Below, piece after piece: positions 1-64,000 of a DNA stretch of 64,000 nt; position 1 is the stretch's first letter, and every line of letters starts with the position of its first letter. The DNA comes from Actinomycetota bacterium (GTDB lineage: Bacteria > Actinomycetota > Thermoleophilia > Solirubrobacterales > Solirubrobacteraceae), in contig VAXW01000005.1 of NCBI GenBank assembly GCA_005884115.1, forward strand, positions 310,001 through 374,000. The letters run 5' to 3'. The notes under the pieces were generated by a model, which did not search any database, was not told the DNA's origin, and worked only from the letters and a program-made list of their open reading frames with translations. A program made the translations under genes and the position numbers.

Positions 1-298
1 GCTCGTTCGGGATGCCCCGCTCGCCGCAGTACGCGAACAGCTCACGAGCTCCCTGCACGCACAGGCGTGCCTTCAACGAGCCGGGCCGGTAGTAGATCCC
101 GGCGTGTATCACGCCCGAGCTGTGGCTGGTTTGATGCGCTGCCAGGTCGCTCTCGCGCTCGACTATGCATACCGACGCTCGTGGACTGCGGTGGATCAGC
201 TCGCGAGCCACGGCAAGCCCTACGATGCCCCCGCCGACGACCGCGAGATCGCACGTTGCGGGCGGCTGGGGTTGCCCGGGGCGGGGGGCGGCCGACAC
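1..298 (-). CDS. lhgO: FAD-dependent oxidoreductase, L-2-hydroxyglutarate oxidase-like (N-terminal part)
   Basis: Only the first 99 codons lie in the window; the rest continues past position 1. Reading from a GTG at 298, a short Pro/Ala-rich leader is followed by the Rossmann dinucleotide motif VVGGGIVGLAVAREL and an ERESDLAAHQTSHSSG stretch, then GVIHAGIYYRPGSLKARLC. That order and wording are characteristic of the LhgO/YgaF branch of the DAO (D-amino-acid oxidase) superfamily, which oxidises L-2-hydroxyglutarate to 2-oxoglutarate with FAD. The start lies 11 bp after the stop of the subtilase gene, so the two may be co-transcribed. The GTG start is chosen because it is the only in-frame start just before the FAD motif. 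Substrate is inferred from family resemblance only. Confidence 0.82.
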   Translation of the reverse strand, partial: MSAAPRPGQPQPPATCDLAVVGGGIVGLAVARELIHRSPRASVCIVERESDLAAHQTSHSSGVIHAGIYYRPGSLKARLCVQGARELFAYCGERGIPNE

Positions 299-309
299 GG
301 TCGCTGCGG

Positions 310-1761
310 CTAGCGGCCGACCGCGCCGGGGCCGCCGCGGGCGGTCGCCGCGGCCGCGTCCACGAGCCCTGCGCCATAGAGGGCTTCGTCGCCACCGCCT
401 CCGAGCTTGCGGGCGGTGGCACGCAGGCGTGCCGTGACGCCCGCCGGCGTCGGATTGCGGCCGAGAACGCCGCTGGCGACCACGAGCGCTGCGATCGCGG
501 AGACATGCGGTGCGGCCATCGACGTGCCTTCGTAGCCGGCCGGCAGGCCGAATCGCCGGGGCGAGGAGCCTGCGAACGTGACCTGATAGATGTCGCCCCC
601 GGCCGGCAGCTCGGGATGGCAGTTGGGATCGCCCGCGAGGCTGGCGTCGGCGCCACCGCCGGGAGCGACGAGCGTGAGCCCCGAGCCGTCGTTGGAGTAG
701 TCGGCGAGGCAGCCGTGTTCGGTGGTGGCGCCGACCGCAACGACATACGGGGCGCGGGCGGGGTAGGCGATCGCGCCGTGCGCCTCGTTCCCGGCCGCGG
801 CGACGACGAGGACGTTGTGGCGACGGGCGTAGCGCAGGGCGTCGATCAGCTCGGGAATGTCGGAGGCGGTCACGTTTGGCGAGAACTCGAGGCTGAGGTT
901 GACGATCCGGGCGCCGTGCCGCACCGCGAAGCGCACTCCTTCGGCGATCGTCGACGCTTCGCCTTCGCCCCCTCTGTCGAGTACGCGAACGGGCATGATG
1001 CGCGCCCCGTACGCCAACCCGGCGAGCCCGAAGCCGTTGTTGGTCTCCTCTGCGATGGTTCCCGCCACAAACGTTCCATGACCGTTGCGGTCCTCCGGGA
1101 GGAGTCCTCGCGCGATGAAGTCATAGCCGCTGACGAACTGGTAGCGCGAGAAGTCCGGCGAGCGCCGAAATCGGCCGTGGTTTGCGTAGGCGACGCCGGT
1201 GTCGAGCACCGCGATCACCACCCCGCGCCCGCCCGGAGCGCCGTCGGCGGCAACATTCGCCCAGGCTTGCGGCGCGTTGACGCCGAACGGGCCGGCGAAG
1301 TTCCACTGCAGCGCTCTCCAATCCCCCGCGGCGCTACCGGCCCCCGGGTCGTTGGGGAACGGCACGTCGGCGACGCGCGCGCGCACATCGGGGACGGCCC
1401 AGGCGACATCGCTCCGACTGCGCAGGCGGCGCAATGTCCCAGCAAGCGATGCTCCGCGCGCGAGCCGCACCACCTCGGTGCGGGCACCAAGACTCGTGTG
1501 ATCCGCGACCCCTCCCGCAGCAGCGGCAGTGGCACGTGCACGCGAAGCGCCGCCGGGCCGGAGCTTGACGACGATCTGCCGCACGCGTTCGCCAGTGCTG
1601 TCGCGGCGCGCGGGCTGCTGCACGGCGCCCCTTGCTGTCGCTGTGGACGGCGAGCTGAGCGCGACCAACAGCGAAAACGCCACGAGCGCGGAGCCGGCGA
1701 GGCGCAGCCCTGCCGTGGGGGCGCGCGGCACGCAGCGTAAATGTTTTGGACTGGAGAGCAT
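310..1761 (-). CDS. secreted S8 subtilisin-like serine protease
   Basis: A 483-aa serine endopeptidase. Residues about 20-45 are hydrophobic and end near TATARG, consistent with a signal peptide. A propeptide-like segment (about 60-130, with VVKLRPG) follows, as in inhibitor-I9-type prodomains. The catalytic triad is clear: Asp in VIAVLDTGVAY, His in NGHGTFVAGT and Ser in GTSMAAPHVSAIAALV. The oxyanion Asn sits in VVAAAGNE. The protein ends soon after the catalytic domain with no C-terminal anchor, so it is probably released outside the cell. It is upstream of the LhgO-like gene on the same strand. A 557-aa open frame on the opposite strand is only its shadow. Substrate is unknown. Confidence 0.93.
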   Translation of the reverse strand: MLSSPKHLRCVPRAPTAGLRLAGSALVAFSLLVALSSPSTATARGAVQQPARRDSTGERVRQIVVKLRPGGASRARATAAAAGGVADHTSLGARTEVVRLARGASLAGTLRRLRSRSDVAWAVPDVRARVADVPFPNDPGAGSAAGDWRALQWNFAGPFGVNAPQAWANVAADGAPGGRGVVIAVLDTGVAYANHGRFRRSPDFSRYQFVSGYDFIARGLLPEDRNGHGTFVAGTIAEETNNGFGLAGLAYGARIMPVRVLDRGGEGEASTIAEGVRFAVRHGARIVNLSLEFSPNVTASDIPELIDALRYARRHNVLVVAAAGNEAHGAIAYPARAPYVVAVGATTEHGCLADYSNDGSGLTLVAPGGGADASLAGDPNCHPELPAGGDIYQVTFAGSSPRRFGLPAGYEGTSMAAPHVSAIAALVVASGVLGRNPTPAGVTARLRATARKLGGGGDEALYGAGLVDAAAATARGGPGAVGR

Positions 1762-1943
1762 TTCGGGAGCTCAGCGACTCATGATGATGCGCGAGTGCCC
1801 AGCAGGCGCCGCGTTGCTGCCGCCGGGCGTGCGCGGAGCGCGCGCCAGCACAAGTTGTTCCCCACGGCGGCCCGGATTCCTCGATTCTCGAGACGCTAGG
1901 CTTCGCTGCGAGGGATTCAGCTCGCCCCTGCCTGGCAAACGAG

Positions 1944-2408
1944 ATGTTCGACGACAGTCCCCCGGGTGATGGGTACTTCATGCGCTTGGCGCTGCGCGAG
2001 GCCGCGCTGGCGCTCACTCATGACGACGTCCCAATTGGAGCGGTGGTCGTGAGCGGGGGCGAGGTCGTGGCCTCGGCACACAACGAGCGAGAGCTGCGTC
2101 AGGATCCGACGGCGCACGCCGAGATGATCGCACTGCGCGACGCGGCACGGGCCTTCGGCAGTTGGCGACTGTTGGGGACGGAGCTCTACGTGACACTCGA
2201 GCCGTGCTGCATGTGCGCGGGGGCCGTGGTGCTGGCGCGAGTACAGCGCGTCGTCTATGGCGCGACCGACCCGAAGGCGGGGGCTTGCGGCAGCGTTATG
2301 GACGTGGTTGGCGAGCCGCAGCTGAACCACCGGCCAGAGCTCAGCAGCGGCGTGCTCGAGGCTGCGTGCGGCGAGATCCTGAGCACCTTCTTCGCCTCCC
2401 GTCGTTAG
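1944..2408 (+). CDS. tadA: tRNA-adenosine(34) deaminase TadA
   Basis: A 154-aa zinc deaminase that converts adenosine to inosine at wobble position 34 of tRNA-Arg(ACG), letting one tRNA read three codons. The cytidine-deaminase-fold signature is complete: HAEMIAL holds the Zn-binding His and proton-shuttling Glu, and PCCMCAGA holds the two Zn-binding Cys. The family-typical DPKAGACGS and LNHRPEL follow. Length matches bacterial TadA. The start at 1944 gives a short extra leader; an in-frame ATG at 1980 (MRLALREA) is possible. It is divergent from the subtilase and lies just before a tRNA-Ser gene, a common chromosomal arrangement. Confidence 0.95.
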   Translation: MFDDSPPGDGYFMRLALREAALALTHDDVPIGAVVVSGGEVVASAHNERELRQDPTAHAEMIALRDAARAFGSWRLLGTELYVTLEPCCMCAGAVVLARVQRVVYGATDPKAGACGSVMDVVGEPQLNHRPELSSGVLEAACGEILSTFFASRR

Positions 2409-2477
2409 CTCCACGATGCCGCATTAGCGCCTGTCCGGACGGAGCGGAGGCGATCGTCTAGCCTTGCTGGTCCCCGC

Positions 2478-2566
2478 GGAGGGGTGGCAGAGCGGTTGAA
2501 TGCGGCGGTCTCGAAAACCGTTTCGGGGCGTTAGCTCCGACGGGGGTTCGAATCCCTCCCCCTCCG
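2478..2566 (+). tRNA. tRNA-Ser (anticodon CGA)
   Basis: An 89-nt class II tRNA. The acceptor stem GGAGGGG (2478-2484) pairs perfectly with CCCCTCC (2559-2565), followed by discriminator G as expected for serine. The anticodon loop CTCGAAA carries CGA. A long variable arm spans about 2522-2541. The T arm is GGGGG-TTCGAAT-CCCTC. CCA is not encoded. It appears to be the attachment site of an integrated island: its 3' half, from the anticodon loop to the discriminator, recurs at 9046-9103. Confidence 0.95.
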
Positions 2567-2570
2567 TTGT

Positions 2571-2815
2571 GTGATGTCTCAGTAGATACCGGACAGATGT
2601 CTCGGTAGATGCTGGACACTCTAAGCGCCCGCGAGCGGCTGGTAGTCGCGGCTTGGATCGAGCGTCAGTTCGCGGATCAGCTCGCCGTTTGAGGTCGATC
2701 ACGCGGACGTTCTGATCGGCGATCAAGAGCTTCACGGCACGGCCCTTGTCGGCCCTGCGGAGGCCGATTTTGTAGAGGCGGCTGTCGTAGCGCAGGCTGA
2801 CCTTTCTCGGGACGC
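2571..2815 (-). mobile_element. IS481-family transposase remnant beside tRNA-Ser
   Basis: Two tandem copies of a roughly 24-bp motif (ATGTCTCAGTAGATACCGGACA at about 2573-2594 with a close variant at 2597-2618) start 7 bp after the tRNA. These resemble the terminal repeats of IS481-type elements. On the minus strand, 2621 upward encodes the last piece of a DDE transposase (LRYDSRLYKIGL, then AVKLLIADQNVRVIDL, ending RDYQPLAGA and a stop). An extra base near 2686 breaks the frame. The same C-terminal sequence is better preserved at 9158-9370. Nothing of the catalytic core remains here. Confidence 0.75.
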
Positions 2816-3017
2816 GACAAGCGTGTCACCGCAGGAGGCCCTTCTTCATGGCAGTCCGAAGCGCAAACGCGACCTTGGGGCTGGTCGGCTGTCGCGATGC
2901 TCAGCTAGCAGGCGTGTCGTTTAGGGCCCAGCACACCTGGGCCGTCCGTCCTGAGCGGCGGTGGGTGCCCGACTCCGCCAGCCCTGGACTCTCGCATGCC
3001 GCGAGTGCGAGCTGTGG

Positions 3018-3341
3018 CTAGCCGCCGGTCTCGGCTTCCGCGATCCGTCCCGTCTCGCCGCGCTTTTCGACCACGACATAACCGGGGTAGACCTCGACAG
3101 TGGACTCGACGGCCGGTTCCTCATGCCCTGGGAACACGACGAACCGGCGCGGATGGGATCGCACGCGTGCATACTCCCCGATCGAGAGGTCCAGTACCCC
3201 ACCGCAATCCACGCGGACGCACTCGCATATGAAGGTGTCGGCCGACTCGCCATTGCGTGGACGCTGATACTCGATCCTTTCGTTTATGCGCCGTGCCAGG
3301 GCCTCGTTCTGCGCCATACGGCGCTTGCGTCGATCATCCAC
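3018..3341 (-). CDS. small conserved protein with CxC...C motif
   Basis: A 107-aa hydrophilic protein. The N-terminal helix (residues 1-30) is rich in Arg and Glu. FICECVRVDCGG (about 38-49) gives a Cys-x-Cys-x4-Cys cluster that could bind a metal. The C-terminal half reads IGEYARVRSHPRRFVVFPGH and YVVVEKRGETGRIAE. The pattern is familiar from small uncharacterised actinobacterial proteins; no biochemical role is known to me. It lies downstream of the TetR gene on the same strand, 34 bp away, so the pair may be co-transcribed. Longer open frames on the other strand and in the other minus frame overlap it but lack recognisable sequence. Confidence 0.72.
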   Translation of the reverse strand: MDDRRKRRMAQNEALARRINERIEYQRPRNGESADTFICECVRVDCGGVLDLSIGEYARVRSHPRRFVVFPGHEEPAVESTVEVYPGYVVVEKRGETGRIAEAETGG

Positions 3342-3375
3342 TCCGGGGAATCATTCCACTCGAGCGGGGAAAGAG

Positions 3376-3963
3376 CTATCGGTACTGATCGATGAGAAGC
3401 CGTGCCATCGACTTGCCTCGCTGCGCGGCGCGCGTATCGCCCTCTGCCGCCGAGACGATCGAGCCCTCCATGAGAATGTGCCACGAGCGCGCGAAGGAAT
3501 CGGTGCCGTGCAGGCCGGCTTCCTCGGCGAGGCGACGCACGATCGAGCGGATCTGCTCGAGATGCCAAACGCTGGCCCCGCCCGCTGGATGCTCAGGGCC
3601 GAGTTCAAGCAGTACCTTCATGAACGAGCCCGCCTCGAAGTCGTCGCGATGGAACCACTCGTCGAGTACATCGAAGATGGCGAGTAGTCGCTCCTCGGGG
3701 TTCGAGCCGCGACGCATGGCCCCTGCTTCAACGAAGTCTTTGGTCCAGCGCTGTTCGCGGAGGTGGAGGAACGCGAGCACGAGCTCGTCCTTGGAGGCGA
3801 AGTGCCGGTAGAGCGTCGCGGTCGCGACGCCCGCGCGCTCGATCACCTCGTTTACCCCCACTGCGCGGATTCCGCGCTGCGAGAACAGCTCATAGGAGGC
3901 ATCCAGAATCCGCTCGCGAGCACTGGCCCCCGTCTCGGCCGGTTGGCGGTGGGTTTCAGGCAT
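3376..3963 (-). CDS. TetR/AcrR-family transcriptional regulator
   Basis: A 195-aa repressor-type regulator. The helix-turn-helix is clear at about residues 15-60 (ARERILDASYELFSQRG, then VIERAGVATATLYRHF and SKDEL). The C-terminal ligand-binding domain (70-195) has the WHILMEGSIVSA pattern seen in a common TetR subfamily. It is transcribed away from the small-membrane-protein genes at 4100 onward. A tandem operator-like repeat begins 18 bp upstream of its ATG, so autoregulation and control of the divergent genes is likely. The effector is unknown. Confidence 0.9.
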   Translation of the reverse strand: MPETHRQPAETGASARERILDASYELFSQRGIRAVGVNEVIERAGVATATLYRHFASKDELVLAFLHLREQRWTKDFVEAGAMRRGSNPEERLLAIFDVLDEWFHRDDFEAGSFMKVLLELGPEHPAGGASVWHLEQIRSIVRRLAEEAGLHGTDSFARSWHILMEGSIVSAAEGDTRAAQRGKSMARLLIDQYR

Positions 3964-3980
3964 GCCTTAGAAGGGTACCA

Positions 3981-4026
3981 CTAGAAAGAACGCTCTCTCT
4001 GTGCTAGAAAGAACGTTCTCTTCTGC
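3981..4026. promoter_or_regulatory. tandem 23-bp operator-like repeat for the adjacent TetR
   Basis: Two back-to-back copies of a 23-bp unit (3981-4003 and 4004-4026) share CTAGAAAGAACGYTCTCT. Each holds a near-palindrome; the second, AGAACGTTCT at 4010-4019, is a perfect 10-bp inverted repeat and the first differs by one base. The site lies between the TetR start (3963) and the first small gene (4100). This is the expected position for a TetR operator overlapping divergent promoters. Confidence 0.7.
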
Positions 4027-4099
4027 TCTGGTAGAGGTGTGCAGCATAGCGTTTGGGGTCGTAGCCAGCTACGGAGCATTTAACGTAAAGGAGGGTCGC

Positions 4100-4255
4100 A
4101 TGGGGCTCTTAGAGGTGCTTTTGATTGTCCTAGTAATCGCAGCCGTCGCGGGCGGGATCGGTCTAAGCCCGTTGCTTTGGCTGCTGCTGCTGGTAGCTCT
4201 CGTGGTCTTCTTCACGCGCGGCGCATTCGGCTATCGCAGAGGCGGGGGGATCTAG
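4100..4255 (+). CDS. small hydrophobic membrane protein
   Basis: A 51-aa peptide starting at an ATG 5 bp after a strong AAAGGAGGG ribosome binding site (4087-4095). Residues 3-40 are almost entirely hydrophobic and can form one long or two short membrane segments (LLEVLLIVLVIAAVAGGIGL, LLWLLLLVALVVFFT), ending in a basic tail (GYRRGGGI). Similar tiny proteins are common in actinobacterial stress loci. The next gene starts 2 bp after its stop, so the two are co-transcribed, probably under the tandem operator. Function unknown. Confidence 0.7.
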   Translation: MGLLEVLLIVLVIAAVAGGIGLSPLLWLLLLVALVVFFTRGAFGYRRGGGI

Positions 4256-4257
4256 GT

Positions 4258-4464
4258 ATGCCTATCGGCACATCGATCTTCCTCATCGCCGTTGGCGCGA
4301 TCATCCGCTACGCGGTGACATTTCACGTGTCGGGCGTGTCGCGCCCGGTGATCGGCTTGATCCTCATCATTGCCGGCATCGTCGGCGTCGTGCTGTCGCT
4401 GATCTACATGGCCACCGCTCGAGGCCGAGTAGTCGGCGGACCCTACGAAGAACGGCGCCTCTAG
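4258..4464 (+). CDS. small membrane protein, DUF6458-like
   Basis: A 68-aa protein with two predicted membrane helices: GTSIFLIAVGAIIRYAVTF near the N-terminus and VIGLILIIAGIVGVVLSLIY in the second half. It ends in a short polar tail (GGPYEERRL). The opening PIGTSIFLIAVGAI is typical of the actinobacterial DUF6458 family, whose role is unknown. The start codon lies 2 bp after the preceding stop. An alternative reading that starts upstream in the same frame (4177) would overlap the previous gene and is less likely. Confidence 0.72.
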   Translation: MPIGTSIFLIAVGAIIRYAVTFHVSGVSRPVIGLILIIAGIVGVVLSLIYMATARGRVVGGPYEERRL

Positions 4465-4690
4465 TGTCCGGGTGGCCTCTGCGAGCAAGCGCCGCAAGGG
4501 ATCGGGCACGTCAGCCGCGTACGCCGCTCGCCCTGCTGGACGGGCGGCGGGGCAGCTACAGACGCCGCGGACGCCGCGGCCTTTAGCTCCAGCGGCACGA
4601 GGACCCACCGCGCGCCTTCTCGGGCTAGACGTCTTCGCGTCAGTCACAGGGGCGCGCGGAACCCCGAAAAACTAGCTACAGGAGGAAACC

Positions 4691-5089
4691 GTGAGCACCG
4701 GAACGATCATCGCAATTGCTTTTGGCGCCGTGGTGGTGCTACTGCTCATCGCGCTCGTCGCGCGCGCCGCGAGCCGCAGACGTGACGAATGTCGTCGTGA
4801 GCAGGCGGGCGAGCTTCGTCAGCAGGCCAGAAGCCGTTCGATCCAAGTCGAAAGCGCGCGGGCATCGGCTGATGAGCAGGCCGCCCAAGCCAAGCGTGCT
4901 CAGGCTGAATCTGAGGAACGCGCCGCTCAGGCGCGGCAGGGACATGCGGCCGCAGAGCGACAGGCAGTTGAGGCTGAGCATCTGACCGAGTCTGCCCGCG
5001 AGCAGCACGCGCAGGCACGTGCGGTCGACCCCGATGCGAGCGGCAGCGGCCAAGACGAGGCACTGGCGATCAACGAACGCACTGCCTGA
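4691..5089 (+). CDS. single-pass membrane protein with coiled-coil tail
   Basis: A 132-aa protein with a GTG start preceded by AGGAGG (4680-4685). Residues 5-28 (TIIAIAFGAVVVLLLIALVA) form one membrane helix. The remainder is an Ala/Glu/Gln/Arg-rich helix (about 33-115) with repeated AEQ- and RAQAE-like heptads, almost certainly a coiled coil. It ends in an acidic low-complexity tail. I do not recognise a specific family. Its position between small membrane proteins and a ferritin-like gene suggests an envelope-stress or structural role, which is inference. Confidence 0.65.
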   Translation: MSTGTIIAIAFGAVVVLLLIALVARAASRRRDECRREQAGELRQQARSRSIQVESARASADEQAAQAKRAQAESEERAAQARQGHAAAERQAVEAEHLTESAREQHAQARAVDPDASGSGQDEALAINERTA

Positions 5090-5148
5090 CCGACCGCTCG
5101 GGCACCTGTGCACGTCGTTACACACTGTCTAAAGAAAGCTGGAGGCCA

Positions 5149-6171
5149 ATGGACAAGACTGAACAGAAGATCGTGCAGTACCTCCGCGAGGCGCATGCCA
5201 CGGAGCAGGCACTCGTCACAGTGCTGCAGTCGCAGATTGCGATGACCCCGGGCGGAAGCTACCGCGACGGCCTCGAATCTCACCTGCGCGAGACGCGGGA
5301 GCACGCAACTCGGGTGCAGCGCCGCCTTGACGAGCTCGGACAGGGCAGCAGCCCGATACAAGCCGGCGTTGGGCTCGTCCAGAGCGTCGTTGGGCAGGCA
5401 CTGGCCCTGGGGAAGGCGCCACTCGACCTCGTCCGCGGCACGGGCGGCGAGGAGAAAGTCCTCAAGAACGCCAAGGACGCGTGTGCAACCGAGGCCTTGG
5501 AGATCGCCACCTACACCGCGATCGAGCGTCTGGCGAGCTCTATGGGCGATAGGGCTACACAGGCTCTCGCCGACTCCATCCGGGCTGACGAGCAGAAGAT
5601 GCTCGACCGAATCTTGAGGGAGATCCCAAAGCTGACCGAGGCCGTGGTGCGCTCAGAGATCCGCGGGAACCCGTCATACGACATCAGCGAGACAGGTGCT
5701 GCGGACGCGGCCCGCTCGGCGTCTGAGAGCGTGAAGGGGGCTGCTCGTGACGCGACATCGAGTGCAAAACGCAACGCCCGCAAAGCACGCAAGGTACCCG
5801 GGGTCGCGCAGGCCGAGGGTCAGGTCAAGGGCGCGCTGGCCTCTGAAGGAGACCTCGCAATCTCTGGCTACGGGAAGCTCACCGCTGCGGAGATCACCGA
5901 AAAACTCGCGCATCTCTCGCAGGTCGACCTCGAGAAGGTCGACTCCTACGAGCGCAGGAACGAAAACCGCACGACCATCCTCAGCCGGATCACCAGCCTG
6001 CGCGGCGACGAGCCGTGGCCCGGATATGACGAGCTCAGCGTGGACGAGATCCGCGCCGTATTGGACGAGGGCGACGAGGACCGCGTCAAGCGCGCGCGCT
6101 CCTACGAGCGCTCCCACAAGAACCGAGCCGGTGTCATTGATGCCTCGGAGCGCGAGCTCGCTAGGGCATAG
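5149..6171 (+). CDS. ferritin-like (DUF892/YciF-type) protein with C-terminal tandem helical motif
   Basis: A 340-aa protein. Residues 1-170 form a four-helix bundle in the DUF892 style: acidic/His positions recur in EAHATEQAL, LRETREHA, ATEALEIATY and ADEQKMLDRI, as in ferritin-like di-iron proteins. Residues about 190-230 form an Ala/Lys/Ser-rich linker. Residues about 245-340 hold two copies of a motif with the pattern YxxLxxxEI...YERxxxNRxxxI (KLTAAEITEKL with YERRNENR, then ELSVDEIRAVL with YERSHKNR). DUF892 proteins are stress-induced, but their chemistry is unsettled. The tail is unusual and may mediate binding. Start chosen at the ATG after AAGCTGGAGG. Confidence 0.8.
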   Translation: MDKTEQKIVQYLREAHATEQALVTVLQSQIAMTPGGSYRDGLESHLRETREHATRVQRRLDELGQGSSPIQAGVGLVQSVVGQALALGKAPLDLVRGTGGEEKVLKNAKDACATEALEIATYTAIERLASSMGDRATQALADSIRADEQKMLDRILREIPKLTEAVVRSEIRGNPSYDISETGAADAARSASESVKGAARDATSSAKRNARKARKVPGVAQAEGQVKGALASEGDLAISGYGKLTAAEITEKLAHLSQVDLEKVDSYERRNENRTTILSRITSLRGDEPWPGYDELSVDEIRAVLDEGDEDRVKRARSYERSHKNRAGVIDASERELARA

Positions 6172-6426
6172 GCGCTTCTACAGGATGCGGCACGCCGGGA
6201 CACCGACCTGAAGGCGGGCCCGTGAGACAGGCCACACCACGGCTGGCGCTCAAGCGCGACCTGCTCTTCGTCCCATACTTGCGCAAGAGCACGCCGGGGC
6301 GGGCAAAGCGGTGACGCTGCTCTACGGCCGGCCTGGAACTCATCGAGTACCGGCACGGCGGGCCCGTGCGAGGTCTGCGTCGGACGGGAAGCAGCTGCCG
6401 TCCCTTGGGACTCGCTCCTGAACGGT

Positions 6427-6888
6427 ATGACGCTGCGCATACAACACTCTCGGGGCGGGGTAGAACTCGACGTGCGCCGGATCCCGGTTCTCCTAGTGCT
6501 TGTGCCAGTCGTCGTCCTGCTCAGCGCGTGCGGTCAGGCTCACAAGCCTGGAGTACGCGCGGGCATAGTGGAAATCGCGTCGATCGCTGCGGAGAGTGCA
6601 CTGATGGCGGACGACCTGGCACGCGGTCGCAGCAAGATTACGTTCATTCGGGTCCACGGTGCGGAGCTGAGCGCCCAGGCACAGCATGAGGCCGAAAAGC
6701 TCAACGATGATCCCGTCGCGCCCAGCGTGAAGAGTCCGATCGAAACTGCGATCACACTTGCGTCGGACATTGGCGGCGCGATCGACGAGATGCGCGTCTC
6801 GCCACAGGATCGCCAGCAGGCAAGGGAAGATGAGGCAAAGCTGCACGATTGGGCGTTGAAGGCCAGGAAGTTGGCGGAAACGCTGTGA
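6427..6888 (+). CDS. putative lipoprotein
   Basis: A 153-aa protein with a lipobox. After a basic start, the hydrophobic run VLLVLVPVVVLLSAC ends at Cys35, the expected lipidation site, so the mature protein should sit on the outer face of the membrane. The mature part is mostly helical and polar. No family is recognised. Its TGA overlaps the GTG start of the NRAMP-related transporter (GTGA, 6885-6888), so the two are translationally coupled. It may act as an accessory or substrate-capture subunit for that transporter; this is inference from gene order. Confidence 0.7.
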   Translation: MTLRIQHSRGGVELDVRRIPVLLVLVPVVVLLSACGQAHKPGVRAGIVEIASIAAESALMADDLARGRSKITFIRVHGAELSAQAQHEAEKLNDDPVAPSVKSPIETAITLASDIGGAIDEMRVSPQDRQQAREDEAKLHDWALKARKLAETL

Positions 6889-8105
6889 AGAAGTTCTTCC
6901 AGATCGCGCTCGGCGTCATCGCCGCTATCGGCGGATTCGTCGATATCGGGGAGCTTGTGTTCAACACACAGGCGGGTGCTGACTTTCGCTACACGCTGCT
7001 GTGGGCGGTGCCGGTCGGCGTGATCGGGATAGTCGTGTTCGCGGAGATGACCGGCCGGATCGCCACCGTCTCAGGGCGCCCGATCTTCGACGTTGTGCGG
7101 ATGCGAATGGGACTCAACGTTGCGCTCGTGACGCTCGTGGCTTCACTTCTGATCAACCTGATAACACTGGCGGCGGAGGTCGGTGGCGCGGCGATCGTCC
7201 TGCAGCTTCTGTTCGATGTGAACGTGTCCACGCTGATTTTGCTCGCCGTCGTAGCTCTCGTCCTGATTGTTTACTTCGTGCCGTTTGGCGGCATCGAGCG
7301 AATCTTTGGCTATCTCGGCTGCGGCCTGCTCGTGTACGTCGCCGCCGCCATCCACCTGAAACCAGACTGGCATCAGTTAGCGAGCGGCTTGTTGCCGAGT
7401 TGGCACTCATCGGCGTTATACGCCTACTTCGTGGTCGGCGTAATCGGTGCCGCGCTCATCCCATATGAGGTCTACTTCTATTCCTCCGGTGCGATAGAGG
7501 ATCGCTGGAAGATCGGCGACCTCAATCTCAACCGCGCCAACGCCATACTGGGCTTCACGCTGGGCGGCATCCTGTCGATTGCCCTGATGGTCGTTGCTGG
7601 AGAGGTCTTTTTTGCCCCTCAGGTTCACCCCGGATATCTGGGAACGACCGCGCTGGGCGCCGAGCGAGCGTACGGCGAGGCTGGGCTCTTGCTTGCGCTG
7701 TTGGGGATGCTGTTTGCCGTCGGCGGAGCTGCAGTCGAGTGCGCGTTCTCTGGTGCCTACACGCTGGCGCAGTTCGCCGGGTGGGAGTGGGGCAAGTATC
7801 GCCGCCCGCGCGATGCGCCTCGCTTCACGCTTGCGTGGCTGATCTTCTTTGCGCTGGCGTTCGTGGTCGTCGAGACCGGCGTCGATCCCGTCCTGCTGAC
7901 CGAGTATGCCGTCATCCTGTCGGTCGTCGCGCTGCCGCTCACTTACCTACCCGCTTTGCTCGTGGCTCGCGACAAGACGTTCATGGGCGACCACGCCAAT
8001 GGCATCCTGGCCAACGCGGTCGGCTGGCTGTACTTCGTCATCATCCTGGTCGTCTCGGTCGCCGCGATTCCCCTGCTTCTGGTCACCGATGGAGGAGCGG
8101 TCTGA
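6885..8105 (+). CDS. NRAMP-family-related divalent cation transporter with altered metal site
   Basis: A 406-aa membrane protein with about 11 hydrophobic helices and NRAMP layout. Helix 1 carries VDIGELVF where classical NRAMPs have DPGN, so Asp20 is kept but the metal-binding Asn is replaced by Glu23. Helix 6 has ALIPYEVYFYSS where classical proteins have the MPH motif, so the selectivity Met is Ile192. Loss of these Asn and Met ligands is the hallmark of NRAMP-related Mg transporters rather than Mn/Fe importers. The GTG start at 6885 overlaps the lipoprotein stop; the longer open frame from 6849 is not needed. Two PRC-barrel genes follow with overlapping starts. Substrate could be Mg2+ or another divalent ion. 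Confidence 0.8.
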   Translation: MKKFFQIALGVIAAIGGFVDIGELVFNTQAGADFRYTLLWAVPVGVIGIVVFAEMTGRIATVSGRPIFDVVRMRMGLNVALVTLVASLLINLITLAAEVGGAAIVLQLLFDVNVSTLILLAVVALVLIVYFVPFGGIERIFGYLGCGLLVYVAAAIHLKPDWHQLASGLLPSWHSSALYAYFVVGVIGAALIPYEVYFYSSGAIEDRWKIGDLNLNRANAILGFTLGGILSIALMVVAGEVFFAPQVHPGYLGTTALGAERAYGEAGLLLALLGMLFAVGGAAVECAFSGAYTLAQFAGWEWGKYRRPRDAPRFTLAWLIFFALAFVVVETGVDPVLLTEYAVILSVVALPLTYLPALLVARDKTFMGDHANGILANAVGWLYFVIILVVSVAAIPLLLVTDGGAV

Positions 8106-8470
8106 TGACGCCCGACCACATGGACCTCGTTTACCGAGTCCTCGACGACCAACTTGTCGATGTCGATGGGCGTCGCTGCGGACGAGTCGATGACCTGGAG
8201 TTCGACGGTGGTCCCGGTGAGCAGCCGCGACTCAGCGCGATCCTCAGCGGATCGGGCATGTGGCATCGCCGGATGCCACGGGTGCTCCGGACGGCCGGCG
8301 CACGCATCTTCGGCACGGGCGTGCTGGGGGAGGATGTAATTAGGGTCCCCTGGGAGCAGGTCGGCGACATCACCAGCACCCTCCGCCTCAAGGCAAAAGC
8401 CACCGAGCTGGGCTTGGCGCAAGGCGACGAAGAGGCCGCTCGGTTCGTCCGAAAATTCCCCAAGTCATGA
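8105..8470 (+). CDS. PRC-barrel-like protein in transporter operon
   Basis: A 121-aa soluble protein. Residues 9-40 (VLDDQLVDVDGRRCGRVDDL) show the beta-barrel opening of PRC domains, a strand pair with Asp-Gly turns. A variable middle (MWHRRMPRVLRTAG) follows, then the closing IRVPWEQVGDITSTLRL. Its ATG shares a base with the transporter stop (TGATG, 8103-8107), and its own TGA overlaps the next ATG, so it belongs to one operon. PRC barrels occur in ribosome maturation factors and in regulatory domains of membrane proteins. Here a cytoplasmic partner of the transporter is the simplest inference. Confidence 0.7.
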   Translation: MTPDHMDLVYRVLDDQLVDVDGRRCGRVDDLEFDGGPGEQPRLSAILSGSGMWHRRMPRVLRTAGARIFGTGVLGEDVIRVPWEQVGDITSTLRLKAKATELGLAQGDEEAARFVRKFPKS

Positions 8471-8733
8471 TACGCGCCAGCGACTTGCTCGGCTGTGAGC
8501 TTCGCACCGAATCCGGTGAGCCGCTCGGCCACGTCCGCGACCTACGCGCCGAGCGTGCAGACGACCATTGGCGCTTGAGCGGACTTGTCCTCGGCCGTCG
8601 CGGGATATCTGCACGTCTGGTCGGCACCGAACCCGACACCATAATCGCCGGCGAGGTGATCGGATGGGAGGCCGTCAGCAGGTTAGAGGTCGGCTCGATC
8701 ATCGTCCGGGACACCCCCACTTCCGCGCGGTAA
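8467..8733 (+). CDS. PRC-barrel domain protein
   Basis: An 88-aa single-domain protein: MIRASDLLGCELRTESGE opens in classic PRC-barrel style and is followed by PLGHVRDLRAER, LVLGRRGISARL and a closing VIGWEAVSRLEVGSIIV. It is the last gene of the overlapping lipoprotein-transporter-PRC-PRC operon (ATGA overlap with the previous gene at 8467-8470). The two PRC proteins differ clearly in sequence, so they may form a hetero-complex. Role unknown. Confidence 0.78.
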   Translation: MIRASDLLGCELRTESGEPLGHVRDLRAERADDHWRLSGLVLGRRGISARLVGTEPDTIIAGEVIGWEAVSRLEVGSIIVRDTPTSAR

Positions 8734-9045
8734 CCTCGCGCGCCATGGCAAGGCGTTCTCCCCCGTCCGCGTGGCGGGGGCCCGATCGGGCTGCTTGGCG
8801 AACGCCGTTGCCGTGGCTCTCGCATCGCGGGAAAAGGAGCACGGCACCACAGGCTATGACCGGACGCTGCAGGGGCGCTTGAGGCCCTGCCGGCCCTGGG
8901 CGTGGCACTTGCCAAAAGACGCGCTCGCCGGTGGCCGCCGGCCCGGTCGGAGCAGGGTCGCTGGCTACCCCATTTCCTACCCCACGGATCACGCGAGTGT
9001 CGAAAACCTCAACGAACACGGGCGTCTTCTCGTGCGTGCGGCGTA
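8734..9045. other. intergenic stretch without a supported gene
   Basis: About 310 bp between the last PRC gene and the tRNA-Ser fragment. Open frames exist on both strands, but none has a ribosome binding site or recognisable protein sequence. This is the right-hand end of the candidate island. Confidence 0.5.
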
Positions 9046-9103
9046 CTCGAAAACCGTTTCGGGGGGTTTTCCTCCGACGAGGGTTCGAATCCCTCCCCCT
9101 CCG
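9046..9103 (+). repeat. duplicated tRNA-Ser 3' half (att-like site)
   Basis: This 58-bp segment repeats the tRNA-Ser gene from its anticodon loop (CTCGAAAACCGTTTCGG) through the T arm (GGGTTCGAATCCC) to the discriminator. Only the variable arm differs (GGGGTTTTCC here against GGCGTTAGC in the intact gene). No 5' half is present, so it is not a functional tRNA. Duplication of a tRNA 3' half starting at the anticodon loop is the usual footprint of tyrosine-integrase insertion. Confidence 0.8.
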
Positions 9104-9108
9104 TTTTG

Positions 9109-9765
9109 TGATGTGTCGGGACATCGGAGACAGATGTCTCGGGACATCGTAGACAGCTCAGCAGTGCTCGATCGGCTGGTAGTCGCGGCTGGGATCGAGC
9201 GGCAGCTCGCGGATCAGCTCGCCGTTTAGGTCGATCACGCGCACGTTGCGATCGGCGATCAGGAGCTTGACGGCGCGGCCGTTGTGGACTCGGCCGATAC
9301 CGATTTTGTAAAGACGGCTGTGGAAGCGCAGGCTGACCTTGCCGCCCTTGTCGACCCGGTCCTCGCGCACTCGGAAGTACGTGCTCGCCGCCGTGCCCGC
9401 CGGCCTCGCCTTCGCTCGCGCGGTGTAGGCCTGTAACGGAGTGCGCCCTCGCAGGGCCCTGTGTGGGCGGATGTGGTTGCAGTAGTGCAGGAAGCGATCC
9501 AGCTGCTCCTGAAGGGCCGTGAGCGTCTGTGCCGTTGCTTGGCGCTCCAGATGACATGAGCGTCTGGTGCAGACGCTCCACCTTCCCGAGCGTCTGCGGC
9601 TGATAGGGCCGCGAGTTCTTGAACTGCAAGCCGAGGCGCTCGAGCTCGTGTTCCAGGCGCACCTTGCCGCCGCGGTATGAGCCCACGAAAAAACACTGCC
9701 CCGTTGTCGCTCAAGAACGATTCCGGCAGGCCGTGCAGCTCGGCTGCCTCACTCTTCCGCACAAA
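9109..9765 (-). mobile_element. IS481-family transposase pseudogene with terminal repeats
   Basis: Two tandem terminal-type repeats (about 9109-9156, sharing ATGTCTCGGGACATCG) are followed on the minus strand by a broken DDE transposase ending at 9158. Recognisable blocks, split across at least two frames, are GLPESFLSDNGAVF (a catalytic Asp region), SRPYQPQTLGKVERLHQTL, YCNHIRPHRALRG, FRVREDRVDKGGKVSLRF and KLLIADRNVRVIDLNGEL. The N-terminal HTH half is missing. The C-terminal 70 residues remain in one frame (9158-9370). It is clearly inactive. It shares its end and orientation relative to the tRNA with the remnant at 2571. Confidence 0.85.
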
Positions 9766-10226
9766 GCAGGCGCGGGTTCGGCGTGGGCGTGGACGAGTGC
9801 GTTTCGTCGTTACCAGTCGTCTCCCGCTTCGCCGGCGCCACTCCTGCTTCTGCCGGGGGAGCGAGCGTGATCTGACTCGGGAGAGCGACTCGACCTAGGT
9901 TTACCGGGAACAGACACTGCCGGCCGTTGACCGTCGCCGTACACGTGAATGCGATACCGGCTCTCTGGGATCACCTTGGGAGGACACGTGACCGTGGAGT
10001 GCAGATACCTTGCGCTGAGAGTCGACCGCCTGATTGCAGGCTCGACTCGTTGGCGGGGATTGTCCGGATCGGCAGGGTGGCGCTATCAAGCGCCGGCCTT
10101 ACCGCGCAGATGTCGACCGCTCAGGCGTATCCCCCAATAGGCCGATACGTCCCCAGGACGACGCGCCTCGCACGCTGCACGCGAGCACCGCGTGTCACCC
10201 ATCGTTCCTAAGGCCTATACGACGCG
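9766..10226. other. no supported gene; leader of collagen-like gene
   Basis: About 460 bp between the transposase remnant and the collagen-like gene. Several overlapping open frames give low-complexity or Arg-rich translations without any domain. I see no strong hairpin or promoter that I can defend. Confidence 0.4.
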
Positions 10227-12492
<2,266 letters not shown>

Positions 12493-12611
12493 TCGACCGA
12501 CGATGCTTCACAAGCGAGTCGGAACAAATGTACCCAGCTGAGCCATCCTGCGTTTGACCGAGACTTTGATCTGACTGGCGCACCGTCAAGCTCCTGTCTG
12601 CTCGCTAGGGC

Positions 12612-13348
12612 CTAGTGTCCCGCGCGGATCACCTGCCAGGACTGCCGTGTGATGCCGAGGATCACGACCGTGATGGCGAGGCCGATGAGCGGGTCGGCAA
12701 CTGTTGCACCGAGCGCGACTGCGACGGCTGAGGCGATCACGGCGAGGCTGACGTATGCGTCAGCGCAAGCATGGTTGCCGTCTGCAACGAGCGCGGCGCT
12801 ATTCAGTCTTCGCCCCGCGCTCAAGCGGATTCGTGCTGCGACGAGGTTCCGGCGAAGCCCACCAGTCCCGCGAGAGCCAAGACAGCTAGATGGCCGGGTG
12901 CGGACGGGTGAATGAGCCTGTTGACGGCCTCGACGCCAGCGACGCAGGCGCTGACGAAGATCGCAGCGACCACCGCGAGGCCAGCGCGGCGCTCGGCAAG
13001 ATGTGACCGGAGCGCGAAGGCGATCCCGAGCGGGACGGCAGTCAATGCGTCGCCGAAGTTGTGGGTCAGGTCGGCTAAGAGAGCGATGCTGCCGCTGGCG
13101 ACGAACACGGCAGCCTGCGCTGCTGCGGTTACACCGAGAACGCCGAGCGATGCCAGCACCGCGCGGGTGCCATCACGCGAGCGCTTGATGCTGTCGTCGA
13201 TCAGGCCGTGCGGGTGATCGTGGCCCGGACGATGCCGCTGACGGGCATGAGTGTGCGGACCAGCGTGAGTGTGTGCGTGCTCTGTGCCCGCGTGCCTGTG
13301 CAGGTCGCCGCCGAGCGATTCGTAGGTGCGCGCGGTTAGTTCGGACAC
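12612..13348 (-). pseudogene. CDF-family (ZitB/CzcD-like) metal exporter, frameshifted and short
   Basis: The first 168 codons encode a cytoplasmic His-rich leader (HAHTHAGPHTHARQRH, HDHPHG) followed by CDF helices, including the metal-site HNFGDALTAV in helix 2. A missing base near 12843 ends this frame. The adjacent frame continues with the matching second half: SAALVADGNHACADAYVSL carries the helix-5 metal site (HxxxD), then VADPLIGLAITVVIL. The product would stop at 12612 right after helix 6, lacking the usual cytoplasmic dimerisation domain. It would export Zn/Co-type ions by proton exchange if intact. It is divergent from the chromate transporter 51 bp away. Confidence 0.82.
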
Positions 13349-13398
13349 CCCACGGAGCGTAGCCTCACGGGCGGGGCGTCTGGACGATACTCCTCAGC

Positions 13399-14601
13399 AT
13401 GGAGGCGGACAATCAGATCGGCGTAACTTCCGTGGCCCGCCCGAGTCCGGCAGGCCAACGGACCCTGATTGGGCTGATTCGCTACTTCCTCAAGCTCGGT
13501 TCGTCGGGCTTCGGCGGTCCAATCGCTCTGGTCGGCTACATGCAGCGCGACCTCGTTGAGCAGCGCGCCTGGTTTTCGGAGGAGGAGTACAAACAGGGCT
13601 TAGCGCTCGCGCAGACGATGCCCGGTCCGTTGGCTGCGCAACTGGCGATGTGGTTCGGATACCTGCAAGCCGGGATAGTCGGCGCGGCAGCAGTTGCGGT
13701 GCCTTTCGTGTTGCCGCCGTGTCTGCTCGTAACGGCGGTTGCCGTCTTCTACGCGAAATATCAGGGCCTTGCCGTCGTGCATGAGATTTTCCTCGGCGTT
13801 GGCCCTGCGGTCCTGGCGATCATCGTCATCGCTGCGTTCAAGCTCGCGAGAACGACCAACAAAGTCGATCCGCTGTTGTGGGCCATCGCTGCCGTCGTTT
13901 GCGCCGTGACCGCGATTGCAAAGACCGAGATTGTGTGGCTGTTCCTCGGAGCCGGGGTGTTTGGGGCGATCTACTACGGCGGCGGGCTACCACGCTGGCG
14001 TCCCGCGTCCCTGAGCGGCGTTTCCCCGTTCGGCCCGATCGCGGCTGTCAAGGGGTTCGCGTGGACGGGTTCCGGCTCGGTTCTTGGCACCATGAGCCTC
14101 TTCTTCGCAAAGGCGAGCGCGTTCACGTTCGGCTCGGGCCTCGCCATCGTTCCGTTTCTGCACCAGGGCCTCGTACACGATCACCACTGGCTGACTGAGC
14201 GGCAGTTCGTGGACGCCGTGGCGATGGGCCTCATCAGCCCCGGCCCGGTTGTCATCATGGCAACCTTCGCGGGGTATCTTGTCTATGGGATCACGGGTGC
14301 CTTGCTTGCTACGGCGGCGGTGTTCGTGCCGGTTTACCTGTTTGTGATTATCCCTGGACCGCTCCTGCGCCGCCACGGCCAGCGGCCACGCTTGCAGGGC
14401 TTTATCAAAGGCGCTACGGCCGCTGCGGCGGGCGCGATTGCTGGCGCAGCGATAGTCATCGGTCAACAGGTCATCAAGAGTGGCGCTGCGGTTTCCATCG
14501 CGCTGATTGCGCTTCTGCTGCTGCTACAGCGCCGCACGAAGGTGCCCGAGCCTGCGCTTGTGGTCGCTGCCGCGTTGGTCGGCATAATCGCGCTGCGCTA
14601 G
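13399..14601 (+). CDS. chrA: chromate transporter, CHR family
   Basis: A 400-aa inner-membrane protein made of two homologous halves, as in long-chain ChrA. Hallmarks are FLKLGSSGFGGPIALVGYM near the N-terminus, ALAQTMPGPLAAQLAMWFGY (the PGP motif), and in the second half AFTFGSGLAIVPFLHQGLV and AMGLISPGPVVIMATFAGY. About 10-12 hydrophobic helices are visible. ChrA exports chromate using the proton gradient. Length and motifs are normal, so it is probably functional. Its stop overlaps the stop of the integrase remnant by 4 bp on the opposite strand. With the broken CDF gene it forms a heavy-metal resistance patch. Confidence 0.93.
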   Translation: MEADNQIGVTSVARPSPAGQRTLIGLIRYFLKLGSSGFGGPIALVGYMQRDLVEQRAWFSEEEYKQGLALAQTMPGPLAAQLAMWFGYLQAGIVGAAAVAVPFVLPPCLLVTAVAVFYAKYQGLAVVHEIFLGVGPAVLAIIVIAAFKLARTTNKVDPLLWAIAAVVCAVTAIAKTEIVWLFLGAGVFGAIYYGGGLPRWRPASLSGVSPFGPIAAVKGFAWTGSGSVLGTMSLFFAKASAFTFGSGLAIVPFLHQGLVHDHHWLTERQFVDAVAMGLISPGPVVIMATFAGYLVYGITGALLATAAVFVPVYLFVIIPGPLLRRHGQRPRLQGFIKGATAAAAGAIAGAAIVIGQQVIKSGAAVSIALIALLLLLQRRTKVPEPALVVAAALVGIIALR

Positions 14602-15005
14602 ACCGCCGCGCTGGTAGCGCTCAAGAGATAGGCATCGAGTAGGCCTGCCGCCTCGGCCTCGTTGCCGGGCATCAGATGCCCGTAGCGGTCGAGCGTGACC
14701 GAGATGGTTGCGTGGCCCATGTAGGTCGAGAGCGCCTTCGCATTGACGCCAGCCGCGATCATCAGCGAGGCGAACGTGTGCCTGCACTCATGGAGCGTCA
14801 CCGGCTCAAGTCCGGCGTCTTTCCACGCTCGCCGCGCACGGTTCATGACGGAGATCGGCTGAAACGGAACCTCTGTGTGCGCCCGAAGAACAAGCCGCTC
14901 GCCCCGTGCGCGAGGCGGTGGCGGGCCAGGTGGGCGCTCAAGACGCTCGGGATCGGCACGGCCCTGGTCCCGGCGCGGCTCTTCGGGTCCACGACGCCAC
15001 GGACC
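14598..15005 (-). pseudogene. tyrosine recombinase (phage-type integrase) C-terminal remnant
   Basis: About 130 residues of a site-specific integrase survive. Nearest the 3' end, in one frame: LEPVTLHECRHTFASLMIAAG, which contains the catalytic HxxR, then STYMGHATISVTLDRYGH with the nucleophile Tyr. Further upstream, in a second frame: VVDPKSRAGTRAVPIPSVL and GLFFGRTQ. The shift (one missing base) is near 14877. The N-terminal half and the first catalytic Arg region are absent. The remnant begins exactly at the stop codon of the cyclase gene (15007), so a deletion appears to have joined the two. It supports past integration events in this window. Confidence 0.85.
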
Positions 15006-15006
15006 G

Positions 15007-15903
15007 CTAGGCCACCCTAAACACGGTCTGGGTGCCGTCAAGACCGTCGAGCTCGATCTCGCGCTCGTTGTCGAAGCGAATGTCGCCGGCACTTTCGGTG
15101 AGCTGCTTCACGACGGACGAGGCCAGTATCTCACCGCCGCGAGCGTGGTCAGTTATGCGCGCGGCCAGCACGACGTTCTTGCCGTAGAAGTCGGCTTCGT
15201 CTCTGATCGCCTCGCCCGTGTGCAGCCCGATACGCACGCGGATCGGTCCGGCCGGTTGCTCGCCGAGATGTGCCCGGATCGCGCGCTGGATCGCGCGGGC
15301 GCACTGGACGGCGCGGCGTGCGCTGGCAAACGCGACCATGAAGCCGTCCCCCTGCGCCTTCACCTCGTAGCCGCCGTGCGCGTGAACCTGATCGCGCACG
15401 ATCGCGTGGTGGGTCAGCAGCAGCTCCAGCCAGCGGAGGTCGCCGAGGCGCTCGTTCAGCGCCGTGGAGGCCTCGATGTCAGAGAAGAGGATCGTGACTG
15501 TGCCCTCCGGCGCCGCGACCGATTGGATGCTCGGACGTTGCCCTTCGATCGTCGCCCCGACCTGGTCGGCCGACGTCGCGCCGTCGGGGGCGTGCCCCAA
15601 TCCCGCCATGGTCTGCCCAGCTGGGCCACATGTGCGAGAGCCGACCCCGGCGAGGATCGGGGCCGCATGGCACGCTACCGCGAGCCCCCAGCCGAGGATC
15701 GGCCAGACCGGCCAGAAGGCGCCGCCGCCCACGGCCCACATGCCGATCAACAAAAGATTGACCGGTAGGTAAATGGCGACATGGACCTTCAAGCTCTTGA
15801 GCATCGCCCCGCGGGGTCTTGCCGCCCTGGGTCCGCCGTGGCCGAGCGCCGAGTTAGGAGAACGCGGACTCGGAAGAGTCAGCACTGCGGATCGAGTGCT
15901 CAT
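15007..15903 (-). CDS. membrane-anchored class III adenylate/guanylate cyclase-like protein
   Basis: A 298-aa protein. Residues about 34-80 hold two membrane helices (KVHVAIYLPVNLLLIGMWAV and FWPVWPILGWGLAVACHA). The cyclase domain (about 130-298) has the metal-binding Asp in ILFSDIEAS, the substrate Lys and second Asp in YEVKAQGDGFMVAF, and Arg in VVLAARI. The usual Asn of the VNxAAR motif is replaced by Val here, so activity may differ from standard enzymes. The ATG at 15903 overlaps the P450 TGA (ATGA), so I chose it over a longer frame that would run inside the P450 gene; ATG 15804 is an alternative. It is translationally coupled to the P450. Confidence 0.82.
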   Translation of the reverse strand: MSTRSAVLTLPSPRSPNSALGHGGPRAARPRGAMLKSLKVHVAIYLPVNLLLIGMWAVGGGAFWPVWPILGWGLAVACHAAPILAGVGSRTCGPAGQTMAGLGHAPDGATSADQVGATIEGQRPSIQSVAAPEGTVTILFSDIEASTALNERLGDLRWLELLLTHHAIVRDQVHAHGGYEVKAQGDGFMVAFASARRAVQCARAIQRAIRAHLGEQPAGPIRVRIGLHTGEAIRDEADFYGKNVVLAARITDHARGGEILASSVVKQLTESAGDIRFDNEREIELDGLDGTQTVFRVA

Positions 15904-17306
15904 CGGCCGGCCGCCGTCCGCTCCCGCGATTCGCCTTGGCTTGGCGCGCGAGCGCTTCGTCGAGTTGCGATCACGCGACCGCCGTGCGCGGGGATCTGGG
16001 TGACATGGTGGGTGCGTGGCCGCTCCGGCCGCAAGTCGGTTGCCCTCAACTCGACCTTCCGGAGGACGGTTGAGAGCACGGTCTTCATCTCCATCACGGC
16101 GAACGCGGCGCCGATGCAACGGCGCGCTCCGCCGCCAAAGGGGATGAAGGTGTAGGACGGCGGGGAGCCGTTCAAGAACCGCTCCGGGCGGAAGTCCTCG
16201 GGATCGGGAAACGCGTCGGCAGAGGTCTGCACGAGCACGATCGCTGGGAACACAAGCGTGCCGGCGGGCAGGCGGCGACCGGCGACTACGGCGGGGGCGG
16301 TCAGCTTTCGCCATACGCCGTCGACCACCGGGCGCACACGCAAGGTCTCGCTGACAACCGCGTCGAGGTACTCCTCTTCGGCGTTGTCGAGCTCCTCCCG
16401 GAGGCGCGCGAGCGCAGCGGGGTGGCGGGTCAGGCGCTCGAGCGCCCAGGCCAGCCCCGTGGTCGTCGTCTCGTGGCCGGCGAGCAGCAGGGTGATGATC
16501 TGGTCCCGCAGGTTCTCGTCCGAGAGCGGCTCGCCGTCGGCATCGCGGGCGGAGATCAGCAGCGCGAGGATGTCGTCGTGGCCGTTCGGGTCTGAGCGGT
16601 GGGCGTCGATCTCCTCAGAGAGGAGGCGGTCGACCTCGGGGCGGACGCGCATCGAGGGGTTGCGTCGCCCCACCGGCGTGTCAAGGAGCTTCGGGAACAG
16701 CCACACCGCCCACATGTCAAGGACGCTGAAGTCGAGCAGCCTCGGCAGCAGCTGGCGCAGTCGCGCTAGGCGCTGCGGGTCGCTGACGCCGATGACGGCG
16801 CGCAGGATGACCTCAAGGGTGATGCCCTGCAGGCGAGGGCGTAGCGGGAATGGCTCACCGGTCGGCCATCGCGCAACCTCGGCCTCCGTGATCTCCTCGA
16901 TGCGCTCGCGGTAGCGGCCGACCGCCTCGCCGTGGAACGGCGGTAGCATCAATTTGCGCTGACGCAGGTGCCGCTCGCCGTCGAGCGTCAACAGCGAGTG
17001 GCTGCCCAACACCGGGCTCATCGCCGCGTTGGCCTTCCCGGCGGCGAACACGTCGCGGTCCCCGGTGAAAACCTCCTTGATGTGCTCGGGGTTCGCGAGC
17101 ACGACCACGTCGCCGAACGCGTAAGGGCGGATCGTGGACACATCGCCATGGCGGCGGCGGGCGCGCTGCATGAACCAGATCGGACGGACAGCCCACAGCA
17201 CGGTCTGCAGCGCTCGCGGTAGGCGCGGGCCCGGGGGCACGCCGTCGAGCACGGATCGATCTGGCGTGGCGCTCTCCACTGCGGCGGTCTTGACCTTGGT
17301 CGTCAT
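15900..17306 (-). CDS. cytochrome P450
   Basis: A 468-aa monooxygenase. The I-helix oxygen-activation motif is LLLAGHETTTTGLAW, the ExxR motif is in SETLRVRP, the PERF motif is FRPERFL, and the haem-binding loop is FIPFGGGARRCIGAAFAVME with the proximal Cys. The start at 17306 (MTTKVK) follows an AAGGAGCGAG ribosome binding site; the ORF extends 21 codons further up into the operator region. The order of motifs resembles bacterial P450s related to CYP110/CYP120-type enzymes, but the substrate cannot be told. It shares an ATGA overlap with the downstream cyclase and faces a TetR regulator across an 85-bp gap holding a palindrome. Confidence 0.93.
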   Translation of the reverse strand: MTTKVKTAAVESATPDRSVLDGVPPGPRLPRALQTVLWAVRPIWFMQRARRRHGDVSTIRPYAFGDVVVLANPEHIKEVFTGDRDVFAAGKANAAMSPVLGSHSLLTLDGERHLRQRKLMLPPFHGEAVGRYRERIEEITEAEVARWPTGEPFPLRPRLQGITLEVILRAVIGVSDPQRLARLRQLLPRLLDFSVLDMWAVWLFPKLLDTPVGRRNPSMRVRPEVDRLLSEEIDAHRSDPNGHDDILALLISARDADGEPLSDENLRDQIITLLLAGHETTTTGLAWALERLTRHPAALARLREELDNAEEEYLDAVVSETLRVRPVVDGVWRKLTAPAVVAGRRLPAGTLVFPAIVLVQTSADAFPDPEDFRPERFLNGSPPSYTFIPFGGGARRCIGAAFAVMEMKTVLSTVLRKVELRATDLRPERPRTHHVTQIPAHGGRVIATRRSARAPSQGESRERTAAGR

Positions 17307-17338
17307 TCGCTCGCTCCTTGCAGGGTGCAGTACCAATC

Positions 17339-17352
17339 TGTACGCTCGTACA
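17339..17352. promoter_or_regulatory. palindromic operator between P450 and TetR genes
   Basis: TGTACGCTCGTACA is a perfect inverted repeat (TGTACG-CT-CGTACA). A related imperfect element, ATACATACGTTCGTCAT, lies about 10 bp further on (about 17353-17369). The site sits in the divergent intergenic region, 33 bp upstream of the P450 start and 40 bp upstream of the TetR start. It is the best candidate for the TetR binding site. Confidence 0.65.
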
Positions 17353-17391
17353 ATACATACGTTCGTCATCGTGTCAAGCTAGAATCCGGCA

Positions 17392-18000
17392 ATGCCCCAG
17401 ATCAGCCATCGCGACCAGCTGCTTGACGGAGCCATCCAATGCCTCAGGACCAAGGGGTACGCGCGCACGACCGCCCGGGACATCGCCACCGCTGCCAATG
17501 GCAACCTGGCATCGATCGGCTACCACTTCGGCTCCAAGGAAGCACTGCTCAACGAGGCGATCATGCGGGCCTGCGAGGAATGGACCACACGCCTCGGTCA
17601 GGCCGCGTTCGCCAGCGGCAGCGACTCGCCGCTGGAGCATATGGGGGCCTCATGGGTGGCGATGCTGAACTCGTTCGACGAGCTGCGCCCCGTGCTCATC
17701 GGGTTGGTCGAGGCCATCGGGCAGTCGGCGTGGTCGGATGACCTCCGCCGGGAGCTGGCCGCCCACTACAAGACCTCGCGCGAACAGGTCGCGTCGATGG
17801 TGCGGGCGAGCCTCGGCGAGGGAGCCGAGCACACTGGAGTCGACGCCAGTGTCGTCGCGTCGTTCCTCATTGCCGTCTGCGACGGGCTGGTACTGCAATG
17901 GCTCCTGGACCCGGACGCGACCCCGACCGGCGAGCAGCTCATCTCCGCCTTGGGCGGCGCCCTCGATCGGGCCTTGCAGAACACCCCCGTCCAACCCTGA
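17392..18000 (+). CDS. TetR-family transcriptional regulator
   Basis: A 202-aa regulator. The N-terminal HTH is intact: RDQLLDGAIQCLRTKGYART, then ARDIATAANGNLASIGYHFGSKEALL. The C-terminal domain (about 80-200) is of the kind found in small-ligand TetR repressors, with a conserved SFLIAVCDGLVLQWLLDP near the end. It is divergent from the P450-cyclase pair and probably represses it through the palindrome at 17339. The ligand may be the P450 substrate, which is inference. Confidence 0.9.
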   Translation: MPQISHRDQLLDGAIQCLRTKGYARTTARDIATAANGNLASIGYHFGSKEALLNEAIMRACEEWTTRLGQAAFASGSDSPLEHMGASWVAMLNSFDELRPVLIGLVEAIGQSAWSDDLRRELAAHYKTSREQVASMVRASLGEGAEHTGVDASVVASFLIAVCDGLVLQWLLDPDATPTGEQLISALGGALDRALQNTPVQP

Positions 18001-18083
18001 CCTGGACAGCTCGCCCGCAACACGATTGCACTGCAGCTCGTCGCTCCCCGCCGCCACCTCACTCGGCTGAGGTCTTCGGCGGC

Positions 18084-18716
18084 CTATGGAATTCGGAAGC
18101 GCGCGAAATACGCCAGCGGACCGCCTTGGCGGTCCTCGAGCGTGAAGCCGGCATGCTCGCCACGACTGCGCAGCTTGCCGAACAGCACAGCGTGGGGATC
18201 GCCCGATGCCAATGACTCTCCGACAACCAATCGCCCACCCGGACGGAGCACACGCGCAAGCTCGCGCAAGGCGGCGTCCTCATCAGGGATCTCACCCAAT
18301 ACCGCGACGAGATACGCCGCGTCGAAGGTGTCGTCGCCGTACGGCAGCGCACGGGCGTCGCCCTGCGTCGGGGTGATGTTGTCGATTCCCTGGTCTCTCG
18401 CCTTGCGTACCAGGTCATCGAGGAACTCCTGCGAGATGTCGAAGATGTCCAGCGTGCCACCGTCGAGCGCGGCGGCGACGCCGAGTGTGTAGTAGCCGGT
18501 TCCCGGGCCAAGCTCCAGCACACGCTCGCCAGGCTCGGGCGCAAGGATCTCGAGCAAACGCTCGCGCGCAAGCGCACGGCGCGGGAAACGGAGGACAAAC
18601 CGCAGCGAATAGGGGCACGCCGAGGGGTGGGTGCGCATCCAGTAGCCAGCGGCCAGCCCGCCCAGCACCATCAGAGAGGTCCTCTTCACTCGCACCCTCT
18701 CAATGCTATGCCCCAT
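18084..18716 (-). CDS. class I SAM-dependent methyltransferase
   Basis: A 210-aa protein. A basic N-terminus with a short hydrophobic stretch (SLMVLGGLAAGYWM) precedes LRFVLRFPRR. The SAM-binding motif I is VLELGPGTGYYTLGVAAAL, motif II DIFDISQEFLDDL, and motif IV/post-I AAYLVAVLGEIPDEDAALRE with LARVLRPGGRLVVGE. This is UbiE/PhcB-style. The start at 18716 overlaps the preceding methyltransferase gene by 11 bp; an ORF running further up lies inside that gene. It is the last gene of a cyclase-methyltransferase-methyltransferase operon. The acceptor is unknown, perhaps a lipid in view of the membrane-prone N-terminus. Confidence 0.85.
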   Translation of the reverse strand: MGHSIERVRVKRTSLMVLGGLAAGYWMRTHPSACPYSLRFVLRFPRRALARERLLEILAPEPGERVLELGPGTGYYTLGVAAALDGGTLDIFDISQEFLDDLVRKARDQGIDNITPTQGDARALPYGDDTFDAAYLVAVLGEIPDEDAALRELARVLRPGGRLVVGESLASGDPHAVLFGKLRSRGEHAGFTLEDRQGGPLAYFARFRIP

Positions 18717-19341
18717 CACGCGCGGTGGTCCCCCAGGCGACATATGCGCCTCCGAGAAGCAGCTGCTCGACCGCGAGGTCCGGTACGAGTCCTTCCAGGA
18801 TGCGCCAAGGGCGATCGAATCCCTCCATCGTGGTCGTGTATCGACGCATCGCGTACCGCAGGTAGAGGTTCGCCGGGAGCGCCCACGCAGGTGCCCTCTT
18901 CCCGCCCGCAGCGGAGATCCGGCCACCCGGCCGCACATGGGCGAGCACATTGCCGAGTGCCTCAGGCGAGCGCATCACATCGTGCGTCAGCACGAAAACA
19001 GCGGCGCCGGCGACCTCGGGGATCGACGCGTCCTCGATTGCCGACTCTATGAGCGTCACATTGCGCCACCCGTTGGCTGCGACGCGCTCTCGCGCCTGGC
19101 TGAGCATCTCCGGGCTCAGGTCAATGCCGATCAGATGCCCGTCGGGTCCGATCTGATCCTCGATCAATCCGAACGTCAGCCCGGTGCTGCAGGCGACATC
19201 GAGCACCGTCTGTCCCTGGCCCAGCAGCAGTCGCTCGACCGCACGACGCCGCAGGCGGAGGGTCACAGGAGCAAGGCGGTCATAACCACGCGCGCGGCGC
19301 CGGTACTGCTCGAGTGCGCGCTGGCGGTCGGGGCCGGACAT
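18706..19341 (-). CDS. class I SAM-dependent methyltransferase
   Basis: A 211-aa methyltransferase. Motif I is VLDVACSTGLTFGLIEDQIG (with Ser in place of the usual Gly), then LIGIDLSPEMLSQARERV, and VLAHVRPGGRISAAGGKR as the post-motif. The C-terminal part includes a conserved WGTTARDG end. The start at MSGPDRQ (19341) lies 1 bp after the stop of the cyclase-YHS gene; the longer ORF start lies inside that gene and is rejected. Its 3' end overlaps the next methyltransferase. The tight packing says all three act together. Substrate unknown. Confidence 0.83.
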   Translation of the reverse strand: MSGPDRQRALEQYRRRARGYDRLAPVTLRLRRRAVERLLLGQGQTVLDVACSTGLTFGLIEDQIGPDGHLIGIDLSPEMLSQARERVAANGWRNVTLIESAIEDASIPEVAGAAVFVLTHDVMRSPEALGNVLAHVRPGGRISAAGGKRAPAWALPANLYLRYAMRRYTTTMEGFDRPWRILEGLVPDLAVEQLLLGGAYVAWGTTARDGA

Positions 19342-19342
19342 G

Positions 19343-20011
19343 CTACGTCGCCTCGTTCGAGTACTTCGCCGGATCCGCGGCGAAGGCACCCGCGCACTCG
19401 AGCGAGCAGAAGTAGGACTCGACGCCTCCATGGGTCAAGCGGCCAGCGCTGTGATCGGGATCTACCGCCATGCGACAGACCGGATCTATCGGGAGACCCA
19501 CGGCGTCACGTTCTCCTTGCCGCACCGCAGCGAACAGCAGTACTGGTTCGCCGATGTTCTTCAGCGCGTGGCGCCCGCGTTCCTGCAGGTGCACGCCCTC
19601 CAGCTCACCCGCCGCCGCCTTGGTCGTCTCAGTGAGAAGCACCTCGCCACCCGAGGCAACCCCCGAGACGCGCGCTGCGATGTTCACCGCCGAGCCGAAC
19701 CAGTCTCCGTCGCGCTCGAGCGCTTGACCGGTGTTCATGCCAACGCGCACCGCCGGGAATCCGTGCTGCCGGCCGACGTCCTGAACGATGCCCAGCCCCA
19801 GCCGGATCGCCGCCGCCGGGTCGCCTCCGCGGATCATCAGAGCGTCACCGATCGTCTTGACCTCTTCCGCCTGATGCGGTGAAAGCAAGCGCCGCACCGC
19901 CAGGGAGAATTCGGCCGCGACGTCGGCCGCCTGCCGGTCGCCGTGGGCCTCCGTCAGCGCGGTGAAACCGGCGAGGTCAGCAAACAGGAAAGTGTGCCGC
20001 TCCTCGCCCAT
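19343..20011 (-). CDS. class III adenylate/guanylate cyclase fused to a YHS domain
   Basis: A 222-aa soluble protein. The cyclase domain (1-165) has all expected catalytic positions: FLFADLAGFT (metal Asp), EEVKTIGDALMI (substrate Lys, second Asp), VNIAARVSG (Asn and Arg). Residues about 175-218 form a YHS domain: DPVCRMAVDPDHSAGRL, then SYFCSLECAGAFAADP, with three Cys that could bind a metal. YHS domains occur in copper and other metal proteins, so nucleotide synthesis may be linked to metal or redox state. It begins an operon with two methyltransferases. The fusion is compact and in one frame. Confidence 0.87.
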   Translation of the reverse strand: MGEERHTFLFADLAGFTALTEAHGDRQAADVAAEFSLAVRRLLSPHQAEEVKTIGDALMIRGGDPAAAIRLGLGIVQDVGRQHGFPAVRVGMNTGQALERDGDWFGSAVNIAARVSGVASGGEVLLTETTKAAAGELEGVHLQERGRHALKNIGEPVLLFAAVRQGERDAVGLPIDPVCRMAVDPDHSAGRLTHGGVESYFCSLECAGAFAADPAKYSNEAT

Positions 20012-20137
20012 CGCTCACAAGCATCTCAGACCACGCGAGCGTGCTTCATTCCCGGACGCGGTGCGAGACTGCCGCGGTATGCGATGTCATGAACAACGCC
20101 AGGCTGGAGCCGTCGATGCCTCCGAGGGCTGACTGAA

Positions 20138-21247
20138 ATGACGTCAACCGCCGACTTTGAGCGCGAAGGCCTCCTCGAAGGCCTCAATGAACCGGAGCGC
20201 TCCGCGCGCGTGAACCTGCTCCAGCAGCTAACCGACGCTGGCGTCAGCCTCGCCGAGCTGCGCGAAGCAGTGGCCCAGGAACGGCTCGCGCTGCTACCGA
20301 TCCAGCAGCTTCTGGACCGCACCGCCCGCTACACGCTGCGGGAATACTCGGAGCTCACCGGCCTGACCGAAGAGTTCCTCCAGCGCGACTACCCTGCTCT
20401 GGGCCTGCCCGAGCCCCAGAGCGAGGATCGCTGGTTCTCAGAGGAGCAGGTCGCCGCCGGACGCATGCTCAAACAGGTGCTAGACGCGGGCGTCCCGGAG
20501 GAGCGCTTCATCGAGCTGGCGCGAACCGTCGGCCGGACCTCCGCGGTCATCGCCGAGGCGCTGCTTCAGATGTTCGCAGAGGTCTTCCTGCGCCCGGGCG
20601 ACACCGAGCTCGACCTCGGGCTGCGGTTCGCTTCGCTTGCCGAAGCCTTGATGCCCACGGTCAGACCCCTGATCGGCAACGTGGTCGAGTTGCACATGCG
20701 TCACCTCGTCAGCAGCGAGGTGATCGACCGCACCACGCGCGTCACCGGCCTGCTCCCCGGATCGCGGAACGTCACCGTTGGGTTTGCGGATCTCGTGGGC
20801 TACACGCGCCTCGGAGAGGGGCTTGGTACCGAGCACATTGGCGACATCGCCAACCGCTTCGCAAACTTGGCCGCGGAGGTTGCCGAGCCGCCGGTGCGCC
20901 TGGTCAAGCTGATCGGAGATGCGGCGATGCTCGTCAGCTACGAGACAGCTCCCCTGCTCGGCGCCGTGTCGAGGCTCATCGCCGTGGTCGATCAGCAGGA
21001 GGCCTTTCCGCCGCTGCGCGCAGGTGTGGCTCGCGGCGGGGCGTTCCGCCACGCCGGCGACTGGTATGGACGACCGGTCAACCTCGCGAGCCGCATCACC
21101 GGTGTTGCACCCTCCCGAACCTTGATCGCCACGCAAGACGTGTGCGAGGCAAGCGGCAGCGGGTTCCGCTGCGAGAGCTGGAAGCAGATGACACTCAAGG
21201 GCATCGAGGGGTCCGTCGCCCTCTACCAGATAACGGCCACCGCCTAG
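20138..21247 (+). CDS. class III adenylate cyclase with MerR-like regulatory N-terminus
   Basis: A 369-aa soluble protein. Residues about 60-130 read YTLREYSELTGLTEEFLQRD, then FSEEQVAAGRMLKQVLDAG, which is the adenylate cyclase regulatory domain related to MerR-type HTH. A helical linker (130-195) leads to the cyclase domain with VGFADLVGYTRL (Asp), RLVKLIGDAAMLVS (Lys, Asp) and PVNLASRITG (Asn, Arg), so the core is complete. Proteins of this layout in mycobacteria (Rv1647-like) make cAMP. It is divergent from the cyclase-YHS operon 126 bp away; the two may share a promoter region. Confidence 0.88.
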   Translation: MTSTADFEREGLLEGLNEPERSARVNLLQQLTDAGVSLAELREAVAQERLALLPIQQLLDRTARYTLREYSELTGLTEEFLQRDYPALGLPEPQSEDRWFSEEQVAAGRMLKQVLDAGVPEERFIELARTVGRTSAVIAEALLQMFAEVFLRPGDTELDLGLRFASLAEALMPTVRPLIGNVVELHMRHLVSSEVIDRTTRVTGLLPGSRNVTVGFADLVGYTRLGEGLGTEHIGDIANRFANLAAEVAEPPVRLVKLIGDAAMLVSYETAPLLGAVSRLIAVVDQQEAFPPLRAGVARGGAFRHAGDWYGRPVNLASRITGVAPSRTLIATQDVCEASGSGFRCESWKQMTLKGIEGSVALYQITATA

Positions 21248-21378
21248 CAACACCCTGTCGGGCGAAACATGAGCTCGGTGGCGTGGCGAGCGTCGCCCCG
21301 CTGGATGACGTCAGGACCACGGCGAGGAAGTGCCTGCCCGCGAGAGCCAGCCCGCCGCGTCATGAGCGATGCCGTGAC

Positions 21379-22026
21379 CTACCCCGGCTTGTGCGCGCGT
21401 AGTCGCTCGACGATCCCCCACTTCGACCGTAGGACCTCATCGATCTCAAAGCCGACCTCAGGCAGGTAATCGAGTGGCTCGCGCATCAGATGATCGGCCT
21501 CGAAGCGAACGGCCAGCGGCTCGAGCAGCCGCTGGCCACCCCTCACGATCCCTGTCGGGCTGCGCACGTGCTCGAGCAGTAGTAGCTGACCGCCAGGGCG
21601 CAAAACGCGGAACGCCTCCGCCGCCGCAGCCCGGGTGTCGGGAATCGTGCAGAAGCCGAGCGTGCACGTGACAGTGTCGAAGCTCTCGTCCGCGAAGTCG
21701 AGCGCCTGCACGTCACCCAAGCGCAGATCGGCCGAATGACCAAGACGCTGCGCGCGCTGCTGGCCAATCGCCAGCATCTGGGGGCTCAGCTCGATCCCGG
21801 TTACTTCTGCGTCGTCTCGATAAAACGGCAGGTTTCGTGCCGTGCCGCACGCCAGCTCGAGCACCTTGCCACGAGCCTGCGAGCACACCCACTCGCGCCC
21901 CTCGCCGAAGAGGATGCGCTCGAAGAAGCTGATCTGGCGGTCGTACTTCTGCGCTTGTTTGTCCTGGACGGCGCGAACGCGCTCGGTCTCGGCCGCTGCA
22001 TTCGCCACTGGACTTCGAGCCTGCAT
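21379..22026 (-). CDS. class I SAM-dependent methyltransferase (UbiE/COQ5-like)
   Basis: A 215-aa protein. The front has the YDRQISFFERILFGEGREW pattern of phospholipid- and quinone-type methyltransferases. Motif I is VLELACGTARNLPFY, followed by VTGIELSPQMLAIGQQRA and VTCTLGFCTIPDTRAA, then FRVLRPGGQLLLLEHVRSP. The C-terminal segment (LDYLPEVGFEIDEVLRSKWG) closes the domain. It is convergent with the MerR-like cyclase gene. Substrate is probably a small lipid, quinone or thiol-type molecule, but this is inference. Confidence 0.85.
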   Translation of the reverse strand: MQARSPVANAAAETERVRAVQDKQAQKYDRQISFFERILFGEGREWVCSQARGKVLELACGTARNLPFYRDDAEVTGIELSPQMLAIGQQRAQRLGHSADLRLGDVQALDFADESFDTVTCTLGFCTIPDTRAAAAEAFRVLRPGGQLLLLEHVRSPTGIVRGGQRLLEPLAVRFEADHLMREPLDYLPEVGFEIDEVLRSKWGIVERLRAHKPG

Positions 22027-22483
22027 CGTGGCGCCACTTTATGGGATCCGGTCGACCTTGCGTGCGTGGGGCGCCTAGCGGCAATCCGCGAGCTGACACT
22101 GGGAGCGGGCCCGGTCCTCAGCCAAGGTGAGGCTCGGCGCACCTGGTTGCGGCTGGCTCTGACCTGCGACGTCTCGGACACCATCGCCGCGGTCGCGGGG
22201 GCGCGCGGCGGCGGATTGTCCGCTAGCGACGGCTCGCACCGCAGCAGTTACGATCACGTCCGGATTTCTGACTGCGGCGGCTCTCCGGTGAGAACCAACG
22301 GACGCCGCGCACCCTGACACGGGTCGCTGCTCCAGTACATGATCGAATCGAGCCTCGCGCACGTCACGCCTGGCGCCCCTGCCACCCTGGGCGTGTAGAT
22401 CGGTTGTCGTGAACTGGCCGGGGCTGCGGATATCGCGCAAGTAGCGGTCGCCAAGGCGATCCCGGCCGTAGCATGATCAGACC
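22027..22483. other. intergenic region, no supported gene
   Basis: About 455 bp between divergent methyltransferase and SDR genes. Overlapping open frames on the minus strand are rich in Arg, Ala and Pro, without domain or ribosome binding site. It presumably holds both promoters; I could not identify convincing -35/-10 pairs. Confidence 0.4.
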
Positions 22484-23392
22484 ATGTCGGAATGGATGGT
22501 CGATGACATCCCCGACCAGGCGGGTCGAACGATCCTCGTGACCGGTGCGAACAGCGGGCTCGGTCTGCGTTCGGCCGAGGCGCTGGCGTCACGAGGGGCC
22601 CGGGTCCTCATGGGCTGCCGAAACCAGGAGAAGGCCGCGGTCGCGCTCGAAGCTGTCAACAAAGCCGCGGCGGACGCCCCGCCCGAGGTCGTGCCGCTCG
22701 ACCTGGCCGATCTCGATGCTGTGCGAGCGTGCGCCAAGCAGCTGACCGACAAGCTCGACCAGCTTGACGTGCTCATGAACAACGCCGGCGTGATGGCCAT
22801 CCCCCACCAGCGCACGAGGCAGGGCTTCGAGCTGCAGTTCGCCACGAACCACCTGGGCCACTTCGCGCTGACCGGTCTGCTGCTGCCGCTCCTCCGGCGC
22901 GCTCACCCCTCGCGAGTGGTGAGCGTGTCCTCCATCGTGCACCGGGCGGCGAGGCTCCGCTTAGGCGACTGGGAGGAGAAGGGGTACTCGCGCTGGTTCC
23001 CCTACGTGCAGTCGAAACTGGCCAACCTCCTCTTCACGAGCGAGCTGCAGCGCCGGGCCACAGCTGCCGACGCCGACCTGCTCGCCGTTGCCGCGCACCC
23101 AGGCTACGCGGCCACGAGCCTCTCCTCCGGCCTGCCCACCGTCTACCGCTTGGGAGCGAAGGTCAGCGACCGCCTCTTCGCCCAGCCCGACCGCATGGGT
23201 GCCCTCCCTCAACTCTATGCAGCGACCATGCCGGACGTCGGCCCCGACGACTACTGGGGGCCCGACGGGTTCATGGAGCGACGCGGCTGGCCGAAGCGGG
23301 TCGGCCGCAGTCGCGCAGCCAGTGACAGCGACGCGGCCCGCCGCCTATGGGAAGCGAGCGAGAAGCTGACGGGTATCACCTACACCTGGTGA
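22484..23392 (+). CDS. short-chain dehydrogenase/reductase (retinol dehydrogenase-like)
   Basis: A 302-aa NAD(P)-dependent oxidoreductase. The cofactor site is ILVTGANSGLGLRSAEALAS, NNAGVM marks beta-4, and the catalytic Ser and YxxxK are in VVSVSSIVHRAA and WFPYVQSKLANLLFT. The NHLGHFALTGLLLPLL stretch and a C-terminal AATMPDVGPDDYWGPDGF are typical of the protochlorophyllide-reductase/retinol-dehydrogenase-like SDR group. Length is normal. It stands alone, followed by lower-GC DNA. Physiological substrate unknown. Confidence 0.92.
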   Translation: MSEWMVDDIPDQAGRTILVTGANSGLGLRSAEALASRGARVLMGCRNQEKAAVALEAVNKAAADAPPEVVPLDLADLDAVRACAKQLTDKLDQLDVLMNNAGVMAIPHQRTRQGFELQFATNHLGHFALTGLLLPLLRRAHPSRVVSVSSIVHRAARLRLGDWEEKGYSRWFPYVQSKLANLLFTSELQRRATAADADLLAVAAHPGYAATSLSSGLPTVYRLGAKVSDRLFAQPDRMGALPQLYAATMPDVGPDDYWGPDGFMERRGWPKRVGRSRAASDSDAARRLWEASEKLTGITYTW

Positions 23393-23529
23393 TGCCGGCG
23401 CCCGAGGGCAGCGCCTCAGCTTCCTCCCGCCCTGTAAGCGTGTATGGAGGCGAAAGCGAAAGCTACACGTTTGTATCTGATTCCTTCTAAGAGCGCAGAC
23501 ACAGCGCCCCTGCTCCCGGCCCGCTTCTG

Positions 23530-23889
23530 GTGCAGCGGAAGCTACCAGTGGCGCGGGGGAAGCGGCGCCTAACGGTTGCCCAGAGCACGCTTACCTTCGA
23601 ATTCGACGAGATCACTCGAAGGGCATTTCGTAATCTGCCCACGATCACCCACCGTGGCACGACAGTTACGGCGGTGCACGCACGACTTGCGCCGCCAATG
23701 CTTAATGTGGGAATCGTGTTGTGCGGAGATGCGGGGGCGGTTGCGGTGACGGTGTGGTCCTGGCGTCAGTCTCCCCGTGTCCGCGCGGCCATCGAAAGGG
23801 CGGGATTCGTCATCGAGGACGTGACTCGGTGGTTCTCGCGTGGAGAACAGCTCGCACGGACATGGACGCGCGAGCAGCGCGCCAGCTAG
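23530..23889 (+). CDS. hypothetical protein in lower-GC DNA
   Basis: A 119-aa open frame with no recognised family. It is basic at the start, then has a moderately hydrophobic centre (MLNVGIVLCGDAGAVAVTVW) and an amphipathic end (IERAGFVIEDVTRWFSRGEQL). Third-position GC is lower than in neighbours, so if real it may be acquired DNA. There is no clear ribosome binding site. It could be spurious. Confidence 0.35.
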   Translation: MQRKLPVARGKRRLTVAQSTLTFEFDEITRRAFRNLPTITHRGTTVTAVHARLAPPMLNVGIVLCGDAGAVAVTVWSWRQSPRVRAAIERAGFVIEDVTRWFSRGEQLARTWTREQRAS

Positions 23890-23942
23890 TGCCTGAAATG
23901 GAGCGCGAATCTCCGGCATTCGCGGCGATCAGCGCAACGGAA

Positions 23943-23965
23943 AAGGCGCCGCTGTGCAGCGCCTT
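23943..23965. terminator. hairpin next to tRNA remnant
   Basis: AAGGCGC (23943-23949) and GCGCCTT (23959-23965) form a 7-bp stem with a 9-nt loop, preceded by an A-run. It lies 8 bp before the tRNA remnant at 23973 and could end transcription of a gene on the minus strand. Confidence 0.4.
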
Positions 23966-23972
23966 CTCGAGA

Positions 23973-24013
23973 TGGAGCTAGCCGGACTGGAACCGGCGAC
24001 CTCCTGGGTGCGA
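23973..24013 (-). repeat. tRNA 3'-half remnant (Ala-like), att-like site
   Basis: On the minus strand the segment reads GCACCCAGGAGGTC, then a T arm GCCGG-TTCCAGT-CCGGC, then TAGCTCC and A. That is the 3' half of a tRNA from the anticodon loop onward; the acceptor fits tRNA-Ala or a close relative. No 5' half is present. A near-identical remnant in the same orientation is at 29653-29694. The short + strand frame over it (MELAGLEPATSWV) is the familiar spurious translation of a tRNA antisense strand. Confidence 0.7.
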
Positions 24014-24335
24014 TGTTCAGAGGCACCGATTTGCAAGGGATTCGCGGAGGGGCCGATAACGCGCGAATGCCGGGGGTGTCTGTTGATATCGGCGGATTCC
24101 CGCTCGATTCGGGCACTCTTGGCGATGAGTGCCTGAAAGCGTCGGGCGACTTCGCCGCCGCCCCCGCGGAGGACTGGACGGTGCTGGTCTCTTCGTGATC
24201 GCGGTCTGAGATTCACGCCGTCGCGCTCACCCGACTGCGGTCACCGCTTCGCGCGCGCATGCCGTGAACGAGGCGGCGCCAGCGGGTGCTGCTGGCGGGA
24301 GGCGCGGTCGCGAAACGGACCCGCCTCCTTGTGGC

Positions 24336-27300
24336 TCAGCCGACGAGCGGGCCCGCGCGTGGGATCCGTGCCAGGTGCCGCTCGGCGTGTGTACGCCAGA
24401 CCGTGCACCCGAGCGCGTCGTTGACCCGAATGGCGTCCTCGAGGTGGCGCACGGCGTCGGCTTGATGGCCGAGCAAGGCGGCCAGTCCGCCGAGCGCGCG
24501 GTCGATCGCTCCGTAGCTGCTGATGCCGCGTCCGGCTGTGGCGGGCCGGCCCGCGTAGGGAGCGAGCCGGCCGTAGAGCGTGGCTGCGTGGGTGCCGTCT
24601 TCCAGCAGGATGCTGGTCTCCGCGCACTCGGCCTGAAGCGACAGCCAGTTTGCGTCGAAGGCGTGCGGGAGTGCCATTGTCGCTCGGAGCTCGGCCTGGG
24701 CGCGCTCGGTTTGGCCGAGGCCGGCCAGGATCCAGGCGTACGAGCCGCGGTAGGCGATCCCCGCGGGAGAGTTTGCGATCCGGTCTTCGACGAACTCGAT
24801 GTCGACTTCGTCGAATGCCTCGCGCTCGAGCTGCGCGCAGAAGCGCGCCATGCCCGCGAACAGCTCGGCGTTGCGATCGCCGGCGCGCAGGCCCGCCTCC
24901 TCCGCCTCGGCGCTGAGGCGCTCGACGTCGTCGTAGCGGCCGGCGAGCATCGCCTGCACCGCCGCCCACAACGGCGTGTACCACTCGAAGATCGGGAGGC
25001 GCAGCTCCTCGGCCAGCCGGGCATGCCGCGCGGTCTCCTCTCGCCACGCCGGCATGTCGCCGAGCTCGAACAGGTCGGCGACCCGCCAGTTGTGCGCCTG
25101 CAGCTCGGCGTGGCGGTCGCCGGCCTCGCGCGCCGCCGCGATCATCTCGCCGGCCGCGGTGAGGCGCTCCTCGAGGCGGTCCGGGCGCCAGAGCGCCACG
25201 TGCCGCGCGCCGAGGGCAGAGGCCAGCGCGGCCCGATCGCCCGATCCGCGGGCCGCGTCGACCGCGTCAGCGCTCAGCGCCTCGGAGCGCGTGCGGTCGG
25301 GCGCGTAGTAGAGCTCGACGGCTAGCCGTGCCTGCAGGCGAGAGCGCGTCGCCAACTCTTCGACGTGCTCGAGCGCCTCCTCGAGCCGCGCGATCGTCTC
25401 GGCGTCGAGGTCGACGATCGCGATTCCCAGCCCTGCGAAGCCGAGCGCCGCCTCGGCGAGCAGCCTGCCGTCGCCGCGCCGCAGCGCCAGCGCGCGTGCT
25501 GCGGTAAATGCGGCGCGTGCCGCGTCGGGCTCGGCGGCGCGCAGCAGGGCGTCGCCGCGCGCCAGCAGCACGGGGCCCGACTCATCCTCGGCGCCCGCCA
25601 GCTCGAGCGCCTCGAGCGCGCGGTCGAGGCGCTCCGCCGCGTCCTCGTAGGCCAGCCGATCGAGGGCGCGGTGACCGGCGCGCATGAGCATCTCGGCCGC
25701 CCGCCGAGCGTCCGCAGTGGAGGCCGCCTCGAACAGGTGCACGGCGATCTCCTCAAGGTGGCGCTCCTCGCCCAGGGCACTTAGCGCGTCTGCTGCACGG
25801 CGATGGAGCCGCGCGCGGCGCAGAACGTTGCACTCGTCCATGACCGTCTCGCGCACGAGCGCGTGGGTGAACTCGAACCGCTGCGGAGCGGCGGCGGGCC
25901 GCAGCAGCCGCGCGCGCAGGACCTCGTCGAGCGCCGCCTCGGCGGCCTCCGGCTCCAGTCCCGCGGTGGCCTGCGCGGCGCGCGCGTCGTGCTCGGAGCC
26001 GAGGATCGCGGCCGCGGCGAGCAGCTCGTTCGCCGCATCCCCCATGCGCGACAGCCGTACGCCGACCGCGTGCCGGACGCTCTCCGGCACCACATGCGGC
26101 CCCGACTCGGCCTGCTCCCTGAGTACCTCCTCGACGAAGAAGGCATTCCCATCGGTGCGCGCGTGCACCCGTGTCGCGATCTCGTCGCTGCCCAACATCG
26201 AGCGAGCGAGCGTTGCCACATCATCGAGCGGCAGCCCGTGCATGTCGATGCGGTCAAGCGCGCCGCCGCGCTTCAGCTCGGCCAGCGCGGCGGTGAGCGG
26301 TGTGTGGCGGCCGAGCTCGGTGTCGCGATAGGTGGCGAGCACGAGCATCGGCCCGGTGCGGCTCGAGCGCAACACGAAGCTGGCGAGCAGCAGCGTTCCG
26401 CGATCGGCCCAGTGGAAGTCGTCGATCACAAGCAGTAGCGGAGCTCGCGCAGCGAGGTCGGCCAGCGCGGAGTCGACGGCGTCGAAGAGCCGGTGTCGCG
26501 CGCCGCTGTCGTCTGTGTCGCCGGGTCGCAAGGCATCGGCGATGCCCGCTTGCGCGAGCGCTTCGGCGAAGGGCTCGAACGGCGCGAGCGGCTCCTCCGA
26601 GCAGCGGCCCAGAAGGACGGTCGCGCCGGCGGTGAGGGCCGCCGACGCGAAGTGGTGGGCCAGTCGCGTCTTGCCGATCCCCGGCTCGCCCGCGACTAGC
26701 ACGATCCGCCGATCGCGATGCATCTGCACGCCGCCCCATGACGCATGCAGCCGCGCGAGCTCGGCGCGCCGGCCGACGAACACCGTCTCATAGGCGCGCG
26801 CGAGCCTGGGGGGCGGGGGGATCGGTGTCGGCTCGGCGCGGCGGAGATCATCCAGCAGCGCGCGTGTCTCATGCGACGGCGCGATGCCGAGCTGCGTGCG
26901 GAGGCGCTCGGCGAGCTGTCGGCCCGCGGCTAGCGCGGCGGCGCGATCGCCCATCGCGGCGAGGCGCTTGATCAGCCGGCGGTTGGGTGCTTCTGCGAGC
27001 GGGTCGAGCGCCACCTGTGCGCGAGTCAGCGAGACCGCTTCAGCCGGATCGGCGGCGGCAGCCGCGGCACGCTCGAGCGCCTCGCCGAGCCGGTGCGCGT
27101 GCTCCTCGCGCGCCTCGATCGCCCAGTCCTCGTCGAAGGTGTCCAGGATCGGTTCGCTGCAAGCCTCGAGCGCCCGCATGGGATCGCCCGCCTCGAGCGC
27201 CTGCTGGAACGCGCGTGTGTCGACTGTGAGGTCTTCCCCCTCCAGCGCAGCCGTGTCGCGCGTTGCGACGACGTAGCCCGCCGCCGGCCCGAGCGCCTGG

Positions 27301-27512
27301 CGCAGCTCGGTGAGGGCCACCCGCAAGCTGGCGCGCGCCGATTCGTCGAGCACCTCGGGCCAGAACCGTGCCGCCAGCCGTGCGCGTGGCTGTGGGCCGG
27401 GGTTGAGCGCGAGGTAGGCCAGCACGGCGCGCGCTCGCTTCGAGGCCGGCGGCGCGAGCTCGGCGCCGTCCGCGCGCACATGAAGGCCACCTGCGAGTCG
27501 GATCTCCAACAT
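24336..27512 (-). CDS. SARP/BTAD-ATPase-TPR transcriptional regulator (AfsR-like)
   Basis: A 1058-aa protein. Residues 1-95 form an OmpR-type winged helix (MLEIRLAGGLHVRADG, LARFWPEVLDESARASLRVAL nearby) and 95-235 a bacterial transcriptional activator domain (TRAFQQALEAG, LGIAPSHETRALLDDL). An ATPase/NB-ARC-like region follows (about 260-560) with Walker A LVAGEPGIGKTRL and Walker B LLLVIDDFHWAD. The last 450 residues are TPR-like helical repeats (ALDRLAYEDAAERLDRALEAL). Such proteins activate nearby promoters by binding direct heptamer repeats. It starts at 27512, preceding a divergent MFS-cupin operon with paired heptamers between them. An ORF start further up (27860) lies in the MFS gene and is rejected. 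Confidence 0.88.
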   Translation of the reverse strand: MLEIRLAGGLHVRADGAELAPPASKRARAVLAYLALNPGPQPRARLAARFWPEVLDESARASLRVALTELRQALGPAAGYVVATRDTAALEGEDLTVDTRAFQQALEAGDPMRALEACSEPILDTFDEDWAIEAREEHAHRLGEALERAAAAAADPAEAVSLTRAQVALDPLAEAPNRRLIKRLAAMGDRAAALAAGRQLAERLRTQLGIAPSHETRALLDDLRRAEPTPIPPPPRLARAYETVFVGRRAELARLHASWGGVQMHRDRRIVLVAGEPGIGKTRLAHHFASAALTAGATVLLGRCSEEPLAPFEPFAEALAQAGIADALRPGDTDDSGARHRLFDAVDSALADLAARAPLLLVIDDFHWADRGTLLLASFVLRSSRTGPMLVLATYRDTELGRHTPLTAALAELKRGGALDRIDMHGLPLDDVATLARSMLGSDEIATRVHARTDGNAFFVEEVLREQAESGPHVVPESVRHAVGVRLSRMGDAANELLAAAAILGSEHDARAAQATAGLEPEAAEAALDEVLRARLLRPAAAPQRFEFTHALVRETVMDECNVLRRARLHRRAADALSALGEERHLEEIAVHLFEAASTADARRAAEMLMRAGHRALDRLAYEDAAERLDRALEALELAGAEDESGPVLLARGDALLRAAEPDAARAAFTAARALALRRGDGRLLAEAALGFAGLGIAIVDLDAETIARLEEALEHVEELATRSRLQARLAVELYYAPDRTRSEALSADAVDAARGSGDRAALASALGARHVALWRPDRLEERLTAAGEMIAAAREAGDRHAELQAHNWRVADLFELGDMPAWREETARHARLAEELRLPIFEWYTPLWAAVQAMLAGRYDDVERLSAEAEEAGLRAGDRNAELFAGMARFCAQLEREAFDEVDIEFVEDRIANSPAGIAYRGSYAWILAGLGQTERAQAELRATMALPHAFDANWLSLQAECAETSILLEDGTHAATLYGRLAPYAGRPATAGRGISSYGAIDRALGGLAALLGHQADAVRHLEDAIRVNDALGCTVWRTHAERHLARIPRAGPLVG

Positions 27513-27576
27513 GAGTGAACTGTCGTCGATCGCCCGTCGCCCGCGCAAGCTGGGCGGCAAACGATTCACGCACGCC

Positions 27577-27594
27577 GAACGGTGCGCGAACGGT
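27577..27594. promoter_or_regulatory. paired heptamers spaced 11 bp, candidate SARP binding site
   Basis: GAACGGT occurs at 27577-27583 and again at 27588-27594, exactly 11 bp apart. This is one helical turn, the spacing used by SARP/AfsR winged-helix activators. It lies between the AfsR-like gene (start 27512) and the MFS gene (start 27606), which places it upstream of the MFS start. Confidence 0.5.
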
Positions 27595-27605
27595 CGCTGG
27601 CGAGC

Positions 27606-28853
27606 ATGGCGGTCATGTCGATTCCTCCTAGCCGCGACTTGCGCATCCTCGCCGGCGCGGCCGGCCTCTCCGCCCTCGGCGACTTCATGGCGATCTTCCC
27701 GCTGATCCTGCACGTGCAGCAACGCACCGGGTCGGCGTTCGCCGTCTCGGCCCTGATCTTCGCGCTGTGGGGGCCGGTGGTGCTCGCGGCCGGAGTAGCC
27801 GGCGCGATCGTCGACCGCTTCGAGAACCGCCGGATCCTCATCGCCGTCTCGCTCGTCCAAGCAGCGGTGGTGGCGGTGATGCTCGCCGCCGTCGACAGCC
27901 TGTGGGCCCTGTTGCCGCTGATGGCGCTGCTCGGCTTTGGAGTCGCCGTAAGCCAGCCCGCCGAGTTCGCGCTCGTACCCGCGGCAGCTGGACCGAGAAC
28001 GGACGCCGCGCGGGCCAATGGGCTGATGGAGACCGCGCGCTCGGTCGGCTTCACCGCCGGCCCGCTCGTCGGCGGCGCGCTTGGCGCAGCCGGTCTGTTG
28101 CGGCTCGCGCTGGCACTGAACGCGCTGTCGTTCCTGGTCGTGGCCGCCGCGGCGCTCTTGCTCCGGGCGCGTCGCCAGCCGCTACGCGCCGAAGGCGCCG
28201 TCGGCGCGGTGCGCGCTCGCGAGGGGTTCGCGTTCCTCGCCCGCGAGCGCGATCTCGCGATCACCCTCGGCGGCGCGGTCGCCGCCCTTGCGCTGTTCTC
28301 GATGTCCGCGACCGCGGAGCCGTTCTTCGTCACCGGCGTGCTCGGCGCGGGCAGCCTCGCTTACGGGGCGCTGCTGACCTCGTGGACCCTCGGCATGGCG
28401 GCCGGATCGGCAGGGCTGGCGCACCGCGTCGGGCCGTCGCGGCTGGCGGCTGGCGGTCTCATCGCGGTCGTCCTTCAGGGGCTCGGGATTGTCGGCGGGG
28501 CGCTTTCCCCGATCCTGTGGATGGCTCTGATCGGGTTCTCGCTCGGCGGGGTCGCCCATGGGGTGAAGAACGTGCTGCTGCGCACGCTGATCCACGAGCG
28601 CGCGCCGGAGGCGCTACGCGGCCGCGCCTTCGCCGCCTACAACGGCGCGCGTAACGGCGCCGAGCTCGGAGCGCTCGTGCTCGGCGGCATCGCGGTCGGC
28701 GCGCTCGGCGCCCGCGCCGCGCTGCTCGTCGCCGGCCTCGGACCCGCGGCGATCGGCGCCACCTGCCTGCTGCTACTGATCACGCGCCGCCGCGCCGCGG
28801 CGGCGCTCACCACAACCGAAGGGAGAGTTCTTCATGCACACGTCCAGGGATGA
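27606..28853 (+). CDS. MFS transporter (enterobactin-exporter/MFS_3-like)
   Basis: A 415-aa membrane protein with 12 predicted helices. The N-terminal half has LSALGDFMAIFPLILHVQQ, then the motif-A-like GAIVDRFENRRILI. MFS_3-type features include NGLMETARSVGFTAGPLVGG and, in the C-terminal half, GVAHGVKNVLLRTLIHERAP with RGRAFAAYNGARNGAEL. It probably exports a hydrophobic compound. The start is uncertain: ATG 27606 or 27615; the ORF start at 27582 falls inside the heptamer repeats. It overlaps the first cupin gene by 20 bp and is divergent from the AfsR-like regulator that likely controls it. Confidence 0.85.
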   Translation: MAVMSIPPSRDLRILAGAAGLSALGDFMAIFPLILHVQQRTGSAFAVSALIFALWGPVVLAAGVAGAIVDRFENRRILIAVSLVQAAVVAVMLAAVDSLWALLPLMALLGFGVAVSQPAEFALVPAAAGPRTDAARANGLMETARSVGFTAGPLVGGALGAAGLLRLALALNALSFLVVAAAALLLRARRQPLRAEGAVGAVRAREGFAFLARERDLAITLGGAVAALALFSMSATAEPFFVTGVLGAGSLAYGALLTSWTLGMAAGSAGLAHRVGPSRLAAGGLIAVVLQGLGIVGGALSPILWMALIGFSLGGVAHGVKNVLLRTLIHERAPEALRGRAFAAYNGARNGAELGALVLGGIAVGALGARAALLVAGLGPAAIGATCLLLLITRRRAAAALTTTEGRVLHAHVQG

Positions 28854-29208
28854 GCTGGAAGCGATGGCGATCGGCGAGTACGAGGGGCGGAAGGTCGATG
28901 CGGGCGAGATGCGAATCGCGTTCGAGTCAATGCCGGCGCAGTTCCCGCCCGACCCGTCGCCGTTCAAGGGGCTGCCCGACGATCGCTGCCAATGCGATCA
29001 TTGGGGTTACCTCTTCGAGGGCTCCTTCCGTGTCACCTACACGGACGGGACCGAGGAGGTCGTTCGCGCTGGCGAGGCCTACCACCTGCGGCCGGGGCAC
29101 TTCGTCCAGACCCTCGAGCCGACTCAGCTGATCGAGATCAGCCCGGTCGCCGAGCACGACCGCACGATGGCAACCGTAGCCAGGAACATGGGACTGGTGG
29201 CGTCATGA
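28834..29208 (+). CDS. small cupin-fold protein
   Basis: A 124-aa protein preceded by GAAGGGAGAG. The cupin core is GYLFEGSFRVTYTDGTEEVV, then AGEAYHLRPGHFVQTLEPTQLIEISPV, giving the paired beta-motifs of a single jelly-roll. Metal-binding His are CDHWG and YHLRPGHF. The N-terminal 35 residues are helical. It overlaps the MFS gene by 20 bp and the next cupin gene by ATGA. The role may be sequestration or conversion of the exported compound, which is inference. Confidence 0.75.
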   Translation: MHTSRDELEAMAIGEYEGRKVDAGEMRIAFESMPAQFPPDPSPFKGLPDDRCQCDHWGYLFEGSFRVTYTDGTEEVVRAGEAYHLRPGHFVQTLEPTQLIEISPVAEHDRTMATVARNMGLVAS

Positions 29209-29588
29209 CCGCCACCCTGAACGGTTACGCGGCAAAGTCGATCGAGGAGCTGCCGACGCTGTGGGACGGCTTCGCGAAGCTCGTCCGCGCCGGGCTCGAG
29301 ATCACGGCCTTTGGCGCGAACATCATGGACCTGCCCCCCGACTACTCGACCACCTCACACGATGAGGCCGACTCCGGGCAGCAGGAGCTCTACGTGGCGC
29401 TGCGCGGCTCGGGCTCGGTGGACGTCGGCGGCGCCCGCCTGCCCCTCGATACCGAGCACCTTGTCCGAGTCGACGCAGGGACGGCGAGAGCACTGTCGTC
29501 CGGCCCCGACGGCCTGCGGGTACTCTGCATCGGCGGCGCTCCCGGCAAGGCGTACGAGCCGCCACACTGGAGCTCGACCGGGGAGTGA
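29205..29588 (+). CDS. cupin domain protein
   Basis: A 127-aa single-domain cupin. Residues about 35-115 read FGANIMDLPPDYSTTSHDEA, then LYVALRGSGSVDVGGARLPL, then VRVDAGTARALSSGPDGLRV, matching cupin motifs 1 and 2. The His/Glu metal ligands are partly conserved (SHDEADSGQQELY). The ATG overlaps the stop of the preceding cupin (29205-29208); an ORF start at 28992 would lie inside that gene. It is the last gene of the MFS-cupin-cupin operon, followed by hairpins. Confidence 0.78.
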   Translation: MTATLNGYAAKSIEELPTLWDGFAKLVRAGLEITAFGANIMDLPPDYSTTSHDEADSGQQELYVALRGSGSVDVGGARLPLDTEHLVRVDAGTARALSSGPDGLRVLCIGGAPGKAYEPPHWSSTGE

Positions 29589-29625
29589 GCAAGAAAGCCG
29601 CAGGGGGCGGGCATGCCGCCTCCCG

Positions 29626-29646
29626 CCGCAGACTTTCGATCTGCGG
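29626..29646 (+). terminator. hairpin after MFS-cupin operon
   Basis: CCGCAGA (29626-29632) pairs with TCTGCGG (29640-29646) around a 7-nt loop. A second GC-rich hairpin-like stretch (GGGGGCGGGCATGCCGCCTC) lies just before at about 29603-29622. Position 37 bp after the second cupin stop fits a terminator, although no T-run follows. Confidence 0.45.
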
Positions 29647-29652
29647 AGAGCA

Positions 29653-29694
29653 TGGAGCTAAGCCGGACTCGAACCGGCGACCTCCTGGGTGCGA
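29653..29694 (-). repeat. tRNA 3'-half remnant (Ala-like), second copy
   Basis: The minus strand reads GCACCCAGGAGGTC, T arm GCCGG-TTCGAGT-CCGGC, then TTAGCTCCA. It matches the remnant at 23973-24013 except for one extra base and one substitution, and has the same orientation. No 5' half is present. With the other copy it brackets the AfsR-like regulator, MFS and cupin genes. Confidence 0.7.
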
Positions 29695-29899
29695 TCCACC
29701 AGATCTGGTGCGTCGCGGCGTCTGAAGAGATGCGGATTTAGCTCGCTCATTGCCGGGCAGCGCCGCGTCGGCCTGTAGTTCCCACCGAAGCGGAAGCCGC
29801 CGCGAGCATGCGGTAACCGCCCGAACCCTCAAGTAGAAAATCGCCAGGACTGGCGCGAATGTGGCGCGAATCCCCGATTTGTGGCTTGCTCGGCCAAAA

Positions 29900-30060
29900 A
29901 TAACGGTCTCGAAACCGTTGCGCGCGGGACGTGGTGAAGGCGGCTGATGTAACGCAGGCGCACCTTGCCGTGGGCGTTGACCAGTTCCTCGCGCACGCGG
30001 AAGCGGATCGACGGTGATGCGCTGGCGGACCGGCGCTCGGCGCCGCACACCTCGGCCCGG
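29900..30060 (-). mobile_element. IS481-family transposase C-terminal fragment
   Basis: On the minus strand a short stretch reads FRVREELVNAHGKVRLRYIS, then RLHHV. This corresponds to the FRVREDRVDKGGKVSLRF region near the C-terminus of the IS481 transposase remnant at 9158. Flanking sequence in the same frame is not transposase-like. It lies about 200 bp from the tRNA remnant at 29653, echoing the tRNA-plus-IS pattern at 2.5 and 9.1 kb. Confidence 0.6.
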
Positions 30061-30152
30061 GATGGGTCCGCGCCGCCTCGACACGCAGCGGAGCCGCTTG
30101 CTATCCTCACGCGCTCGCGCGTGCCTCAGGCTTCACGGGAGGGGGATGGCAG

Positions 30153-32342
30153 TTGAGGAAGGTATGGCGGGACCGACCGGCGTGTGCTCGGCGGTGGCTC
30201 GAGATTCTCAGCGTCCTTTTCGCGGTCGCGTTGGTCATGTCCGCTTCGGCCACAGGGGTCGCTTTCGCTGACCCCGTCCAGGATGCGGCGGCGGTGTGTG
30301 ATCCGATCGACCAATCGGACTGCCTCTTGCCGTGGCCGAACGATTACTTCACCACAGCTGATGCCAGCACCGCGACTGCACTACGTCTGAACGTCAGTCC
30401 GCTGGCCACTCCGCGTAACGCTGCCGGTACGCCGATCGATCCCGCCGACTGGAACCGGCTCGATGGGTTCAGTCCGGGTTCCCAGATCGTCACCCACGTT
30501 GCGGGGATGGACAACCCACGGGCGTTCACAAAGACCAACCCTCCGACCAACATCAACATCGGTCGCAGCCTGAAGAGGACATCACCGGTCATCGTGCTCG
30601 ACGCCACAACGGGCAAGCTCTGGCCCGTGTGGTCGGAGCTTGACCGCTCTCGGGACCTGAACGGGAACCCGCCGCCGCCCGACCGGACAGGGCTCCTGAT
30701 CCACCCGGCCAAGAACTTCGCGGAGGGGCACCGCTACATCGTCGCGCTACAGAACATGCGGGACTCCAGCGGCAACGTGATTCCAGCCCAGCCCGCCTTC
30801 GCCACCTTCCTTGCCGGCGAAGGCCAGCCGACGTCACGTCAGAGCCATTACGACACGGACATCTTCCCCCAGCTGCGCACGGCGGGTATCAACACCTCCT
30901 CCCTCTACCTAGCGTGGGACTTTACTGTCGCGAGCCAGCATGGTTTGAGTGAACCGATCCTTCACATGCGCAACGACGCACTGGCGAAGCTGGGCGACAC
31001 GACGCCCGGGGACGGAGTGGTCAACGGTAGCGCACCACAGTTTGTCATCAATACGACCCCGTGCACGGTCACGATCGGCGTGCCGCCCGCAAATTGCACC
31101 GGCGCGAGCTCAGATCCCCGCGTCCTGGTCCATGTGGACGGCTATGTCGTCGTCCCCTGCTACCTGAACGCTCCGGGATGCCCTTCTGGATCGCGTTTCC
31201 AGTATCTGACGCCCAGTGATGTCACACCTACGCCGATTCCGGGAAACGTCTACGACGCCCATTTCGAGTGCAACATCCCAATCGGCGCGGCGCGGGGCGA
31301 AAAGTTCCGGGTTGCGTTGGTGGGACATGGGTTGTTCGGCACCGCCGACGAGATCAATAACGACAAGTACAACGGCTTGGGGCAGTACGGGGTCATGTCC
31401 TGTGCCAGCGACGAGATCGGGATGGCCGAAGAAGACATTCCCAACGCACTCGCATCGCTGGCCGATCTCTCCGATTTCCCCACCATCCCAGACCGGCTGC
31501 AGCAAGGGATGATCGATTTTCTGTACCTGGGGCGCGACGTCCTAAACCCTGCTGGCTTCTGTTCCAACGCAGCATTCCAAGTCAACGGCAAATGTGTCAT
31601 CGACACCTCCCATCTCTTTTACGACGGAGGCAGCCAGGGGGCCATCTTCGGAGGTGCCCTCACCGCGACGGACCCCGACTTCACCCGGTCTGAGTTGGAC
31701 GTCGCCGGCATGAATTACTCGATGCTCCTCACGCGCAGCAGCGACTTCACCACGTTCGCGGAAGTGTTCTACCGCACGTATCCCGACCCGCTCGACCGCG
31801 AGCTGCTCTACTCTTTCATACAGAACGTGTGGGACCACGGCGAGGCAGACGGGTACGCCGAGCACATGACCACCCACCCTCTTCTAGATACGCCCCGACA
31901 TTCGGTGTTCATGACCGTCGCCTTTGGCGACCATCAGGTGACCAACTGGGCAAGTGAGGTGGAGGCGCGCACTATCGGCGCTCGAATTCGCGAACCCGTC
32001 CTCGATCCGGGTCGCTACCCGGGGCCGACTCCGTACTGGAGAATCCCGCCCATCCGCAGTTACCCGTACACGGGACCGGCGGCCATGGTGGTGGGCGACC
32101 TTGGTCCGCTCCGCGCTTGCCCCAACGACGGGGTTACTGCGTGCAGCGGATCCCTAGCCGGGACACCTCCGCCACCACTCGACAACAATGCGAACATCGA
32201 AGGCGTGGATCCTCACGGTCCCGATTGGGCCCAATCGCCCGAAGGGATCGCCACGATCGCCCAATGGCTCAGCGAGAACGGAGAGCTGCCCGCGATCTGC
32301 GGCACCGCGCCGTGCTACATGGCGGGCTGGACTGGACCGTGA
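30153..32342 (+). CDS. secreted alpha/beta hydrolase-like protein
   Basis: A 729-aa exported protein starting at TTG 30153 after GGGAGGGGG. The signal peptide (about 15-40, LEILSVLFAVALVMSASATG) ends near AFADP. The large N-terminal part (40-400) is beta-rich with several Cys pairs. The hydrolase core is in the second half: VALVGHGLFGTADEI supplies an oxyanion loop, FYDGGSQGAIFGGALTATDP holds the GxSxG-type nucleophile, and FGDHQVTNWASEVEART holds the likely catalytic His. Resemblance is to bacterial extracellular esterase/lipase-like proteins. Substrate unknown. It stands alone, facing the CocE-like gene across 840 bp. Confidence 0.72.
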   Translation: MRKVWRDRPACARRWLEILSVLFAVALVMSASATGVAFADPVQDAAAVCDPIDQSDCLLPWPNDYFTTADASTATALRLNVSPLATPRNAAGTPIDPADWNRLDGFSPGSQIVTHVAGMDNPRAFTKTNPPTNINIGRSLKRTSPVIVLDATTGKLWPVWSELDRSRDLNGNPPPPDRTGLLIHPAKNFAEGHRYIVALQNMRDSSGNVIPAQPAFATFLAGEGQPTSRQSHYDTDIFPQLRTAGINTSSLYLAWDFTVASQHGLSEPILHMRNDALAKLGDTTPGDGVVNGSAPQFVINTTPCTVTIGVPPANCTGASSDPRVLVHVDGYVVVPCYLNAPGCPSGSRFQYLTPSDVTPTPIPGNVYDAHFECNIPIGAARGEKFRVALVGHGLFGTADEINNDKYNGLGQYGVMSCASDEIGMAEEDIPNALASLADLSDFPTIPDRLQQGMIDFLYLGRDVLNPAGFCSNAAFQVNGKCVIDTSHLFYDGGSQGAIFGGALTATDPDFTRSELDVAGMNYSMLLTRSSDFTTFAEVFYRTYPDPLDRELLYSFIQNVWDHGEADGYAEHMTTHPLLDTPRHSVFMTVAFGDHQVTNWASEVEARTIGARIREPVLDPGRYPGPTPYWRIPPIRSYPYTGPAAMVVGDLGPLRACPNDGVTACSGSLAGTPPPPLDNNANIEGVDPHGPDWAQSPEGIATIAQWLSENGELPAICGTAPCYMAGWTGP

Positions 32343-32425
32343 GGGCCGTCTCTCCGTCGTGCCGGTGCTCGGTCGCGGCTGACCCCTAGCGGGGTCTAGG
32401 GTGTCCCGGCCGTCAGGATGCCCCG

Positions 32426-32515
32426 TCAGTTGGCGGGTGCCTCGCAGTCGCCGAAGGTAAACGAGAAGCCTTCGCTGGAGGACGTGAGCACCAGGGCTGA
32501 CGCTATGAATCTCAT
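32426..32515 (-). CDS. putative 29-aa peptide
   Basis: A tiny frame with an unusually good ribosome binding site: ACAGGAGGGAGTCGTG directly precedes the ATG at 32515. The peptide begins MRFIASALVLTSSSEG and ends FGDCEAPAN. It has a short hydrophobic start, one Cys and an acidic end. It may be a small secreted or signalling peptide, or the surviving start of a lost gene. No neighbour suggests a maturation enzyme. Confidence 0.35.
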   Translation of the reverse strand: MRFIASALVLTSSSEGFSFTFGDCEAPAN

Positions 32516-32916
32516 CACGACTCCCTCCTGTAGATTCGCGGCCGTCTTCGAGACCGTTGGCTAATCCTTCGCCGTCGCGACGGCTTGTTCTTGTTTGTCT
32601 CCCTGCTCGTGGCCGCAGAGCGGCTCCTCGATCGCGCTCGCGGCCGCGGGCGACCCGCCGGCGTTTGCGAACGCGCGTGCGAGCGCTCGGCGCCCGGGCG
32701 CTTCGTGGCAGCCGTGTGAATGGCGCGACGAAGGCGGTCAGGATTGAGGCGTCTGTGGTGAAGCCGTACCCCGGCGTCATTGACCTCGACCCGGCGCGCC
32801 ACATCGAACTGGTCGCGGGTGAATGGGACCACGCACACCGGGACGCCGGCCGAGAGCGTCCAGGCAGCGTCGGGGTTCGAACGTCCTCCCAGCATCCTCG
32901 GGGTGTGAAGTCGCAG

Positions 32917-32957
32917 ATGATCCGGGACACATGTCTCGGGACATGCTGGACGGCTTA
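32917..32957 (-). mobile_element. IS481-like terminal repeat and transposase tail remnant
   Basis: ATGTCTCGGGACATGCTGGA (32931-32950) closely matches the IS ends at 2597 and 9134, and a second degenerate copy (ATGATCCGGGACAC) precedes it at 32917, giving the same tandem layout. On the minus strand the frame ending at 32955 reads PGRTYQPRTRT then stop, comparable with PSRDYQP at the transposase C-terminus. No tRNA remnant is adjacent. Confidence 0.55.
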
Positions 32958-33180
32958 GGTTCGGGTGCGGGGCTGGTAGGTGCGACCGGGCTCGAGCGGC
33001 TCGCCGATGGGCTGGCAGCCGCGGTCAGCCAGGGCCAAGGGCGGGGCGATGGCTATTGGCCGATTGCCGGTCTTCTCGTCGTTCCGTGATGAATCGGGCC
33101 GTGATCGGTACGGCCATCTCACTCATGACGACGCCCAGGTCCCGACCGGGCGGCGGGCGATCGCGCGGCATGAGCCGCTG

Positions 33181-35532
33181 TCAGGAACCGTTGTTCACGT
33201 ATGCCTGGTAGGCGCGGCAGGGCTCGTTGCGCAGGCTCGGGCACGCAGGTTGCGCCGTGGGCACGCCGACTTCGGGCACGATCGGGAGGATGAGACTCGA
33301 CGCTTTGGTGGGCGAGAACTTGATCGACACGGTCGCAGTGGTGCCCGGCGGCTGTGTCTGGCTGAACGACCAGACCGGCTGCGCTCCGTTGGGTGCGGCG
33401 ATCGTGACCCGGATGCGCGAGCCCGCCCGATACGCATGGCCCTCGAAGTAGAGCGGGATGACGACCGGGACGAATTTGCCCGCCGGCATGGGCTGCATTT
33501 TCGTGAAGGTGGGGATCGGTTCAAGCAGCGTCGGCGTTTGCTTGAAGATGTTGCTCGACGTGGTGGCGAGTTTCCGCTCGCTCGCCCGGAGCCAACCGTT
33601 CTGCACGAACGTCTCGTTGCCGTCGGGACCCACTTCGCTCACGGTCGCCTGCAGATCGACGTCCGGGGTGGAGGATTCGACCCAGAGGTGGATCGCGCCC
33701 GCTCCGACGGCGACGGCGTTGGAACTGAGCGGCGCCGACACATAGGACGCGGCGGAGCCTGCCGGGGGCTGTACCCAGTTCCATTCCCACTCGGAGGCGT
33801 TGCCCCAGAGGCCGCCCCCACCGGTGCCGCCCGAGTAATCGGTCAGCGGCATGGCGTGTGCATCCGAGGTGTAGGAGTCGACGCCCTTGGCCGTCGGAGG
33901 CTGGTCGTTGAGCGTGCCGCCAGGCCCGAGATACCAGTACTGAGCCGTCGTGCCGGGGATCGGGAGTGCCGAGAACGTCTGTTCGAACCCCGGGTACGGA
34001 TTGCCGGCCGCCGTCGTCCCGCCGGGCGGTGCTTCACCTGAGCCGTTGTCGAACAGCACCCGTATCGAGGGGATTTTTTCGAATTCGGCCAGAGCCAATT
34101 CGTAGGTCGGCTGCGCCTGGATCGGGTCCGGCGGCAGCGTGACCACATCGCCTTCGGGTAGACCCATGGCTTCCTTGTAGACGATCGGGGCCGCGGCTTG
34201 TACAGGCGCCGCGTTTTCGATTGGGGCTTTGTGCGCGACGTAGAGCTCCAAGAAGTCGTAGAACCGGTCATACGTGTATGGATCGAGCGAGTCGATATGC
34301 GGGCCGTTGGTGAACGTGAACCACTTCTTGCTTGTGCCCGTGAAATGTTGGACGAGATCGGCACAATGACCACCGGTCTGCTCGTCCTCCCACTGGCAGG
34401 CCATGAACGTCGGCACATTGATGTTGTGAACGAACGTGACCGGGTCGAGCGGGTCGGCCACCTTGGCGTTGTAGGTCGCGTTTTCTTTGATCTTCTGCAG
34501 CAGGTTCGCCGCCTCGCCGTGGAGGGCCTGGTTGGCTGCGCAGGTCTGGTCGCCTTCCTGAACCCGCTTGTATGCCCATTCCTGGCCGTGGCCGGGGCCG
34601 GCTGGTTCGGCGTTCTGCTGGCGCTCTTCGGCCCAGGCCACCGCGAAACCGGTGTTGAGGATGCCACCGGGGTAGAGGGTCGTGGCTGTCGCGTCGATGA
34701 CCGACAGCGGCGCGATCGCCGCGAGGTCGGGGGGCTGCAGCTGCGCCGTGAACATCTGGCTGATGCCGCCGTAGGAGATGCCTAGCATTCCCACCTTGTG
34801 GCCGGCGACCCACGGCTGTTTGGCGATCGTCTCGATCACGTCGTAGCCGTCGAGATTCTGCAGCGGCTCGAAGAAGTCGTAGGCGCCGCCGGAGCAGCCG
34901 GTCCCGCGCATGTTCACGTCGACCACGGCGAAGCCCATCAGGTTGGCGAGCACTGCGATGCCATTTTCCGGGCCTTTCGGGTTCGCGTACCCGTAGCCCG
35001 AGTACTCGATCAATGTCGGGTACGGCGGTGCGTAGCCCGTCGACGCCGGGAAGGTCGGAAAGTGGAAGCTCGACGGCGCGCCGGGCTGGCCTGCCGGACT
35101 GGTCGGCGGGTGGACGGTGAGCGCGAGCTGCGTGCCGTCACGCGTAGTCAGATACGTGTACCCGTTTTCGGGGATCGACTGGTTGTAGACGCTGGGGTCC
35201 CACGGCGCCGCGGCGGCCGTGTGGACGGTGATGGGTTGCGACAGTTCTTCCGTCGCCGTCAGTCGAACCCGGTAGCCGCCTGCCGCTTTTACGTTGCGGA
35301 ACAGCAGCCCTCCTTGCGCGTCCGCGTTCTGCGTATACACGGTCGCGCCGCTCGAGTTCAGCAGCGACGCCTGAGCGTTCGCCGGCAAGCCGGTGGCGTA
35401 CACCTGATTCACGCTCCCCTGCGCGCTGAAGGCGGAAGCGCTCGCGGCCGCCACCAGCCAAACGGCGAACGCCAGGAGCGTGGAGATAAGACTGATCCGC
35501 GCACGACGGCGCAGCACAGACCATGCCATCAA
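33181..35532 (-). CDS. secreted CocE/NonD-type (S15, X-Pro dipeptidyl-peptidase-like) hydrolase
   Basis: A 783-aa exported protein. The signal peptide spans about residues 12-36 (ISLISTLLAFAVWLVAAASA, cleavage near ASAFS). A beta-rich N-terminal domain (40-110) precedes the alpha/beta-hydrolase core: ENGYTYLTTRDGTQLA, the oxyanion-side VDVNMRGTGCSGGAYDFFEP and the nucleophile elbow GMLGISYGGISQMFTAQ. The catalytic Asp/His are probably in the segment VPTFMACQWEDEQTGGH and TFTNGPHIDSLD. The C-terminal 200 residues form a galactose-binding-like PepX_C domain (IHLWVESSTPDVDLQATVSEV, RIRVTIAAPNG). CocE-family enzymes hydrolyse esters or amides; the substrate here is unknown. Confidence 0.88.
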   Translation of the reverse strand: MMAWSVLRRRARISLISTLLAFAVWLVAAASASAFSAQGSVNQVYATGLPANAQASLLNSSGATVYTQNADAQGGLLFRNVKAAGGYRVRLTATEELSQPITVHTAAAAPWDPSVYNQSIPENGYTYLTTRDGTQLALTVHPPTSPAGQPGAPSSFHFPTFPASTGYAPPYPTLIEYSGYGYANPKGPENGIAVLANLMGFAVVDVNMRGTGCSGGAYDFFEPLQNLDGYDVIETIAKQPWVAGHKVGMLGISYGGISQMFTAQLQPPDLAAIAPLSVIDATATTLYPGGILNTGFAVAWAEERQQNAEPAGPGHGQEWAYKRVQEGDQTCAANQALHGEAANLLQKIKENATYNAKVADPLDPVTFVHNINVPTFMACQWEDEQTGGHCADLVQHFTGTSKKWFTFTNGPHIDSLDPYTYDRFYDFLELYVAHKAPIENAAPVQAAAPIVYKEAMGLPEGDVVTLPPDPIQAQPTYELALAEFEKIPSIRVLFDNGSGEAPPGGTTAAGNPYPGFEQTFSALPIPGTTAQYWYLGPGGTLNDQPPTAKGVDSYTSDAHAMPLTDYSGGTGGGGLWGNASEWEWNWVQPPAGSAASYVSAPLSSNAVAVGAGAIHLWVESSTPDVDLQATVSEVGPDGNETFVQNGWLRASERKLATTSSNIFKQTPTLLEPIPTFTKMQPMPAGKFVPVVIPLYFEGHAYRAGSRIRVTIAAPNGAQPVWSFSQTQPPGTTATVSIKFSPTKASSLILPIVPEVGVPTAQPACPSLRNEPCRAYQAYVNNGS

Positions 35533-35667
35533 GGGCCACCCTCTCCCGTGCGGCTCGCGACCCGGCGATCGCGGCTCGCTCGCTCAGCACGCAGTGTCAG
35601 CACCAACTGTCTCCCCATCCCACGCGCATTCTAATCGAAAATCCAACTACACCTCCCTCTCGAGCTG

Positions 35668-35748
35668 CTAGCCGCTCTCGGCGACCCGCTTGGCAGCCTC
35701 CGCTCCGATCCTCGAAGATGCCCATGTGACGAGCGCTAATTCGCTCAT
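35668..35748 (-). pseudogene. short SDR N-terminal remnant
   Basis: Within the 370-bp divergent gap between the CocE-like gene and ilvA, the minus strand reads MSELALVTWASSRIGAEAAK and stops after 26 codons. This is the cofactor-binding start of a short-chain dehydrogenase (normally VTGASSGIG) with two glycines lost. Nothing of the rest of an SDR is seen. The remainder of the gap (35533-35904) shows no gene. Confidence 0.45.
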
Positions 35749-35904
35749 GAACCGGCGCCGTAGCCGACAGCGCCGCATTCCTGCGTTGCGAGCGGACGGC
35801 TCGGCGGCGCGTCGGATGGGTGGGCGCGCGAGCACGCCTCCACGGCGCCGCGGCGCGGCGCTGTGACGCGATGAGCGAGTCTCCGCCCGAGCGACACGGC
35901 CCCG

Positions 35905-37131
35905 ATGCGCGCATCTGAACTGATCGCTCGTGCTGATCTCGAGACCGCCCGCCGAGCGATCGCGGACGTAGCCGTTCGAACGCCCGTGCTCGCTTGCGAG
36001 GAGCTTGGCGAGATGACCGGTGCGCCGGTGGTCCTCAAGGCCGAGTGCTTGCAGCGCAGCGGCTCCTTCAAGCTGCGCGGCGCGCTGGCAAAGGTGGCAG
36101 CACTCGGCGCGCGTTCCGGCGCCGGCCTCGTCACGGCCAGCGCCGGGAACCATGCGCGCGCGGTTGCACTCGCAGCCGCCAGCCAAGACATCGGCTGTGA
36201 CGTGTTCATGCCGCTTGACGCCGCAGTCTCGAAGGTCGCAGCTGTGGAGCGGCTCGGGGCGCGGGTGCATCTCGCGGGCGAGTCGGTCGAGGAGGCACTG
36301 GAGCTCGCCTCGCGATGCGCTGAGAAGAGTGGCGCCGCTTTCGTGCACCCCTTCGACGATCTAGATGTGATCGCAGGCCAGGGAACGCTCGCGCATGAGC
36401 TGATCGAGGAGGTTCCCGACTTGGCCCGCGTCGTGCTACCGGTCGGCGGCGGCGGACTCGCGAGCGGAGTCGGGATCGCGTTGCGCCGCGCGCAAATGGA
36501 CGTCGAGTTGGTGGGCGTGCAGGCAAGAGCCTGCGCGCCATACGCGGCGGCGCTTGAGCGTCGTGGATCGCCCGCCCCTGTCGAAGCGGCCCCCGGCGGC
36601 ACCATCGCCGACGGAATCGCGATCAAGCATCCCGGTGCGCTGACGCTCCCGCTCCTGCGCGAGCTGCTGCACAGCGTCGAAACGGTGAGCGAGGACGAGA
36701 TCGCGGATGCGATGGTGTTCCTCGCCGAACGCGCCAAGCTTGTCGCCGAGGGTGCAGGGGCGGCGGCGGTAGCGGCCGTCCTCAGTGCTCGTCTCGCCCC
36801 TCCCAGTGGGACGACGGTGGCGATCCTGTCAGGCGGCAACGTCGACAGTGGACTGCTGGCCGCAGTGCTGCGTCGTCACGAAACCGAGGAGGGGCGACGG
36901 GTGCGCATTTTCACGCGCGTGCCCGACCGGCCTGGAGGCCTCGCCGAGCTGCTCAGCCTCATCGCGAGCGCTCGAGCGAATCTGGTCACGCTTGAGCACG
37001 TTCGTGAGGCGGTCCCTCTGCACGTACGCGAAACTGGCGTCGAGCTGACACTGGAGACGCGCGGCCCGGCGCACACCGACGAAGTCCTCGCCGCGCTTCA
37101 GCATGCCGGGTACGAGGTGCGGTTGGAGTAG
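35905..37131 (+). CDS. ilvA: threonine ammonia-lyase (threonine dehydratase)
   Basis: A 408-aa PLP enzyme that converts threonine to 2-oxobutyrate and ammonia. The PLP Lys is in LQRSGSFKLRGALAKV. SAGNHARAVALAA and the phosphate-binding VLPVGGGGLASGVGIAL are present. GGTIADGIAIKHPG and the SGGNVDSGLLAAVL near the end are family-typical. Residues about 330-408 form one ACT domain (RVRIFTRVPDRPGGLAELL), so the enzyme resembles the shorter, one-ACT (TdcB/IlvA1-type) group. It may serve isoleucine synthesis or threonine catabolism. It is followed after 60 bp by a universal stress protein gene. Confidence 0.93.
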   Translation: MRASELIARADLETARRAIADVAVRTPVLACEELGEMTGAPVVLKAECLQRSGSFKLRGALAKVAALGARSGAGLVTASAGNHARAVALAAASQDIGCDVFMPLDAAVSKVAAVERLGARVHLAGESVEEALELASRCAEKSGAAFVHPFDDLDVIAGQGTLAHELIEEVPDLARVVLPVGGGGLASGVGIALRRAQMDVELVGVQARACAPYAAALERRGSPAPVEAAPGGTIADGIAIKHPGALTLPLLRELLHSVETVSEDEIADAMVFLAERAKLVAEGAGAAAVAAVLSARLAPPSGTTVAILSGGNVDSGLLAAVLRRHETEEGRRVRIFTRVPDRPGGLAELLSLIASARANLVTLEHVREAVPLHVRETGVELTLETRGPAHTDEVLAALQHAGYEVRLE

Positions 37132-37191
37132 TACGAATCCCACCGGCACGACGCGGCAAGCCCCGCGCGGCGTAGGATCTGGTTTGCGTCA

Positions 37192-38073
37192 ATGCCCGAG
37201 ACCGAGAGCATGCCAACCGAGGGCCGCGCGGCGCCCGCGGTGCCGATCTTCGGAAACATCCTCTGCGCCATCTCTGGCAAAGAGGGGGGCTTCGCCGCGG
37301 TGGAGCAGGCAGCAGCCTTGGCCGGAACTCAGGGGCATCTCACCTTCCTGGCGGTAACTTCATTCCGATCCGGGGGCGCCCATCGAGGTCCCGCGATCGG
37401 GCCGGGACGCGCGACGGAAATCCTCGAACGGGCCGAAGGGATAGCGCGTGAGGCTGGGGTGCCCTACACGAGCGAGGTCGACCCGGGCACGCCGCCGGCG
37501 CGCGTCATCATGGACTGGAGCGCGCGATACGACCTGCTAGCCATCGGAGCACCGGCGAGCTCGTGGCCGGCGAAACTGCTCAGCGTAGGGGTTGGGGACA
37601 AAGCGCTCGGAGGATTCAGCACGGCGTTGCTCGTCGCTCGGCCGCTGGAGGTCGAGCGACGAATCGGGGACCGCGTCGTCGTGGCGAGCGACGGCCTGGA
37701 GGCCTCGCACGCGCTCATCGATCTGGCGGGCCGGCTCGCTCACACCTCGGGCTCCAATGTGACGCTCGTGCACGCGCTTGGGCGCGAGTCGCCCATCAAG
37801 CGCGGCCGCCCGCGCGAGCAGGAACGCACACTCCAGGAGCAGGAGCGGACGCTCGAACGTACTCGCGCATCCGGCACGACCGAGTTATTGGTCAAGCCGG
37901 GTCGGGCCGGTGTTGTGGTCGTGTCGACCGCCACCGCAGCCGACGCCTCCCTGGTGGTCATGGGGAGCCGTAGGCTCGAAGGGCTGCGAGCGATGGGGAG
38001 TGTGAGCAGGCGCGTCGTGCACCAAGCGCGGTGCTCCGTGCTCCTCGTCCCGCCCGAGACGCTCGCGCGCTAG
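37192..38073 (+). CDS. tandem-domain universal stress protein
   Basis: A 293-aa cytosolic protein of two UspA folds. Domain 1 (about 18-155) starts VPIFGNILCAISGKEGG and includes YDLLAIGAPAS. Domain 2 (about 160-293) starts DRVVVASDGLEASHALIDLA, has VTLVHALGRE, and ends with the ATP-binding-type signature VVMGSRRLEGLRAMGSVSRRVVHQ. The nucleotide motif is good only in domain 2. Tandem Usp proteins are common in actinobacteria and linked to hypoxia and stress survival. The start could also be the ATG at 37210. Confidence 0.88.
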   Translation: MPETESMPTEGRAAPAVPIFGNILCAISGKEGGFAAVEQAAALAGTQGHLTFLAVTSFRSGGAHRGPAIGPGRATEILERAEGIAREAGVPYTSEVDPGTPPARVIMDWSARYDLLAIGAPASSWPAKLLSVGVGDKALGGFSTALLVARPLEVERRIGDRVVVASDGLEASHALIDLAGRLAHTSGSNVTLVHALGRESPIKRGRPREQERTLQEQERTLERTRASGTTELLVKPGRAGVVVVSTATAADASLVVMGSRRLEGLRAMGSVSRRVVHQARCSVLLVPPETLAR

Positions 38074-38418
38074 ACACCGAAGCGGCGTGAGTGGCGAACC
38101 GTCGCCTGCCAGCTGAGCGGCCACGAGCCTGAGTAGGCGCGTGTAGCTTCAGGCGCTTCCTTGCGCCCCATCCGGCGCGGCGATCGAGCACCTTTGCGCT
38201 CCGGGCGACTGGCCCGAGCTACGACAGGCGTCCAGGTACCTGCGTGCCGCTAAAGCCCGTCGCGCGGACCTCCGAGCGCAGCCGAAGGTAGTCAGCCAGG
38301 CGGCGCTCCGACCAAGCGCTCCGTCGTGAGCGAGGTAGCGAAACGACGGTGCTGCGTCAGCTAGCCGGGACAGCAAGCGATCACCGGAGCGGTGCCGCGA
38401 CAAACGGGGGTCAACTCC
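38074..38418 (+). other. structured-looking leader upstream of secreted glycosidase gene
   Basis: About 345 bp without a gene. It contains a perfect hairpin CCGTCGT (38321-38327) with ACGACGG (38343-38349) and a second CACCG-GAG-CGGTG (38382-38394), 25 bp before the ATG. Parts such as CGCTAAAGCCC (about 38248) and GTCAGCCAGGCGG (about 38291) recall fragments of c-di-GMP-I riboswitches. The core GGCAAACC/GACGCAAAGCC is not recognisable, so I do not call one. Confidence 0.35.
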
Positions 38419-40359
38419 ATGGCGTTTTTGAACGCGCGTCGCTCGGGTCGGTTGCTCGCGAGCATGCTCAGCCTGTGGGTGCTGCTGGCAGCAAACGCTG
38501 CCGGCGTCCAGGCCAGCAAGCATCACCGCAACCACCATCGAGGGGCTCACCATCGCCACCGCCACTGCCGAAGCAGCAGCCACAGAGTGCATCGCCGCCG
38601 CGGGGCACGCTGCGCGGTGCGCGGCGTATCGCCGCACCGAACAGCCTCTTCGGCCGGCGGCCCGCAGGACAAGGGCCAGGGCAACCAAAAGCACTCAGCG
38701 CCGCCGACGAACACTTCTCTTCCGAGCATCTCGGGCTCTGCCTTGCAGGGCCAGACGCTCACGGCCTCGTCGGGGTCCTGGTCCGGGACGAATCCGATCG
38801 CCTACGCCTACCAGTGGCAGCGCGCGGGCAGCAACATCTCGGGCGCGAGCGGTGCCTCGTACGCGCTGAGCGCTAGCGACGTCGGCTACACGATCGCAGT
38901 CGTCGTCACGGCGAGAAACTCCGTGGGGTCGAGCTCGGCAACGTCGGTCAGCACGGCCGCCGTCGCCGCCTCTACCCCGCCTGAACCGCCGCCACCGGCG
39001 CCGGGGGCGGCCGTCGCGAGCCTGAGCCCCAGCTCCGGCCCGGAAGCGGGCGGTACCTCGGTGAGCATCACTGGCACGAACTTCAGCGGCGTCACGGCAG
39101 TCAAGTTCGGCTCGAGCAGCGCTGCAGGGTACACGGTCAACTCGGCGAGCTTGATCACCGCGGTCTCCCCGCCGGGCCGCGGGACGGTCGACGTGACGGT
39201 GAGCACCACGGCCGGCACCAGCCCGACGGGATCCAGCGACCGCTTCAGCTACGCCGCTCAACCGCCTTCTGGAGCGGCCGGAGCCGTGAGGTTCGTAAAG
39301 GTCGCCGACTCGTCCTTCGATGCCGAAGACATCGAAAGCAACGCGAGCTTCATGTGGGAACACTTCACGCGGATGATCGGCTTCACGAGCTTCTTCGACT
39401 CCCGCACCGCGTGGGCGCCCCCCGCGTGGGTCTACCAGGACGCCTACGCGATCTACGCGGGCAGCTCACTTGAAAAAGAACATCCGGAATGGATCCTGCG
39501 GGATGCCTCCGGCAACAAGCTGTACATCCCCTACGGCAACCCGCCGAGCCAGTTCGCCGGCGACATCTCCAATCCGGCCTTTCGCCAGTTCTGGATCCAG
39601 CGCACGAAGGGCGTGCTGGCACGAGGCTATCGGGGCGTGTTCGTCGACGACGTCGACATGTGGGCCAACACCGGCAACGCGAATGGCGAAAAAGTGGTGC
39701 CGATCAGCGGCGTCACCGGCACGCCGATCTCAAACGAAGCGTGGCGGGAATACATGGCTACGTTCATGCGGGAACTGCGGGAAGCGACGCCCGGCTATGA
39801 GATCGTTCACAACAACGAGTGGTACGCCGATGGCGGCTCCGCCAACCGAGGCACGACTGCGCCGGTCGTCAGAAGCGAGATCGCGGCGGCCGACGTGCTC
39901 AACATCGAGCGGGGCGTCAACGATGGAGGACTGACGGGAGGAACCGGCGCTTGGTCGCTCGCGAACCTGTTCACCTATATCGACGAAGCCCACGCGATGG
40001 GCAAGGCGGTGACGCTCGATGGTACCTCGAGCGTGGTCGCCGGGATGGAATACAACCTGGCCGCCTACTTCCTGATCTCGACGGGCAAGGACTACGTCTC
40101 CGGTGGCGGCTCCTCGCAGACCATCAAAAGCTTCTGGGCGGGGTGGTCGGTCAACCTCGGCGAAGCGACCGGACCGCGAGAACGGTCGAGCTTGGGGCTG
40201 TGGAGTCGCAGGTTCACCGGTGGCGTCGTCTATCTGCTCGAGCCAGGAGCGGCCACGCAGACGATCATCCTGCCAAGCACGATGCACAGCGTGACGCTCG
40301 GCAGCGTCAGCTCGATCACGCTGAGCGCTCGGCAGGCGGCCGTGTTGCTGACGACATAG
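38419..40359 (+). CDS. secreted protein: Ig-like + IPT/TIG + GHL15-type glycoside hydrolase domain
   Basis: A 646-aa exported protein. The signal peptide is about 8-35 (SGRLLASMLSLWVLLAANAA). A His/Arg-rich segment follows (HHRNHHRGAHHRHRH), which may bind metal. Residues about 90-185 form an Ig-like domain (GQTLTASSGSWSGTNPIAYAYQWQ), then an IPT/TIG domain (about 195-290; SLSPSSGPEAGGTSVSITG). The C-terminal 350 residues form a TIM-barrel-like putative glycoside hydrolase: MIGFTSFFDSRTAW, ARGYRGVFVDDVDMW (likely catalytic Asp), GYEIVHNNEWYADGG, AADVLNIERGVNDGG. This fits family GHL15, related to endo-alpha-1,4-polygalactosaminidases. Start at 38419 fits the signal peptide. Confidence 0.82.
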   Translation: MAFLNARRSGRLLASMLSLWVLLAANAAGVQASKHHRNHHRGAHHRHRHCRSSSHRVHRRRGARCAVRGVSPHRTASSAGGPQDKGQGNQKHSAPPTNTSLPSISGSALQGQTLTASSGSWSGTNPIAYAYQWQRAGSNISGASGASYALSASDVGYTIAVVVTARNSVGSSSATSVSTAAVAASTPPEPPPPAPGAAVASLSPSSGPEAGGTSVSITGTNFSGVTAVKFGSSSAAGYTVNSASLITAVSPPGRGTVDVTVSTTAGTSPTGSSDRFSYAAQPPSGAAGAVRFVKVADSSFDAEDIESNASFMWEHFTRMIGFTSFFDSRTAWAPPAWVYQDAYAIYAGSSLEKEHPEWILRDASGNKLYIPYGNPPSQFAGDISNPAFRQFWIQRTKGVLARGYRGVFVDDVDMWANTGNANGEKVVPISGVTGTPISNEAWREYMATFMRELREATPGYEIVHNNEWYADGGSANRGTTAPVVRSEIAAADVLNIERGVNDGGLTGGTGAWSLANLFTYIDEAHAMGKAVTLDGTSSVVAGMEYNLAAYFLISTGKDYVSGGGSSQTIKSFWAGWSVNLGEATGPRERSSLGLWSRRFTGGVVYLLEPGAATQTIILPSTMHSVTLGSVSSITLSARQAAVLLTT

Positions 40360-40541
40360 CTCACACAAGGGGGCCCGCGCGCAGTCGGCGCTGCGCGCGG
40401 CCGCCGCGCCTAGGCACGCCGACCGCCGGGGGCGACCAGAGCGCGATGATCCGTGCTCGCCTGCGCCGTGCGGGTCGCACGAAGATCCTCGCGCCCGCCA
40501 AGCTGCCAGCTTTGCGCCTGTGGCACACAAAAAAACCGCTA

Positions 40542-40575
40542 TTTGCGGAATAAAGTCGGAACAAATCTCCGCAAA
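40542..40575. promoter_or_regulatory. inverted repeat upstream of small secreted gene
   Basis: TTTGCGGA (40542-40549) and TCCGCAAA (40568-40575) are perfect inverted repeats with an 18-bp spacer, in an unusually AT-rich patch. A possible -10 (GTATAG, about 40588-40593) follows about 80 bp upstream of the gene start. It may be a regulator site or a terminator of the preceding gene. The rest of 40360-40671 shows no gene. Confidence 0.45.
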
Positions 40576-40671
40576 GTGCGACATCGCGTATAGAACCACC
40601 ACGAAGCAGCGCTGGGAGGCGTTGCGTTTCCTGGCGGGATGGCGGCCATCTATTTCAAGGAGGAGATCCCA

Positions 40672-41091
40672 ATGCGGCGATTGATCACGACGATCGCGTC
40701 AGTCGTGCTAGCGATGGGCGTAATCGGGGTGCCGGTGGCATGGGCCGGCAGCCCGCACTTCGTGAGCAACACAGTGACTGCGACCCGAACCGATAACACG
40801 CTGCTGATCCAGGGTAAGGAGGCTGGACTCGGAGACGAGGCAGAAGTCAACATCGTGGTCTCGGCCACGGCGGAATGCATCAACAAAGGCGAAAAGCACC
40901 CCAAGGCAGCCAACAAGGAATCGATATCCAAAGAAGGCACATTCCCCGTGCAGAACGGCAAGGCCAACTTCGAACTGACCCTGACGGCGTCGTTCAAGCC
41001 CGAATGCGCTCCGCCGATGACGGTGGTGTTCTCGGACGTGACGGTCGAAGACGTAACTAACGGCATTTCAAAGAGCTTGGGCAGCTTCTAG
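40672..41091 (+). CDS. small secreted protein of unknown function
   Basis: A 139-aa exported protein starting after AAGGAGGAG (40658-40666). The signal peptide (LITTIASVVLAMGVIGVPVA) is cleaved near AWAGS. The mature 115 residues look like one beta-sandwich (VTATRTDNTLLIQGKEAG, AEVNIVVSATAECINKG, NFELTLTASFKPECAPPM) with two Cys that probably form a disulphide. No family is recognised. A strong terminator follows. It is a single-gene transcription unit. Confidence 0.75.
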   Translation: MRRLITTIASVVLAMGVIGVPVAWAGSPHFVSNTVTATRTDNTLLIQGKEAGLGDEAEVNIVVSATAECINKGEKHPKAANKESISKEGTFPVQNGKANFELTLTASFKPECAPPMTVVFSDVTVEDVTNGISKSLGSF

Positions 41092-41111
41092 CGCCCTTGC
41101 AAGCGACAGGT

Positions 41112-41134
41112 GAGGGGCGGCACAGCCGCCCCTC
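41112..41134 (+). terminator. strong hairpin terminator
   Basis: GAGGGGCGGC (41112-41121) and GCCGCCCCTC (41125-41134) form a perfect 10-bp stem with a 3-nt loop, 21 bp after the stop of the small secreted protein gene. No long T-run follows, as is common in high-GC actinobacteria. Confidence 0.75.
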
Positions 41135-41195
41135 GTCCTGTGAGGCTCGCCGCCGGCGCTCGGGATTGGCGCGCGGACAGCACTACGCTCCAGGC

Positions 41196-41537
41196 ATGGC
41201 GCGGCTTGGCGACTACCGCTTTGGCCGACTGACGGTCGACGGGACAGAACACACGCGGGACCTGATCGTGCTGCCAGACCGGGTCGTGAGCGACTGGTGG
41301 CGGCGCGAGGGGCACTCGCTTGCACTCGAGGATCTCGAGGAGGTGCTGGACGCGCTTCCCGAACGGCTCATCCTCGGCGTGGGCGCGCATGGCCGCCTAC
41401 GCCCAGATCCCGCCGTTATCGCGGCGCTCGAGCGGCGCGGCGTCACAATCGAGTGCCTGCCCACCGATGCGGCTGTCCGCCGCTACGGAGAGCTCGACGA
41501 GCGCAGGACCGCAGCTGCGCTCCACCTGACCTGCTGA
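41196..41537 (+). CDS. Mth938-like domain protein
   Basis: A 113-aa single-domain protein of the MTH938/NDUFAF3-like fold. Recognisable parts are DYRFGRLTVDGTEHTRDLIV near the start, PDRVVSDWWRREGHSLALED, LILGVGAHGRLRPDPAVIAA, and RGVTIECLPTDAAVRRYGEL at the end. Family members are small and uncharacterised in bacteria. The start at 41196 fits the family length; the ORF runs 33 codons further up into the terminator region. It is followed by another strong hairpin. Confidence 0.88.
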   Translation: MARLGDYRFGRLTVDGTEHTRDLIVLPDRVVSDWWRREGHSLALEDLEEVLDALPERLILGVGAHGRLRPDPAVIAALERRGVTIECLPTDAAVRRYGELDERRTAAALHLTC

Positions 41538-41607
41538 GCGGGCGACCGCTTGACCCCGAGGCTCGCTGATGGGAGAGGTCGCGAGCAGTGTCGTCCTAGA
41601 GACAACA

Positions 41608-41636
41608 GACGAAACCCCGGCCACGAGGGTTTCGTC
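41608..41636. terminator. bidirectional hairpin terminator
   Basis: GACGAAACCC (41608-41617) pairs perfectly with GGGTTTCGTC (41627-41636) around a 9-nt loop. It lies between the Mth938-like gene and the convergent antiporter pseudogene and could serve both. The A- and T-containing stem ends favour an intrinsic terminator. Confidence 0.7.
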
Positions 41637-41813
41637 CGATCGCGACTGCTGAATCGCTCGCCCGCCGCCGGCGCTCTACGCGGTGACGTGCCTGTGGACC
41701 GGGCTCGTTTCGATCCTTGGGGCTACGCGACCACTCTCTCCCGCCGCCGGGGATGGCCGGCCGGCAACGACCAGCGTGCTCGCGCCGTTACCGAACGCCC
41801 GGCGCTCGGTCGC

Positions 41814-43010
41814 TCAAGCCTCGGTGAGCCCAAGGCGGCGTGCGAGCGGCTCGACCGTGCTGCCCTGGATGACGGCCGAGACGACCACGGCGAAGAAGAC
41901 GATGTTGAAGAAATGAAGGCTGCGCGGCACGTCGGCGATCACGGCGAAGGCCGCGAGGACGACGGGGACCGCGCCACGCAGCCCCGCCCAGCTGAGGAGC
42001 GCCCGTTCGCTTCGACTCAGGCCGGCGAGCGGGGTGGCGACGCTCACCGCGATGGGGCGCGCCACAAACGTGACGACCAGGGCGAGCAGCACGCCTTTTC
42101 CGGCGACATCTCCGAGCGCTCGGGAACACCAGTAGCCCGAGCGCCAAGAAGAGCCCGATCTCGGCGACGTAAGCCAGGCCCTCGTGGAACGCGAGGAGCG
42201 CTGGCCTCGTCTGTAGCCGTCCCCCGCCGAGCATCAAGCCGGCGACATAGACGGCAAGGAACCCCGAGCCTCCGAGGAGGTCTGCGGCGCCGAACGCGAT
42301 CGCTGCCGCCGCAAGCGACCCGACACAGGGACAGGGCCGCCGGCGCAGCGCTCGCGCGCCGGAGCGCTGCTGCTGCCGCCCAGCCCAAGCAGGCTCCCAC
42401 GGCGACCCCGACGGCGAGCTCGCGCGCGAAGAACAAGATCGCGCGCGAAGAACAAGATCGCGTCACCCACCCCGTAGTCCGCTCGCTGGACGACTTTGAT
42501 CATCACCAGCACCAGCAGAACGGCGACTGGATCATTGAATCCAGCCTCTCCCTCGAGGGTCCGGGCCAGGCGGGTGGGCATTCGCGACCCGCGCATCAGC
42601 GCGAACACCGCCGCGCCGTCTGTCGCCGACAGGATCGCGCCGAGGAGAAGGCCCTCGGTAGTCGAGTAGTCGAACAGGAGCGTCGCGGCCAGCCCGGCGA
42701 TCAGCGCCGTCGCGATCGTGGCCAGGACCGCCAGCGAGACGGCCGTGCCGAGCACCGGGCGCATCTGCCCAAGCCCGGTCGAGAGCCCGCCCTCGTAGAG
42801 GATCAGGAGCAGGCCGATGCTCCCGATCAGCCTCGCAAACGCGTAGTCCTCGAAGTCGATCCAGCCCAGCCCGTCGGTCCCGATGGCCAAGCCAAGGCCC
42901 AAGAACAGCACGAGTGCCGGCACGCGGATGCGGCTCGCCACGAGCGAAGCTGCAACGCCCGCGGCCAAGAGAACGCCGGCAGCCAGAATCAGTTCGGCGT
43001 CGTGGTCCAC
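41814..43010 (-). pseudogene. cation/proton antiporter (CPA1, NhaP2-like), multiply frameshifted
   Basis: Reading from 43010, the first 190 codons are a normal antiporter front: ILAAGVLLAAGVAASLVASR, then ILYEGGLSTGLGQMRPVL, GAILSATDGAAVFALM and LEGEAGFNDPVAVLLVLV, which contain the ND transport motif. At 42458 the frame breaks at a 19-bp tandem duplication. Later blocks continue in other frames: ELAVGVAVGACLGW, LMLGGGRLQTRPALLAFHEG and FVARPIAVSVATPL with LSWAGLRGAVPVVLAAFAVI. At least three shifts are needed, so it is inactive as written. An intact version would exchange K+ or Na+ for protons. Confidence 0.85.
42421..42458. repeat. 19-bp tandem duplication causing a frameshift
   Basis: CGCGCGCGAAGAACAAGAT occurs twice without a gap (42421-42439 and 42440-42458). 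The extra 19 bp shifts the antiporter frame: one copy encodes AILFFARE in the productive reading, the second repeats it. This is a clean signature of slippage. Confidence 0.9.
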
Positions 43011-43145
43011 CTCGCAACCATGACATGACCATCGCTGCCGCTTGCGAGAGCCCCGAGCTCGGGTCGGCGCCCGCAGGCACGGTGCCGCTCGCCAGAGGAG
43101 ACCCCGCTCGACCGGCGGCGGGCGGCCGGCAGCCGCGCCGGCGCC

Positions 43146-43763
43146 CTACGACTCGACGATTGGCGGCAACTTCGCGTGCCCTGCACCCGGCGTGCGCAGG
43201 CCGTCGAGCACGATGCCGACGTAGCGCTCTGGGTGGGTGTGCGGGTTCCTGTAGGTGCCGGCCAAGGCGCACATCAACATCGGCACGTCGCGCGGGTCGG
43301 CGTCGGCGCGGATGACGCCCGCGGCCTGTCCGCGCCCCATGAGCTCGGACACGAGCCCGAGGATGTCGACGCTCTCCGCAGCGCGCGTCATCGTCTCGGG
43401 GCGCGAGGTGAGCACCTCCGAAAGCGCCCTGTCCTCGCTCTGGATCATGGCCGCGGCGCGCATGAACTCCTCGAAGCCGGCCCACGGATCCTCGGTCACC
43501 AGCGCCTCGCGGGCGAGCTCGCCCAGCCGCTCGAAGCGCGCCATCGCGAGCGCCTCCACGAGGTGCTCCTTGGTCGGGAAGTGGCGGTAGACCGTGCCGA
43601 CTCCCACGCCCGCCGCGCGCGCGATCTCCTCGATCTGGGCGTCGAGGCCCTTGCGGGCCATGCAGCGCCGCGCCGCATCCAGCACGCGCTTGTGGTTGCG
43701 CCGCGCGTCGGCTCGCAGGACGCGCTCCACGGATTCAGGCGGCTTGATCTTGACCAGTGCCAT
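43146..43763 (-). CDS. TetR-family transcriptional regulator
   Basis: A 205-aa regulator. HTH region: RRNHKRVLDAARRCMARKGL, then IEEIARAAGVGVGTVYRHFPTKEHLVEAL. The C-terminal domain (70-205; WAGFEEFMRAAAMIQSEDRA) matches the SbtR-like group that often governs drug exporters. The start MALVKIK (43763) is preferred; the ORF runs 29 codons further up into the operator region. It is divergent from a DHA2-type exporter 90 bp away and should repress it. Confidence 0.9.
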   Translation of the reverse strand: MALVKIKPPESVERVLRADARRNHKRVLDAARRCMARKGLDAQIEEIARAAGVGVGTVYRHFPTKEHLVEALAMARFERLGELAREALVTEDPWAGFEEFMRAAAMIQSEDRALSEVLTSRPETMTRAAESVDILGLVSELMGRGQAAGVIRADADPRDVPMLMCALAGTYRNPHTHPERYVGIVLDGLRTPGAGHAKLPPIVES

Positions 43764-43775
43764 GTCGGGGTGGAA

Positions 43776-43822
43776 GCGGAATCTGGATTCCGCTATAGTG
43801 CGGAACCGGAACTCCACTTCCG
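43776..43822. promoter_or_regulatory. inverted repeats between TetR and exporter genes
   Basis: GCGGAATC-TG-GATTCCGC (43776-43793) is a perfect palindrome. A second, CGGAA-N6-TTCCG, lies at 43807-43822. Both share the CGGAA/TTCCG half-site. They fill the gap between the divergent starts and are the probable binding sites of the TetR protein. Confidence 0.72.
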
Positions 43823-43852
43823 ATTGTAGCGTACGACTGAACGGAGGCAACG

Positions 43853-45298
43853 ATGACCGAGACCGCCGTAGCCATTCAGAGACGTTGGATCGCCCTTGCG
43901 CTCCTATGCGTGGCGCAATTCGTCGTGGTCCTCGATGCCTCGATCGTCAACGTCGCGCTGCCGACGATCGGTCGCGCGCTGCATTTCAGCGAGAGCAGCC
44001 TCCCGTGGGTAGTCAACGCCTACGTGCTCACATTCGGAGGCTTTCTGCTGCTGGGCGGGCGAGTCGCAGACCTGATCGGGCGCCGCCGCGTGTTCATGGC
44101 GGGGCTGGTTCTGTTCGCACTTGCTTCGCTGTTCGGCGGCCTGGCCAGCACCTCGGCGCAGCTGATCGCCGCTCGCGCGGTCCAGGGGGTCGGCGCGGCG
44201 ATGCTCTCACCGGCGGCCCTCTCGATCGTCACCACCACCTTCCGGGATGGCGCCGAGCGCAACAGGGCGCTCGGCGTGTGGGGCGCCGTCGCGGGCAGCG
44301 GCGGCGCGGCGGGCGTCCTGCTCGGCGGCGCCTTGACGCAGGGCCCGGGGTGGGAGTGGGTTTTCTGGGTAAACGTCCCCATCGGACTCATAGCGGCCGC
44401 GATCGCCCCCAGCCTGATCGCGGAGAGCCGCTCTGAGAGCGAGACGCGGCACTTCGACTTCGCCGGCGCGGTGAGCGTCACCGGCGGGCTGTCGCTGCTC
44501 GTCTACGCGCTCGTCGACGCCAACGGCGCCGGCTGGGGATCGGCGCAGACGATCCTCCTGCTCGGGCTCTCGGCCGCGCTCCTCGGCGCGTTCGCGGTGA
44601 TCGAGCGGCGTTCGCGCGCTCCTCTGGTGCCGTTCTCGATCTTTGGCCTGCGAACCGTCAGCGGCGCCAACGTCGTGGGCTTGCTCACAGGAGCATCTCT
44701 GTTCTCGATGTTCTTCTTCATCTCGCTGTACATGCAGCAGGTGCTTGGCTACGACGCGATCAAGGCGGGCCTCTCGTACCTGCCGCTGGCGGTATCGATC
44801 ATCCTCGCCGCGGGGATCGCCTCGCAGCTGGTTACGCGCGTGGGCTTCAAGCCGGTGCTCGCCGCCGGCATGGCGCTGATCGCGGGCGGCCTCCTGTGGT
44901 TCTCGCAGATCACCGTGCACGGGAGCTACCTCGGAGACATCCTCGGCCCGTCACTGCTCGCCGCCGTCGGGCTCGGCTTCGCGTTCGTGCCGGTGACGAT
45001 CGCGGCGGTCGCGGGAGTGGAGGACCACGAGCAGGGCCTCGCGAGCGGGATGATCAACACCGCGCAGCAGGTCGGCGGTGCGTTGGGCCTCGCTGTCCTG
45101 GCAGCGATCTCGACCTCCGTCATCGGCTCATCGCACGACCCCGCGATCCTGACCAGGGGCTTTCACTCGGCGTTCCTGGCAGGCGCCGGTATCGCCGTGC
45201 TCGGCCTGCTAGCGACCGTCTCGCTGATCCGAAACCGCGACAGCCGCGCCCACACGCAGCTGGGCCGCCTCCCGGTCGAGCAACCGGCGGTCGGGTAG
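43853..45298 (+). CDS. DHA2-family (EmrB/QacA-like) MFS drug exporter
   Basis: A 481-aa membrane protein with 14 predicted helices. The N-terminus has the DHA2 signature VVVLDASIVNVALPTIGRAL, motif A is LLLGGRVADLIGRRRVFMAG, and motif C is AGSGGAAGVLLGGALTQGPG followed by WEWVFWVNVPIGL. A preceding GGAGG (43843-43847) supports the start. Members pump out hydrophobic drugs or metabolites using protons. The gene is divergent from, and presumably repressed by, the TetR at 43146. It ends in a short polar tail. Confidence 0.92.
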   Translation: MTETAVAIQRRWIALALLCVAQFVVVLDASIVNVALPTIGRALHFSESSLPWVVNAYVLTFGGFLLLGGRVADLIGRRRVFMAGLVLFALASLFGGLASTSAQLIAARAVQGVGAAMLSPAALSIVTTTFRDGAERNRALGVWGAVAGSGGAAGVLLGGALTQGPGWEWVFWVNVPIGLIAAAIAPSLIAESRSESETRHFDFAGAVSVTGGLSLLVYALVDANGAGWGSAQTILLLGLSAALLGAFAVIERRSRAPLVPFSIFGLRTVSGANVVGLLTGASLFSMFFFISLYMQQVLGYDAIKAGLSYLPLAVSIILAAGIASQLVTRVGFKPVLAAGMALIAGGLLWFSQITVHGSYLGDILGPSLLAAVGLGFAFVPVTIAAVAGVEDHEQGLASGMINTAQQVGGALGLAVLAAISTSVIGSSHDPAILTRGFHSAFLAGAGIAVLGLLATVSLIRNRDSRAHTQLGRLPVEQPAVG

Positions 45299-45384
45299 CG
45301 ATCCCGGCCCGGGCCTCGCACCGACGGCTCCTCCTCGCTCCCCGAGGAGCCCCGGCGCGAGGCTCGAGCTAGCCGGGCATCGAG

Positions 45385-45609
45385 CTAGCCGAGCATGCCG
45401 GCGTCGATCCACTCGCGGAAGCGCTCGATGTCCCGCTCGGGCCAGGGGGCGTCGCAGGGCATCGTCCCGTCGACAAGGCGCGCGTGAATCTCCTCGGCGT
45501 GCTCGCGCACCTCCTCCCAGGAGGACAGGTCGAACGCGAACAGCATCGCGTCCACGTCCTCATCGCGGAACAGCGGACGGATGTCGCGCTCGAAGCTCAC
45601 CTCGCTCAT
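45385..45609 (-). CDS. small conserved protein of unknown function
   Basis: A 74-aa acidic protein: SFERDIRPLFRDEDVDAMLF, then FDLSSWEEVREHAEEIHARL, then MPCDAPWPERDIERFREW. The pattern of a DIRPLFR start and an MPCDxPWP centre recurs in small proteins, often next to oxidases or cupins in other bacteria; it may be a short helical domain with one exposed Cys. The start may also be 45618. It lies downstream of the S51 peptidase genes on the same strand, about 110 bp away. Confidence 0.72.
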   Translation of the reverse strand: MSEVSFERDIRPLFRDEDVDAMLFAFDLSSWEEVREHAEEIHARLVDGTMPCDAPWPERDIERFREWIDAGMLG

Positions 45610-45717
45610 GGCCGGCAAATGATCGCGCAGCGCGAAGACGATCGCCTTCCTGGCGGCCGCGGCCGCGTCTAGTCCTCGACGACTGCCTCGACGGCCTTCA
45701 GAGCGAGCGCGTGAGCT

Positions 45718-46536
45718 CTACTCGTCGCTGAGGCCGCGCCGCATGCGGTGCACGCGGCGAAGCTCGGCGACCGCCTCGTCGGTCCCGCCGAGCACGCGCG
45801 GCTCGCCGTCGCCCAGCAGTTCGGGCTCGAGGCGCTGGCGGACTAGCTCGCCGGCAATGGCGTCCACGCGCTGAGCGCCTGCGCCGGGACGAGAGCTGAC
45901 GACGCGCTCTAGGCGGGCGCCGCGAAACAGCAGCCCGACGCCGTCGTCGACGGCCCAGCCGCCGGGAATGGCGCCCTCGCGCAGGCTCGCGAGCCACACC
46001 GGCAGGCGCTCGGGCTCGCCGTCGGCGTGAACTGTGAGCGATCCGCGCAGGACGGAGAGCCCCTCGATCACTTCAGGCGGGCCGCTCGAGCGGGTGATCC
46101 CGGCCTGGAACCAGCACATCGCACCTGCGCTGAGCCCGACGAGCACGGTGCCGGTGCTCCAGGCCTTCACGAGCAGCGCTTCGAGCTCATGAGCCTTCCA
46201 GAGGGCGAGCAGGTTACGCATCGAGCCGCCGCCCACGTAGATGATGTCCTGACCGAGCAGGATCTCTGCGAGCGGCCGGCGGGCGTCGCGCAGGCGGAAT
46301 AGAGACAGGTCTTCGGGTATGCACAGCCGGTCGCAGAAGCGCTCCTGGAAGCCGGTGATCTGCGCGCTCGTGTCCCCCGAGGCGGTCGGCAGGAAGAGGA
46401 TCCGCGGCTGTTGCGCGCGCGCGAGGCTGAGCACGTAGTCGTCGAGCAGCGGGTTGCTGGGCTCCATCGTGAAGCCGCCGCCACCCATGGCGAATATGAG
46501 CCTCTCGGCCAGCGGTGCGACGGGTCGGGCGCTCAC
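45718..46536 (-). CDS. peptidase family S51 (PepE-like dipeptidase)
   Basis: A 272-aa protein. The family start IFAMGGGGFTMEPSNPLLDDY and YVLSLARAQQPRILFLPTAS are clear, followed by IIYVGGGSMRNLLALW and the nucleophile motif VLVGLSAGAMCWF. The Ser in GLSAGA is the catalytic residue of PepE-type aspartyl dipeptidases and cyanophycinase relatives. Its ATG overlaps the stop of the upstream paralogue (46533-46536). Likely substrates are Asp-X dipeptides or related isopeptides; which one cannot be told. Confidence 0.9.
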   Translation of the reverse strand: MSARPVAPLAERLIFAMGGGGFTMEPSNPLLDDYVLSLARAQQPRILFLPTASGDTSAQITGFQERFCDRLCIPEDLSLFRLRDARRPLAEILLGQDIIYVGGGSMRNLLALWKAHELEALLVKAWSTGTVLVGLSAGAMCWFQAGITRSSGPPEVIEGLSVLRGSLTVHADGEPERLPVWLASLREGAIPGGWAVDDGVGLLFRGARLERVVSSRPGAGAQRVDAIAGELVRQRLEPELLGDGEPRVLGGTDEAVAELRRVHRMRRGLSDE

Positions 46537-47411
46537 GCGGGCAGCGGGGCCGCGGTGGCTGCTCCACGGCGCGCGGCTGCGCGCGCCCCGCCGGCCAGCG
46601 TCGAGCGGCGGCGCTGGCGCCTGCTTGCGCCGCCGGCGCGCGCGAGCGCGAGCTCGCTCGGCTCGCTCGTTGACGCGCCAGGCGGTTCGCTCGCGGCGCC
46701 GAGGAAGGCGACCTCGAGCGAGGTCTCCTGCACTGAGCGCCCGCAGCGCTCGACGCGGTAGGCGCGGCCGTCCGGTCGAGCGCTCACGACGCGTGCAAGG
46801 CGCGTGCGGCGGAAATGAAGCGCGACGCCGTCCTCGACGGCGAATCCGGAGAGCATGCTGTCACGAACGAAGCGATGGTACTCGGCGCGCCGGTCGGGCT
46901 CGGCGTTGTAGTGGACGCAGTTGGAGTAGGGCAAAAGGCCGAGTCCGCGCACGCTGCGCGGAGCTCCGTGGAAGGCGCTGAGGGCCTCGTCGAACCAGCA
47001 CAGAGAGCCGGCCGAGGGGCCGCACATGACGACGCCCCGCCGCCAGGCCTTGCGCAGGATGTCATCCAGCCCGTACGCGTGCCAAGCGCCGAGCATGCTC
47101 ACGACGTTTCCGCCGCCTACGTAGATGAGGTCCTGCGCGAGCAGGTGGCTCGCGAGATCGTCCTCGACGCCGCTGGTGCCCTGGTCGCGCCGGAAGAGCG
47201 AGACGTGGCTGGCCTCGCAGGTGGGCGAGAAGCGGCGGTAGAAGCGCACGACGTAGTGGTCGGCGTCGCCGGACGCGGTCGGCAGGAAGCAGACGCGCGG
47301 GCGGGCGGCTTCGGTGAGCGAGAGCACGTAGTCGTCGAGCAGCGAGCGCTCGCGCTCCATCGAGAAGCCTCCGCCGCCGAGGGCGACGATCTGCGGGGTC
47401 TTTCTTCGCAT
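46533..47411 (-). CDS. peptidase family S51 (PepE-like), second copy
   Basis: A 292-aa paralogue of the following gene: IVALGGGGFSMERERSLLDD, VLSLTEAARPRVCFLPTASG, LIYVGGGNVVSMLGAWHAYG and the nucleophile segment VVMCGPSAGSLCWFDEAL. The core (1-230) is normal. The last 60 residues (GASTSEPSELALARAGGASR onward) are an Ala/Arg-rich low-complexity tail not seen in standard PepE. It is the first gene of the S51 pair. Confidence 0.88.
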   Translation of the reverse strand: MRRKTPQIVALGGGGFSMERERSLLDDYVLSLTEAARPRVCFLPTASGDADHYVVRFYRRFSPTCEASHVSLFRRDQGTSGVEDDLASHLLAQDLIYVGGGNVVSMLGAWHAYGLDDILRKAWRRGVVMCGPSAGSLCWFDEALSAFHGAPRSVRGLGLLPYSNCVHYNAEPDRRAEYHRFVRDSMLSGFAVEDGVALHFRRTRLARVVSARPDGRAYRVERCGRSVQETSLEVAFLGAASEPPGASTSEPSELALARAGGASRRQRRRSTLAGGARAAARRGAATAAPLPA

Positions 47412-47659
47412 CGCTCAGCTCATTGGCGCCAGCTCGGGGGAGTGGCCGCAGAAAGCGTGCCCGTTTGCGCGTGCGCACGCTATGGACTGGCGTCGAGATG
47501 CGCCCGCTCGCGCCTGGACACCCGGCGCATCGTCATGCGCGGTGGGCCGCGCCGACTCGCGGCGCATCGATGGGCGCCCGAGAGCACAGCCCGCATCCCG
47601 AGCCAAGCGCCGAGCTCGCGCTCTTGGGCGCGGGCGCCTGCCGCCATAGAGTGTCCGCC

Positions 47660-48592
47660 ATGTCTGTAGCCGACAGCGACGGTGCGAGCCCGGCCGCCGG
47701 CGAGGGTGCGATCTCGCTGCGCAAGGTCGTCAAGCGCTTCGGCCACATCGTGGCGGTCGACGGCCTCGACCTCGAGGTACAGAGCGGCGTGTGCTTTGGG
47801 CTGCTCGGGCCGAACGGTGCGGGCAAGTCGACGACGATGCGGATGCTCACCGCCCAGACGCTCGCCGACTCTGGCGAGATCGCGGTGCTCGGCTACGAAC
47901 TGCCACGAGAGTCAAAGCAGGCGCGCATGGAGATGGGCGTCGTCCCGCAGCTCGACAACCTCGACGTCGAGCTGACTTGCAGGCAGATCCTGACGGTCTT
48001 CGCGCGCCTGTACAGGGTGCCGGGAGCGCAGCGGGCGGCGGCTGTGGAGAAAGCGCTCGAGCTGGCCAACCTCAAGGGCCGCGCCGACACGATCGTCAGA
48101 GAGCTCTCAGGCGGCATGCGCCGGCGCCTGCTGGTGGCGCGCGGCCTCATCCACCGCCCGCGCCTGGTGCTCCTGGACGAGCCCACAGTGGGCCTTGACC
48201 CGCAGGTGCGCCAGGAGCTGTGGACGCTGATCGACGCTCTGCGAGTAGAGGGCGTCACGGTGCTGATGTCGACGCACTACATCGAGGAGGCGGAGCGGCT
48301 GGCGGACGTGGTGGCGGTGATGTCGCACGGTCGCATCGTCGCCCAGGATGCTCCTGCGCGGCTGGTGAAGGCCTACGCGGGCGAGCGGGTGCTCGAGGTC
48401 TACGGGCCGCCGGCGCGGCTGGCGGAGGCGAGCGAGCACGCCGCGCGGCGCGGCTGGCAGAGCAGGCGCAGCGGCCCGGCGCTCGCGATCATGCGCGCCG
48501 AGACGCTCGACGGGGACGCTCCGGAAGGGGTGCTGCGCCCAGCCAACCTCGAGGACGCGTTCGTGGCCTTGACGGGGGAGGAGATCGAATGA
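47660..48592 (+). CDS. ABC transporter ATP-binding protein (DrrA-like)
   Basis: A 310-aa cytoplasmic ATPase. Walker A is GLLGPNGAGKSTTMRML, the signature is VRELSGGMRRRLLVARGL, Walker B is RLVLLDEPTVGLDP and the switch His is in VLMSTHYIEEAERLADV. The C-terminal 80 residues form the regulatory extension usual in DrrA/NatA-type exporters. The ORF runs 79 codons further up without family sequence, so ATG 47660 is preferred. Its stop overlaps the start of the permease gene (ATGA), so the two form one exporter. Substrate may be a drug, lipid or metabolite. Confidence 0.93.
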   Translation: MSVADSDGASPAAGEGAISLRKVVKRFGHIVAVDGLDLEVQSGVCFGLLGPNGAGKSTTMRMLTAQTLADSGEIAVLGYELPRESKQARMEMGVVPQLDNLDVELTCRQILTVFARLYRVPGAQRAAAVEKALELANLKGRADTIVRELSGGMRRRLLVARGLIHRPRLVLLDEPTVGLDPQVRQELWTLIDALRVEGVTVLMSTHYIEEAERLADVVAVMSHGRIVAQDAPARLVKAYAGERVLEVYGPPARLAEASEHAARRGWQSRRSGPALAIMRAETLDGDAPEGVLRPANLEDAFVALTGEEIE

Positions 48593-49404
48593 GCACGGGC
48601 GCCGCAGCGACTCCCGCGGGCGAGCCCCTGCGCAGGGTGCGCAGGCTCGAGCCGGCAGCGCTCGCGGGCGTGATGAGCCGCGACGTGGTGATCTTCGGGC
48701 GCTACTGGAAGGCGACCACGTTCTCCTCGGTGATGCAGCCGACGATCTACCTGCTCGCGTTCGGGCTGGGCTTCGGCACGCTCGTGAAAACGATCGGGCA
48801 CATCAAGACGGTGCAGTACATCGGCACCGGCACCGTCGCTACGGCCGTGCTCTTCTCATCAGCGTTCCCGGGCATGTTCAACACGTTCGTGCGCTGGCAG
48901 TTCCAGCGCACCTACGACGCGATGCTGGCGGCGCCGGTGGACGTCGAGGAGCTGATCACGGCCGAGGTGCTTTGGATCGCGCTGCGCGCGGGCGTGTACG
49001 GGCTGGCCCCGCTCGTGGTGGCGATGGCGTTCGGCCTGCAACCGGAAGCGGGCATGCTGCTGGTCCCGCTGATCGGCTTTCTCACCGGGTTCGGCTTCGC
49101 TGCGTTCGGCGTGCTGATCGCGGCGGTGGCGAAAACGATCGACAACTTCAACTACGTCACCAGCGCGGTGCTCACGCCGATGTTCCTCGTCGCGGGCACG
49201 TTCTTCCCGGTCTCGACGCTGCCGGACGGCGTTCGCACGGTGGCGCAGTTCAACCCCCTTTACCACTGCGTGCAACTCGTGCGCGACGCCTCCTTGGGCG
49301 GCCTCGGCAGCGCCGACCTGGGACACGCGGGCGTGCTGCTGGGTTTCGCCCTGCTCATGTGGCGCCTGGCGATCTGGCGGCTGGGCAAGCGCCTGATCGA
49401 CTGA
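48589..49404 (+). CDS. ABC-2 type permease (DrrB/NodJ-like)
   Basis: A 271-aa membrane protein with six predicted helices. An N-terminal cytoplasmic segment precedes VVIFGRYWKATTFSSVMQPT, then AVLFSSAFPGMFNTFVRWQF and the conserved YDAMLAAPVDVEELITAEVL of ABC-2 permeases. The last part has TPMFLVAGTFFPVSTLPDGV and FNPLYHCVQLVRDA, which is typical of NodJ/DrrB. The ATG overlaps the ATPase stop. It pairs with that ATPase. Confidence 0.92.
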   Translation: MSTGAAATPAGEPLRRVRRLEPAALAGVMSRDVVIFGRYWKATTFSSVMQPTIYLLAFGLGFGTLVKTIGHIKTVQYIGTGTVATAVLFSSAFPGMFNTFVRWQFQRTYDAMLAAPVDVEELITAEVLWIALRAGVYGLAPLVVAMAFGLQPEAGMLLVPLIGFLTGFGFAAFGVLIAAVAKTIDNFNYVTSAVLTPMFLVAGTFFPVSTLPDGVRTVAQFNPLYHCVQLVRDASLGGLGSADLGHAGVLLGFALLMWRLAIWRLGKRLID

Positions 49405-49477
49405 CGCCGCAGGCAACCTTAGAAGCGCCTGACGTTCTTCTAACGCTGCTCCTACACGCGCTGGCGATGATCGCCAC

Positions 49478-51715
49478 ATGGGCTCATTCTCGGAGACACG
49501 ATCGCTCCGCGCCGCACCAGCGTCTGTGGCGCCGGCCACCACAGCCGTCGGCGTCTCCGCGCGCGTGGCCGCGCGGCCTGGAAGGCTCGGCGCGCGCGCC
49601 CGCGCGAAGGCCGCGGGTGCGCTGCGGCGGATGCCCGCTGAGCTGCTCCTGGTCGCGACGCTCGCCGGGTTGCTCAACCTCTGGGCCCTGAGCCGCAACG
49701 GATGGGCGAACGAGTACTACAGCGCGGCAGTGCGCTCGATGAGCTCGAGCTGGCACAACTTCCTCTTCGCCTCGCTTGACCCGAGCGGCGTGATGACGGT
49801 GGACAAGCCGCCGCTGGCGCTGTGGGTGCAGGCGCTGTCGGCTCGCCTGTTCGGATATCACCCGCTCAGCCTGCTGGTGCCGCAGGCGCTGATGGGCATC
49901 GCGAGCGTGGCGCTCACCTACGACCTCGTGCGCCGGCGCTTTGGCAGGCTCGGGGGCTTCGTCGCTGGGCTCGCGCTGGCGCTGACGCCGATGACGGTTG
50001 CGGTGTCCCGCCACAACAACCCCGACGCGCTACTCGTGCTGTGCTGCGTGGCGGCGGTGTGGTTCGCGGTGCGGGCGCTCGGGAATGGCAGCACGCGCCG
50101 CTTCGTGCTGGCCGGCGCGTGCGTGGGCCTGGGCTTTGAGACGAAGATGGGGGTCGCGCTGGCGGTCGTGCCCGGCATCGCGGCGGCGTGGCTGTGGCTG
50201 GCGCCGGCGGCGCGCGGGCGCGTTCATGCGCTGCGCCAGCTGTTAGCGGGCGCTGGGGCGATGGTCGCCATCGGCGGCGCGTGGCCTGCGCTGGTGGCGC
50301 TGACGCCCGCAGCCGACCGCCCGTGGGTATCGGGCACGAGCGACAACAGCGTCTTCTCGCTGATCTTCGGTTACAACGGGCTGGGCCGCGTCGACGGACA
50401 GACCGGCGGCCCCGGCGGGGGGCCAGGTGGCGCGGGTGGCTTCTTCGGCGGCGCAGCGGGACCGTTCCGCTTGCTGAACGCGGCCCTCGGCGGCCAGGTG
50501 GGCTGGCTGCTGGGGTTTGCGCTCGTGTGTGCGCTCGCGCTGTTGCTCGCGACGCGCGTGCGGCGCGCGGACGCGCGCAGCGGGTGGCTGATCGCGGTCG
50601 GAGGCGCCTTTGCGACCACAGCGGTCCTGTTCAGCCTCGCGACGGGCATCTTCCACCCCTACTACGTGGCGCTGCTGGCGCCGTTCGCGGCCGCCCTGAT
50701 GGGAGCGGGCGTGGCCGAGCTGCGCGACGGCGGGCGCAGGGCGCGGATCGCCGCGCCCGTGGCGATCGCCGCGGGCGTAGTCGTCGAGCTGGTCGTGCGC
50801 AGCCGCTACCCCGGCCAGCTCGAGTGGCTGCCGCCGCTTTTGATCGGCGCGGGGGCGCTGTCGGCGCTTGCTCTCGCGGCGCTCGTATCGCCGCGCGCGC
50901 GGCTGGCTGCCCTCGGCGTGGCCGCCGCTGCTCTGCTCGCAGCGCCATCGGTGTGGGCCGTGGACACGCTTGGCCACTCCGCCAGTGGCACCTTCCCGGC
51001 AGGAGGGCCTGCATCGGCCCAGGCCGCCGGCGGCGGGCCGCCGGGCGGGTTTATGCGCCGCTCAGGCGCGGGTCAACTCCCGCGCGTCTTGAGCCAGCTC
51101 GCGCCCGGCCGCAGCTCTGGCGCGGCCTCGGCCGGCCCCGCGGCTGGCGCGCCTGGTGGCCTCGCGGGCGGGCCGCCTCCCGGCGGTTTCGCCGGCGCCG
51201 GCACGGGTGCGCCGCCCGCGGGAATGCCCCCGGGCCTCGGCTCGGGCGGGCGAGGCGGCGCGAGCGGCGGCGGCGGTGCTGGCGGCGAGGCGTCGCCAAC
51301 GCGTGCGCTTGCGTACGTGAAGAGTCATGGGGGCGGGACGCTCGCCATCGCCAGCCAGTCGGGCGCGTCCTCGGCGATCATCGCCCAGAACGCGAACGTC
51401 GCCGGCATCGGCGGCTTCTCCGGCCGTGAGAGCTCGCTCAGGGTCTCGTGGCTCGCTCAGCGGGTGCGCTCGGGTGCGATCAGCTGGGTCCTCGCAGAGC
51501 GAGGCGGCGCCGGCCCGGGCCTGCCTGGCGACACGCGCGAGGGCTCGCAGGCCGCGATCAGAGCGGTCGCCAAGGCGTGTCGCGCGGTTACGCTGCCCGC
51601 AGCAGCCTCGAGCACGACAGCCGGCGGCGCAGCGCGGACGCGCTCGGCGTCCAGCGAAGGCAAGCTCTATGACTGCCGCGGCCGCTCTCAGCAGCTGCTG
51701 AGTGCCGGCACCTGA
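49478..51715 (+). CDS. GT39-type membrane glycosyltransferase (ArnT/YkcB-like)
   Basis: A 745-aa protein. After a basic N-terminus, the first helix is followed by the extracytoplasmic loop SRNGWANEYYSAAVRSMSSS and LDPSGVMTVDKPPLALWVQA, both hallmark segments of the ArnT/PMT-like group. Around 12 helices reach about residue 500. A Gly/Ala/Pro-rich stretch of roughly 110 residues follows (AGGGPPGGFM, GGRGGASGGGGAGG), and then an extracytoplasmic C-terminal domain (about 610-745) with AIASQSGASSAIIAQNANVA and GIGGFSGRESSLRVSWLA. It probably transfers sugars from polyprenyl carriers to cell-envelope targets. Confidence 0.88.
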   Translation: MGSFSETRSLRAAPASVAPATTAVGVSARVAARPGRLGARARAKAAGALRRMPAELLLVATLAGLLNLWALSRNGWANEYYSAAVRSMSSSWHNFLFASLDPSGVMTVDKPPLALWVQALSARLFGYHPLSLLVPQALMGIASVALTYDLVRRRFGRLGGFVAGLALALTPMTVAVSRHNNPDALLVLCCVAAVWFAVRALGNGSTRRFVLAGACVGLGFETKMGVALAVVPGIAAAWLWLAPAARGRVHALRQLLAGAGAMVAIGGAWPALVALTPAADRPWVSGTSDNSVFSLIFGYNGLGRVDGQTGGPGGGPGGAGGFFGGAAGPFRLLNAALGGQVGWLLGFALVCALALLLATRVRRADARSGWLIAVGGAFATTAVLFSLATGIFHPYYVALLAPFAAALMGAGVAELRDGGRRARIAAPVAIAAGVVVELVVRSRYPGQLEWLPPLLIGAGALSALALAALVSPRARLAALGVAAAALLAAPSVWAVDTLGHSASGTFPAGGPASAQAAGGGPPGGFMRRSGAGQLPRVLSQLAPGRSSGAASAGPAAGAPGGLAGGPPPGGFAGAGTGAPPAGMPPGLGSGGRGGASGGGGAGGEASPTRALAYVKSHGGGTLAIASQSGASSAIIAQNANVAGIGGFSGRESSLRVSWLAQRVRSGAISWVLAERGGAGPGLPGDTREGSQAAIRAVAKACRAVTLPAAASSTTAGGAARTRSASSEGKLYDCRGRSQQLLSAGT

Positions 51716-51979
51716 AAGCGGGGCGGATTCGCGCCCGCCAAACAGGCGCCGATTTGCGACGGCATCCGCTCCGGCTCGCGACGGCACCTGGTGATTCCGA
51801 GCCCCGGCCGCGCGCGCGGACGCGCGCGATACCCTGCCCGCGGCGGGGGACCCGGGGAAGGACATCGCCGCGGCCCGTCCAATACATCCGTTGGATTCAG
51901 AAACTTTCGTCTGCCCCGCGGGTCACAATGACCGAGGCTGACGCTGTTTACGCTGCCCGGGTACGTGGGAGGTTGTGGA

Positions 51980-54900
51980 ATGAGCTCGCAGGTGCGCATC
52001 TCGTTTTTGGCTGTGGTCGCGTGTGCGGTCATGGCGATCACGGCTCCGGCTGCGCAGGCGGCGCCTGAATTCGGAATCGAACGGCTGTTCGCCGCCAACT
52101 GCAAGGCGGGGCATGAAAACTGCGGCGAAGGCGCGGAAGGACCGAAAACCGAAAAAGAAGCGGAAGAAGCGGGCGAACAGGAAGCCGGCGCCTACGTGCC
52201 GTTCGGCGTAAGCGACTTCGTCATCAAATCCGTCGAAGCCGGCGGGGTGAAATTCCCAGTCGGCTATCCCGCCGGGAGCGTGCGGAATGCGCGCTTCGAC
52301 GCGGGCCCGGGCGTGGTCACCAACCCTTTCGCCCTCCCCCGCTGTGACATGAAAGATTTCACAGCGAAAGAAGTCGAACCGGCACACCATTTTTTCACAA
52401 AACCGGAATGCAACAGCAACACCATCATCGGGGAACAGACAGTTGAAATCGTGCTGCCTGATCCGACGGAACCGGTCGAACCGAAAAAATTCAAAGACTA
52501 CAAACTAAAAGGTAAAGTCTACAACGTGGACCCGCCCAACGGCCTGGGGTCGGATTTCGCCGTGGCGCTCAACCTCGAACCGTACATTGGCGTGCCATTG
52601 TTTGGGCACTCGTTCATCGAAGGCAACGTCGAATGGGCGAGCGACTACCACGATTACTACCTCATCAAAAACATCACGCCCGGTCTGATCGAGTCGCGCT
52701 TGGTTCTTTTTGGCAACAAAAATGGCGCCGGCGAAACTACAGGTTTCATCAGGAACCCGTCCGCGTGTGTGGTCAAAGGACCGGAAACCACCTCGACGTT
52801 GAGCGTCGAATCGTACGAAGGTGTGAAAGCGCCACTCAAGGAATACACCGCTCTGGTCGGCACGATCAACTGCGGCCTGGAGAAATTCGAACCTGCCTTC
52901 ACGCTTACGCCCGAATCGGCGCTGTCGGACTCCCCGGACGGAATAACGGCCGAAGTCACGGCCGCGCATCCCCCGGCGGCCGAAAAAGTCGACACCTCTG
53001 ACCTGAAGACCGCGACGGTGACGCTCCCCGAAGGAATGACGCCGAACGAGTCGGCGCTCGCCGGTATCGAAGGCTGCACGCCCGAACAGATCGGGATCGG
53101 CACCCGCAACGCCGTGACGTGCCCGCCGGGCAGCCGCATCGGCACGTTCAATCTCGAAGTGCCCACGCTGCCCGCGGGTCAGCTGAGCGGACCGATCTTC
53201 CTGGGCAAGCCGGCGACGGGCCCAATCACCGAACCGCCGTTCACGATCTATCTCGACGCCGAGTCGTCGCGCTACGGCGTTAAGGTGCGCCTGAGGGGCA
53301 CCGTCGAAGCGAATAGGGCAACGGGGCAGCTGACGGCGACCTTCGCCGAAAACCCGCCGGCGCCCTTCAGCGCCGCGGTCCTGCACTTCAACGGGGGGGC
53401 GCACGCGACGGTCGCGAACCCGCTCGCCTGCACGGGTGGAAAGACCGTCTCCGAATTCGTTCCGTTCTCGGCTCCCTTGACGAGTCTGCGATCGGAACTG
53501 CCGTTCAGCGCCGAAGGCTGCTCGACGCCGCTGCCCTTCACGCTCACGCAGAGCACGTCGGCCGAACCGGCGACCGCGGGCGCGAGCAGCTCGGCGACGT
53601 TCGTGCTCAACCGCGCCGACGGAAACCAGTATCCGGCGACGCTCCGGACCGTGCTGCCGCCGGGCCTCGTCGGCCGCATCCCGGCCGCCTCGCTCTGCCC
53701 TGAAGCGCAGGCCAACTCCGAAGCCGAAGCGTGTCCCGCGTCGAGCCTGATCGGCAGCGCACGCGCGACCGTCGGCGCCGGCCCCGAACCGTATCCGTTC
53801 ACCGGCAGCGTGTACCTCACGGGTCCCTACGCCGGGGCGCCGTACGGCCTGTCGCTGAAGGTGCCGGTTGTCGCCGGTCCGTTCAACCTCGGCACGGAAG
53901 TGAAACGCGCGAAGATCGAAGTCGACCCGCGCAGCGCGCGGGTGATCGTCACGAGCCCTCTGCCGACAATCCGCCGCGGCATACCTGTGCGCGTGAAGTC
54001 GTTGACCGTGACGGTCAACCGCCAGGGCTTCGAGCTCAACCCGACCAACTGCGGGTTGCTCAGCGTGGAAACGACGCTGACCTCGACGCTCGGCGCGACC
54101 CAGTCTCTTCCCAGCCCCTTCCAGGTCGAAGGCTGCGAAAAACTGGCCTTCAAGCCGAGCTTCTCAGCCTCGACGGGCGCGAAGTTCACAAAAGCCAACG
54201 GCGCGAGCCTGGAAGTAAAAGTCGGCCAGCCATCGGGTCAGGCCAACATCCGCTCGAGCGTCACCTCGCTGCCGAAGGCGCTGCCCTCGCGGCTGACGAC
54301 GCTTCAGAAAGCGTGCCTGGAAGCGACGTTCGCCGCCAACCCGCTCGGCTGCTCGCCGGAATCGACCGTTGGGACCGCGACCGCAGTCACGCCCGTGCTG
54401 CCGACACCGATGACTGGCCCGGCGATCCTCGTCTCACACGGCGGCGCCGCCTTCCCCGACCTCGACCTCGTGCTCGAAGGCAGCGGCATCCGCGTGATCC
54501 TGGTCGGCAACACGGACATCAAAAACGGGATCACGACGACGAGCTTCGCGTCGGTCCCCGACGTGCCCGTCTCGAGCTTCACGCTCAAGCTGCCCACCGG
54601 TCCGCACTCCGCGCTCACGGGCAACACGAACCTGTGCGCCCATCCGCTGGTCATGCCGACCACGCTCACAGCTCAGAACGGCAAGACGTTCAAACAGAAC
54701 ACGATCATCTCCGTCAAGGGCTGCGGGGTGCGCATCGTGGGCCACAAGGTGGTCGGCAGGACGGCCTTCATCACCGTGCAGACGTTCGCCGCAGGCCGCG
54801 TCACGGCGCGCGGCCGCAAACTCAGGACCACCAGCCGCCGTCTCTCGAAGGCGACCAAAGCCGCGACGCTCAGGGTGCCGCTGTCGAGCCACGTACGCCG

Positions 54901-54997
54901 CCGCCACCGCCCGCTGCGCGTGCGGGTGCGCGTGGGCTTCGTTCCCGCCAAGAAGGGCCCGGGCTCGAGCGCGGCGGTGAACGTCAGATTCCGCTAG
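51980..54997 (+). CDS. large secreted protein of unknown function
   Basis: A 1005-aa exported protein. The signal peptide is about residues 6-26 (ISFLAVVACAVMAITAPAAQ). The N-terminal third is Glu/Lys-rich with few hydrophobic blocks. The rest consists of repeated beta-rich units around phrases such as TLPEGMTPNESALAGIEGCT, CPPGSRIGTFNLEVPTLPAG, CPASSLIGSARATVGAG, and near the end FASVPDVPVSSFTLKLPTGP. Regular Cys pairs suggest disulphides. The C-terminus is very basic (HVRRRHRPLRVRVRVGF). Codon use in the first third is unusual (many GAA codons). I know of no function; it looks like a lineage-specific surface protein. Start at 51980 follows GGGAGGTTGTGG. Confidence 0.75.
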   Translation: MSSQVRISFLAVVACAVMAITAPAAQAAPEFGIERLFAANCKAGHENCGEGAEGPKTEKEAEEAGEQEAGAYVPFGVSDFVIKSVEAGGVKFPVGYPAGSVRNARFDAGPGVVTNPFALPRCDMKDFTAKEVEPAHHFFTKPECNSNTIIGEQTVEIVLPDPTEPVEPKKFKDYKLKGKVYNVDPPNGLGSDFAVALNLEPYIGVPLFGHSFIEGNVEWASDYHDYYLIKNITPGLIESRLVLFGNKNGAGETTGFIRNPSACVVKGPETTSTLSVESYEGVKAPLKEYTALVGTINCGLEKFEPAFTLTPESALSDSPDGITAEVTAAHPPAAEKVDTSDLKTATVTLPEGMTPNESALAGIEGCTPEQIGIGTRNAVTCPPGSRIGTFNLEVPTLPAGQLSGPIFLGKPATGPITEPPFTIYLDAESSRYGVKVRLRGTVEANRATGQLTATFAENPPAPFSAAVLHFNGGAHATVANPLACTGGKTVSEFVPFSAPLTSLRSELPFSAEGCSTPLPFTLTQSTSAEPATAGASSSATFVLNRADGNQYPATLRTVLPPGLVGRIPAASLCPEAQANSEAEACPASSLIGSARATVGAGPEPYPFTGSVYLTGPYAGAPYGLSLKVPVVAGPFNLGTEVKRAKIEVDPRSARVIVTSPLPTIRRGIPVRVKSLTVTVNRQGFELNPTNCGLLSVETTLTSTLGATQSLPSPFQVEGCEKLAFKPSFSASTGAKFTKANGASLEVKVGQPSGQANIRSSVTSLPKALPSRLTTLQKACLEATFAANPLGCSPESTVGTATAVTPVLPTPMTGPAILVSHGGAAFPDLDLVLEGSGIRVILVGNTDIKNGITTTSFASVPDVPVSSFTLKLPTGPHSALTGNTNLCAHPLVMPTTLTAQNGKTFKQNTIISVKGCGVRIVGHKVVGRTAFITVQTFAAGRVTARGRKLRTTSRRLSKATKAATLRVPLSSHVRRRHRPLRVRVRVGFVPAKKGPGSSAAVNVRFR

Positions 54998-55093
54998 GCG
55001 TCGGCGCATACCGCCGGGGGCGAAGGAGCGCCTCCGGCGTGTCGCTGAGTCCGCTGAGTTGACCCCCTCCGGCGCATGCCTTAGATTGGCGTG

Positions 55094-56128
55094 ATGGGAG
55101 TTCTCTCGCGCAAGGATGCGGCGACGGGACCCGAGGATTGGGAGGCCGTGCTTGCCGGCGTTCGCCGGCTCACCGTGCTCGCCGACGGGTCTCACGATCA
55201 CGAGGCGATCTTTCGCGCGCTCGCCGCTGAGCTGCTCTCGGTGCCGGAGGCCGAGGAGGTCCATGTTCACCATCTCGCGCCCGAGAGCGAGGAAGAGCAG
55301 GTCTCGGTCTACATGTTCGAAGGCAACGGCCGCCTCTCCTACATGCTGCCGCGCGGCGAGCGCCCGCCGGGCGTGAGCTGGGTCGCGAGCTCGGGCCGCT
55401 GCCTGCACCTCGCCGAGGACGCCGAGCTCGCTCGCAGCGCGCCGCGCCTGACGCAGACGGGTGTCGCGAGCGCCGCGCTGCTGCTGCCGCTCGTGCTGCG
55501 AAGCGAGGTCGAGTCGGTGGTGATGCTCGTGCGCCGCCGCGATGATCCGTTCACCGAGCGCTCGCTCGAGCTCGCGCGCCCGCTGGTCGAGCAGGCCGGC
55601 ACCGCGCTCGCGCTCCTGCACGCGCGCACCGAGGCCGGCACCGACGCGGTCGCCGGCTGCATGAACCATCGTGCGATGCGCCGCCGCCTGGACGAGGAGA
55701 TCGGGCGCGCCACGCGCGCCGGCACGCCGCTGTCGTGCCTGCTAATCGACCTCGACAACTTCAAGCTCGTCAACGACGAGCACGGTCACCAGGCGGGCGA
55801 TGCGGTGCTGCGCGAGGTTGTCAGCGCGCTCGTCGGCGAGTTCCGCGCGTTCGACCGCGTCGCGCGCTACGGCGGCGACGAGTTCGTCGTGATCATGCCC
55901 AACGCCGACCTGCGCAGCGCAGCTGCCGCTGCAAACCGCGCGCTCGAGCGCCTGAACTCCCTGCCAGGCCTCGGTGATGAGCCCGGTGTGCCGGCGTCGA
56001 TCGGCGTCGCTCAATGGCACGCGCCGATGACCACCGAAGAGTTGCTGAGCGCGTGCGACGCCGCTCTGTTGCGCTCCAAGCGCGAGGGCAAGGGTCGCGT
56101 CAGAGGCGCCCTAGGCCCTCCGCTCTAG
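55094..56128 (+). CDS. diguanylate cyclase (GAF-GGDEF)
   Basis: A 344-aa cytosolic protein. Residues 15-180 form a GAF-type sensor (AIFRALAAELLSVPEAEEVH, ASAALLLPLVLRSEVESVVM). The GGDEF domain (185-340) has LLIDLDNFKLVNDEHGHQAG and the active-site RVARYGGDEFVVIMP, with the RxxD inhibitory site (RAFD) exactly five residues ahead of it. It should make c-di-GMP and be feedback-inhibited. The start codon ATG 55094 overlaps an upstream GTG. It is monocistronic between the secreted protein and aconitase genes. Confidence 0.92.
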   Translation: MGVLSRKDAATGPEDWEAVLAGVRRLTVLADGSHDHEAIFRALAAELLSVPEAEEVHVHHLAPESEEEQVSVYMFEGNGRLSYMLPRGERPPGVSWVASSGRCLHLAEDAELARSAPRLTQTGVASAALLLPLVLRSEVESVVMLVRRRDDPFTERSLELARPLVEQAGTALALLHARTEAGTDAVAGCMNHRAMRRRLDEEIGRATRAGTPLSCLLIDLDNFKLVNDEHGHQAGDAVLREVVSALVGEFRAFDRVARYGGDEFVVIMPNADLRSAAAAANRALERLNSLPGLGDEPGVPASIGVAQWHAPMTTEELLSACDAALLRSKREGKGRVRGALGPPL

Positions 56129-56236
56129 GCCTGAGGCCCGCGCACAGCGCCCGCTGGCGGTGTTCCGGCAACTGCACCTCGCCGCCGACGTGCGCCGCGT
56201 GACGGGCGCGGCGGCCACTCTGCGAAACTGGCTGCG

Positions 56237-59100
<2,864 letters not shown>

Positions 59101-59104
<4 letters not shown>

Positions 59105-60213
59105 GCCCGCAGGCGAAGGCGGCGTCCAAGGGGTCTACCGCCGACGGCGCGCCGCCGCAGGCGCTGCTCGACCTGCTCGCAGCGCGCGGGCCCTCGGGGT
59201 ATGAGAGCGCGCCGGCAGCCGTGTGGCGCGAGGCGGCGGGCGCGTTCGCGCGGGTCTCGAGCGACGTGCTGGGGACGGCGGTCGCGCGTGTCCCCGCGCG
59301 CACCGGCGCCAAGAAGCGCGAGCGCCGGCTGATCGTCGTCGGCCACATCGACGAGATCGGGTTGATCGTGACGCACATAGACGACGACGGCTATCTCTGG
59401 TTTCGCAACGTAGGCGGGTGGGACGCGCAGATCCTGGTCGGCCAGCGCGTGCTCATCGATACGCGCGTGGGTCCGCTCACGGGCGTCGTCGGCAAGAAGC
59501 CGATCCACCTGCTGCGCGACGAGGATGTAAAGAAGGTCGCCGAGATCCGCGACCTGCACATCGACATCGGCGCCCGCGACGGCGCCCAGGCGCGCGAGCA
59601 GGTCCGCGTCGGCGATGTCGCCGTGATCGACGCGCTGCCCGCGCAGCTGCAGAACGGCCGCCTCACGGCGCGCGCGCTCGACAATCGCGTGGGCGCCTTC
59701 GTGGCGCTCGAGTCAGCGCGCCTCGTGGCCGCCCAGGGCGGGGCCCCGTGGGAGCTCGTGGCGGTGGCGGCCGCCCAGGAGGAGACAACGCTCGGGGGCG
59801 CGCGCACGAGCGCGTTCGCGCTCGAGCCCGCCGCAGCGATCGTCGTCGACGTCACCCACGCCACCGATGCGCCCGGGATCGAGGTCAAGGAGGTGGGAAA
59901 GCACGAGCTCGGCTCCGGTCCGGTCCTCAACCGCGGCTCCACGTTCGACCAGCGGCTGTTCGAGCTGCTGGCCCAGACCGCGGAGGCCGAGGGGATCGCC
60001 TTCACCATCGAGGCCTCCGGCCGTGCCAGCGGCACGGATGCCGACGCCGTGCAGCTGAGCCGCGGCGGGGTGCCCACCGCGCTCGTGTCTGTCCCCTTGC
60101 GCTACATGCACTCGCCCGTCGAGCTCGTGCAGCTGGAGGACGTACACGCCTGCGCGCGCCTGATCGCCGCCGCCGCCATGCGGCTGGAGGCACAGACGCT
60201 GCTCTCCCCGTAG
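59101..60213 (+). CDS. M42-family metallo-aminopeptidase
   Basis: A 370-aa cytosolic peptidase. Metal and catalytic positions are visible: [31 protein letters not shown] (bridging Asp), [20 protein letters not shown] (catalytic Glu pair), [12 protein letters not shown] and [14 protein letters not shown] (last His). The N-terminal 20 residues are low complexity. A TTG start at 59101 overlaps the acnA stop (TTGA), so translation is coupled. M42 enzymes form large tetrahedral particles that finish peptide breakdown. A hairpin terminator follows. Confidence 0.92.
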
Positions 60214-60260
60214 AGAGGCGATCGCCCGCGAGCTGCACAGGACCGCGGGCGACGTTCAGG

Positions 60261-60279
60261 TGGCCGCATCACGCGGCCA
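60261..60279 (+). terminator. terminator after acnA-M42 operon
   Basis: TGGCCGC (60261-60267) and GCGGCCA (60273-60279) form a 7-bp stem with a 5-nt loop followed by TTTGACATTT. A second hairpin, CGCCCGCG (60223-60230) with CGCGGGCG (60244-60251), lies just before. The T-run overlaps the next promoter. Confidence 0.75.
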
Positions 60280-60280
60280 T

Positions 60281-60308
60281 TTGACATTTGAGGACACGTG
60301 TGTATTCT
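60281..60308 (+). promoter_or_regulatory. sigma-70-type promoter for the BNR/GH94-like operon
   Basis: TTGACA (60281-60286) and TATTCT (60303-60308) are separated by 16 bp, close to the consensus for the main sigma factor. It is followed by GAGAGGGAAGGG and the ATG at 60339. The promoter abuts the terminator of the previous operon. Confidence 0.7.
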
Positions 60309-60338
60309 AAGGCCGGACTCGGCCGCGAGAGGGAAGGG

Positions 60339-61793
60339 ATGCACTCGAGTCTTCGAGAGACACCGCTGCGGACATTGGCGCTCACGCTCGCGCTCGGCGC
60401 CTGCCTCGCGGTCCGCATGCCGGCCCCGGCAAACGCGGCCATCGCCGGCTGCAAACGCTCGCTGCCCGTCCTCGCCCACCGCGCGGACGGGGTCGTGGTG
60501 CGCCTGCCAAAAGGCGCGCGGCGTCCCGTGGCGTGCGCGGTCCAAACCGGCTATGCGACCTCGGAGTCGAGCCTGGCAGTGACCAAAGATGGCGCGCTGG
60601 TGTACTCGCCCGCCGACAGCGAGAACTCGATGGCGCGCTCGCTCGACGGAGGCTCCAGCTGGAGCCTCACCCGCCCCGCGGAGGAGCAGCCAACGGCGTT
60701 CTGGAACACGGTCGACCCCTACGTGATCGCCGACCGGCGCACGGGCCGCGTGTTCTGGTCTCACGCGACGGGCCCGGTGCGCAACGAGAGCGAACTCCCG
60801 GAAGAATCCGGCTTCTACCTCGCGGCCGCCTACGGCTTCCAGGTCTACAGCTCCAGCGACGACGCCAAGAGCTTCGCCACGGCCGACTACCAGACCGCGC
60901 CAACGGGCGACTGGGAGAAGGTGTTTGTCGGCCCCGCGCCGCCCGCGAGCACGGGCGCGGCGCAGCCAGTCCGCTATCCCGACGTGGTGTATCTGTGCGC
61001 CAACTCGCCCTTTGAGGTCAGCGGGCCGGGGAGGCTCTGTTACAAGTCGCTTGACGGGGGCATCACCTTCTCGCCCGCCGGCTATACCTCGCCCACGGCG
61101 AGCAACCCCTCCGACATCTGCCCGCCGCTGAACTTCAACGCGGGCGTCGTCGACAGCCAGGGGGCGATCTATCAGCCGGTCAACTGCGAACACGCCGCAT
61201 ACGTCGTCGTGAGCCGTGACGAGGGTGCGAGCGAGACCTGGATCCCCGAGCCCGATGCGCCGGCCGGGACGGTCACGAGCGGGACAAACCTCAAGCTCGC
61301 CATCGACGACGCGGACAACTTGTACGCCTCCTGGACGGCCAACGGACTCGTGTATCTGGCGCTGTCGCGCGATCGCGCGCAGAGCTGGAGCGCGCCGATG
61401 ATGGTCGCCTACCCGGGCGCCGAGAACGCGCAGCGGCCCGCGATCGCGGCCGGCGGGGCGGGGCACGTGGCGATCACCTACTACGCCAGCACCGATCCCT
61501 CGGCCGAACTGTTCAGCGCCTACATCACCCAGACGGCCGACGCGCTCGACGCACAGCCGCTGTTCTACAGCGGCGCGCTAAACGAACCCACAGCCCCGAT
61601 CTTCCACGACTACGGGCTCACCGGCGGCTCGCCGCGCACCGACTTCGTCGGCGGCGCCTACGACTCCGCGGGCAACGCCTTCTGGGCGGGCGTGGTCAAG
61701 CAGCTCGGTCCGGCGCTCGAAGGGCACATCCCCACGGTCGGCTATGTGGGCACGCTGCGCTTCAGCGCACTCACCCCGACGAGCCTGCCATGA
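60339..61793 (+). CDS. secreted BNR/sialidase-fold repeat protein
   Basis: A 484-aa exported protein. The signal peptide (about 9-35; PLRTLALTLALGACLAVRMP, cleaved near ANAA) fits the ATG at 60339, which follows GAGAGGGAAGGG; a TTG start further up would fall inside the promoter. The mature part has BNR/Asp-box-like units: MARSLDGGSSWSLTRP, VYSSSDDAKSFATADY, CYKSLDGGITFSPAGY, LALSRDRAQSWSAPMM, which form a beta-propeller. The catalytic Arg/Tyr of true sialidases cannot be confirmed. It overlaps the next gene by ATGA, so the two are co-translated. Confidence 0.8.
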   Translation: MHSSLRETPLRTLALTLALGACLAVRMPAPANAAIAGCKRSLPVLAHRADGVVVRLPKGARRPVACAVQTGYATSESSLAVTKDGALVYSPADSENSMARSLDGGSSWSLTRPAEEQPTAFWNTVDPYVIADRRTGRVFWSHATGPVRNESELPEESGFYLAAAYGFQVYSSSDDAKSFATADYQTAPTGDWEKVFVGPAPPASTGAAQPVRYPDVVYLCANSPFEVSGPGRLCYKSLDGGITFSPAGYTSPTASNPSDICPPLNFNAGVVDSQGAIYQPVNCEHAAYVVVSRDEGASETWIPEPDAPAGTVTSGTNLKLAIDDADNLYASWTANGLVYLALSRDRAQSWSAPMMVAYPGAENAQRPAIAAGGAGHVAITYYASTDPSAELFSAYITQTADALDAQPLFYSGALNEPTAPIFHDYGLTGGSPRTDFVGGAYDSAGNAFWAGVVKQLGPALEGHIPTVGYVGTLRFSALTPTSLP

Positions 61794-64000
61794 GACGCAT
61801 TGCGGTCGCGACGATCGCCGGAGTGATCTCGTTGTCGGCGGTCCAGTCCGCGTCCGCCGCGCCGGCGCTGCTGTCGCGCGAAAAGAGCGCGCCCGACATC
61901 TCATCGACCTATGGGAGCGGGTCCTTCGGGCAGTGGATGGTGGACTCGCACAAGCTGCCCGCCTACCGCTATGAAATCGACGAGCTCACGAGCCCGCTCG
62001 CGCCGCAGCCCGAGCTGTCGGGAAACGTCAACGCGTGGAGCCAGATCGGCAACGACCGCGTCGTCGCCGATGCCTCCAACCACGGCTACTCGCAGCTGTG
62101 GAGCCAGGACCGCCTGTATCAGTGGACCAACTACTACGACGCCGAACACAGCCACTACGCGGGCGGGTTCGGCTACCTGAACCTCGAAGGACGAGTCATC
62201 TCCACGCTCTATGACGACCGTCCCGCCGGCGCATCCACCCAGCGGGTGTTCGGCGTTGGCTACTACGAAAAGCGCACCACGCTCACGGGCCTCTCCGAGC
62301 AGGACCGCGTGTACGCGCCGTTCGGCGATGACTCGCTGCTGCTGCACGACGTCACGATCAAGAACACCTCCAAGAAAGCGCTGAGCGGCTCCTACTTCGA
62401 GTACTGGGACGTCAATCCTGAGATCCAGGGGATCACGCAGTTCGCGCGTGGCTATCAGTCGCCCGCGTGGGACCCGCAGACGAGCACGCTGACGGTGGCC
62501 CAGCTCCCCTACGACATCGACACCGAGCCGCCGAGCATCTTCGCCAGCGCGCTGCAGGGGCCGGTGAGCGCGTATGACACCGACACGAGCGCCTTCTTCG
62601 GTTCGGGCACGCGCGCGGCCCCGGCCGCGGTTGTGGCCGGGCAGCTGGCGGACTCGATCGCGCCGCCGGCGGCGAACGGCAGCGAGGGCAGCGCGATGCT
62701 CGCATTCCAGAGCCCGATCTCGCTGGCGCCGGGCGCGAAGGTGACCCTGCGCTACGCCTACGGCTACGGCCACCCTGAAGCGATCCACGCGATGCTCGCG
62801 CGCTACCGCGCAAGCTCGACCGCCTTCAACAAGAGCGAGGCGCAGTGGGCGAAGTGGCTGCCGAAGGCCGAACTAGGAAGCTCCTACCCGTGGCTCTCGC
62901 GCGAGCTCGAGTGGGACGCCTACACGCTGCGCTCTGACTCCACCTACGAGGAGTGCGCCGGCCACCACATCCTCTCCCAGGGCGGCTACTACCAGTACTT
63001 CTTTGGCGAGAACGAGGCCTTCCGCGACCCGCTGCAGCACGCGTTGCCGATGGTCTGGAGCGATCCCGCGCTCGCGCGCGACGTGATCGCCTACTCCGCG
63101 CAGGAGCAGCCCGCGGTCGGCGGAGCGATCCCATACGGGATGATCGGCCTTTGCCGTCGCTTCGACCTCGGCACCTCCGACGACCTCGACCAGTGGCTGT
63201 TGTGGCTGGCGGCCGAATACGCGCTCTCCACGCGCGACTTCGCGTTCCTCAGCCAGCAGCTCCCCTACTACCAGGGCGCCGGCTCGGGGACGCTGTGGGA
63301 ACACCTGAAGCTCGCCTTCCACCACCAGGAGGAAGTGATCGGCAGGGGCCCGCACGGCGAGTACATCACCGGCTCGACCGGCGACTGGAACGACTTCTCG
63401 ACGGAGTTCAACCAGATGAGCGAGTCCAACCTCGTGACCGCCCAGGCCGCCTACATCTATCCGCGCCTGGCGCTCGTGGCCGACCGCCTCGGGGACGCCG
63501 CCTTCGCCGGCGAACTGCGCGCCGCGGGGGCGCGCGACGAGGCTGTGGTCGCGGGCCAGTTCGTGCACGGCGAATCCGTCACCCCAGCCGACGCCGGCCT
63601 TGGCTGGTTCGCGCGCGGCTACTCGGGCACGAGCCAGCTCGGCTCGGGCGCGATCTACGTGGAGCCCCAACCGTGGGCGCTGCTCGCGGGTGCCGCGAGC
63701 GCGCAGCAGGCCGCCGAAGTCGTCGCCGCCTACCGACGCTTCCTCGTCGGTATCGGGGCCCCCTTCGGGCCCACGCAGATCGGGGCGGCGATGGCGCCCG
63801 GGTCGACCGATCCCGGCGCCGACGAACAGAACGAGCCGGGGCTCAACAACAGCCGCGAGTTCCCTGGCGGGGCGTGGTTCGCCCTTAACGGCCAGATGAC
63901 GTGGGCGCTTGCCGCGCTTGACGGGATCGTGCCCGAAGCGGCGGCCGACGCGTGGGATGAGTTCACGCGCAACACGCTCGCGGCTCACGCCACGGCCTTC
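61790..64000 (+). CDS. secreted GH94/GH36-superfamily glycosidase- or phosphorylase-like enzyme (C-terminus beyond window)
   Basis: At least 737 codons; the gene runs past the window end. The signal peptide (IAVATIAGVISLSAVQSASA) precedes a beta-sandwich N-terminal domain (GFGYLNLEGRVISTLYDDRP, SLLLHDVTIKNTSKKALSGS). The alpha6/alpha6-barrel resembles GH94 cellobiose phosphorylases: EYALSTRDFAFLSQQLPYY, then GEYITGSTGDWNDFSTEF, where the Asp of GDWND is the likely general acid, then QPWALLAGAASAQQAAEVV and FPGGAWFALNGQMTWALAAL. The ATG overlaps the BNR gene stop. GH94 enzymes are normally intracellular; a signal peptide suggests a hydrolase or a lineage-specific variant. Confidence 0.85.
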   Translation, partial: MRRIAVATIAGVISLSAVQSASAAPALLSREKSAPDISSTYGSGSFGQWMVDSHKLPAYRYEIDELTSPLAPQPELSGNVNAWSQIGNDRVVADASNHGYSQLWSQDRLYQWTNYYDAEHSHYAGGFGYLNLEGRVISTLYDDRPAGASTQRVFGVGYYEKRTTLTGLSEQDRVYAPFGDDSLLLHDVTIKNTSKKALSGSYFEYWDVNPEIQGITQFARGYQSPAWDPQTSTLTVAQLPYDIDTEPPSIFASALQGPVSAYDTDTSAFFGSGTRAAPAAVVAGQLADSIAPPAANGSEGSAMLAFQSPISLAPGAKVTLRYAYGYGHPEAIHAMLARYRASSTAFNKSEAQWAKWLPKAELGSSYPWLSRELEWDAYTLRSDSTYEECAGHHILSQGGYYQYFFGENEAFRDPLQHALPMVWSDPALARDVIAYSAQEQPAVGGAIPYGMIGLCRRFDLGTSDDLDQWLLWLAAEYALSTRDFAFLSQQLPYYQGAGSGTLWEHLKLAFHHQEEVIGRGPHGEYITGSTGDWNDFSTEFNQMSESNLVTAQAAYIYPRLALVADRLGDAAFAGELRAAGARDEAVVAGQFVHGESVTPADAGLGWFARGYSGTSQLGSGAIYVEPQPWALLAGAASAQQAAEVVAAYRRFLVGIGAPFGPTQIGAAMAPGSTDPGADEQNEPGLNNSREFPGGAWFALNGQMTWALAALDGIVPEAAADAWDEFTRNTLAAHATAF

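Follow-up and report, generated by a model that had tools for sequence, protein, structure and literature searches.

NRAMP-related proteins outside the canonical Slc11 family are paraphyletic and vary in their metal-site residues, as described in the available text of PMC12873925. Canonical Slc11 proteins carry DPGN in transmembrane helix 1 (TM1) and A/C-x-x-M-P-H in TM6. The available text of PMC8806188 gives the site of the NRAMP-related magnesium transporters (NRMTs) as DxxG-TxxA/T and that of the plant aluminium transporter (NRAT) as DxxN-AxxT, and describes EleNRMT as a carrier without proton coupling; EleNRMT also carries Mn2+. An MgtE-like protein is known as an adjacent cytosolic partner of an NRMT (Shin et al. 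2014, PMC4072509). The main text of that paper treats only the MgtE-like part of the protein and contains the term PRC 0 times. It reports that the NRMT was functional without this partner and that adding the partner gave no better rescue. In the open-licence literature we found no role for PRC barrels in the control of magnesium transport or together with such transporters.

Here we analyzed a 64,000-nucleotide stretch of an Actinomycetota genome (contig VAXW01000005.1, the window), in which a lipoprotein gene, an NRAMP-related transporter gene, and two genes for PRC-barrel proteins (PRC1 and PRC2) follow one another (Table 1).

Table 1. Positions of the four genes and of the transporter site residues in the window
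Feature	Position	Strand	Description
Lipoprotein gene	6427..6888	+	153 aa; lipobox LSAC, Cys codon 6529-6531
NRAMP-related transporter gene	6885..8105	+	406 aa; GTG start within GTGA
TM1 site DIGE	6942..6953	+	Canonical DPGN; D20, E23
TM3 Glu98 codon	7176..7178	+	Matches Glu kept in Slc11 and NRMT
TM6 site IPYE	7458..7469	+	Canonical MPHN; I192, P193, Y194, E195
PRC1 gene	8105..8470	+	121 aa; PRC barrel followed by a C-terminal tail; joined at TGATG
PRC2 gene	8467..8733	+	PRC-barrel protein, 88 aa; joined at ATGA

Conservation of the four-gene block

A first-pass annotation had read the four overlapping genes as one operon. This reading held up, as all four open reading frames were recovered and their overlaps recur in relatives. 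Counting only loci where our gene caller found both genes, and taking the starts that it chose, we found overlap at the lipoprotein-transporter junction in 81 of 86 loci, at the transporter-PRC1 junction in 69 of 77, and at the PRC1-PRC2 junction in 72 of 73. The overlaps are not due to chance. All four genes also look to be under purifying selection, with dN below dS in 16/16 comparisons (four genes against four relatives).

All three partners (lipoprotein, PRC1, and PRC2) were present at 91 of 97 family loci, a count that leans towards presence because the partner profiles were trained on neighbors from the same loci, chosen by position and size; 17 of 114 loci had been removed beforehand because their contig name or length marked them as repeats of contigs already included. 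This bias does not affect the counts from the proteobacterial and control loci or the searches across whole genomes. The four-gene block was also found in Rhizobium, Mesorhizobium, and Caballeronia, and profiles not trained on the proteobacterial loci detected all three partners at 8 of the 10 (E 0.01). Across 396 Actinomycetota genomes, the 13 strongest matches to the PRC1 profile were exactly the 13 genomes with the transporter, and the lipoprotein profile recovered 12 of the 13. Among loci with an incomplete set, L018, L092, and L152 keep the lipoprotein without PRC genes within several kilobases of flank, L072 has the PRC genes without a lipoprotein match, and at L147 and L057 the sequence stops less than 140 bases from the transporter. 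Beyond the block no neighborhood is conserved: 138 neighbors matched 189 Pfam families, each seen in at most 4 of them, indicating that the four genes are the unit. We looked for widespread homologues without the PRC or lipoprotein genes, and the retention of all three at 91/97 loci leaves the proposed partnership with the transporter well supported.

Phylogeny and ion site of the transporter

The transporter matches the Pfam Nramp family (PF01566) over residues 27-373 with 171.9 bits (cut-off 29.8; 2.6e-50), and its closest solved structure by sequence is 7qia, that of EleNRMT (8.4e-25). Among 84,980 species genomes scanned there were 536 candidate relatives, of which the best 80 were retained, and a search of viral contigs with the window transporter protein returned no relative. 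The transporter family formed a single clade (41 rows), as did Slc11 (17 rows), both with support 100/100, in a tree where 18 further rows belong to no group and some long branches were flagged. The window transporter, which belongs to a distinct branch found in soil bacteria, lies outside the Slc11 clade. The NRMTs form their own clade (13 rows, support 100/98), and the transporter family falls outside it, with a mean identity of 24% to the NRMTs. Core glycines and site positions are conserved across relatives. The 'orphan' PF01566 outgroup described by Cellier (available text of PMC10606218 and PMC9606685) resembles the family in lying outside Slc11 and NRMT and in having Tyr after the TM6 Pro. 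However, its substitutions T, V, and Y appear to correspond to those of loci L169 and L170 (GTTVVPYN), which are outside the window clade.

Both site motifs reported in the first-pass annotation, DIGE and IPYE, are present, and its conclusion that the Asn and Met ligands are lost holds for the window. Its call of a non-canonical NRAMP-related transporter is likewise borne out by the separate clade, with 100% support, and the replaced ligands. The window shares D20 and E98 with canonical proteins (MntH and ScaDMT) but replaces Asn, Met, the two His, and the TM3 Asp, and its A-x-x-I-P-Y-E departs from the canonical TM6 signature. The NRMTs (EleNRMT and CabNRMT) also keep the TM1 Asp and TM3 Glu and have lost Asn, Met, and the residues of the proton path, as far as the available text on them goes. 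The two TM6 histidines, replaced in all 97 non-proteobacterial members examined, and the replaced TM3 Asp belong to the proton path, a loss that resembles the one in EleNRMT. The parallel with NRMTs drawn in the earlier reading therefore stands for the positions changed but not for the residues, as DxxG-TxxA/T differs from the DxxD/E-AxxT followed by PYE found in most of the family. The window itself reads DxxE-AxxI, which matches neither the NRMT nor the NRAT motif; most other members have DxxD/E where NRAT has DxxN, and AxxT is common to most members.

Residues were counted in 96 of the 97 deduplicated loci (one short protein was omitted) and one Streptomyces plasmid. Among non-proteobacterial members, D20 is Asp in 96/96 letters, position 23 carries an acidic residue (D or E) in 95/96, and Y194 and E195 are each present in 97/97. 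Thr prevails at position 192 (85 of 97), followed by Met, Val, and Ser (3 each), Ala (2), and Ile (1), so the Ile of the window is a rare state. Asn at the TM1 ligand position was found in 0/97 non-proteobacterial and 4/10 proteobacterial members. Proteobacterial members have Glu for D20 and Leu for E195 (each 10/10), indicating that the acid-rich site is not universal. E98 is Glu in 97/97 non-proteobacterial and 10/10 proteobacterial members. The same residue occurs in EleNRMT and ScaDMT and in the two further PF01566 proteins that this genome encodes.

PRC pairs in the block, beside NRMTs, and on MgtE channels

Window PRC2 scores above the Pfam PRC (PF05239) cut-off of 21.2 bits (22.5 bits), as opposed to 14.1 bits for PRC1. 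At E 0.01, 25/37 PRC2 family members and 5/38 PRC1 family members match this model. PRC1 is named a PRC protein only because of the profile comparison with PRC2 (hhalign, E 6.4e-11, 97% probability). Natural PRC1-PRC2 fusions exist. The NRMT partner proteins of the MgtE-like type begin with PRC barrels, of which the N-terminal one best matches PRC2 (E 1.1e-17) and the C-terminal one PRC1 (E 7.3e-12), the latter only modestly above its match to PRC2.

A PRC pair adjoins 12 of the 12 NRMT-clade loci examined, ten of which have a flank of only about 1.4 kb. By type, assigned by TM6 letters at loci taken from PF01566 matches rather than randomly, PRC pairs were found at 12/15 PW-type loci overall, 3/10 PY-type loci, and 0/4 others. 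Canonical MntH/Slc11 loci had a PRC or lipoprotein partner match at 0/15. Many of the pairs at NRMT-clade loci are joined to MgtE_N and CBS domains, including the pair next to a relative that shares 91% identity with EleNRMT, whose structure has been solved. In contrast, the window clade has its PRC proteins as two genes without MgtE_N or CBS, together with a lipoprotein. The PRC1 profile also found the same tandem PRC type on MgtE channels (8 of 8 tested, from 24 frames of MgtE size), where it is fused to MgtE_N-CBS-MgtE in a single protein with a different transport domain. Pfam's PRC model exceeded its cut-off in 6/7 and 5/8 proteins of the NRMT-partner sets and in 8/10 of the MgtE-sized set, and the remaining assignments rest on the PRC1 and PRC2 profiles; the L216 partner protein has no Pfam PRC match at E 0.01.

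The PRC pair is therefore not confined to the four-gene operon, which is new. The earlier statement that PRC proteins have no described role with such transporters agrees with the open-licence literature, but the set is less isolated than was first thought, since genomes also place PRC pairs with NRMTs and with MgtE channels. On the tree, the PRC partnership requires at least 5 gains or losses, and a single shared origin is thus not established.

Lipoprotein

The window lipoprotein has a signal peptide and a lipobox Cys. A lipobox was found at 70 of 95 loci scanned by a crude rule, which left several mycobacterial members uncertain; some of the frames were also wrongly chosen. The window protein matched no Pfam family, and 56 family members gave only six weak matches, each in a single member. 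The family has no conserved metal ligand, with only M1, C35, and L139 conserved at 90% or more. Translation may start at GTG 6472 instead of ATG 6427.

Proposed mechanism and alternatives

Because the PRC pair is also joined to known magnesium transporters, the four-gene block probably encodes a regulated, multi-part magnesium-type ion transporter. We propose, with a probability of about 0.5, that the products of the four genes work as a single transport system. The carrier would move a hard divalent cation, with Mg2+ as the likeliest candidate, without proton coupling; the two PRC proteins would regulate it as a split module, and the lipoprotein would act on the extracytoplasmic side. The cation would be bound between D20, E23, and E195 (TM1/TM6), perhaps with E98 (TM3), in place of the Asn/Met site; substrate and direction of transport we infer from sequence. 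PRC2 and PRC1 would be a split version of the tandem module that elsewhere precedes MgtE_N-CBS domains beside NRMTs or lies on MgtE channels. The pair may dock on the cytosolic face of the carrier and control its gating, and the lipoprotein may bind the carrier from outside. Several results count against this proposal: the family loci without PRC genes or a lipoprotein match, the proteobacterial site changes, the 24% mean NRMT identity, the lack of a conserved metal ligand in the lipoprotein, the repeated gain or loss of the PRC partnership, the small margin by which the C-terminal PRC prefers PRC1, and the searches for a known Mg or Mn riboswitch and for an IdeR-type box (see below), which found none. 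So does the reported function of an NRMT without its MgtE-like partner (PMC4072509). More tentatively, and at less than even odds, the family could be the first multi-subunit branch of SLC11/NRAMP, an obligate lipoprotein-carrier-PRC complex, with the tandem PRC module as the shared cytosolic gate or Mg2+ sensor of three systems. On this reading, the tandem PRC module would plug into MgtE channels, NRMTs, and the window transporter clade. For a wide NRAMP-related clade, the findings define a gene set, point to an ion site of its own, and name candidate subunits, and they suggest a role for PRC barrels in magnesium transport control.

The same multi-component carrier might instead have Mn2+, a different transition metal ion, or a trivalent ion as its physiological substrate, with a PRC pair that regulates it without reporting Mg2+. 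Met is kept at the TM6 position in 3/97 members, the plant aluminium transporter also has AxxT (PMC8806188), EleNRMT also carries Mn2+, an Acidobacterium NRMT relative is described in PMC4072509 as rescuing growth without added Mn, and no Mg riboswitch was found in the window or 13 loci. However, Met and Asn are missing from nearly all non-proteobacterial members, and both MgtE channels and MgtE_N-CBS proteins carry the tandem PRC module as a fusion; we regard this substrate as rather unlikely. It is less probable still that the set is a transceptor, which would transport little and use the PRC proteins to signal the presence of external cations to the cytosol. The conserved carrier core glycines and site positions argue against such a sensor or stress regulator, as does transport by the NRMT relatives described so far, even though acids replace neutral ligands. 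The general-stress genes near some loci (ANTAR and STAS; DUF892 in the window) are consistent with it, but neighbor families differ greatly between loci, and those that recur were singled out post hoc without a control. A few SigF-like promoters (4/87 under strict matching to the consensus, against a shuffle mean of 0.0 and 0 on the reverse strand) also fit a stress regulator, but are too few to carry weight.

An ordinary NRAMP Mn/Fe importer with chance neighbors is highly improbable. Pfam and one NCBIfam model do call the protein NRAMP above their cut-offs, but it belongs to a separate clade without the canonical ligands. The neighborhood survey already contradicts chance association, which we reject: the partners occur at nearly all family loci and in other phyla, none was matched at canonical loci, and the genome-wide PRC1 and lipoprotein profiles track the transporter.

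Upstream sequences and neighboring genes

Riboswitch control was rejected, as no known Mg or Mn riboswitch was found in the window or 13 loci. An IdeR-type box was found in 0/86 upstream stretches with up to 5 mismatches. Relaxed matching to the SigF-like consensus gave 7/87 promoters, compared with a shuffle mean of 0.48 and 2 on the reverse strand. A general-stress neighborhood was considered from suggestive clusters and rejected given the diversity of neighbor families described above. ANTAR and STAS proteins are encoded near some family loci and a DUF892 protein in the window, and some locus neighbors presumably resemble CsbD-like or SigF-like proteins.

Conservation of the four-gene block

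The first-pass annotation described a lipoprotein, an NRAMP-related transporter, and two PRC-barrel proteins (PRC1 and PRC2) encoded as one translational unit. All four open reading frames were recovered directly from the window sequence at the positions given in that annotation, together with the three stop-start overlaps (GTGA at 6885, TGATG at 8103, and ATGA at 8467). For all four genes, dN was lower than dS in 16/16 comparisons with relatives L012 to L015. The transporter matched Pfam Nramp (2.6e-50), PRC2 matched Pfam PRC above the cut-off and PRC1 under it, and the window lipoprotein matched no Pfam family.

The order lipoprotein-transporter-PRC1-PRC2 was found in 6/7 first relatives, with lipoprotein and transporter only at locus L018. 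The transporter was present in 8/146 genomes of a family-level draw (E ≤ 1e-30), 23/399 of a class-level draw, and 13/396 of a phylum-level draw (both E ≤ 1e-50; window genome included in each), indicating a sparse but wide distribution. Scanning 84,980 species genomes yielded 536 candidate relatives; the best 80 of these 536 were retained, comprising 79 from Actinomycetota and 1 from Chloroflexota, with genera including Arthrobacter, Mycolicibacterium, Leifsonia, Kribbella, and Nonomuraea. We then surveyed gene neighborhoods, the check proposed with the first-pass annotation, at 97 loci (17 loci fetched twice were removed). The partner genes do accompany the transporter: all three lay on the same strand within 4 kb in 91/97 loci. 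The incomplete loci either stop at a contig edge (L147 and L057), have the lipoprotein only (L018, L092, and L152), or have the PRC genes only (L072). Overlaps were kept at 81/86 lipoprotein-transporter, 69/77 transporter-PRC1, and 72/73 PRC1-PRC2 junctions measured. Neighbors two to four genes away (n = 138) matched 189 Pfam families, and the most frequent of these occurred in 4 neighbors, so neighbors other than the partner genes are not conserved.

Two genome-wide profile searches were independent of gene position. The PRC1 profile had a match in 58/396 genomes at E 1e-5; the 13 strongest matches (E ≤ 5.2e-21) came from exactly the 13 transporter genomes, each adjoining the transporter, and the next match was at 4.9e-11. 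The lipoprotein profile had a match in 36/396 genomes at E 0.001, with 12/13 transporter genomes at E ≤ 1.2e-17 (G625 was missed). The next two matches, in genomes G565 and G627, likewise adjoin a transporter frame, which is shortened in one genome and truncated at a contig end in the other; all remaining matches in the 396 genomes were at 3.2e-8 or weaker. At the G565 locus (L262), the transporter frame is shortened to 237 aa and the lipoprotein match lies immediately upstream.

Where annotation was read, the same gene order was present on Rhizobium, Mesorhizobium, and Caballeronia plasmids and on one Streptomyces plasmid. Actinobacterial profiles at E 0.01 detected the three partners in 9/11 of these loci, including 8/10 proteobacterial ones. 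The lipoprotein profile had no match at L208 under these settings, and the PRC2 profile had none at L204, although that record annotates a PRC-barrel gene at the same place. PRC1 and PRC2 form a single protein at L065, L066, and L058 and further at L103, L105, L123, L127, L128, L135, and L148. By our reading, the fusion order at L066 is PRC2-PRC1, and at L058 the lipoprotein gene lies 3' of the PRC gene. That gene content stays the same while the order varies points to a functional link.

Transporter clade and ion site

In two trees of 89 proteins each, 41/41 family members formed one clade with full support; in the second tree, 17 Slc11 and 13 NRMT proteins formed two other clades. The family shared a mean identity of 24% with NRMTs and 21% with Slc11, and the nearest solved relative by sequence was EleNRMT (7qia; 8.4e-25).

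The ion site is altered. Among the 97 non-proteobacterial members, the TM1 Asp was kept (96/96 letters), and the Asn position was D in 87, E in 8, and S in 1. The TM6 Met position was T in 85, M, V, and S in 3 each, A in 2, and I in 1, the window protein. In all 97, the first TM6 His was replaced by Tyr followed by Glu, the second His by Phe or Tyr, and the TM3 Asp was replaced while the TM3 Glu was kept. Among the 10 proteobacterial members (L201 to L210), the otherwise invariant TM1 Asp was Glu in 10/10, the Asn position was S in 4, N in 4, E in 1, and Q in 1, the Met position was S or A, and Leu stood in place of E195.

Passages of PMC8806188 give the motifs DxxG-TxxA/T for NRMTs and DxxN-AxxT for NRATs and describe EleNRMT as not proton-coupled; proton-path residues are lost in both EleNRMT and the window clade. 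In a clade B NRAMP, the TM3 Glu contacts Mn2+ directly, according to a passage of PMC12873925. The site letters, the EleNRMT-like loss, and the TM3 Glu suggest that the window-clade transporter works without proton coupling and has an all-oxygen site that would suit a hard cation. Membership in the NRMTs was rejected, as the transporter lacks their defining site and falls outside their clade; canonical NRAMP membership was likewise rejected on both site and Slc11 clade. The block is most appropriately classed as a new, multi-component form of NRAMP-related transport, neither NRMT nor canonical NRAMP.

PRC-barrel partners of magnesium transporters

Before counting, we expected no PRC genes at canonical or NRMT-like control loci. 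None adjoined the transporter at 15 canonical MntH loci or at 4 other PF01566 loci. An adjoining protein matching both the PRC1 and PRC2 profiles was found at 12/15 PW-type TM6 loci, including 12/12 of the NRMT clade, and at 3/10 PY-type loci. These partners are either PRC-PRC proteins of ~200 aa or PRC-PRC-MgtE_N-CBS proteins of ~430 aa and more; one adjoins a transporter that shares 91% identity with the EleNRMT stretch in the solved structure. In profile comparisons, the N-terminal PRC of the partners was closer to PRC2 (E 1.1e-17) than to PRC1 (2.1e-11), and the C-terminal PRC was closer to PRC1 (7.3e-12) than to PRC2 (6.2e-10). Pfam PRC was above its cut-off in 6/7, 5/8, and 8/10 partner proteins of three sets, indicating that this model is close to its limit here. 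The window genome itself has a second PF01566 gene (L229; also L002) adjoining a PRC-MgtE_N-CBS partner, and a canonical MntH is also present on contig C7. At locus L268, an NRMT is directly flanked by a PRC-PRC-MgtE-like protein on one side and a PRC-PRC protein on the other.

The 47 weaker PRC1 matches were in frames of 600 to 700 aa (24), 410 to 500 aa (17), 200 to 250 aa (4), and other lengths (2). Ten proteins of the 600- to 700-aa class (L268, L269, and 8 more) were tested: MgtE_N and CBS were present in 10/10, and the MgtE transport domain was above the cut-off in 9/10 and slightly under it in L268. In the 8 other than L268 and L269, the PRC1-type stretch (residues ~82-199) follows an N-terminal Pfam PRC match. 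Two further proteins, from the 410- to 500-aa class, combined PRC with MgtE_N-CBS and lacked the transport domain. In Actinomycetota MgtE magnesium channels (L271 to L278, L268, and L269), the PRC-barrel domains are N-terminal, ahead of MgtE_N and CBS. With PRC at NRMT loci and on MgtE channels, the same PRC pair is attached to two established types of Mg2+ transporter as well as to the window clade. The association proposed in the first-pass annotation is real and more general than stated there.

On the tree, the PRC partnership implies at least five gains or losses; by our own labels, three of these are losses within the window clade. One origin and several are both possible. In the relevant passages of Shin et al. 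2014 (PMC4072509), an MgtE-like NRMT partner was noted and cytoplasmic feedback guessed, and adding the partner did not improve rescue; the word PRC is absent from the main text. In open-licence literature, we found no PRC-barrel tied to NRAMP, MgtE, or a magnesium transporter.

Proposed mechanism and neighboring features

The carrier would import Mg2+ down the electrical gradient, PRC2 and PRC1 may dock at its cytosolic face and gate it, and the lipoprotein would be its outer subunit. The lipoprotein family is fast evolving (23% mean column identity), and its alignment holds no conserved metal ligand; a binding or stabilizing role therefore fits better than a metal-capture site. Points against the proposed mechanism are the PRC-less members, the different proteobacterial ion site, and the lack of a Mg or Mn regulatory signal among riboswitches (window and 13 loci) or IdeR-type boxes (86 upstream stretches).

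A ferritin-like gene lies immediately upstream of the block, and such genes also occur in the vicinity of two Rhizobium copies, L202 and L209. The collagen-like region has long open frames on both strands.

Features of the window and of contig C2 of the same genome
Feature	Position	Strand	Remark
tRNA gene	2478-2566		
DUF892 (ferritin-like) protein gene	5149-6171		
Lipoprotein gene	6427-6888	+	
NRAMP-related transporter gene	6885-8105	+	
PRC1 gene	8105-8470	+	
PRC2 gene	8467-8733	+	
Possible integrase-type transposase remains	9009-9762	-	Frames judged by eye
Collagen-like repeat protein gene	10227-12203		Pfam Collagen 1.2e-60
Second NRAMP-related transporter with PRC-MgtE_N-CBS partner	L229 5162-6568		Contig C2
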